This document shows, in pieces, positions 1 through 34,683 of a stretch of 34,683 bases of DNA; the stretch's first letter is position 1; the number at the start of each line of letters is the position of its first letter. The notes under the pieces are model-generated. The model made no database searches. It saw only the letters and a list, made by a program, of their open reading frames with translations, and was not told where the DNA came from. This DNA comes from a virus: positions 1 through 34,683 of IMG/VR virus record IMGVR_UViG_3300010354_000282; one strand, written 5' to 3'. A program made the position numbers and the translations under genes.

Positions 1-12
1 GGATAATAAAAA

Positions 13-1884
13 ATGACTTTAGCTACTGGTACAGGTGCAATATCTGCTGCAAATATACTCACTGAAGGTAGTATTCCTGCTAGCACTCAAATTCAATTTG
101 GAAGCACCCCAGGTAGTCCTAACATTCCTGGTGATCCTAATTGGATCGATGTTATGGAGTATTCTATACCTACACCTACTGGTGCTGGTACACCTGGATC
201 GTTAAGCATCGACAATCTACATGGTAAAGCTGCTTATTTCACCTTTGATGTAAAAGGTGGTAACGGGGACGGAGAAGCAGGCACCCAAACCAATATGGTA
301 GAAGTTAATACTTTATTTCCTTATATGTATGATGATATTTGGTTTGGTGTAGATGTTCAATTACAATCATCTGATGGGTGTGTAGGAACATACCAAACAT
401 GGCGTTGTTATTTTAGATATGGTAATTATGTTGCCACTGTTGATCCTTTAGATTACAATAGACAAGGATTAGCAAAATCTGGTGGTAGTTTAGAAAACAT
501 GGCACCTGGTATATACAAGTGGTGTAGTGGTACTGTTGGTATGTATAGATTTAGGCCTGCATTCCAAAGAAACGGCAACAATGATATACAGGGTGGTTAC
601 ATAAGAGTATACTGCCTTCCTACTAAAGGTAATGTAAGAGTTTGGGCATCTTGGCAATATAATGGTGCTGATTATAGTAACAGAAAGAATCAAATATCAA
701 TACGCAGAATACAGGTATTTGGAAAAGATTCTAAGTTTTCTGGTAACGCTGCTGGTGGTGGTAAACCAACAGGTCCAATATCAACTAATTATGCGCATAT
801 ACAGTTTATGGGAAGCAAAGCGCAATATGATGCGCAATATCCTAACAATAAACCACCACCACCTGGTGTACTTCCATCAGATAAACCACCTCCTGATGAC
901 CCTAAGTATAAAGATCCAGATATACCACCAGATGAATGGAAGAATACTTGCTGCTTTGATCCTGAAGCGCTTGTTACTATGTCTGATAATACTAAGAAAA
1001 AAATTAAAGATATTATTATCGGTGATAAAGTAAAAAATTCTAAGAGTGGTACAAATACAGTGCTTGGTATAGAAACACCTGTACTAGGCAAACGTAAGAT
1101 GTACAAGTATAATAATAAATGGGCATTCGTATCAGAAGAACACCCTCTTCTCACTACTGAAGGTTGGGCTGCATTTAACCCTGATAGTTATGCAGTAGAA
1201 GAAGAATTTAAAGGTAAACTAAAAAAGATTGAAGTAGGTACTGTATTAGTAACTGACTGGGGTTACGAGCAAATAACTAGTATAGAAGCTGAAGATAAGC
1301 CAGAAGAATATAATATTTACAATCTAATGCTTGACGGTGATCACACTTTTATAGTTGAAGATGTAATTGTACATAATAAGAAAATTATTTGTACTAAACT
1401 ACACGAGTGGAATGATTTACCTACTAGAATTTGGAAAGCAGATGAACGTTATGCCGCACTTCTAATTAAGAAAGATCCAGACATCTATCTAGGATATATT
1501 GCATGGTCAAGATTAGTAGTTGAGCTAATGGAAGGCAAAGGGCCTCTTCTTGCCTGGTTTATGGGTAAAGAAAAAGGTAGAGAATACCAAACTAAAACTG
1601 CACGTAAATGGGCTAAACTGTTAGGTACTTCTTGGGCAGAAGAAATGGCTCATAAATTAGGTATACTAAGAAGAGAAAATAAACTAGGAAAGTTTTTATT
1701 AGCTGTAGGTACACCTATTTGTAAATTAATAGGTATGAAGCAAAGAATATTTAATACTATAGACAGCCCTGCAGGATATATAACTGGTTACTCTTTATGG
1801 TTAGTGTTTGGTCTTCTTGTATTATCACTTAAATTAAAAGTAGGATTAGAGGAATTGTTAAATGTCAGATTTAGTAACAATTGA
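13..1884 (+). CDS. Structural-type protein with C-terminal Hint (intein-like) domain
   Basis: This 623-aa protein has in-frame stop codons just upstream of its ATG, so the start is complete. Residues 1 to about 275 look like a beta-rich virion domain. A proline-rich linker (about 278-312) follows. A Hint fold then spans about C314 to N455: it has an N-terminal Cys (C313/C314) followed by FDPEALV, a block-B-like EEHPLL with H377, and a C-terminal block ending in VHN (H454-N455). The domain is about 142 residues and has no room for a homing endonuclease. The residue after Asn is Lys456, not the Cys/Ser/Thr needed for protein splicing, so cleavage without splicing is more likely. The last 168 residues are mostly helical and carry a hydrophobic segment (about 590-610) that could span or insert into a membrane. 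Its location next to fibre genes suggests a tail or fibre component. The exact role of the N- and C-terminal parts is not recognised. Confidence 0.8.
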   Translation: MTLATGTGAISAANILTEGSIPASTQIQFGSTPGSPNIPGDPNWIDVMEYSIPTPTGAGTPGSLSIDNLHGKAAYFTFDVKGGNGDGEAGTQTNMVEVNTLFPYMYDDIWFGVDVQLQSSDGCVGTYQTWRCYFRYGNYVATVDPLDYNRQGLAKSGGSLENMAPGIYKWCSGTVGMYRFRPAFQRNGNNDIQGGYIRVYCLPTKGNVRVWASWQYNGADYSNRKNQISIRRIQVFGKDSKFSGNAAGGGKPTGPISTNYAHIQFMGSKAQYDAQYPNNKPPPPGVLPSDKPPPDDPKYKDPDIPPDEWKNTCCFDPEALVTMSDNTKKKIKDIIIGDKVKNSKSGTNTVLGIETPVLGKRKMYKYNNKWAFVSEEHPLLTTEGWAAFNPDSYAVEEEFKGKLKKIEVGTVLVTDWGYEQITSIEAEDKPEEYNIYNLMLDGDHTFIVEDVIVHNKKIICTKLHEWNDLPTRIWKADERYAALLIKKDPDIYLGYIAWSRLVVELMEGKGPLLAWFMGKEKGREYQTKTARKWAKLLGTSWAEEMAHKLGILRRENKLGKFLLAVGTPICKLIGMKQRIFNTIDSPAGYITGYSLWLVFGLLVLSLKLKVGLEELLNVRFSNN

Positions 1885-2122
1885 TATGAAAGAAGGTTTC
1901 TCTAAAGCCTTCAGAGCACTCTCAAATGAAGATCAGCAAGTATTCTTTGATCACGCTACTCCTGAATTAATATTAGTTATTGATAAGTTGATACCCGGTT
2001 TACCCTTTATATCTGTTCTTAAACAACAAATACTGGCTGGTACATATTCACCACCTACACCACAAAGCTATAGAGCATGGATGGATAAATTTTTAAATGG
2101 TGAATTGAGGGTTAAACTATAA
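1862..2122 (+). CDS. Small hypothetical protein, 86 aa
   Basis: The gene starts 23 nt inside the end of the Hint-protein gene and its stop codon overlaps the next ATG by one base (TAATG), so it is probably translationally coupled on both sides. The protein looks helical (KEGFSKAFRALSNEDQQ, then ELILVIDKLIPGLPFI) and has no signal peptide. I do not recognise a family. Its tight packing between virion-type genes suggests a small structural or assembly factor, which is inference from position only. Confidence 0.7.
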   Translation: MSDLVTIDMKEGFSKAFRALSNEDQQVFFDHATPELILVIDKLIPGLPFISVLKQQILAGTYSPPTPQSYRAWMDKFLNGELRVKL

Positions 2123-2448
2123 TGTCTATTAAAACCAACTTAACTGTTGATCAAGGTGCTAATTTTATTTACAACATTTACCTTGTAGATACTGATGGTA
2201 ACCCTTTTGATTTAACAGGTTATACAGGTGCTGCTCAAGTTCGTAGAACATATACATCTAATACTTACAATACTATTAACGTTGATATCACAGGTAACTC
2301 AGGATTAATTGCTCTTACTATGAATGCAGCAATAACTGCTAACCTTGTTAATAACCGCTATGTATATGATTTAGAATTAACAAGTAATAATGTTGTATCT
2401 AGAATTGTAGAAGGGTTTATTACTGTTAATCCTGGAGTAACCAGATGA
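2122..2448 (+). CDS. Beta-rich virion-type protein, 108 aa
   Basis: This compact protein is predicted to be beta-rich. It opens with SIKTNLTVDQGANF, continues with DGNPFDLTGYTGAAQVRR and closes with IVEGFITVNPGVTR. The pattern of a polarised DLTGYT strand followed by an R-rich strand resembles small beta-sandwich proteins common near tail-fibre genes in marine T4-like phages; that resemblance is from memory and was not tested by search. The start overlaps the preceding stop by one base and the end overlaps the next ATG by four bases. It is probably a virion accessory or fibre-attachment protein, with unknown precise function. Confidence 0.7.
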   Translation: MSIKTNLTVDQGANFIYNIYLVDTDGNPFDLTGYTGAAQVRRTYTSNTYNTINVDITGNSGLIALTMNAAITANLVNNRYVYDLELTSNNVVSRIVEGFITVNPGVTR

Positions 2449-2648
2449 AAGATGGTAAGATAACCGTAGCGTCTGTTAATCAAATGATAGTAACATTGGC
2501 TCGTTATACTCCAATGAGAACTACTTTAATAGTTAAACAAAACGGTACAATTATTGAAACAGTTTCTGTACTTAAGCAGCAAGAAACTGATCTTATTGGA
2601 ACTACACCTACAGTACCGAGAGTAGCGCCTACTGTTCCTCTCTACTAA
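2445..2648 (+). CDS. Small hypothetical protein, 67 aa
   Basis: The start codon lies in an ATGA overlap with the stop of the preceding gene, a typical coupled junction. The protein has two short beta-like segments (QMIVTLARYT and TTLIVKQNGTIIETVSVL) and ends in a Thr/Pro-rich tail (GTTPTVPRVAPTVPLY). Its 3' end overlaps the end of the minus-strand glycosyltransferase gene by four bases, tail to tail. No family is recognised. Confidence 0.6.
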   Translation: MKDGKITVASVNQMIVTLARYTPMRTTLIVKQNGTIIETVSVLKQQETDLIGTTPTVPRVAPTVPLY

Positions 2649-5380
2649 ACTTTAAATACGGTCATCCCATGGTGATCACAAAGTATACTAGTATCAGCGT
2701 ATAGTTTAAATCCTTTTTCTCTTGCTTTCATAGCAAAATATAGATCTTCAGAAAAAGTGTCGTTGTGGTTTATCGCTGATTTATAAACAAACTGTGGATA
2801 ACCTATATCTACTAGAACATTCTTTTTAATTAATGCACAACCAAAACCACATGCACCAATTTCTACCAAACCTTTACCTTTAATTTTATCATAAGGTATA
2901 TGAGTAAATCCACCTCTATCGTTAGCTTCAAATATTTCTAATACATGTCTATCAGAAAATCTTTGTATGTAAAGACCGGATACTACATCTTTATCGTGTG
3001 CAAGAAGCTTTACTAGAGTATCCTTAGGGAATGATATATCTGCATCTACTGCAAAAAGATAATCCCATTCACCCTTAACAACCCATTCAGCAATTAGATT
3101 GCGTACCTGATCTACATTATAACCATAGAAGTATTGAAATGTTGTTTCATATCCTTCTGGTACGATAAGATCATAGACCGCTTTAAATGTTTGCACTTCA
3201 ATATTACGAGCTGTAGGTATTGCTATAAGGATTTTTTTCTTCATATTATTCTTCACTACTGTTTCTTTTGCTTTAACTACCGGAACTGGTACTTCAGTTA
3301 CTTTTGTTTTATTACCAGTAATTTTAGCTGCATTTTTATTTTGTAATTCACCGTTCACTTTATAGTCGTTAAGCGGGTTGATATCATTATAGAGATAAAA
3401 GATATCAGGGACTGCAACTACCTTAGTTGGTCGCGCTTGTTCGATAATATTATAGAAAGTAGCATTATCACCACCAGCTTTAAACCATTCACCATTCTCA
3501 TCTTTAAATACGCTATCATCAATATTATTAATTAGACTCTTACGAAATACTCTAAGATGAGGATAGGGCATACCCCAGTTAAATTTATGCTGTCGGTATG
3601 CTCTGTCATTTTTAATATAGTCTGGGTACGGCTGTGCTACTAATGGTATATTATCTACCATAGACCAACAACTACCATATGCATAGTCGGTCTTATCATC
3701 AGCAAATAGGTTATTATAAAAATTAAAGATGTTAGGATTGTTAATTAATGCATCATCACCATCAACTAACATAACAATATTATCATCAGAAACATTCTCA
3801 CGTAATGCTCTGATCTGATTATGAACTGCACCTTTATTTTTTACATTATGGCTTATATGAAACTTATCTGTAATATCTCTATATTTACCTTTAATATATG
3901 CTAATATCAGATCTAGACTACCATCGTCACTGTTATCATCTACTATATACATTTTCCAGTTGTCATAGTTTTGAGTTGCAACTGAATCAATACATCTTAA
4001 AATATAATCTTTAGCATTATAGAAAGGTGTAATAATAGAGATAGGTTGTTCTTTCGAGAGCTTATAGGTACCCCATTCTTCCAGATTACTAAAACGTCTA
4101 TTGAATATTTTATGCACCCTATCGTTAATATAAGATACTTTACGGTATTCTTCTACTGGTAGATAAAGACCTAATCTACGATAGAAATGCTGTTTCCATT
4201 GTAATGCTACTGTATCCCATCCTGCAACCTCTTTAACTATATTACATGCATACATCTTTTGTTGATGCAGGTATGTGTTATGGTATGCTTCAAAAGCTTT
4301 TCTGGCAATCAATTTTGATTGTTCATTCTCATTAATTTGAGGGAACAAACTGTTAGGTGCAGCTGCATAATCAATAAAGTAACTAGCATAGTCTAATGCA
4401 GTTTCTTCTAATGCACCAAAACGAACAGTAATAAGAGGTGTATTATAGTAAAGAGACTCTAATGCAGAAATACTAAATGTCTCTGGGAAGGTACCTGGGT
4501 ATAGAAAATAACTTGCTTTTTGAAATACTTCTGCAACTTGCTTTTGAGATATAATACCGGTAAATGTTACATCTTGCTTTTTATATTCTTCTTTTTGTGC
4601 AAGCTCTTCAAGTTGACGTTGCTGTTCATCACCAGGTGAATTAGAACTAAAGTGGTAGTAACCACCAACTACCATTAACTTTGCATCCGGGAGATCTGAT
4701 TTAACTAAAGGCCATACTTTGTTTAGTAGGGTAGGAAGACCTTTACTTACTGATGCAACATATACAAATAAGTTTCTATCTTTTTGTGTAATATCTGTGC
4801 TATCAAAATATTTTGTAATACCGTTACGAGTCTGATAAATTTTATTCTTTAGTACTTCAAAATTTCTACGATTACCACCATGCCAGCAATTAGAGATATA
4901 AGAGGTGTGGAAATCTGAAAGAGTAAATATCTCATCAATAAAACCTTTTACGACCAGATCTTCTAATGCAGGATCTCCCCAGGTAAAAGTATCATGCATC
5001 CAAAGCACTTTATATTTGCTAGCCTGTTGAACTCTAGCAAATTTTGCATATTCTGTACGTGTATTATTATTGATAGAATCTCTAAGATGAGCAGGTACAA
5101 AAGGAATAATAGTGCGCAGTGATACCATAATATCGTAATGGCTATCGCATTGCATAAGATCATGTAGATGACGGTATCTTACACCATCATAAATACCAGG
5201 TGAACAATCTACATCTCTGCAGTTATTAAAAATGGTAACATCGAAACCAATTTTAGCTAGTTCTCTAGCCATAAGAACTGTGGCTGATTCAGAACCACCG
5301 AGCGCGCGTTTGCCTACCGTTTCACCATCATAAACTGTACCTATAGGATCGACAAACACAATAGACGGGCGATAAGACAT
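2645..5380 (-). CDS. Three-domain glycosyltransferase (GT-B + GT2 + GT-A-like)
   Basis: This 911-aa protein is the only gene on the minus strand. Residues 1 to about 400 form a GT-B (GT4-like) module with GGSES near residues 28-32 and the donor-site signature FPETFSISALE (E300 and E308). Residues about 445-665 form a GT2 (GT-A) module with ISIITPFYNA, VDDNSDDGS (D481-D482) and the metal-binding DGDD at 540-543. Residues about 713-911 form a third GT-A-like module with KILIAIPTARN, a VDAD motif (779-781), SEDLYF and a terminal DHHG. A low-complexity linker rich in Lys and Val (about 680-712) precedes the third module. Upstream on its own strand is a GAGG ribosome site just before the ATG. Donor and acceptor are unknown. 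Candidates are the neighbouring fibre proteins, host envelope glycans or modified DNA. The divergent position beside the largest collagen-like fibre favours a virion target, but this is inference. Confidence 0.9.
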   Translation of the reverse strand: MSYRPSIVFVDPIGTVYDGETVGKRALGGSESATVLMARELAKIGFDVTIFNNCRDVDCSPGIYDGVRYRHLHDLMQCDSHYDIMVSLRTIIPFVPAHLRDSINNNTRTEYAKFARVQQASKYKVLWMHDTFTWGDPALEDLVVKGFIDEIFTLSDFHTSYISNCWHGGNRRNFEVLKNKIYQTRNGITKYFDSTDITQKDRNLFVYVASVSKGLPTLLNKVWPLVKSDLPDAKLMVVGGYYHFSSNSPGDEQQRQLEELAQKEEYKKQDVTFTGIISQKQVAEVFQKASYFLYPGTFPETFSISALESLYYNTPLITVRFGALEETALDYASYFIDYAAAPNSLFPQINENEQSKLIARKAFEAYHNTYLHQQKMYACNIVKEVAGWDTVALQWKQHFYRRLGLYLPVEEYRKVSYINDRVHKIFNRRFSNLEEWGTYKLSKEQPISIITPFYNAKDYILRCIDSVATQNYDNWKMYIVDDNSDDGSLDLILAYIKGKYRDITDKFHISHNVKNKGAVHNQIRALRENVSDDNIVMLVDGDDALINNPNIFNFYNNLFADDKTDYAYGSCWSMVDNIPLVAQPYPDYIKNDRAYRQHKFNWGMPYPHLRVFRKSLINNIDDSVFKDENGEWFKAGGDNATFYNIIEQARPTKVVAVPDIFYLYNDINPLNDYKVNGELQNKNAAKITGNKTKVTEVPVPVVKAKETVVKNNMKKKILIAIPTARNIEVQTFKAVYDLIVPEGYETTFQYFYGYNVDQVRNLIAEWVVKGEWDYLFAVDADISFPKDTLVKLLAHDKDVVSGLYIQRFSDRHVLEIFEANDRGGFTHIPYDKIKGKGLVEIGACGFGCALIKKNVLVDIGYPQFVYKSAINHNDTFSEDLYFAMKAREKGFKLYADTSILCDHHGMTVFKV

Positions 5381-5436
5381 TATTCCTCACTGTATAAATA
5401 ACAAAGCTATTAATAATATATATGAACTGAGATAAT
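5381..5436. promoter_or_regulatory. Divergent intergenic region between glycosyltransferase and large fibre
   Basis: This 56-base AT-rich spacer separates two divergent genes. The plus side carries a perfect T4-type late box (listed separately). The minus side carries a GAGG ribosome site immediately before the glycosyltransferase ATG but no TATAAATA box reading in that direction. The glycosyltransferase may therefore be expressed from an early or host-type promoter; I could not assign one with confidence. Confidence 0.5.
5393..5400 (+). promoter_or_regulatory. T4-type late promoter box TATAAATA
   Basis: This is a perfect TATAAATA, 36 bases before the start codon of the 1464-aa fibre gene. 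In T4-like phages this box is recognised by the late sigma factor gp55, and transcription starts about six bases downstream. It probably drives the long plus-strand fibre operon. Confidence 0.65.
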
Positions 5437-8400
5437 ATGGCAACCACAATACTTAATTTTAATGCGTCTAGTACTTTTGTAGCTGGTTCTGCAGCTCAAG
5501 TAGTAGAACCTAGTAATATCGGTACATTAGATTTAGTAAACCCTGCAGGCGCTGATACTGGCGCTTACATGCCAGACTTACTAGGTGATTCTACATTAAA
5601 AATAGGTGTATTAGGTAAATATGGTGAACCAGTTGATACTGGTAGAACTTTCACTACTTCTTATGCAGCTGATCTTAGTGATTTTAGTACCCTCACATTC
5701 TGGTTAAACAAAGGTGGTGGTAGTGGTAATTGGGGCGATCCACCTGAAAGCTCTGAGGTTTTTAAATTACAATATTCTACTGATAATAGTACTTGGGTTG
5801 ATATTGTTAATGTAAGTCCTTCAGGTTTAGCGCAAAATGTATGGATCCATAACGAAGTAGTACTACCGGATGCTGTAAAATTACAACCCGTATATTTAAG
5901 ATATACGATGTATCAAACTTCTGGTAGTAGTATAGGCAATGATCATTGGGCAGTTTCTTCATTAGACGCTATTGTACAAGGTGAAACTGGTTATATAGGT
6001 TCTTTTGGATTTCAAGGTTCTGTTGGATTTCAAGGTTCTGTTGGATTTCAAGGTTCTGTTGGATTTCAAGGTTCAAAAGGCGATAAAGGCGACACTGGTT
6101 ATACTGGCTCTCAAGGTTTAGCAGCCAGACCATCTAGAAGTCAACAATTGGTAGGTGACGGAACAACCAGCATATTTACTATGTCTGAAGCTGTTCCTTT
6201 ACCTCAAAATATTTTTGTTATTGTTAATGGGTTAGTGTTAGTACCGGTTGTAGATTATAATGTATCAGGAACTACATTAACGATTACAGATATACCAGGT
6301 AATGGCGCAGATATCGATATAAGATTTTTTGATAATGTTTTAGGTGTTACTGGGTTTCAAGGATCTTTAGGTAATACTGGTTATCAAGGCTCGGTAGGTG
6401 CAGGTGGGTATACCGGTTCTACAGGATTTACAGGTTCTAAGGGTGATATCGGTTATACTGGTTCTATGGGTCCTACCGGTGCAGTAGGTGCACCTTCAAG
6501 TCATAGTTTATTTACTGGTGACGGTACAACCACCAACTTTACTATGACTAAACCTGTATATGATACTAATCATATCATTGTCTCTGTCAATGGTCTAGTT
6601 CAGATACCAACAACAGATTATAGTGTATCTGGAACTACATTGCAACTAGTTTCTGCACCTCTATCTGGTTCAGATATAGAAGTACGTTACTTCACTTTAG
6701 CAGATCAGATAGGGTTTCAGGGGTCTTTAGGTAATACTGGTTATACTGGTTCAGTAGGTAGTTCTGGTTTCAAAGGTTCGTTAGGGGATTCCGGTTACAA
6801 AGGTTCAGTAGGTGATCCGGGTGGACCACAAGGCTATACTGGTTCAGCTGGTGCTGCAGGTGGTTTAGGTTATACTGGTTCTATAGGGTTTACAGGATCA
6901 GCAGGTACTGCAGGTGAAGCAGGTGCACCAAAGGCTAGTGAAATAATAGTAAGTGATGGTAGTTCTTCATTAACTATGAGTTATGAAGTTGCACAACCTT
7001 GGCATATTATTGTAGCAGTTAATGGTCTTGTTCTTTTACCTGGTATTGATTATAATGTATCAGGTACTACTCTTAATTTTACTGCTGCACCAAACAATAC
7101 ATCAGATATAGAAATAAGATACTTTGGTGCTACGGGTGAGTCAGGGTTTAAAGGTTCACAAGGTAGTACAGGTTATACGGGTTCTGTAGGTAGTGCAGGT
7201 TTTATCGGATCACAAGGTGAATCTGGTTACAAAGGTTCAGCAGGTGATCCGGGAGGTTCTACTGGTTATGCTGGATCTAAAGGTGATACTGGTTTTACTG
7301 GTTCTATGGGGCTTGGTTATACTGGTTCAATAGGGCCAGTAGGCGCGCCTAAGAGTTATCAACTATTTACTGGTGATGGTACTAATACAAACTTTACTAT
7401 GAATAGAGCTGTTATTGAAGCAGTTAATATTCTTGTTATAGTGAATGGTCTTATTCAAATACCAGTAACTGATTATAACGTATCAGGAACAACTCTACAG
7501 TTTGCTGTAGCACCTACTAATACATCAGACATAGAAGTTAGATATTTTGATATCGCAGATGTTGGATATAAAGGTTCACAAGGTTACGATGGTTCAGTTG
7601 GTTATAAGGGATCACAAGGTGATCCTGGTGGAGATCGAGGTTATACAGGTTCTATAGGTTATACTGGTTCTTCTGGATTTACCGGTTCACAAGGACCAGC
7701 TGGTGCTCCTTCTGACTATAGTACATATGTAGGTGATGGAACTACAACTAACTTTACTATGTCTAGAGAAGTACCTAACGAAAAAAGCATTTTCGTTATG
7801 GTCAACGGGCTTGTTCAGATACCAACTACAGACTATACTGTATCCGGTACAAATCTTAATTTAAATATTGCACCTACTAATACATCAGATATAGAAGTAC
7901 GTTACTTTGATATTGCAGCTACTGGTTATAAAGGTTCTCTAGGCGATCCTGGTGGTCCTCAAGGATACACAGGATCACAAGGTAACATTGGTTATACTGG
8001 TTCTATTGGTATTGGTTATACAGGATCACAAGGTAATTCTGGTTATACAGGTAGTGTAGGTTTACCTGGTGCACCTTATAAAAGTCAGACTGCAGTTGCC
8101 GATGGTAGTGAAAGTATCATATTAGATGACAATACAGTAACCGATCCTATTAATCTTATCGTATCTGTTAATGGTCTAGTATTAATTCCAAATACTGATT
8201 ACTTTATTAATAGTGGTTATTTAATATTTAATGATGTACCTTTTACAGGATCAGATATAGAAGTAAGATACTTCTATGGTACTGGATTTAGAGGCTCACA
8301 AGGTTACACTGGTTCTGTTGGACATCAAGGTTCAAGAGGTGATGTTGGTTATTCTGGATCTGCAGGTGACTTTGTTGGTTATTATGGTTCTGTCGGATAT

Positions 8401-9831
8401 CAAGGTTGTGTAGGTTTTCAAGGTTCAGCAGGTGAAGCAGCTGCAGCAGGATTTTTAGGTTCAGAAGGTTACCAGGGATCAATAGGGTTTCAAGGTTCTC
8501 AGGGTGTTCAAGGTATTACCGGTTTTAAAGGATCATTTGGTGATACAGGGTACCAGGGATCAATAGGCTTTGGAGGGTTTCAAGGTTCAGAAGGTTTCCA
8601 AGGACCTACAGGTGCTGCTGGATTTAAAGGATCGTTAGGCGATACTGGATATCAAGGATCTGTTGGTTATGGTGGATTCCAAGGTTCAGAAGGTTTTCAA
8701 GGACCTACAGGTGCTGCTGGATTTAAGGGATCATTAGGTGATCAAGGTCCAGTTGGCTTTCAAGGATCAAAAGGTTTTCAAGGTGATGTAGGATTTTCTG
8801 GATCAGCTGGCGACTTTGTTGGTTATTATGGTTCAGTAGGTTTTGACGGTTCAGCAGGACATCAAGGATCTGTAGGTTATAAAGGTTCAGTAGGTGATAG
8901 CTATCAAGGTTCAGTAGGGTTTCAAGGGTCAGTAGGATATCAAGGATCTACAGGTTTCCAGGGATCAGCAGGCGAGGCAGCAGCTGCAGGTTATCAAGGT
9001 TCAGAAGGTTTCCAAGGATCTTTAGGTTATCAAGGATCACAAGGTTTTCAAGGTCCTACTGGTCAAACCGGTTATCAAGGATCAGAAGGTCATCAGGGAT
9101 CTGTAGGTTTCAAAGGATCGTTAGGTGAAACTGGCTTCCAAGGATCAGCAGGTGAAGCTGCTGTTGCAGGATATCAAGGATCAGAAGGTCACCAAGGATC
9201 GGTAGGCTACACTGGTTCATTTGGTGGTACAGGCTATCAAGGTTCGATTGGTTATAATGGATCAGCAGGATTCCAAGGGTCTGAAGGTTATAGAGGTTCT
9301 TTTGGTGAACCTGGTCTTGCAAACGTTGTGTTTGGTGATATTGCTCCTGCTAACCCTAATACCGGTCTTCTTTGGTTAGATACTAATAATGTTATTCTTG
9401 CAACTTATTCTGAATCTGCAAACGCATGGATAGGTCTTAACGGGGGTGCAAGAGGCGGTATTGGTTATACAGGTTCTAGAGGCGATCAACTTTTAATGGT
9501 ATCTTTAGGATATGAAACTATCTCTCAATCTACAGGGTGGCCTGTTTTCACTATGAGAGCGCCTTATGCAATGACTATAACAAATGCACGAGCATCTCTA
9601 ACCTCGAATGCATCATCTGGCAATACAATCGTAGTAATTAATGTGAATAGCACTAGTATATTTGGTTCAAATAATTTAACAATTAATGCAACATCTAAAA
9701 CATCAGTAGGTAACCCTAACACTATTGTTATTGCTAACCCTTCAGTTGCAGATGATGATGAAATTACATTTAATGTGTCTAATGCTGGGACTGGTGCTAA
9801 AGGTCTCAAAGTTGTAATTTATTATATTTAA
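5437..9831 (+). CDS. Giant collagen-like tail fibre with six beta modules
   Basis: At 1464 aa this is the largest protein in the window. Residues 1 to about 185 look like a beta-sandwich (FKLQYSTDNSTWVDIVN, then YLRYTMYQTSGSSIGND). The rest alternates collagen-like Gly-X-Y stretches with six related modules of about 70 residues starting near 229, 352, 497, 637, 757 and 879. Each module has a (G/S/A)DG(T/S) opening, an xxVNGLVxxPxxDY core and a closing SDIEVRYF. A long collagen-like stalk spans about 952-1290. A non-collagen head (about 1293-1464) ends in strands and is the likely trimerisation or receptor-binding end. The triplets are mostly G-[FY]-[QTK] and G-S-x and contain little proline. 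The likely role is a trimeric host-recognition fibre. The gene has a late promoter upstream, and the next gene starts two bases after its stop. Confidence 0.88.
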   Translation: MATTILNFNASSTFVAGSAAQVVEPSNIGTLDLVNPAGADTGAYMPDLLGDSTLKIGVLGKYGEPVDTGRTFTTSYAADLSDFSTLTFWLNKGGGSGNWGDPPESSEVFKLQYSTDNSTWVDIVNVSPSGLAQNVWIHNEVVLPDAVKLQPVYLRYTMYQTSGSSIGNDHWAVSSLDAIVQGETGYIGSFGFQGSVGFQGSVGFQGSVGFQGSKGDKGDTGYTGSQGLAARPSRSQQLVGDGTTSIFTMSEAVPLPQNIFVIVNGLVLVPVVDYNVSGTTLTITDIPGNGADIDIRFFDNVLGVTGFQGSLGNTGYQGSVGAGGYTGSTGFTGSKGDIGYTGSMGPTGAVGAPSSHSLFTGDGTTTNFTMTKPVYDTNHIIVSVNGLVQIPTTDYSVSGTTLQLVSAPLSGSDIEVRYFTLADQIGFQGSLGNTGYTGSVGSSGFKGSLGDSGYKGSVGDPGGPQGYTGSAGAAGGLGYTGSIGFTGSAGTAGEAGAPKASEIIVSDGSSSLTMSYEVAQPWHIIVAVNGLVLLPGIDYNVSGTTLNFTAAPNNTSDIEIRYFGATGESGFKGSQGSTGYTGSVGSAGFIGSQGESGYKGSAGDPGGSTGYAGSKGDTGFTGSMGLGYTGSIGPVGAPKSYQLFTGDGTNTNFTMNRAVIEAVNILVIVNGLIQIPVTDYNVSGTTLQFAVAPTNTSDIEVRYFDIADVGYKGSQGYDGSVGYKGSQGDPGGDRGYTGSIGYTGSSGFTGSQGPAGAPSDYSTYVGDGTTTNFTMSREVPNEKSIFVMVNGLVQIPTTDYTVSGTNLNLNIAPTNTSDIEVRYFDIAATGYKGSLGDPGGPQGYTGSQGNIGYTGSIGIGYTGSQGNSGYTGSVGLPGAPYKSQTAVADGSESIILDDNTVTDPINLIVSVNGLVLIPNTDYFINSGYLIFNDVPFTGSDIEVRYFYGTGFRGSQGYTGSVGHQGSRGDVGYSGSAGDFVGYYGSVGYQGCVGFQGSAGEAAAAGFLGSEGYQGSIGFQGSQGVQGITGFKGSFGDTGYQGSIGFGGFQGSEGFQGPTGAAGFKGSLGDTGYQGSVGYGGFQGSEGFQGPTGAAGFKGSLGDQGPVGFQGSKGFQGDVGFSGSAGDFVGYYGSVGFDGSAGHQGSVGYKGSVGDSYQGSVGFQGSVGYQGSTGFQGSAGEAAAAGYQGSEGFQGSLGYQGSQGFQGPTGQTGYQGSEGHQGSVGFKGSLGETGFQGSAGEAAVAGYQGSEGHQGSVGYTGSFGGTGYQGSIGYNGSAGFQGSEGYRGSFGEPGLANVVFGDIAPANPNTGLLWLDTNNVILATYSESANAWIGLNGGARGGIGYTGSRGDQLLMVSLGYETISQSTGWPVFTMRAPYAMTITNARASLTSNASSGNTIVVINVNSTSIFGSNNLTINATSKTSVGNPNTIVIANPSVADDDEITFNVSNAGTGAKGLKVVIYYI
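6007..6074 (+). repeat. 18-bp in-frame tandem repeat in collagen-like stalk
   Basis: The unit ggatttcaaggttctgtt is repeated three times without change (6007-6024, 6025-6042, 6043-6060) and a fourth partial copy matches for 14 bases. Each unit encodes GFQGSV, two collagen triplets. Copy-number change by slippage or recombination would keep the reading frame. Confidence 0.9.
8521..8745 (+). repeat. 99-bp tandem duplication in collagen-like stalk
   Basis: Two adjacent 99-bp units (8521-8619 and 8620-8718), followed by a partial third, encode the same 33-residue series: GFKGSxGDTGYQGS, then GGFQGSEGFQGPTGAA. The unit is eleven triplets, so the frame and the Gly register are kept. The copies have diverged at third codon positions, so the duplication is not brand new. 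Confidence 0.85.
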
Positions 9832-9833
9832 AC

Positions 9834-11603
9834 ATGCTCAACGTATTACCAAACGGATTTAATATTTTAGGTATGCCTGCTAACAGCGGCCAGTATGTTG
9901 TTATAGGAGGTAATACTGTTAATACAACTACTACTATTAATATACCACCTGGTATTGTTAAATTTAGTGCAGTATGTATAGGTGCTGGTGCTGGTGGTGG
10001 TGCATTTGTTGCAGGTGGTGGCGGTGCACTATCTTATATTAATAATGTACCTGTTGCTCCAGGTGATTATCTTTCTGTAACTGCATCTAAAGGTGGCGTA
10101 TACAATGGCGGTCCTTCTAAAATAGATTATCATGGTGCTAACGGGTTAGTATATACAGTAATATCTGCAGGAAGTGGTTCAAGTAACACTGGAGGTTCTC
10201 CTGGAGGACAACCAGGCACAGTAGGTTACAGAGGTGGTAATGGTGGTTATACTCTATCTCAATCTACTGGCGCAGGTGGTGGTGGTGCTGGCGGTTATGC
10301 TAACGTAGGGGGTAACGGAGGTAGTTATACAGGCGGAACTACATACGGTACAGGAAGTGCAGGAACAGCTTCAGTAGGCGGTGGCGGTGGTGGAGGTGGT
10401 GCAGCTATTACTACATCGTCAAGTGCTGGTGGTGCAGCTGGAGGTGGTGTAGGTTTATTTGGATTAGGAAATAGCGGTGCTGGAGGATCTAATGGTTACC
10501 CACCCTCAGGTGGTAAAGGAGGTTCATTGGGTACTGATGGTCAAACAGGTGGTACTTATACTTCTTTCCCGTATGCTCGTACAGGCGGTGGTTCAGGTGG
10601 TGATTATGGTGGAGGGGGTGGTACGTTCGGAAGTTTCCAAGATGGGTTAGATTATCTAGCTTATGGATCACCAGGTGCTGTAAGAGTTATTTTACAAGAA
10701 GAAGATGATACTAGATCGTTTCCTTACCAGGCATATGATAGTAACTCAGCAATATATACCGCACAAGCCGTTAAAGATGGCACTACTGCGCAGGATATCT
10801 ATTATTGGACTGTACCAGAAAGCATAACTAAAATATGGATAGTTACAGTCGGTGGTGGTGCTGGTGGTGGCTCATCAAAACAAGGCGGAGGAGGAGGCGG
10901 TCTTGCATATAGAAATGGCTATTCTGTAACTCCAGGTGATATTCTTACCGTTAAAGTAGGTAGAGGTGGTGATGGTAGTGCAAGCCCAGGTTCATTAAGT
11001 TACGGTGGTAATACAGAAATAATGCACGCAAACGGACTGCTTATTTGCGGTGCATATGGTGGGGGTATGAATTCTTTAGGATATGCTGCATCATTAACAA
11101 CAGGTGGTGGTTCTATGGGTGTATCAGGAACTACTGGTTATGCAGGAGGTAATGGTGGTACAGGTGTTACAGCATTTGGCGGCGGCGGGGGCGGTGCAGC
11201 AGGATTTACAGCTGCAGGAGGTGCCGGAGGATCAGGAGGAACATCCGGTGCAGGTACAAATGGATCTAACGCTGCTGGTTTAGGCGGTGGAGGCGGGGGC
11301 GGTGGTAATTCTCCATCTACTTCAGGTTATGGTGGCGGTGCTGGTGGTGGTGGTAATGGTCTTTTTTATAATGCTAACAGTGGTTTAGGTGGCGTTAAAG
11401 GAAATTATAACACTTCAGTATCACAGGGTGGTGGTGGAGGATCATACGGTCTTACTGGTGCTAACGGTACAAACTCAAGCCTTAATACGGGTGGTTTTGG
11501 TGGTAATGGTGGTTTATATGGTGGGGGCGGTGGTGGTAGCGGTATTAACGGCGGTGGGGGTAGCGGTGACGGTGCTGGTGGTGCTGTAAAGATATCTTAC
11601 TAA
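9834..11603 (+). CDS. Glycine-rich protein with two tandem Gly-rich domains
   Basis: This 589-aa protein contains two copies of a glycine-rich domain. Copy one covers about residues 30-285 and copy two about 315-589. Each opens with a beta strand leading into a Gly run: INIPPGIVKFSAVCIGAGAG in copy one and WTVPESITKIWIVTVGGGAG in copy two. Each then continues with dense GG repeats and closes with a short strand (GAVRVILQ in copy one, GAVKISY at the C terminus). Such architecture is known from phage fibre-tip adhesins, where Gly-rich segments can pack as polyglycine-II helices (as in gp38 of S16-type phages); applying that here is inference. The start follows the previous stop by two bases with no Shine-Dalgarno sequence, so translation probably depends on reinitiation. 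Confidence 0.82.
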   Translation: MLNVLPNGFNILGMPANSGQYVVIGGNTVNTTTTINIPPGIVKFSAVCIGAGAGGGAFVAGGGGALSYINNVPVAPGDYLSVTASKGGVYNGGPSKIDYHGANGLVYTVISAGSGSSNTGGSPGGQPGTVGYRGGNGGYTLSQSTGAGGGGAGGYANVGGNGGSYTGGTTYGTGSAGTASVGGGGGGGGAAITTSSSAGGAAGGGVGLFGLGNSGAGGSNGYPPSGGKGGSLGTDGQTGGTYTSFPYARTGGGSGGDYGGGGGTFGSFQDGLDYLAYGSPGAVRVILQEEDDTRSFPYQAYDSNSAIYTAQAVKDGTTAQDIYYWTVPESITKIWIVTVGGGAGGGSSKQGGGGGGLAYRNGYSVTPGDILTVKVGRGGDGSASPGSLSYGGNTEIMHANGLLICGAYGGGMNSLGYAASLTTGGGSMGVSGTTGYAGGNGGTGVTAFGGGGGGAAGFTAAGGAGGSGGTSGAGTNGSNAAGLGGGGGGGGNSPSTSGYGGGAGGGGNGLFYNANSGLGGVKGNYNTSVSQGGGGGSYGLTGANGTNSSLNTGGFGGNGGLYGGGGGGSGINGGGGSGDGAGGAVKISY

Positions 11604-11610
11604 ATAAATA
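11603..11610 (+). promoter_or_regulatory. Possible late promoter box AATAAATA
   Basis: The sequence differs from TATAAATA only at the first base and lies 16 bases before the start codon of the short collagen-like gene. The spacing leaves a very short leader, so this is weak. Confidence 0.25.
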
Positions 11611-11626
11611 ATTAAAAAGGTGAAAA

Positions 11627-12262
11627 ATGCCATTAACTTTTCCTACTAATCCTAGTCCTGGTGATTATCATACACAAGGTAGTTATACCTGGTATTATAA
11701 TGGTGTCGAGTGGTATATTGAAACTGCAATAGGTCATCAAGGTTCTTTAGGTGCTTCTGGTTACCAAGGTTCTTTAGGCGACACAGGATATCAAGGATCT
11801 GTAGGATTTCAAGGATCAAGCGGTGACTCAGGATTTACTGGTTCTGCTGGTCATCAAGGATCAGTAGGTTTTCAAGGCTCTTCAGGATTTCAGGGATCTG
11901 TAGGATTTCAAGGTTCATTAGGAGATATAGGTCCAACCGGATATCAAGGTTCTGCATCTTTTGGAGGCTATCAAGGATCAGAAGGTTTTCAAGGATCAGA
12001 AGGATTCAAAGGATCTTTTGGTGATACAGGTTATAAAGGATCAGAAGGTAATCAAGGTCCTGTAGGGTATCAAGGATCAGTAGGTTTTCAAGGTTCTGTT
12101 GGTTTTACAGGATCAGCTGGTGAAGCAGGTATTGGTGGTGCACAAGGCTATACAGGATCACAAGGTGACATAGGATACACAGGTTCACAAGGTGATACGG
12201 GTTTAGCAGGTGGTACATATGGTTATGGTGTATTGTATGCGATAAGGTCTATTACTTCATAA
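11627..12262 (+). CDS. Short collagen-like fibre protein, 211 aa
   Basis: The first 35 residues form a small aromatic-rich cap (FPTNPSPGDYHTQGSYTWYYNGVEWY) of the type seen at the N terminus of phage fibre proteins, probably the attachment or trimer-nucleating part. From about residue 37 to 196 the protein is almost pure Gly-X-Y with GYQGS and GFQGS units. It ends in a very short non-collagen tail (GYGVLYAIRSITS) and therefore lacks a head domain. The tip may be supplied by one of the glycine-rich proteins encoded immediately downstream; the next ATG overlaps this stop by one base. A ribosome site (aaaaaggtg) precedes the start. Confidence 0.8.
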   Translation: MPLTFPTNPSPGDYHTQGSYTWYYNGVEWYIETAIGHQGSLGASGYQGSLGDTGYQGSVGFQGSSGDSGFTGSAGHQGSVGFQGSSGFQGSVGFQGSLGDIGPTGYQGSASFGGYQGSEGFQGSEGFKGSFGDTGYKGSEGNQGPVGYQGSVGFQGSVGFTGSAGEAGIGGAQGYTGSQGDIGYTGSQGDTGLAGGTYGYGVLYAIRSITS

Positions 12263-13212
12263 TGTCTTTGCAATTTCCCACATTTAATGATCAAAATACT
12301 TGGTTTTTTGCTGGTGATAGTTCTCAAAGAACAGTATCTTTTGCAATTCCTCCAAATATTAAAATGCTACAGGTAATTCTAGCAGGTGCAGGTGGAAGTG
12401 GAGGAGGAGGTCAAAGCACTGCTGCTGGTGTAGCAGCTGGTGGTGGCGGTGGCGGCGGTGCAGGAGCAGTTGTATCTATACTTATTCCTCGCATACTAGT
12501 AGGTTTAGATGTTTTATATATTTTATTAGGTCCAGGGGGAACAGGTGGAGCACCTGGTGTTTCAGGTAATTCAGGTGGTGCAAGTTATATTTTTAGATAT
12601 CCACCGTCTACCACAACTTCACTTTTGACCACTAACTATAGAGAAGGCACTATAATGGCTGCAGGTGGTGGAAGTGGTGGTGCTAGTGGTAGTACAAGAA
12701 CCGGTGGTACGGGTGGTGCTACTTTTAGCGCTACAACTTCAACCTATCCTGGATTTGCTCCTATGTGTATATTTAATGAGTATGTTGGACAAACGGGCGG
12801 TAACGGAGGAGCACCTAACGTAACTAATGTTACTGCTTTCTTTAACGGCTGGCAAAGTATTACATCACCTGGCGGAGGTGGTGGTGGATTAGCTACCTCA
12901 AATACCCCGACTAATGGTGCTAGTATATTATTACCTAGTGCAACTTATAGTACAGATGCATGGCCAGAATTTTCTAACGTAAATGGTGGTAATGGTTCTA
13001 CAGGTGTAGTTGCTGATTCTGGTTATACAAGCTGGAAACCTTTCTTTAATATGGGCGGTGCAGGTGGTGGTGGTGTAAGAGCAGATAATTCAGTATTGGG
13101 TAAAGGTGGTAATGGTGTGTGGGGCTGTGGAGGAGGTGGTGGTGGTGCAGGTACTACTGGTGGTTATGGTGGTAATGGTGGAGCAGGTTTTTGTCTTATT
13201 AAAGGTTTTTAA
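12262..13212 (+). CDS. Glycine-rich putative fibre-tip protein, 316 aa
   Basis: This is the first of three tandem glycine-rich paralogues. The N terminus has an aromatic segment (NTWFFAGDSSQRTVSF) leading to AIPPNIKMLQVILAGAGG, the same strand-then-glycine entry found in its neighbours. The body is a series of GG-rich loops separated by short non-Gly segments, and the C terminus closes with GGAGFCLIKGF. It shares a QSTAxGxAAGGGGGGG block with the third paralogue. The start codon overlaps the previous stop (TAATG) and has no visible ribosome site. The likely role is an adhesin or tip cap on a collagen-like fibre, inferred from gp38-type proteins. Confidence 0.78.
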   Translation: MSLQFPTFNDQNTWFFAGDSSQRTVSFAIPPNIKMLQVILAGAGGSGGGGQSTAAGVAAGGGGGGGAGAVVSILIPRILVGLDVLYILLGPGGTGGAPGVSGNSGGASYIFRYPPSTTTSLLTTNYREGTIMAAGGGSGGASGSTRTGGTGGATFSATTSTYPGFAPMCIFNEYVGQTGGNGGAPNVTNVTAFFNGWQSITSPGGGGGGLATSNTPTNGASILLPSATYSTDAWPEFSNVNGGNGSTGVVADSGYTSWKPFFNMGGAGGGGVRADNSVLGKGGNGVWGCGGGGGGAGTTGGYGGNGGAGFCLIKGF

Positions 13213-14238
13213 ATGTCTTCTTATGGTATGACTACAGTAGGGTTTGACTTTCATAAATCTTCTGAACAAGATAATATATGGGTATATTATGGTAACAAAG
13301 ATGTAGATATTACTACTACTAATAACACATATGGTTATGCTGAATATGCAGATTCAAATACATTTATTACTTGGATAAAACCACCAAACATAAGTATGGT
13401 TTATATTCTTGCAATAGGTGGTGGGGGAGCTGGTGGTTCAGGTACAACTTTACCATATTACGGCGGGGGTGGAGGAGCATCAGGTGGTATTAATACAATG
13501 CTCTATCCTGCAAGTATTATACCAGATATTTTATATGTAAGACCAGGAAGTGGAGGAGTTCCTGGTACAAACGTTAATCAATGGACTGCTCAAGGTGGTC
13601 CATCTATAGTCTGTTTTAGGCCTAAACGAAACGACTGGTCATCTGCACAAAATAGAGAACCTTATCAGTTTACTCTATATGCATATGCTCCTGGAGGATT
13701 AGGATCTGCAAAACAATATGCAGGTAATACCGAGAATTATACTATGACTACTAGTCCTTTATGGGCTTCAGGTGTTGGTAATTTAAATTTATCTAGAGTG
13801 GGTTATGACGGGAGAACCGGTACGAGTGGTAATACAGTATTAACATCTATTTCTTATACTGATACTTCAACTAATGTCCCTAATTGTATAGTAACAGCTG
13901 GTGCACCAGGTGGTGGTGCTAACTCCTCAGCAGTAACAGCATTTGGTGGAGGAAGTATAACACAGTATTTTAATAACGGTCTTTTATCTGGAGGAGCAGC
14001 TGCAAGCGGTGCAGGATCAATTGCAGACAACGGTGAAAACGGTTCTTCGTTATTTTCACCTATGATGATATTTTACGGAGGTGCAGGTGGAGGTGCCGCT
14101 ATTGGTACATCATCTACTGGAGGGAATGGTGGTGATGGTGGTATAGGATGTGGTGGTGGAGGTGGCGGCGCTGGTCAAGGTACTCCTGGTAACGGGGGTA
14201 GAGGTGGTCCTGGTATGGTTTTAATTAAGTGTTGGTAA
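13213..14238 (+). CDS. Glycine-rich putative fibre-tip protein, 341 aa
   Basis: This is the second of the three tandem paralogues, starting immediately after the preceding stop (TAAATG) with no Shine-Dalgarno sequence. The N terminus carries a longer aromatic/acidic region (about residues 1-60) before the family entry strand WIKPPNISMVYILAIGGGG. The middle contains several non-glycine insertions, including an RPKRNDWSSAQNREPYQF segment, that could form variable loops. The C terminus closes with GGPGMVLIKCW. The assigned role is the same as for its neighbours: virion adhesin or tip, by family resemblance and context. Confidence 0.78.
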   Translation: MSSYGMTTVGFDFHKSSEQDNIWVYYGNKDVDITTTNNTYGYAEYADSNTFITWIKPPNISMVYILAIGGGGAGGSGTTLPYYGGGGGASGGINTMLYPASIIPDILYVRPGSGGVPGTNVNQWTAQGGPSIVCFRPKRNDWSSAQNREPYQFTLYAYAPGGLGSAKQYAGNTENYTMTTSPLWASGVGNLNLSRVGYDGRTGTSGNTVLTSISYTDTSTNVPNCIVTAGAPGGGANSSAVTAFGGGSITQYFNNGLLSGGAAASGAGSIADNGENGSSLFSPMMIFYGGAGGGAAIGTSSTGGNGGDGGIGCGGGGGGAGQGTPGNGGRGGPGMVLIKCW

Positions 14239-14241
14239 CAA

Positions 14242-15177
14242 ATGTTTGGAAATATTTTACCTTATTCTAGAGATAACACATTTATATACATTGCAAATAA
14301 TAATACACTTACTACTGGTGTTACTACTAGTCAAAGCACTGGTGGTTATACCTGGTTGAAACCTACTGGTATAAACTGGGTATACATTTATGCAGTTGGT
14401 GGTGGAGGAGGTGGTGGTGGAGGTCAATCAACCGCTTCAGGTTCTGCCGCAGGAGGTGGAGGAGGTGGCGGCTCTGGCGCCTTTACATGTATGTTTGGTC
14501 CATCTTTTTTATTACCAGACGTATTATATCTTTTTCCTGGAGGAGGAGGAATAGGAGGTGCACCTGGTGGTGGTGCTTTAGCGGGTGCTGCTGGAACCCC
14601 TACTGCTATAGCAATAGCAGGAAGAAACACATCTGCTTATGATACCCTTATAATTGCAAGAGGTGGTTTAGGTGGTAGCCCGGCATCTGGTGGTAACGGG
14701 GGTGCAGGGGGTGCTGGAGGTGTAGCAGCACATAGTAAATCTGCAGCAGTTGAAAGCACTCTAGGTTCAGCATTTATTTACCAGTCTATTTCCGGTCAAG
14801 CAGGAACAGCAGGTGTGCAGACTGGTACTGCAACTTCTATTTCACCTCTAAGCTATGGGCCTGCCACAGGTGGAACAGGTGGCGGAGGCAAATCAACTGC
14901 TAACGTTTTAGGAAACGGTGGTCTTATAGGATCTACTTTACCATATTTTTATAATTATAGCGGCGGCACTTCTACAAATAAAAGATTTGCAGAAGGCAGT
15001 ACATTAATGTATCCTCTTATTAGTAGCGGGGGTGCTGGTGGGTACGGAGCAACCACATCAACTTATCATGGTGGTGATGGTGGAGCAGGTTGTGGAGGTG
15101 GAGGCGGTGGTGGTGCTCAAACCGGGGGTAGAGGTGGTAATGGTGGACCGGGTATTATTGCTATAATTTGCGGTTGA
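14242..15177 (+). CDS. Glycine-rich putative fibre-tip protein, 311 aa
   Basis: This is the third of the tandem paralogues, three bases after the previous stop and again without a clear ribosome site. The entry strand is WLKPTGINWVYIYAVGGGGG, followed by the QSTASGSAAGGGGGGG block shared with the 316-aa protein. The C terminus closes with GGPGIIAIICG. The intervening Gly-rich segments differ from those of its neighbours, consistent with paralogues diverging at surface loops. It is probably a fibre tip or adhesin component. Confidence 0.78.
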   Translation: MFGNILPYSRDNTFIYIANNNTLTTGVTTSQSTGGYTWLKPTGINWVYIYAVGGGGGGGGGQSTASGSAAGGGGGGGSGAFTCMFGPSFLLPDVLYLFPGGGGIGGAPGGGALAGAAGTPTAIAIAGRNTSAYDTLIIARGGLGGSPASGGNGGAGGAGGVAAHSKSAAVESTLGSAFIYQSISGQAGTAGVQTGTATSISPLSYGPATGGTGGGGKSTANVLGNGGLIGSTLPYFYNYSGGTSTNKRFAEGSTLMYPLISSGGAGGYGATTSTYHGGDGGAGCGGGGGGGAQTGGRGGNGGPGIIAIICG

Positions 15178-15183
15178 TAAATA
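15176..15183 (+). promoter_or_regulatory. Possible late promoter box GATAAATA
   Basis: This is one mismatch (first base) from TATAAATA and lies 30 bases before the 335-aa fibre gene, overlapping the stop codon of the preceding gene. The intergenic leader contains a ribosome site (aggtg). It is plausible but unproven. Confidence 0.35.
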
Positions 15184-15213
15184 AACGTAGATTTCTCTTT
15201 TTTAGGTGTAAAA

Positions 15214-16221
15214 ATGACCACGAAAATATTTGTTTCTCAGATTGATAGTGCAAATAACACAGGCGGAACCGCAGATGTAGGTTCTATTATCACATTAGGC
15301 GCTACCGGTGCATATTGGGGCCCAGGTGCTGCAGTAGGTTTTCAAGGATCTTTAGGTGGTACCGGCTATCAAGGATCTCGTGGTGATGCAGGTTATACCG
15401 GATCACAAGGTGTTCAGGGTAACGTCGGTGATATGGGACCTGATGGATATCAAGGTTCACAAGGGTTTACAGGATCTAGAGGTGATACTGGTTATACAGG
15501 ATCGGCTGGTGCTGCTGGTGGTACTGGTGGGGATGGTTATACTGGTTCTAAAGGTGATATAGGTTACACAGGTTCCGCTGGTGCTGCAGGGAACCTAGGT
15601 TATACAGGATCTGCTGGTGCTGGTTATACAGGTTCAAAAGGTGACATAGGTTATACTGGTTCTACTGGATCGGTAGGTGCATTTACTAATCTATCTGATG
15701 TTCCTGCAAGTTATTCTGGTAAAGCATTAAATTTTGTAAGAGTAAATTCTGGTGCAACAGGTCTATTCTTTGATAGTAACACATATGTTACTAACGGCTT
15801 TGTTACCGATACAAACGCAAATAATTTTGTTTTCTATAATCCTAGACTACAAAGCTATACTGAAAAAGTTAACGATCTAGGTAATTCAGGTTCTTCAAAA
15901 ACTATTGCTTGGAAAGACGGTAATATAGTTAAGACTACACTTACTTCATCAGTAGTATCGTTAACTCTTCCATATAACCTAACATCAGGTATATCTTATA
16001 GCTTAGTTGTTTATTTAAAGCAAGATGCAACTGGCAGTAGAACAGTTGATTGGTCAAACGTTAATTATAGTGTTAAATGGCCATCTGGTGAAGGTATAGG
16101 TACTTCAGGCCCTACACTTTCAACAACTGCAAACTACACAGATGTAATAACTTTTGCATCTATAGATGGTGGTGCAACCTGGTTTGGTTATCTATCTGGT
16201 AAGGGCTTCCCAACTACTTAA
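15214..16221 (+). CDS. Collagen-like fibre protein with C-terminal head, 335 aa
   Basis: Residues 1 to about 44 form an N-terminal cap (MTTKIFVSQIDSANNTGG). Residues about 45-160 are collagen-like, rich in GYTGS and GYQGS with GDIGYTGS units. Residues about 163-335 form a non-collagen C-terminal domain that is Thr/Ser-rich and probably beta-structured: it includes GISYSLVVYLKQDATGSRTV, VNYSVKWPSG and ASIDGGATWFGYLSG. This C-terminal strand pattern is typical of fibre tips that end in a sandwich-like head. It probably forms a short trimeric fibre. It precedes the gp37-like gene by nine bases. Confidence 0.82.
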   Translation: MTTKIFVSQIDSANNTGGTADVGSIITLGATGAYWGPGAAVGFQGSLGGTGYQGSRGDAGYTGSQGVQGNVGDMGPDGYQGSQGFTGSRGDTGYTGSAGAAGGTGGDGYTGSKGDIGYTGSAGAAGNLGYTGSAGAGYTGSKGDIGYTGSTGSVGAFTNLSDVPASYSGKALNFVRVNSGATGLFFDSNTYVTNGFVTDTNANNFVFYNPRLQSYTEKVNDLGNSGSSKTIAWKDGNIVKTTLTSSVVSLTLPYNLTSGISYSLVVYLKQDATGSRTVDWSNVNYSVKWPSGEGIGTSGPTLSTTANYTDVITFASIDGGATWFGYLSGKGFPTT

Positions 16222-16230
16222 GGATAAATT

Positions 16231-17931
16231 ATGCCTCTTTCTACCCCTTTATTTAAATCAGAAGGTGTAATTAATTCACCACCTCCATCTTTACCAGCTG
16301 GAGGGCCTACACTTCCTAAGTATACTGTTCTCTTTGCTTATGATACTAGAGAAGCATTTAAGATTCAAGATCAGAATGGTGATAGAGTATTTAGTGACTA
16401 TTATGCTAATCAAAAAATATGCCATCCAGAGGCTGAAGCATATACTGATAATGACTTATCTAGTGGTGCTGTATTATTAAGAAAAGCAAGAAAAGTTAAA
16501 GTACAAGGAAATCCTTTTGTATATTGTGTAACTTCTTCACAAGATTTTGGCTATTCAGGGCTTAGTGTAATTTCAAATTCTGTTTTTAATTTTTCTACGG
16601 GTTCATCTTACGGAAACATAATGAATGTTTCTGATGTTGATATTACTATGGATGGTGATACCATGTATAGCGGTAGACACGGATTTTACACTGGTCCTTT
16701 TGCTTCTAAAGATTCGCTTAACCCTGGACGACCTGCTGCAGATATACCTATCATACATGGGTTTACTACTGGTGATACTGCAGATGCATCTGCTACTTAC
16801 ATTCCAGATGGGAACGGCAATCCACATTTAGGTCATGAACATTACACATTTGGTGATAGTATACATAATGCTTTAACTGGTACAGTAGTAGGTGCTGATA
16901 TTAGCCCCTATCCGGATATATACGATGTTCCTACTATGGGTAAGTATATATGTTCGGTTATACCTTTTCAATACTTACCAGGACCTGGTAAACCTCCTAG
17001 AGATACTCTACCAAAGGGTGTGTTAGTCTTTGGAGCTAATTTACCTTCTCCTGATTATACCCAAGAAGACTTTCATCAAGCATATGTCACACATAAAGGA
17101 GACACTGCATCTTATATTACTGAACCGATACATCTTATGTTAAACGCCGAAGATACAGGTGTATTTTATCCACTAGAAACTGATAATTTTGCTTTAACTG
17201 TAACTACCTCTCCCGATGGTCTACACAATCATACCTCATCTGCTAACCCTGTTAAACGCTCAAATAAAACTGGTCAGAAAGCTGATGAGCTGATTAGTGC
17301 TGGTTTGCATACACATACTGTTGATTATTATCTTCAAGCAAACATAAGATCTAAAAAACTAAAAGCATATATTACTAATATTGAAAATACACCTATTGCG
17401 AACGGTATTATTTTAGCAATGGCTACATGGCCTGCTTGGGTTGATAATACTTGGAAAGGAGCATTTATCGATAATCCTAAAGCACAAGTGCTTCCTGTTA
17501 ACTGGCATTTTTGTGATGGTACTAATGGTACGCCAGATCTGAGAGGTTATAATATATGTGTAGATATGGTTGATGGTAGTGGTGATCATGACACTGTAGT
17601 AGAGTCAGCAAGTACTATAACTGTTAATGATATACATGTTAACTTTGAACCTGTAAGTCATTCACATATAAGCCCTATAGGTAAAATAACAGGTATAGGT
17701 ACACCAATACCGTTAAAATCATCTCACGGTTTAAATAACGCTCGTACTCATAGTCATGTTATCAAGCAACCAACTAGTGGTACATTTACTGTTAGTGCTG
17801 CTAATAAAACAAATGTAAGCACAACGCAATACGGTAAAACATATACTTCGATAAGAAAAACCAATTCTTATGCATTCTTACCTCACAGACATTCATTAGC
17901 TTTTATAATGTATAACAATACTATACCATAA
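16231..17931 (+). CDS. gp37-like receptor-binding fibre protein with tail-collar motif
   Basis: This 566-aa protein has a Pro-rich N terminus (residues about 10-32) and then large beta-type domains with no collagen triplets. Around residues 425-437 it carries the tail-collar signature (W-x-F-CDGTNGTPDLRG). It contains six HxH motifs at residues 202-204, 332-334, 360-362, 477-479, 507-509 and 552-554. In T4 gp37 a series of HxH motifs binds iron ions along the needle of the receptor-binding tip, and a similar metal-stabilised trimeric needle is inferred here. The C terminus (PHRHSLAFIMYNNTIP) places the last HxH close to the end, as expected for a tip. An aaggat ribosome site precedes the start. 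Confidence 0.82.
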   Translation: MPLSTPLFKSEGVINSPPPSLPAGGPTLPKYTVLFAYDTREAFKIQDQNGDRVFSDYYANQKICHPEAEAYTDNDLSSGAVLLRKARKVKVQGNPFVYCVTSSQDFGYSGLSVISNSVFNFSTGSSYGNIMNVSDVDITMDGDTMYSGRHGFYTGPFASKDSLNPGRPAADIPIIHGFTTGDTADASATYIPDGNGNPHLGHEHYTFGDSIHNALTGTVVGADISPYPDIYDVPTMGKYICSVIPFQYLPGPGKPPRDTLPKGVLVFGANLPSPDYTQEDFHQAYVTHKGDTASYITEPIHLMLNAEDTGVFYPLETDNFALTVTTSPDGLHNHTSSANPVKRSNKTGQKADELISAGLHTHTVDYYLQANIRSKKLKAYITNIENTPIANGIILAMATWPAWVDNTWKGAFIDNPKAQVLPVNWHFCDGTNGTPDLRGYNICVDMVDGSGDHDTVVESASTITVNDIHVNFEPVSHSHISPIGKITGIGTPIPLKSSHGLNNARTHSHVIKQPTSGTFTVSAANKTNVSTTQYGKTYTSIRKTNSYAFLPHRHSLAFIMYNNTIP

Positions 17932-17941
17932 GGAGTAGATA

Positions 17942-18562
17942 ATGCTTACTGAAGAACAAATTAAACACGGATATCCTAATTCAAAACCAGATATAGTCAA
18001 AGCACTTGCTGGTAGCTTAGAAATGTTTGCAGAGAAATATGGTATTAATACACCATTACGTCTTGCACATTTTCTTGCACAGACCGCACATGAATCAGGT
18101 GGTTATAGAGCAATCGTAGAAAACCTTAATTATTCAGCAGAGAGCCTTGATAAAGTATTCCCAAAGTACTTCAAGAATGCAGGACGTAATGCTGCAGAAT
18201 ATGCTCGTCAACCAGAAAAGATTGCTAACGTAGTTTATGCATCTCGTATGGGTAATGGTGATACTGCATCAGGTGACGGTTTCCGTTACCGTGGTCGCGG
18301 TTTGATTCAGCTTACTGGTAAGAATAATTACTCAGCTATGGCTGCTGATATGGGTGTCACGGTAGAAGAGTGTGCTGCATATCTTGAGACACCAGAAGGT
18401 GCTTGTGAATCAGCAGCTTGGTTCTGGAACAAAAATGGTCTAAATGCACTTGCAGACAAAGACGATGTTACTGCTGTTACAAAAAGAATTAATGGTGGTA
18501 CTATTGGTCTTGAAGATCGTAAAAAGCACACAGAAGAGTTTAAACATCTATTAGGTGCCTGA
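17942..18562 (+). CDS. GH19 family lysozyme/endolysin
   Basis: This 206-aa protein is a glycoside hydrolase family 19 enzyme of the type used by phages to cleave the glycan strand of peptidoglycan. The catalytic pair is visible as E51 (in LAQTAHESGGYR) and E60, nine residues apart as in characterised GH19 endolysins. T125 in GRGLIQLTGKNNY matches the third active-site position. There is no signal peptide or membrane segment. The start has a strong ribosome site (aaggag). Its stop overlaps the start of the PAAR gene, and no holin or spanin is visible nearby. It may therefore act in the virion during entry rather than, or as well as, in lysis. Its Arg codons are mostly CGT/CGC, unlike the AGA-rich fibre genes around it, which may indicate separate acquisition. 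Confidence 0.92.
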   Translation: MLTEEQIKHGYPNSKPDIVKALAGSLEMFAEKYGINTPLRLAHFLAQTAHESGGYRAIVENLNYSAESLDKVFPKYFKNAGRNAAEYARQPEKIANVVYASRMGNGDTASGDGFRYRGRGLIQLTGKNNYSAMAADMGVTVEECAAYLETPEGACESAAWFWNKNGLNALADKDDVTAVTKRINGGTIGLEDRKKHTEEFKHLLGA

Positions 18563-18888
18563 TGGCATTAATTGTAAGATTAGGAGACAGTAGCAGTCAT
18601 GGTGGTTCTATTATCACTTGCGCTGCTGTCACTAAAACTGAAGGTATATTAACAGCAAGGGTAGGAGATCTACACTCCTGCCCTATTCCTGGTCACGGAG
18701 TAACACAAATTATTAATGGATCAGGCAATTTTAAAACTGAAGGTAAAATAACAGCAGTATATGGTAGTAAAGCAGGATGTGGTGCGGTTATATATTCTGG
18801 TGCTACTGTATCTAATGCCCCTCTTGAATCACCTTCTGGTTCTGCATCATTAGGTTCTGCTACGTTAGGAAGTGCAACGTTAGGTTAA
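18562..18888 (+). CDS. PAAR-domain spike tip protein (gp5.4-like)
   Basis: This 108-aa protein has the PAAR layout: RLGDSSSHGG at the start, VGDLHSCPIPGHG in the middle and YGSKAGCGAVIYSGA toward the end. H13, C40, H45 and C73 are the probable zinc ligands. PAAR proteins sharpen the tip of the central spike of contractile tails and type VI secretion systems; the T4 counterpart is gp5.4. The C terminus ends in a short repeat (SASLG, SATLG, SATLG) that I cannot interpret. The start codon overlaps the GH19 stop (TGATG), so the two are co-translated. Confidence 0.85.
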   Translation: MALIVRLGDSSSHGGSIITCAAVTKTEGILTARVGDLHSCPIPGHGVTQIINGSGNFKTEGKITAVYGSKAGCGAVIYSGATVSNAPLESPSGSASLGSATLGSATLG

Positions 18889-21633
18889 ATGAAAACATTT
18901 TTACAAGGTGATATTCTCACCGCAGAAGATCTTAATGCTAATTTTGCTGAAGCAGCTGCTTCCGGTGGTGGTACAGGTTATACTGGTTCAGTAGGATTTA
19001 AAGGATCATCCGGTAATGTTGGTTACCAGGGTTCAGCTGGTAGTGCTGGTACAGGTTATTCAGGTTCAGTTGGTTATCAAGGTTCAGTGGGTGTAGTAGG
19101 ATATACTGGTTCTGCTGGTGTAGGTACAGGTTATCAAGGTTCTTTAGGTGATACCGGTTATACAGGATCAATAGGATCTACTGGCTATCAAGGATCTTTA
19201 GGTAATACAGGTTATCAGGGTTCTTTAGGTATTACAGGTTATACAGGATCAATAGGATCTACTGGATATCAAGGATCTCAAGGTAGTAGTGGTTACCAAG
19301 GCTCATTAGGTAATACTGGATATACAGGATCAATAGGATCTACTGGATATCAAGGGTCTCAAGGTGAAACTGGATATAAAGGTTCTACTGGTGATATACC
19401 TGTAGCAGGAAATAATACTGAAATTTTATTTAACGATTCTGGTAATGTAAGCTCTAATTTAAATTTTACTTTTGATAAAAACAATTTAATTTTAGCAGTA
19501 AATAATATACATGCAAACACCATTACATTACCAGCTAATGGTTATATAGATTTTAATACTTCTACTTATAAACCTAGTTTTCAATCTGGTAGATTATACT
19601 ATGATAATGAAGAAAAAACTTGGGTAGGTTACGGTGATGGCACAGAATTTGAAATTTCTCTTGGACAAAGAGAATGGGTAAGATGTCGTAATAGTTCAGG
19701 TGCTACTATCTACAAAGGACAGCCAGTTTACGTTACTGGTGTTCATATTCCTGGCAATCCTGTACACGGTCATCACCCTACAGTAGCATTGGCTGATGCT
19801 TCTGATGTTGTTAAAAAAGATGTTCTAGGTCTTGCAGGTGAAGATATTCTTGATGGTAATCACGGATATGTAGTGGTGAGAGGTTATATTGAAGGGTTAG
19901 ATACCTCAGCTTTAACATCTGGACAACGCATTCATCTAGGGTTCTCTGCACCAGGTGTTCTTCAAACCATTGCACCAGAATATCCTAACTGGCCTATGGA
20001 TGTTGGGTTATGTCTTACCTCAAACTCTACAGTAGGGACAATTTACGTAAATATTAATGATCACTCAGTTGAAAGATTTAGAGTTGCTTACGATGCAGTC
20101 ATAGGTGGTGATTTAACAGTAGAAAATAACTTATATGTTGGCGGTAATGTAACAACTACATCTGCTGTAAATCTTAATGTTGATTCTAATTTAATATATC
20201 TTGGTGGTGGTGATACTATTGCTAATACTAATTTTACAGGATCAGGGTTAAATGATGCTAACTTTCGTGGAGTTTATGAAGGTTCAGGTTCTACATCTTA
20301 TTATGTAAAAATAGACACCACAGGGGTACCAGATAAATTTTCTTGGTCGTTTGCAAACAATTTTTCTATTATAGAGGCTGCTAATGTTGCTATTACAGGT
20401 AGTAGACAGGCGTTAGCAAATGGTATATCAATAGAATTTAGTGCTAATACAGGTCATACATTAAACGATGTGTGGTATGGAACTGCATCACCAATAAATG
20501 TTGATTTAGGGTTAGTAGGTAATTATAACGATAGTTCATATAAACACGCAGGGTTTTTTAGAGATGCTTCCGATGGTTATTGGAAAGTATTTGATAGTTA
20601 TACACCTGAACCTTCTGCTGCTGTTGATATCGATACATCTAATAATACTTTTAGGATTGCAGATTTTCAAGCTAATATAGTTGCAGCTGCATCAGTAACT
20701 ATAGGCGGTGATCCAGTTGTAAGTAACACTTATGCAACCGATACATTTATATCCAATACATATGCGCTCTCAGGTAGTTTAGTCTTAGGTAATACCTATA
20801 TTGGTAATTCATCATATGGTGCAATATGGATGGGAGATGCTGCTAAAACTTCTGCAAGAAGACTTTCTTTGTGGACTGATTATGATAGAAATGCTTCTTT
20901 TATTTCTATAGATAATAGAACAGCATATTTAAATGTTGCATTGACTGCTGCCAGAGGACATTATGGTACTTATATATCAGCAAACAATTATTCAGAACAG
21001 TTAAATTCTGCCGGAACTACTAGATATAATTCTGGTATATATGGTAATCAAACAGTTATAAGAAATTCTGATGCAGCACAGTTTTCTAATGCATATTTAA
21101 GTTATGCCTATACTTATAGCAGTGTAATCTATAATTACGCAAACGGTACATCTAATAGTCAAATAACAACTGCAAGCGGATACAGATCTGTAATATCAAC
21201 TTATTCTTCTGGTAAAATAGTTAGTGCATATGGATTTTATACAACTATTGCACCTGGTGACGCAACAGTAACTGGAAATATAGAAACAGCACGCGGGTTA
21301 TATGTTGGTATTGGTACTAATAATTCTGCAGCTAATGTTGGTACTGGTTATATTCTTCAAGGAACATATCCTTCTGCAGCAAATATAAATCAAAGAAACG
21401 GTATACATCTTACTAATGAAAGTAATAATTATTTTTCAGCAAATGTCTCTATAGGTGGATTCCTAAAACCTAGTAAAGCATTTTTAGGTATACCACAAGT
21501 AGCTGCTAATACTAATGGATCTAATTACACGGTTTATGCAGAAGGTGGGTATGGGTTTAGCATACATAGTTTTACAATTTCAGTTGGTGATACCGTTACA
21601 GTTGAAGACGGTGCTACCTGGAAAATAGTTTAA
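18889..21633 (+). CDS. Collagen-like tail fibre with large C-terminal head, 914 aa
   Basis: The protein starts with FLQGDILTAEDLNANFAEAA, a short helical N-terminal motif of a type seen at the start of fibre proteins of marine phages (recalled, not searched). Residues about 27-169 are collagen-like and include an 81-bp repeat. The remaining 745 residues form several beta-rich domains. One (about 250-385) contains GATIYKGQPVYVTGV, GYVVVRGYIEGLDTSAL and VGTIYVNINDHS. A later region rich in Tyr, Ser, Asn and Thr (about 640-860) looks like a tip or receptor-binding region. The C terminus closes with ISVGDTVTVEDGATWKIV. The gene abuts the PAAR stop directly (TAAATG) with no ribosome site. Confidence 0.85.
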   Translation: MKTFLQGDILTAEDLNANFAEAAASGGGTGYTGSVGFKGSSGNVGYQGSAGSAGTGYSGSVGYQGSVGVVGYTGSAGVGTGYQGSLGDTGYTGSIGSTGYQGSLGNTGYQGSLGITGYTGSIGSTGYQGSQGSSGYQGSLGNTGYTGSIGSTGYQGSQGETGYKGSTGDIPVAGNNTEILFNDSGNVSSNLNFTFDKNNLILAVNNIHANTITLPANGYIDFNTSTYKPSFQSGRLYYDNEEKTWVGYGDGTEFEISLGQREWVRCRNSSGATIYKGQPVYVTGVHIPGNPVHGHHPTVALADASDVVKKDVLGLAGEDILDGNHGYVVVRGYIEGLDTSALTSGQRIHLGFSAPGVLQTIAPEYPNWPMDVGLCLTSNSTVGTIYVNINDHSVERFRVAYDAVIGGDLTVENNLYVGGNVTTTSAVNLNVDSNLIYLGGGDTIANTNFTGSGLNDANFRGVYEGSGSTSYYVKIDTTGVPDKFSWSFANNFSIIEAANVAITGSRQALANGISIEFSANTGHTLNDVWYGTASPINVDLGLVGNYNDSSYKHAGFFRDASDGYWKVFDSYTPEPSAAVDIDTSNNTFRIADFQANIVAAASVTIGGDPVVSNTYATDTFISNTYALSGSLVLGNTYIGNSSYGAIWMGDAAKTSARRLSLWTDYDRNASFISIDNRTAYLNVALTAARGHYGTYISANNYSEQLNSAGTTRYNSGIYGNQTVIRNSDAAQFSNAYLSYAYTYSSVIYNYANGTSNSQITTASGYRSVISTYSSGKIVSAYGFYTTIAPGDATVTGNIETARGLYVGIGTNNSAANVGTGYILQGTYPSAANINQRNGIHLTNESNNYFSANVSIGGFLKPSKAFLGIPQVAANTNGSNYTVYAEGGYGFSIHSFTISVGDTVTVEDGATWKIV
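19156..19398 (+). repeat. 81-bp tandem repeat, three copies, in collagen-like stalk
   Basis: Three consecutive 27-residue units begin with GYTGSIGSTGYQGS at 19156, 19237 and 19318. The spacing is exactly 81 bp, or nine collagen triplets. The first half of each unit is nearly identical in DNA and the second half differs. Expansion or contraction by whole units would keep the frame. Confidence 0.88.
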
Positions 21634-21647
21634 AATAAGAGGTAAAA

Positions 21648-22361
21648 ATGAGTAATTTAGTTGTAGATAGTATAGTGCCTAATGTGGGAACTAGTAGTTA
21701 TATTTCTCCTGTATTTTATGGTACTGGTTATAATACTAGAACTGTTGTAGCTGCTACTAATGCATCATGGCCTATACCTGATGGTGTACAAAGATTAAGA
21801 GTCACTATTATTGGTGGTGGTGGTGGAGGTGGTGGATCTGCTACAGCTACAGCCGGTTATTGTGGTGCTGGTGGAGGTGGCGGTGGTGGTTGTGTAAAAG
21901 ATATAGATATCGTGCCCGGCCTGACTACATTAAATATAACAATAGGAGCTGCCGGAACTGCAGGAACAGTAACAGGTGCAGGTGGTGCTGGTGGGACCTC
22001 ATCTGTAGTTTATAATACAATTACATATTCTGCATCTGGAGGTTTTGGTGGTGCAGCTGGTGCTGCAGCAGGGTCAGCAGGTGGTGCTGGTGGTACTGGT
22101 ACTAATGGTGATTTTAATCCTAACGGCGGTCAAGGGCAACCAGGCGGGGTTGCTGCAGCTACAGCTTCACGTTATCCTAGAGGTGGTAATGCAGCGCTAG
22201 GTTACGGACAAGGCGGTGAAGTTGGAACTGCAACTGCAGGTGCCGCTGGTCTTGCTGGTGACGGATATGGTGCAGGCGCTTCTGGTGGATATGGAGGAAC
22301 CGGTACTACTACAAGAGCTGGTGGTGCAGGTACCGCTGGTGTTGTAGTTATAGATTATTAA
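21648..22361 (+). CDS. Glycine-rich putative fibre-tip protein, 237 aa
   Basis: This is the shortest of the glycine-rich family. Residues 1-45 are a distinct N-terminal part (SNLVVDSIVPNVGTSSYISP). The family entry strand SWPIPDGVQRLRVTIIGGGG follows, then GG-rich segments, then the closing strand GVVVIDY. It lies directly after the 914-aa fibre and before a 62-aa gene, and has a ribosome site (aagaggt). As with its paralogues, the assigned role (adhesin or fibre tip) rests on architecture and context. Confidence 0.78.
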   Translation: MSNLVVDSIVPNVGTSSYISPVFYGTGYNTRTVVAATNASWPIPDGVQRLRVTIIGGGGGGGGSATATAGYCGAGGGGGGGCVKDIDIVPGLTTLNITIGAAGTAGTVTGAGGAGGTSSVVYNTITYSASGGFGGAAGAAAGSAGGAGGTGTNGDFNPNGGQGQPGGVAAATASRYPRGGNAALGYGQGGEVGTATAGAAGLAGDGYGAGASGGYGGTGTTTRAGGAGTAGVVVIDY

Positions 22362-22371
22362 GGAGAAGATA

Positions 22372-22560
22372 ATGGCACACAATTATTTAATCATGGATTC
22401 ATCAAACAATTATGTAAATATTATTTTAGCAGATAATATAGATTCTGCAAAGCAACCTTTTCCTTCTAATTATATTATAATAGAAGATACAGATGCTAGA
22501 CATGAAGTTTATATAAGAGATTTAATAGATAACAACTATTATAAAAATTCACCATCATAA
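22372..22560 (+). CDS. Small hypothetical protein, 62 aa
   Basis: A good ribosome site (aaggag) precedes the ATG. The protein has strand-like segments (NYLIMDSSNNYVNIILAD and NYIIIEDTD) and an acidic, Asn/Tyr-rich C terminus. It resembles small proteins often encoded after fibre genes in marine phages, but I cannot name a family. It is the last gene of the fibre cluster, and the neck genes start 22 bases later. Confidence 0.65.
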   Translation: MAHNYLIMDSSNNYVNIILADNIDSAKQPFPSNYIIIEDTDARHEVYIRDLIDNNYYKNSPS

Positions 22561-22563
22561 ATA
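22556..22563 (+). promoter_or_regulatory. Possible late promoter box CATAAATA
   Basis: This is one mismatch at the first base from TATAAATA and lies 19 bases before the neck-protein gene. It sits across the stop codon of the 62-aa gene. It is a reasonable start for a separate transcript of the neck and packaging genes. Confidence 0.4.
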
Positions 22564-22582
22564 TCTAAAAAGGGATATTTAA

Positions 22583-23320
22583 ATGACTGTTAGTTCTAGA
22601 GAAGAGTTTAAAGAGTATTGCTTAAGAAAACTAGGCAAACCTGTACTTGAAATAAACGTTGATGAAGATCAGATAGAAGATCGTATCGATGAGGCATTAA
22701 AGTACTACTGGGACTATCACTTTGATGGTACTGAGAAAGTATACTATAAACACCAGATTACTGCAACCGATATTGCTAATAAGTATATTCCTATTCCACA
22801 GAATATCATAGGTGCAGTAAACATATTCGATGTTGGTGATTATATATCAGTTAATAATATCTTTAACATCAGATACCAGATTGCTCTTAACGATCTCTAT
22901 ACTTTGACTTATCAGTCTATGGTACCATATTATATGGCATTCCAGCAAATTCAATTATTAGAACAACTTCTTGTAGGCAAACAACCAGTAAGATATAATA
23001 GACATACTAATAAACTTTATGTAGATATGAACTGGGAAAAGGTAAACGAAGGTAATTATCTTATAGTTGAAGCATACCAGATTGTAGATCCGGATGAATA
23101 TGCTGATGTTTGGAATGATAGATGGTTACAGAAATATGCTACTCAGCTTATTAAAAAGCAATGGGGTACTAATCTCACTAAGTTTATCGGTGTTCAGTTA
23201 CCTGGCGGTATACAATTTAATGGTGAAAAAATCTATAATGATGCTGAAACTGAAATAGAAAAATTAGAATCAGAAATGATTAACAGCTACAGTCTACCTG
23301 TAGTAGATATGATAGGCTAA
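22583..23320 (+). CDS. gp13: Neck protein (T4 gp13 homologue)
   Basis: This 245-aa protein is slightly shorter than T4 gp13 (309 aa). The N terminus contains SSREEFKEYCLRKLGKP, followed by DEDQIEDRIDEALKYYWDYH, a signature stretch of this family, then IPQNIIGAVNIFDVGDYIS. gp13 and gp14 form the neck that closes the DNA-filled head and allows the tail to dock. The order gp13-gp14-gp15 downstream matches T4. The ribosome site is aaaaaggga. Confidence 0.93.
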   Translation: MTVSSREEFKEYCLRKLGKPVLEINVDEDQIEDRIDEALKYYWDYHFDGTEKVYYKHQITATDIANKYIPIPQNIIGAVNIFDVGDYISVNNIFNIRYQIALNDLYTLTYQSMVPYYMAFQQIQLLEQLLVGKQPVRYNRHTNKLYVDMNWEKVNEGNYLIVEAYQIVDPDEYADVWNDRWLQKYATQLIKKQWGTNLTKFIGVQLPGGIQFNGEKIYNDAETEIEKLESEMINSYSLPVVDMIG

Positions 23321-23321
23321 T

Positions 23322-24050
23322 ATGGCTACTAATTTTTACTTTAATAATTTTTCTGCTAGTGGTGAGCAAGCACTCATAGAAAATCTTATCATTGAATCTA
23401 TTAAGATTCATGGTGTAGATAATTATTATATTCCTAGAAAAATTATTAACCGAGATAATGCTTTTAGAGAACAAGAATTTTCTGAATTTGGTGAAGCAAT
23501 TCTAGTTGAAATGTATATTAGAAATGTGGATGGATTTGAAGGTGACGGAGAATTTTTATCTAAGTTTGGGGTTGAAGTAAGAGATCAGATTACATTCTCC
23601 ATTGCAATGAGAGTATTTGAAAATGAAGTAGGTTCAGTACTTAGAAGAGATAGACCAGTTGAGTCTGATCTTATATGGTTCCCATTTACTAAAGCATTGT
23701 ATCAGATTAAATATGTTAACAAAAAACCAGTATTCTATCAATTAGGTGCATTGCAGTTCTATGATGTAGTATGTGAATTGTTTGAGTATTCTAATGAAGT
23801 ATTTAATACCGGTATCGATGCTATAGATTCTACTTATAATGCTTTCTTAACAACTACAGATCCTTATATTATGGCAACAGAAGCTGGTCTGACTCTCTAT
23901 ACCGAAGATGGTAGTGAGATTGTTAAAGAAGAATATGATATAGATTATCTAGACCAGACTTCTCAGAATAATACTTTCGAATCAGAAGGTTTAGATTTCC
24001 TAGATTTCACCGAGAGAGATCCATTTAGTGAGGGGGATAAGAGAGCATAA
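23322..24050 (+). CDS. gp14: Neck protein (T4 gp14 homologue)
   Basis: This 242-aa protein is close to the T4 length (256). Family features include the start ATNFYFNNF, the segment IESIKIHGVDNYYIPRKI and the segment EFGEAILVEMYIRNVDGFEG. It forms the neck with gp13 and separates the portal from the tail terminator. The start is one base after the gp13 stop, and its stop overlaps the gp15 ATG (TAATG). The C-terminal 50 residues are acidic. Confidence 0.93.
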   Translation: MATNFYFNNFSASGEQALIENLIIESIKIHGVDNYYIPRKIINRDNAFREQEFSEFGEAILVEMYIRNVDGFEGDGEFLSKFGVEVRDQITFSIAMRVFENEVGSVLRRDRPVESDLIWFPFTKALYQIKYVNKKPVFYQLGALQFYDVVCELFEYSNEVFNTGIDAIDSTYNAFLTTTDPYIMATEAGLTLYTEDGSEIVKEEYDIDYLDQTSQNNTFESEGLDFLDFTERDPFSEGDKRA

Positions 24051-24865
24051 TGATAGGAAGCTCCCCTTTTTACAATACACTTTTTAAAAAATACGTAGTA
24101 ATTTTTGGAACTCTATTTAATAATATTAAGATAGAAAGAAAAAATTCATCTGGAGGACTTGAACAGACGTTTAAAGTTCCTATTGCTTACGGTCCAAGAG
24201 AAAAGTTTCTTGCACGTATAGAAGAAAATCCTGATGCTGCTGCCTTAACTGCTATTAAATTACCTAGAATGGCATTTGAAATTTCTAGCATATCTTATGC
24301 ACCTAATAGAAAACTTCAGACTATTAACAAGATTGCTTCTAAGAAAAGTGTCAACGGTGTTAATGTTTACGATAAGGTATTCAATCCTGTTCCATATGAT
24401 ATAGGGTTTAAATTAGATATTATGTCTAAGACTATGGAAGATGGTCTTAGAATAGTAGAGCAAATTCTACCTTACTTTACACCAGAATGGACTGTTAGTG
24501 CTAAATTATTAGGTAATGATTTTGATAATGTGACAGACATACCTCTAGTACTAGATAGTGTATCAATTGACGATTCTTATGCTGCAGATTTTACTACAAG
24601 AAGAGTATTAGTATTTTCTCTCAACTTTACAATGAAATGCTATTTCTTTGGACCTGTTACTGCAAGTAGATTAATTAAACTAGCTGATGTAAGATTGTAT
24701 GCTGATACAACAGCTAATACTGGGGTAGTGACAACTACAATTAGACCAGGTCTAACAGCTGATGGTGAACCTACAGCTAATCTTGATCTTTCTGTAGCTC
24801 TCTCTCAAATAGATGAAGATGATATGTACGGTTATATTATAACAACTGAAGATAATTATGGCTAA
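24050..24865 (+). CDS. gp15: Tail completion / proximal sheath stabiliser (T4 gp15 homologue)
   Basis: This 271-aa protein is almost exactly the T4 gp15 length (272). Recognisable segments are FYNTLFKKYVVIFGTLFNNI, PIAYGPREKFLARI and LPRMAFEISSISYAPNRKL. gp15 caps the tail tube and sheath at the proximal end and connects to the neck. It is coupled to gp14 by a one-base overlap and overlaps gp16 by eight bases. Confidence 0.94.
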   Translation: MIGSSPFYNTLFKKYVVIFGTLFNNIKIERKNSSGGLEQTFKVPIAYGPREKFLARIEENPDAAALTAIKLPRMAFEISSISYAPNRKLQTINKIASKKSVNGVNVYDKVFNPVPYDIGFKLDIMSKTMEDGLRIVEQILPYFTPEWTVSAKLLGNDFDNVTDIPLVLDSVSIDDSYAADFTTRRVLVFSLNFTMKCYFFGPVTASRLIKLADVRLYADTTANTGVVTTTIRPGLTADGEPTANLDLSVALSQIDEDDMYGYIITTEDNYG

Positions 24866-25241
24866 AGATTATATTTCTGGTGCTATTGGATTGACTCCAA
24901 TAGAAATTAAAAATGGTGAGGAAGTGATACCTCCTCATAAACAAAATAATGATTATGAGTATGCTCGTCAAAACTTATATGACATTATCGAGAAAGGTAA
25001 TGATGCATTAGAGCATATTGTAGATATTGCTAAACAATCAGAGTCTGCTCGTGCATTTGAAGTAGTAACTAATTTAATAAAAACTATGGCAGATGCTAAT
25101 AAAGATCTTTTAAATTTAGCAAAAGCTAAAAAAGATCTAGATAAAGAAGAAGTTCCTGAACAAAAAAATATTACTAATAACAATTTAGTATTAACTTCTG
25201 CTGACTTATTGAAAATGATTAAAGATAAAAGTGAAAGATAA
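24858..25241 (+). CDS. gp16: Terminase small subunit (T4 gp16 homologue)
   Basis: This 127-aa protein is somewhat shorter than T4 gp16 (164). It is mainly helical, with the family segments ARQNLYDIIEKGNDALEHI, KQSESARAFEVVTNLIKT and NKDLLNLAKAKKDL predicted to form a coiled-coil hairpin. gp16 forms a ring that regulates the packaging motor and engages DNA. It overlaps gp15 and is separated from the large subunit by an oxygenase-like gene, an inserted position relative to T4. Confidence 0.92.
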   Translation: MAKDYISGAIGLTPIEIKNGEEVIPPHKQNNDYEYARQNLYDIIEKGNDALEHIVDIAKQSESARAFEVVTNLIKTMADANKDLLNLAKAKKDLDKEEVPEQKNITNNNLVLTSADLLKMIKDKSER

Positions 25242-25246
25242 TTATT

Positions 25247-25942
25247 ATGAAAACTAAATTTGTAGATATGTTTCCTATCCCATTTAGCTTGTATACTTTA
25301 GGTGAACGTTCTAGACCTATGAATAAACAGCTTCTTAAAGACATTTATGAGAATATACCTAAAGAACAAGAAAATCATAGAACAGGCATAGGTGTATTTC
25401 AAAGCCCATCTGATATGGAAACTAAATTAGAAAGCTTTGCTTCTTTACAAGAAATGATAACTGAGATTATTCAACCGTTTCTAGCTAGAATAGGATTTAG
25501 AGGAAACACTAGAGAGTATATAGAAGTAAAAGCCTTTTGGTTTAACTATAATAATACTTCTCATGCATATCATTTACCTCATATTCATGGTAGTGGTAAT
25601 ACTATTTTAGCAGGAACATATTATCCTTCTTCTGGTATTGATAATGGTGTTCATTTATCTGATAGTCAAAATTTAGATGAAGAAGCTTCATTAGTAGCTA
25701 CATCACATCCAGATCCAGGCTCTATTGTTTTTATGGATCCTTGCTACACCACTAAAAAACAAATTCACACTGGCCACCAATTAATGAATTTACATCCGTA
25801 TTATGGGTTGCAGATGGCTTTAGTTCCAAAAGAAGGAACTTTAGTAATATTTCCAAATTATCTTCCTCATGCTGTTCTTCCAACAGGTAAAGAAAACTTT
25901 GAAAGATTTAGTATAGCATTTGCAGTAAATCTAATCAGATGA
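25247..25942 (+). CDS. Putative 2OG-Fe(II) oxygenase
   Basis: This 231-aa protein resembles the family of putative 2-oxoglutarate/iron(II)-dependent oxygenases found in marine phages. It has the first iron-binding region H109-x2-H112-x-H114 followed by GTYYPSSG, the residues MDPC (163-166), the distal His in FPNYLPHAV (H208) and the 2OG-binding Arg in ERFSIAF (R220). Which of H112 and H114 is the ligand, and whether an acid completes the triad, cannot be settled by eye. The substrate is unknown. Possible targets are side chains of virion proteins or a small molecule. It is inserted between the two terminase genes and its stop overlaps the gp17 start (ATGA), so it is expressed with the packaging and tail genes. 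Confidence 0.82.
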   Translation: MKTKFVDMFPIPFSLYTLGERSRPMNKQLLKDIYENIPKEQENHRTGIGVFQSPSDMETKLESFASLQEMITEIIQPFLARIGFRGNTREYIEVKAFWFNYNNTSHAYHLPHIHGSGNTILAGTYYPSSGIDNGVHLSDSQNLDEEASLVATSHPDPGSIVFMDPCYTTKKQIHTGHQLMNLHPYYGLQMALVPKEGTLVIFPNYLPHAVLPTGKENFERFSIAFAVNLIR

Positions 25943-27534
25943 ACGACCATTACTTAGGTAATAAAAACCTAAAACGTAAAGACATTAAAGTAGAATATAC
26001 TAAAGAGCAGATTCAGGAGTACATTAAGTGCGCTGAAGATGTTAGTTACTTTTGTGAAAAATACGTAAAGATTGTTCATGTTGATTTAGGTCTAGTACCA
26101 TTTAGACCTTACGAATACCAGAAAAGAATGTTCAAGGTATTCGATGATAATAGATATTCTATTTGTAAAATGCCTAGACAGGTTGGTAAGACTACTGGTG
26201 TGGTAGGTTACTTATTACATAAGCTACTATTCAATGAAAACTTTAACTGCGCAGTTCTTGCTAACAAAGAATCACAATCTATTGAAATCCTATCAAGAAT
26301 GCAGCTTGCTTATGAATGGCTTCCTAAATGGATGCAGCAAGGTATTATTGAATGGAATAAAAAATATATTGAATTAGAAAACGGAAGTAAATGTAGAGCT
26401 TCTTCTACATCATCATCTGCTATCCGTGGTCAATCATTCAATCTAATCTATCTTGATGAGTTTGCGTTCGTGCCTAGAAATATTCAAGATGCATTCTTCG
26501 CATCAGTCTTCCCTACTATTTCTTCTGGTAAGACTACTAAACTAGTTATAACATCTACTCCTAATGGTATGAATCTATTCTACAAACTATGGATGGATTC
26601 TGTTAACGGAAGTAATGATTATGCTAGAGTGGATGTACATTGGTCAGACGTTCCAGGGAGAGATGAAGCCTGGAAAGAACAGATGATTAGAAGTACATCT
26701 GTTGATCAGTTTAGACAAGAATTTGAGTGCGAGTTCTTAGGTTCTTCTAATACACTTATTCACCCAGCAGTCTTAGGTAGACTAGTATATGTACCTGTAT
26801 TAAGAGAATTGCATGGTGTTAAGATATACAAAGAGCCTATAAAAAATCACATATATGTGGTCACCGTAGATACCAGTGAAGGCCTAGGGTTAGACAGTAG
26901 TGCATTTACTGTAATTGATAGTAGCGTCATGCCTTATGAAGTAGTTGCTACCTTTAAAGATGCAAATATGAGCCAGCTCATGTATCCTTCACTTTTAGCA
27001 AGTATAGGTCAGTTCTATAATAATGCTGCAGTTCTCGTTGAAGTTAATCTTGGCCAGCAAGTAGTAACACTTCTACAGCAAGATCTCGAATATGAAAATA
27101 TTGTCATGACGAGAATCAATGGTAGAAAAGGAACTAATATCGGGCTAGACGGATCAAAGAGTAGGTTTGGATTAAAAACCACACCAGTCACTAAGAGAAT
27201 AGGGTGTGCTAATCTTAAGACTCTTATAGAAAGCGATAAGATAGTTCTTAATGATTTTTCTATTATTAATGAACTTTCAACTTATGTTGTTGACAAAAAC
27301 ACATATAATGCAGAAGAAGGCTACCATGACGATCTAGTAATGTGTCTGGTTATGTTTGCCTGGATGGTCAGTCAGAATTATTTTAGAGATGTGTCTGAGA
27401 CAGACGTACGTAAAAAACTAGTAGAAGAAAATGAAGAGGATTTTACTCCTTTCGGGATAATAGATGATGGTTATGAAGAAGAAATTCCCACCGTGGTTTC
27501 TCAGTCAGAATTTGATAGATTTCTTCTAAACTAG
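25939..27534 (+). CDS. gp17: Terminase large subunit (T4 gp17 homologue)
   Basis: This 531-aa ATPase-nuclease is shorter than T4 gp17 (610). Walker A is PRQVGKTTG (79-87), Walker B is LIYLDEF (169-175, D173 and E174) and the coupling motif is TSTPNG (205-210). The C-terminal nuclease domain shows D310 (VVTVDTSEG), E368 (VEVN) and D464/D465 (HDDLV), the expected RNase H-like acidic triad. It pumps DNA into the prohead through gp20 and cuts the concatemer. The start lies in an ATGA overlap with the oxygenase gene. Confidence 0.97.
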   Translation: MNDHYLGNKNLKRKDIKVEYTKEQIQEYIKCAEDVSYFCEKYVKIVHVDLGLVPFRPYEYQKRMFKVFDDNRYSICKMPRQVGKTTGVVGYLLHKLLFNENFNCAVLANKESQSIEILSRMQLAYEWLPKWMQQGIIEWNKKYIELENGSKCRASSTSSSAIRGQSFNLIYLDEFAFVPRNIQDAFFASVFPTISSGKTTKLVITSTPNGMNLFYKLWMDSVNGSNDYARVDVHWSDVPGRDEAWKEQMIRSTSVDQFRQEFECEFLGSSNTLIHPAVLGRLVYVPVLRELHGVKIYKEPIKNHIYVVTVDTSEGLGLDSSAFTVIDSSVMPYEVVATFKDANMSQLMYPSLLASIGQFYNNAAVLVEVNLGQQVVTLLQQDLEYENIVMTRINGRKGTNIGLDGSKSRFGLKTTPVTKRIGCANLKTLIESDKIVLNDFSIINELSTYVVDKNTYNAEEGYHDDLVMCLVMFAWMVSQNYFRDVSETDVRKKLVEENEEDFTPFGIIDDGYEEEIPTVVSQSEFDRFLLN

Positions 27535-27539
27535 GATTT

Positions 27540-27547
27540 TATAAATA
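27540..27547 (+). promoter_or_regulatory. T4-type late promoter box TATAAATA
   Basis: This perfect box lies 44 bases before the sheath gene, in a 57-base AT-rich gap, and is followed by a strong ribosome site (aaaaggaga). It would give the sheath and tube genes their own strong late transcript, matching their high copy number in the virion. Confidence 0.75.
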
Positions 27548-27591
27548 AACATACAAGATATTGAATGATTTTATTATAAAAGGAGAAACCA

Positions 27592-29667
27592 ATGCCATTT
27601 CAAGTTAGTCCTGGTGTTAACGTATCAGAAATTGACCTAACTACAATTGTGCCTGCTGTTTCAACTAGCACAGGCGCGTTCGCCGGTCTTTTCAACTGGG
27701 GACCTGTTGAACAAGCCGTGCTAATTTCAACAGAGGACGAGTTAGTCAATACATACGGTAAACCAACTGCAAATAATTTCGAAACTTTCTTTACTGCAGC
27801 TAATTTCTTAGCTTACGGTAATCAACTATATGTATCAAGAGCTGCAAATACAGGTACTTATAATGCTGTTGCCAACACTTCTGCTCCTGGTGTAAATACT
27901 GTTATTAAGAATTCAAAGGATTTTGAAACACAAACATCTTTTGATGCTAATAACGTGTTTGCAGCAAAATATCCAGGTGCTATTGGTAACTCACTAAAAA
28001 TTGGTATTTGTTCTTCAGCGGATCAATACAGTTCAACTCTCTTAGCAACCTCATCAAATACAACATATGGTGCAAATACTGCTCAAGCAAACGTTCAGAT
28101 TGCAGTAGGTGGTTCAAATGTTGCTATTATTATTAATTGCTCAACATCAAACAACTTCGCATATGATATTGCATCAACTGTAAGGTCTTCAATTACCGTA
28201 GGTGATTATCTCAAGATAGGCTCAACTACTACTGGTGTGCAGTATCTCAAAGTAACTCAAGTTAATAGCATCACTACAGATACTGATGGAAGCCAAAATT
28301 ATTATGGGTTTACAGTAGATTTAGCAGATACTTGGAAGCAAAAATCAAACTACTCATCAGTATCTAATACTACAATTGCTTCACCAGTTACAATAGGTAC
28401 AAGATACTGGGAGTACTTTAACTCAGTACCCGGAGCACCTGGTGTTTCAAACTATGTTGCATCAAGAACTACTAACACAAGTATTGCTGATGAAGCACAT
28501 ATTGTAGTAGAAGATGAAGATGGTGCGTTTACCGGCTCGCCTGGTTCAATTCTAGAAGTATGGAATAATGTTTCTAGAGCAACTGATGCAAAAGGTGAAC
28601 AAGGTGGTTCAATCTACTGGAGAGATGTTCTTGATAATCAATCAAAATATGTCTGGTCTCTCAAAGATTATCTCGGAAGTGCTGGTACTTCAGATAGCTT
28701 CCCAACACCATCATTAACAACACCTGTTTCTCTATCATTTAAAACTGGTACAGATACTGCAAGTGAAAGCACTATCACAATGGCTGCATTGGGTAATGCA
28801 TATGATGTTTATAAGTCTTCAGAAGACATTGATATCTCACTAGTTCTTACTGGTAAATCAGTTGGTGGTTCTGGTGAGCAACTTCCTAATTATCTCATCG
28901 ACAACATTGCAGAGAATAGAAGAGATTGCGTAGTATTCGTTTCTCCATCTAGAGATAATGTTGTTAACGTGCCTGGAAATGAATTGAGTAATGTAGTTGA
29001 CTTTAGAAATCTTCTAAGATCTACTTCTTATGCAGTGATGGATTCAGGTTACAAGTATCAATATGACAAGTACAATGATGTTTACCGTTGGGTACCTCTC
29101 AATGGTGATATTGCTGGTCTCTGTGTTCGTACTGATAATATCAGAGATCCTTGGTATTCACCAGCTGGTTTCAATCGTGGTAACTTAAAGAACATCATTA
29201 AGCTTGCTTACAACCCAGATAAAGCTGACCGTGATGAGCTCTACAAGTCAGGTGTTAACCCAGTTGTTAACTTCCCTGGTCAAGGTGTAGTTCTTTATGG
29301 TGATAAGACATTGCTTGCAAGACCTTCAGCATTCGATCGTATCAACGTACGTAGATTGTTCATTGTACTTGAAAAAGCAATTTCTACTGCTGCTAAGTCA
29401 ACTCTATTCGAATTCAACGATGAGTTTACAAGAGCAACATTCCGCAATCTAGTAGAGCCTTATCTAAGAGATATCCAAGGTCGTCGCGGTATCTATGACT
29501 TCAGAGTTGTTTGCGATACAACAAACAACACACCAGAAGTTATCGATCGCAATGAGTTCCGCGGTGATATCTACATTAAGCCTGCTCGTTCTATTAACTT
29601 CATCCAACTCAACTTCGTTGCAGTACGTACCGGTGTAGAGTTTGAAGAAATCGTTGGTCGCTTCTAA
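27592..29667 (+). CDS. gp18: Tail sheath protein (T4 gp18 homologue)
   Basis: This 691-aa protein compares with 659 in T4. The N terminus shows the conserved PGVNVSEIDLTTIVPAVSTS and AGLFNWGPVEQAVLI segments, and the C-terminal part carries GVVLYGDKTLL, FDRINVRRLFIVLEKAIS, FEFNDEFTRATFRN and DFRVVCDTTNNTPEVID, which form the conserved core of contractile sheath proteins. The contractile sheath drives the tube into the host envelope. The 3' third uses more CGT/CGC arginine codons than the 5' part, as often seen in conserved, highly expressed segments. Confidence 0.97.
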   Translation: MPFQVSPGVNVSEIDLTTIVPAVSTSTGAFAGLFNWGPVEQAVLISTEDELVNTYGKPTANNFETFFTAANFLAYGNQLYVSRAANTGTYNAVANTSAPGVNTVIKNSKDFETQTSFDANNVFAAKYPGAIGNSLKIGICSSADQYSSTLLATSSNTTYGANTAQANVQIAVGGSNVAIIINCSTSNNFAYDIASTVRSSITVGDYLKIGSTTTGVQYLKVTQVNSITTDTDGSQNYYGFTVDLADTWKQKSNYSSVSNTTIASPVTIGTRYWEYFNSVPGAPGVSNYVASRTTNTSIADEAHIVVEDEDGAFTGSPGSILEVWNNVSRATDAKGEQGGSIYWRDVLDNQSKYVWSLKDYLGSAGTSDSFPTPSLTTPVSLSFKTGTDTASESTITMAALGNAYDVYKSSEDIDISLVLTGKSVGGSGEQLPNYLIDNIAENRRDCVVFVSPSRDNVVNVPGNELSNVVDFRNLLRSTSYAVMDSGYKYQYDKYNDVYRWVPLNGDIAGLCVRTDNIRDPWYSPAGFNRGNLKNIIKLAYNPDKADRDELYKSGVNPVVNFPGQGVVLYGDKTLLARPSAFDRINVRRLFIVLEKAISTAAKSTLFEFNDEFTRATFRNLVEPYLRDIQGRRGIYDFRVVCDTTNNTPEVIDRNEFRGDIYIKPARSINFIQLNFVAVRTGVEFEEIVGRF

Positions 29668-29681
29668 GGGGAGGAAAGAAA

Positions 29682-30233
29682 ATGGCGTTCAATATAAATG
29701 ACATTCGCGCCCAGCTTACCTTCGGTGGTGCGCGTCCAAGTCTATTCCAAGTGATTATCAGTAATCCAGTTAATCCAATTGCTGATCTTAAAGTACCGTT
29801 CCTTTGTAAGGCAGCTCAGATTCCTAGTTCAATACTAGGAATCATTGAGGTCCCATACTTTGGTAGAAAGCTAAAGATGGCTGGTGATCGTAGATTTGAT
29901 CCATGGACAGTAACAATTATCAATGATGAAGACTTCCTTGTACGTAATGCAATGGAAGAATGGAATAATTCAATCCAGCTTTATCAGCAAAATGTTACTG
30001 CATTAGGTTCTGGTGCTCCATCACTTTACAAGTCACAGGCAACTGTTACTCAGTTTGGTAAAGCAGGTGAAATTCTAAGAACATATCAATTTAACGGCAT
30101 ATATCCAGAATCAATTGCACCAATTGACCTTGCATGGGCATCAGTTGATGAAATTGAAGAGTTTCAAGTTACATTCCAATATGACACTTTTGAAATATTG
30201 AATGGTGTAACTGGAAACGCCGGTGGCGCTTAA
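29682..30233 (+). CDS. gp19: Tail tube protein (T4 gp19 homologue)
   Basis: This 183-aa protein compares with 163 in T4. Family segments are INDIRAQLTFGGARPSLFQV, VPYFGRKLKMAGDRRFDPW and NDEDFLVRNAMEEWNN. It polymerises as stacked hexamers into the inner tube through which DNA passes. A strong ribosome site (aaggggagg) precedes the start. The gene is followed by a hairpin with features of a terminator. Confidence 0.96.
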   Translation: MAFNINDIRAQLTFGGARPSLFQVIISNPVNPIADLKVPFLCKAAQIPSSILGIIEVPYFGRKLKMAGDRRFDPWTVTIINDEDFLVRNAMEEWNNSIQLYQQNVTALGSGAPSLYKSQATVTQFGKAGEILRTYQFNGIYPESIAPIDLAWASVDEIEEFQVTFQYDTFEILNGVTGNAGGA

Positions 30234-30243
30234 TAACTAAGTT

Positions 30244-30280
30244 AGAGAGCCGTTATAAATATCATAGCGGCTCTCTTTCT
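30244..30280 (+). terminator. Rho-independent-type terminator after gp19
   Basis: The arms AGAGAGCCGTTAT (30244-30256) and ATAGCGGCTCTCT (30264-30276) pair over 13 positions with one G-U pair, around a seven-base loop AAATATC. A short T-rich stretch (TTTCTT) overlaps and follows the 3' arm. The stem is strong, but the T-tract is interrupted, so efficiency is uncertain. The late promoter of the next gene lies inside the hairpin. Confidence 0.75.
30254..30261 (+). promoter_or_regulatory. T4-type late promoter box TATAAATA inside the terminator hairpin
   Basis: This perfect box, 31 bases before the portal start, lies partly in the 5' arm and partly in the loop of the gp19 terminator hairpin. 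A transcript starting about six bases downstream would lack the 5' arm, so it would not form the terminator hairpin. Confidence 0.7.
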
Positions 30281-30292
30281 TAAGGACATATT

Positions 30293-31879
30293 ATGCAGCT
30301 ATTTGGTTTTGAAATTAAAAGAAAAAATGAAGTTCCTCCAGAATCTTTTGCTCCAGAAGTAAAAGATGATGGTGCTGTAGTTGTTGCTGCGGGTGGTGCG
30401 TATGGCACCTATATTGATTTAGATGGCACTGCTCGTACTGAAGCAGAATTAGTAGCCAAATACAGAGAAATTGCTTTACAACCAGAAATAGAAATGGCCA
30501 TTGATGACATTATCAATGAAGCTATTGACACGGATGCAGATAAGGTTGTAGAAATTAATGTTGATGACATCAAGTATGGTGATAGCGTCAAATCTAAAAT
30601 AAGAGAAGAATTTGAAAACATTCTAGAACTTTTAAATTTCGAAACAGAATGTTATGAATTGTTTAAACGTTGGTATGTTGATGGTCGTATGTATTATCAT
30701 ATTATTATCGATGAACAAAATCCACGAAATGGTATACAAGAATTACGCTACGTTGATCCAAGAAAGATTCGTAAGGTCCGTGAGATACAAAAGAAACCTA
30801 AAGGTGGTGTGACTGTACAACAGACAAAAAGAGAATATTTTGTCTACAATGACCGCTCTTTTATGCTTGCAGGTCAAAACGCAGGTATGCCAGTAGATAC
30901 AAATACTACTTCAGGTATTAGAATAGCAACTGATTCTATTTTACATATTACTTCAGGTCTTATGGATAAAAATAATGCATTGTGTTATTCTTATCTTCAG
31001 AAAGCAATTCGTCCACTCAATCAATTGAGAACATTAGAAGATGCTACTGTCATATATCGTATTTCTCGTGCTCCTGAACGCCGTATTTTCTATATTGATG
31101 TCGGTAATCTTCCTAAGATAAAAGCTGAACAATATCTTAGAGATATGATGACAAGACATAAGAATCGTCTTGTATATGATGCTACTACCGGAGAAGTTCG
31201 CGACGATCGTAAGTACATGACGATGCTAGAAGATTATTGGTTACCACGCCGTGAAGGTAATCGTGGTACAGAAATCACTACATTACCTGCTGGTCAAAAT
31301 CTTGGAGAACTACAAGACGTTCAATACTTCCAGAGAAAGCTGTTTCAATCTCTTAATGTTCCTATGTCTAGATTAGAACCAAGTTCTGCAGGATTTAATC
31401 TTGGTCGTTCAGCTGAAATTTCTAGAGATGAAGTTAAGTTTACTAAGTTTGTAGGTCGACTACGTAGAAGATTTTCACAACTATTCTTAAAAGCACTAGA
31501 AAAACAATTAGTACTTAAGGGTGTAGTTGCAGAAACAGATTGGCCTGAAATATCAAATCAAATTAACTTTGATTTTACTATTGATAATCATTTTGAAGAA
31601 TTTAAAGAAGCAGAAGTTTTATCTAATAGAATACAGGCTTTAAATCAAGTACAACCCTACATTGGTAAATATTTTTCTGATATATGGGTAAGAAAGAATA
31701 TTCTTCGTCAATCAGATGAAGATATAGAGCAGATGATGGAAGAAATATCAAAAGAACCACCTCCAGTAGAAGATATGTCTTTTGACAGAGATCCAGAAGG
31801 ACCACCACAAGCTGCTCCTAGTAAGTTTCAAAGACCACCACCTGTACCAGGATCACAGAGCTGGCCAGGAAAGCAATGA
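30293..31879 (+). CDS. gp20: Portal protein (T4 gp20 homologue)
   Basis: This 528-aa protein is almost the T4 length (524). Typical segments are TEAELVAKYREIALQPEIE, IDDIINEAIDTD, LFKRWYVDGRMYYHIIID, LRYVDPRKIRKVREI and RRIFYIDVGNLPKIKAEQYL, with LEPSSAGFNLGRSAEISRDE in the C-terminal half. It forms the dodecameric vertex where packaging, the neck and the prohead scaffold meet. It has its own late promoter and ends in a Pro-rich tail. Confidence 0.97.
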   Translation: MQLFGFEIKRKNEVPPESFAPEVKDDGAVVVAAGGAYGTYIDLDGTARTEAELVAKYREIALQPEIEMAIDDIINEAIDTDADKVVEINVDDIKYGDSVKSKIREEFENILELLNFETECYELFKRWYVDGRMYYHIIIDEQNPRNGIQELRYVDPRKIRKVREIQKKPKGGVTVQQTKREYFVYNDRSFMLAGQNAGMPVDTNTTSGIRIATDSILHITSGLMDKNNALCYSYLQKAIRPLNQLRTLEDATVIYRISRAPERRIFYIDVGNLPKIKAEQYLRDMMTRHKNRLVYDATTGEVRDDRKYMTMLEDYWLPRREGNRGTEITTLPAGQNLGELQDVQYFQRKLFQSLNVPMSRLEPSSAGFNLGRSAEISRDEVKFTKFVGRLRRRFSQLFLKALEKQLVLKGVVAETDWPEISNQINFDFTIDNHFEEFKEAEVLSNRIQALNQVQPYIGKYFSDIWVRKNILRQSDEDIEQMMEEISKEPPPVEDMSFDRDPEGPPQAAPSKFQRPPPVPGSQSWPGKQ

Positions 31880-31881
31880 AT

Positions 31882-31889
31882 TATAAATA
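31882..31889 (+). promoter_or_regulatory. T4-type late promoter box TATAAATA
   Basis: This perfect box in the 36-base gap after gp20 lies 26 bases before the 75-aa gene and is followed by a strong ribosome site (ttggaggaa). It is likely to drive the prohead core genes. Confidence 0.72.
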
Positions 31890-31915
31890 TATTATAACAA
31901 ATTTTTGGAGGAATT

Positions 31916-32143
31916 ATGAGTAATAATGTTGAAGATATCCTCGCTTATGCTTGGAGTAAAGATGCTGTTAATTTGAAGTCTGCTCTTGGTCAAGAGATGA
32001 ATGCTCGTATTTCTGATCAATTAGATAATATGTATTCAGATGTAGCAGCTAGTATGTTTTCAGCAACTTCAGGTGAACAAGAAACTAACACTCCTCCTGT
32101 AGAAGAAATTCCAGCTGAAGGATTATCAAATGAAAACGTTTAA
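31916..32143 (+). CDS. Small prohead core protein, gp67-like (tentative)
   Basis: This acidic 75-aa protein is encoded directly after the portal, where T4 has gp67 (80 aa), a small prohead core protein. It contains [20 protein letters not shown] followed by [13 protein letters not shown], a helical segment I associate with small core proteins of marine T4-like phages. The C-terminal third is Glu/Pro-rich and probably disordered. The identity rests on position, size and acidity; sequence resemblance to T4 gp67 itself is not evident. It overlaps the next gene by 14 bases. Confidence 0.6.
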
Positions 32144-34544
32144 AGAGTTGGTTTCTGAAGTAGCACAACCACTTTCAAAAGGTGAGCAAAATTTTAAAGC
32201 CATGCATGGTAGCATGGATGATGCTATTTCAAAAGCAAAAAAAGTAGTTCCTGGTGTAACCGATCAAGATCACATTTTTAACGGTAATCCTAGAAAATTT
32301 GATGCACCTACAGCTTCTTATGAAAAAAATGAATCAGAATCTGCTTATGATAAAAGTTTAACAGCTGAAGCATTAGATCCAGTAGGTAAAGAAGATGCTG
32401 ATGTAAATAATGATGGTAAAAAAGACAAGACAGATTCTTATCTTAAGAATCGTCGCAAAGCAATAAGCGCTGCTGTCAAAGAAGAAAAAGATAAAAAGTG
32501 GACTGATGCTCATACTGCTTATTGGAATGATTTAGAAAAAAAAGCAGGTAATATTCTTCGTCAAGATAAAGTAGATAGATTGATTGCAGCTAAAAAAGCT
32601 GCAAAGCAAGCTACTAAAGTAAAAGAAGAAATAGAATTAGTTGATGAAAAAACTCTCACACCTGCAGAAATGAAAAAGAGAGAAGAAGTAGCTAAGGCTA
32701 TTGCTCGTGAAAATCCAAAAATGCCAATGGCTAAGAAGATGGCTATTGCAACTGCAACTGCAAAAAAAGTTACTGAAGCTCTTGTAGGTAAGCAAAAGAA
32801 TATTGATGCTAATAACAATAACAAAATTGACGCTCAAGATTTCAAACTGCTTAAATTAAAAAAAAAGGCAGTAAGTGAAGAAGCAGAAATTGATTATGAA
32901 GGTCAAATGGCAAAAGCAGAATTGAATGCCATTTGTGATAAAGCAGGAATTTTGTCTGAGATGTTAGATAATGACACTCAGCTAGAAGCCTGGTTACAAA
33001 CTAAAATCTCAAGAGCAAAAGACTATATCGACGCTGTACATGATTATCTAATGTACACTGATAAAGATGAACCAGCTTCACATGAAGGTGAAGAAGGTCA
33101 ATCAGGTGCAATGGCATCTAACTATACATCTTTCTTAAACCGTATGGGTGAAGAAGTAGAATTAGAAGAAGCTGTTACCGTAAAAAAATCTTCACACCCA
33201 TGGGGTAAAATGATCACTGTACATCATGGTTCATCACATTCTTTCCCATTACATCCAGAACATCAAGAAGCAATTGCTAAACTAAATGACGGTGAAAGCA
33301 CTTCATTCACTGATGAAACTAAGTCAAAAGTAACTGCACACAGAGAAGGTGACACAGTTCATCTTTCACATCGTGGTTCCAATACTAAGACTCCAGTAGC
33401 TATGTCACATTTCAAAGAAGAAAAAGAAATGTCACAGAAAAGCAAAGACGCTTATATGAACTACTGGAACGATCTTAATAGAGAAGCTGGTAATGAATTA
33501 AGAAGAGATAAAGTTAAAAAACTTCTAGCTGCAAAATTAACTGCTAAAAAGAAAGTTACTAAAGAAGAATTAGAATTAGACGAAGCATTTAAGTTAAAAA
33601 CTAAAGTTAGAATACATGCTCCAGGTAAAAGTTACCATAATATAGAAGGTACTATAGGTGAAGTACGTCCTGGATTATATAAAGGTGCTCCAAAAATGTT
33701 TACTGTATATCACGGTGAGCGTGGTGCTATTCAACTTCCTAAAGAAAACTTAAGACTTGTAAAAGAAGATGTTGAACTAGACGAAGCTAAACGCGGTCGT
33801 CCTCGTAAAGATGGTTCAAAAGCTGGTGATGATGAAGAAGGTGGTAGAGAGCATATCATTGTTCAACTACGTAAAGCAGAAAACCTTCGCGGTGAACGTC
33901 ATACTGAGTTTAATGATAGTTCAAAGCATAAGCTTCCTTTAGAGCATGTTAAGAAGGCTCTTAATATGCATACTAGCATGAAGCCAATTCAAAAAGGTGA
34001 ATTTGAAGCTCGTCTTGCAAAATCACATAAGTCATTCCATGATGCAATTTCTGGTAAACCTGCTGAACCTGCAAGACCAAGAGTATCACTTGCAAAATCA
34101 GTTAGAGAAGAAACAGAAGTAGTAGAAGATAAAGCTTATACTAGAGCATCTGATCGTACTTCTAAACGCGCTACTATACAAGCTGATGCTTCTGGACGAC
34201 CAGTAGTAAAAATGATACCTGTAAAGAGACGTAAAGAAATAGAAGTCATGCCTGAAGAAACTAACAAGGCAAACATGGCTCAAGATAGTATTGATCGTCT
34301 TAACGCAATGTCACCACAAGCATCTAAAGATAAAAAAGAAAAACTACCCCCTACACAAGGTAATAAGCCAATAGGTGGTGAAGAACAAGTTCAAGTAGGT
34401 AAGTTTTCTATGGCAGAAGAAATTACCCTAAATAAACTATATGAGAGTTTATCTGAACAAAACAAAGAGATGTTTAACACAAAAATGCAAACAGAAGAAG
34501 GTATACAATCACTTCTTAAATTTGCTCAGGAGCATGGATTCTGA
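32130..34544 (+). CDS. Multi-domain head-region protein with EF-hand-like loops, AT-hook and candidate protease sites
   Basis: This 804-aa, Lys/Glu-rich protein lies between the portal region and the end of the window, where T4 has head core and protease genes. Two EF-hand or dockerin-like loops are visible: D91[11 protein letters not shown]102 and D226[11 protein letters not shown]237. An AT-hook, KRGRPRK, spans 554-560. A helical block at about 123-173 is repeated at about 437-485 (YWNDL, then AGN, then LRxDKV). Small domains lie between, including an SH3- or KOW-like segment (about 490-545) and a helical segment (about 571-642). Several ELDEA or ELEEA sites (E347, E485, E552) fit the L-x-E cleavage rule of the T4 prohead protease gp21. 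It is probably a scaffold or internal head protein that is cut during maturation; this is inference. Confidence 0.75.
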
Positions 34545-34683
34545 TGTCTACTGTATATAAATTTCTTGGCACAGAAGTAAGTATTTCTTCTGCTAATACT
34601 GTTAACTCTTCTAAGCTTGTAAGAGTTATTAACACTACTAATGCAGTAGCAGTTCTTGCTGTTGCAAACTCTACAGCAACTTA
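34544..34683 (+). CDS. Hypothetical protein, 5' part only (runs off the window)
   Basis: An ATG overlaps the preceding stop by one base (TGATG) and the frame stays open to the last base of the window, about 46 codons. The visible part begins [18 protein letters not shown] and continues through VRVINTTNAVAVLAVAN, which looks beta-rich and small-residue-rich. I associate this with small structural proteins near head genes of marine phages, but no family can be assigned from the fragment. Confidence 0.6.
   Translation, partial: MSTVYKFLGTEVSISSANTVNSSKLVRVINTTNAVAVLAVANSTAT

Follow-up and report, generated by a model that had tools for sequence, protein, structure and literature searches.

Among the internal head proteins of bacteriophage T4 are an anti-restriction protein and a host-modifying enzyme. 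The fast evolution of their cargo makes such proteins, to our knowledge, nearly unrecognisable in all but a few model phages. That gp21 cleaves core and internal proteins, and that internal proteins carry leaders, is already known. The leader reads MKTFKEF in IPI and MKTYQEFIAE/A in IPII and IPIII, the latter ending in the gp21 motif (here and below, a slash follows the glutamate of the motif), and T4 uses leaders of this type to direct proteins into the head core (PMC3012670). Cleavage by the gp21 protease takes place after L/I-X-E, and gp22, gp67 and gp68 are among the proteins that it cuts (PMC9026906; PMC5694885). The T4 portal gp20 is not processed (PMC5694885), and the fragments of gp67 and gp68 are mostly removed from the head (PMC9026906). 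The corresponding T4 genes are arranged in the order 20, 67, 68, 21, 22, 23. Also described are the polyvalent proteins, which combine many domains in one phage protein and for which packaging and injection have been proposed (Iyer et al. 2017, PMC5512222).

Position of an 804-residue gene in the head-core gene cluster

The window analyzed here (the whole stretch of DNA, 34,683 nucleotides) is an IMG/VR virus fragment from an uncultured T4-like bacteriophage. The source record, of 34.7 kb, ends before gp21; the phage's own gp21, gp22 and gp23 lie outside the window, and comparisons on the protease side rest on the contigs of relatives. Gene order in the window is T4-like, running from neck, sheath stabiliser, terminase, sheath and tube to the portal, a 75-residue open reading frame (ORF) and an 804-residue gene that starts with ATG (Table 1). 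In longer relatives, we observed the order gp20, a gp67-like gene, the homologue of the 804-residue gene, a small protein, gp21, gp22 and gp23. The gp20-gp21 interval holds homologues in dozens of related contigs, the window itself showing the upstream side only, and wherever both genes are present the homologue lies between them. Since this gene order is shared with T4, the 804-residue gene is the counterpart of gene 68 by position. No sequence similarity was detected between T4 gp68 and the 804-residue family (hhalign probability 0.3%, E 0.18), and we thus name the protein a positional counterpart only. T4 gp67 and gp68 are likewise encoded between gp20 and gp21, and the T4 members are gp21 substrates, but gp68 has 141 residues compared to the 804 found here.

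Elsewhere in the window, a 2OG-Fe(II) oxygenase gene (25247-25942) lies between the genes for the small and large terminase subunits, and a 911-residue protein with matches to glycosyltransferase families is encoded on the opposite strand amid tail-fibre genes (2645-5380, minus strand).

Table 1. Features at the portal-proximal head-core locus, in window coordinates (res, residues of the 804-residue protein)
Feature	Position	Strand	Basis
gp20 portal protein	30293..31879	+	Pfam Portal_T4 1.8e-178
75-residue ORF at gp67 position, overlapping the start of the putative precursor	31916..32143	+	Synteny with T4 and relatives
Putative modular head-core/internal-protein precursor, 804 residues, T4 gene-67/68 position	32130..34544	+	ORF; gp20-gp21 interval in relatives
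Capsid-targeting-like leader, 10 residues, predicted cut after E10	32130..32159	+	Resemblance to T4 IPI/II/III
Calcium-type loop 1, 12 residues, res 91-102	32400..32435	+	Loop counts; module also in virion-annotated cyanophage protein
YWNDL helical repeat, first copy	32496..32615
VDE173/K, hydrophobic-x-E junction before module D	32640..32648	+	[LVI]xE/[KR] at module D starts of relatives
Module D (KREEV...AIATATAKK)	32640..32777	+	31/65 non-redundant proteins
Calcium-type loop 2, 12 residues, res 226-237	32805..32840	+	Loop counts; Pfam Dockerin_1 borderline
ELEEA, predicted cut E347/A348	33159..33173	+	Shuffles; module-start position
Module G, beta-alpha domain, res 348-430, weakly Whirly/PUR-like	33171..33419	+	AlphaFold2 model; VIA fold match
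YWNDL helical repeat, second copy	33438..33557	+	First copy upstream
ELDEA, predicted cut E485/A486	33573..33587	+	Shuffles; module-start position
Module I, basic, beta-like, res 486-546	33585..33767	+	L042 copy directly after VELDE/A
ELDEA, predicted cut E552/A553	33774..33788	+	[LI]xE/A kept as DTILE/A in L012, L015, L016
Module J, AT-hook tail and folded domain	33786..34064	+	29/65 relatives
AT-hook KRGRPRK, res 554-560	33789..33809	+	Sequence; disordered in model
Module L, conserved C-terminal helical domain	34410..34538	+	35/65 relatives; high pLDDT
Next gene, start only (cut by window end)	34544..34683	+	Relatives: small beta-rich-looking protein before gp21

Modular organization and predicted structure

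We retrieved 121 loci and read 65 non-redundant homologues from them. Complete members located between gp20 and gp21 range from 243 to 970 residues, and one incomplete member reaches 1057. The N-terminal region is conserved in 39/65 and the C-terminal helical domain in 35/65, with variable, exchangeable modules between them. Some loci carry the gene as two separate parts, of which the first encodes the N-terminal region and the second the C-terminal domain. The 804-residue protein consists of at least five modules, of which module D is the one most widely common to short relatives, and a Pfam scan of the protein returned no significant enzyme domain. Structure search identified uncultured Caudovirales "EF-hand domain-containing proteins" (e.g., A0A6J7WSR8) as direct relatives (E 4e-15, 28% identity); these are named for the calcium loop only, and the tables consulted give no function or processing for them.

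The two EF-hand-like loops and the AT-hook KRGRPRK reported in the initial annotation are both present. The loops, each of 12 residues, are of the EF-hand/dockerin type, with a Pfam Dockerin_1 score of 22.6 bits, below the cut-off of 22.9; they stand 135 residues apart and form no paired-loop domain. Across the family, we counted 18 calcium-type loops compared to 0.08 expected. Variants in which the first ligands are lost and the flanks kept (e.g., GDPDKIDADDF) occur in module E of L012, L025, L031, L032, L107 and L113. Since loop ligands are lost in several relatives, the predicted calcium binding does not extend to all family members. The AT-hook begins directly after E552/A553, with basic residues flanking its RGRP core, and this core is retained in most copies of module J.

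AlphaFold2 predicted confident folds for module G (about residues 348 to 428, with pLDDT >90 over most of it), for the body of module J (576 to 647, mostly >90) and for the C-terminal domain (761 to 801), and it predicted the AT-hook to be disordered. The full-length model reached a pLDDT of 57.6 overall, and because of this low confidence only domain boundaries were taken from it. All four internal sites considered below (173, 347, 485 and 552) fall within stretches of the full-length model with pLDDT <50; in a 457-residue model, E485 lies near the end of a low-confidence helix. Module G resembled proteins that bind nucleic acids, namely Whirly/MRP (VIA; Z up to 6.6, with 82 residues matched at 2.8 A) and PUR-alpha (Z 5.4), but both Z values are below the standout level of 8 and the fold match is therefore treated as a lead only. 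A Foldseek search of the PDB gave no match at E <= 0.001, and a sequence search of solved structures gave none.

An N-terminal leader similar to those of T4 internal proteins

The 804-residue protein begins with a leader of the MK[TS][FY] type that ends in hydrophobic-x-E. E10 is invariant in an alignment of relatives (A4). In 32 of the 39 relatives with the N-terminal region, a Glu lies just before [VIT]xP or [VIT]xxP, and a hydrophobic residue precedes this Glu by two positions in 32/32. A leader regular expression, composed after the leaders had been seen, matched 15 distinct plus-strand ORFs out of 3414, and 11 of these 15 belong to the 804-residue family.

T4 IPI, IPII and IPIII (and Alt) similarly carry an N-terminal leader of about 10 to 19 residues ending in L/I-x-E. 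Fast-evolving cargo after a conserved leader is a further likeness, as would be the head-core location that we propose here. However, the T4 internal proteins are separate short proteins with one leader each, whereas the 804-residue protein holds several modules in one chain and differs also in its 67/68 gene position and its internal cut motifs. The initial comparison with T4 internal proteins is supported by the leader.

Leaders of this kind were also seen in other genes. A 335-residue gene just after gp23 (L004:8368-9375) starts with MKTFSKFITE/A, and its product is, judged by this N terminus, a candidate for a separate internal protein. The gene run at L113:2-7940 has leader-like N termini (MKTLKSFLTE, MKQFKNFLNE, MINYRNLLE and MENKINKYAELIGE) and is possibly an internal-protein cluster.

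Protease-type motifs at module junctions

At least three ELDEA or ELEEA sites fitting the L-x-E rule of the T4 prohead protease had been claimed. We found EL[DE]EA at E347, E485 and E552, 3 occurrences compared to 0.011 expected, and 0/5000 shuffles reached 3. The bare T4 rule, [LI]xE, was not enriched in the 804-residue protein (7 observed versus 8.9 expected), and a generic LxE count in this protein alone was rejected as uninformative. The signal therefore resides in the fuller EL[DE]EA string and its position. Residues 348, 486 and 553 had been named correctly as the positions following these sites; the 10-residue leader and the VDE173/K junction had been overlooked. E173 is nearly invariant in alignment A4, and hydrophobic-x-E followed by K or R precedes module D in almost all copies.

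Among the relatives, [LI]xEA was found at the start of modules J, G and I in 25/37 copies (random placement: mean 0.30, maximum 3 in 2000 trials), the copies being related sequences and not independent events, since the linker upstream of a module is inherited along with it. [LI]xEA is absent from about a third of the module starts. When only module starts matched from profile position 1 were counted, which favours rows with Ala at P1', P1 was E in 28/28 and P3 was L, I, V or F in 28/28, with P2 variable; the same lack of independence applies to these counts.

In redundancy-reduced sequences from the same contigs, [LI]xEA occurred 60 times in the 804-residue family compared to 25.2 by shuffles. 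An excess was also observed in gp22 (84 versus 25.4), in gp21 (20 versus 5.1) and weakly in gp23 (7 versus 3.2), and there was none in gp19 (2 versus 2.7), gp20 (12 versus 9.0) or 333 other proteins (60 versus 54.7). The result for gp20 fits the escape of T4 gp20 from processing. Judged from these sequences, [LI]xEA marks those types of protein that are cut by gp21 in T4. The shifted spacings [LI]EA, [LI]xxEA and [LI]xxxEA were not enriched in the 804-residue family; [LI]xKA and the reversed AEx[LI] were also mildly enriched there. In most of the nearest relatives, gp21 itself carries LxE/A[KQ] close to the C terminus. This site frequently reads KELEE/AK, a string also present in the 804-residue protein. 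In gp23 of the clade, SLxE or SLLxE stands ahead of the conserved body.

The KELEE/AK string lies about 13 residues from the gp21 C terminus (L018, L022, L025, L031 and others), where it is likely, from its sequence, to be a self-cleavage site.

A proposed precursor cut in the young head

We interpret the 804-residue protein as a T4-type head-core/internal-protein precursor that is targeted by its leader and cut by gp21 at its joints and whose folded modules are retained with the DNA, a reading to which we assign a probability of roughly 0.6. Cutting inside the young head is probable given the leader, the protease-type sites between folded parts and a gene adjoining the protease. The N-terminal leader would carry the precursor into the assembling core, where a gp21-type protease would cut after hydrophobic-x-Glu at the module junctions, probably at E10, E173, E347, E485 and E552. 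This would free folded modules, among them G and a module J that now starts with the AT-hook. Of these, at least G and J would stay with the packaged DNA, and ejection into the host may follow. At least one released piece would be likely to bind DNA.

Cutting after E552 had been predicted to release a DNA-binding peptide starting with the AT-hook. The AT-hook would indeed stand at the new N terminus; according to the model, however, it would be left as a flexible tail on the folded J domain (576 to 647) and not as a bare peptide. Gene location, motif positions, conservation and leader similarity are established. The suggestion of a head polyprotein agrees with the synteny, with the motif at module starts and its enrichment in protein types cut by gp21, with the leader and with the virion annotation of module-sharing cyanophage proteins; what we infer is cleavage, head retention, the binding of DNA and calcium, and ejection.

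Alternative explanations

The strongest competing reading is that the pieces are cut and then cleared, the fate of most core fragments in T4. The protein would then be a pure core or scaffold component like T4 gp67 and gp68, cut by gp21, with the pieces leaving the head before DNA packaging. Its gene occupies the exact T4 67/68 position, the conserved N-terminal region and C-terminal helical domain surround a variable middle, and the removal of most gp67 and gp68 fragments is, by analogy, a caution against retention. However, one would not expect a throw-away scaffold to contain well-folded variable modules, an AT-hook and a possible nucleic-acid-binding domain. Related modules also occur in virion-annotated proteins of phage S-SCSM1, and module G is found in genes away from gp20/gp21 that have their own leader-like N termini. 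We thus consider clearance unlikely, while taking it as the most serious competitor to retention.

Less likely than this is an uncut virion structural protein, in which EL[DE]EA would represent flexible linkers or recombination joints of module shuffling. The modules are shuffled and repeated, and the linker strings are alike at the DNA level. Nevertheless, the protein pattern outlives the ELDEA string (DTILE/ARRGRPRK, DLQE/AVSVKK, DILRE/AVSVKK), with P1 and P3 conserved and P2 variable, and the motif is enriched in gp21 and gp22 and shows no excess in uncut or unrelated proteins, which makes this explanation improbable. Finally, tail genes are nearby in the window, but a neck or tail location in place of the head interior is very improbable given the gp20-gp21 position as in the T4 head-core cluster, the leader like those of T4 internal proteins and the protease-substrate motif.

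Beyond the retained-module precursor proposed for this phage, we tentatively suggest, at somewhat less than even odds, that the head-core operon of aquatic T4-like phages encodes an exchangeable "cargo polyprotein". A single leader would take its chain of unrelated modules into the prohead, the internal proteins cut from it at LxE/A by the maturation protease would enter the host with the DNA, and the modules would be swapped between phages by recombination at the joints. In the literature searched, which covered few subscription journals, we found no description of a long chain of exchangeable modules jointed at protease sites. Polyvalent proteins carry enzyme domains (ART, MPTase and others) that were not found in the 804-residue protein, and they are without its layout of gp21 sites. 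If true, the production of several internal proteins from a one-gene precursor would represent an economy new to head maturation. The combination of a leader and standard cut joints would offer a way to find internal proteins in uncultured aquatic phages and to predict their mature pieces.

Modules and leaders in other genes and phages

In L109-L111, the second gene of the split pair starts with MSKAFLDSLQE/VLKGNQHKID, so that a short leader with LxE at its end immediately precedes the calcium-loop module. In L114-L119, module G is found in another gene, away from gp20/gp21, behind a MKSFKSIRE-like leader and directly after LxE/A. The neighbours of this gene in L114 and L115 resemble, by eye, T4-type recombination/replication genes.

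When cultured phages were searched, neither the N-terminal region nor module G gave a match, and module J gave only weak matches, in Methylophilales phages. One of these, the cultured phage Melnitz, encodes a weak module J homologue after EQIAE/ASARR, next to a predicted nucleotidyltransferase (by eye) that starts with MKKFSEIIE/A. Virion protein annotation is carried by cyanophage proteins that have module B or a CTS-like leader. In S-SCSM1, two adjacent genes are annotated as virion proteins: gp280, which has a 15-residue module and EEVELDE in common with the 804-residue family, and gp281, an NMN adenylyltransferase (NMNAT) with the leader-like N terminus MKSFLQFLKE/AAE. These are separate genes and lie outside the gp20-gp21 interval in the stretch examined. 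NMNAT was found in the purified S-SCSM1 virion proteome, and its entry into the host was suggested as possible (PMC9602691).

NMNAT/cytidylyltransferase-like proteins of cyanophages and of one Methylophilales phage (L124:4820-6049, L125:1770-2930 and L126:2643-4595) have T4-like head leaders ending in LxE/A or IxE/A (MKSFLQFLKE/A, MKKFSAFLTE/A, MKKFSEIIE/A). Such leaders suggest that these proteins are head-internal and delivered to the host. At L108:4609-6953, two adjacent ORFs have in common a repeat (TVLMANGSLKPIEKIQPGEWVMSFD / AVMMANGKQKPISKIQEGEWVASFD) of Hint/intein-like appearance.
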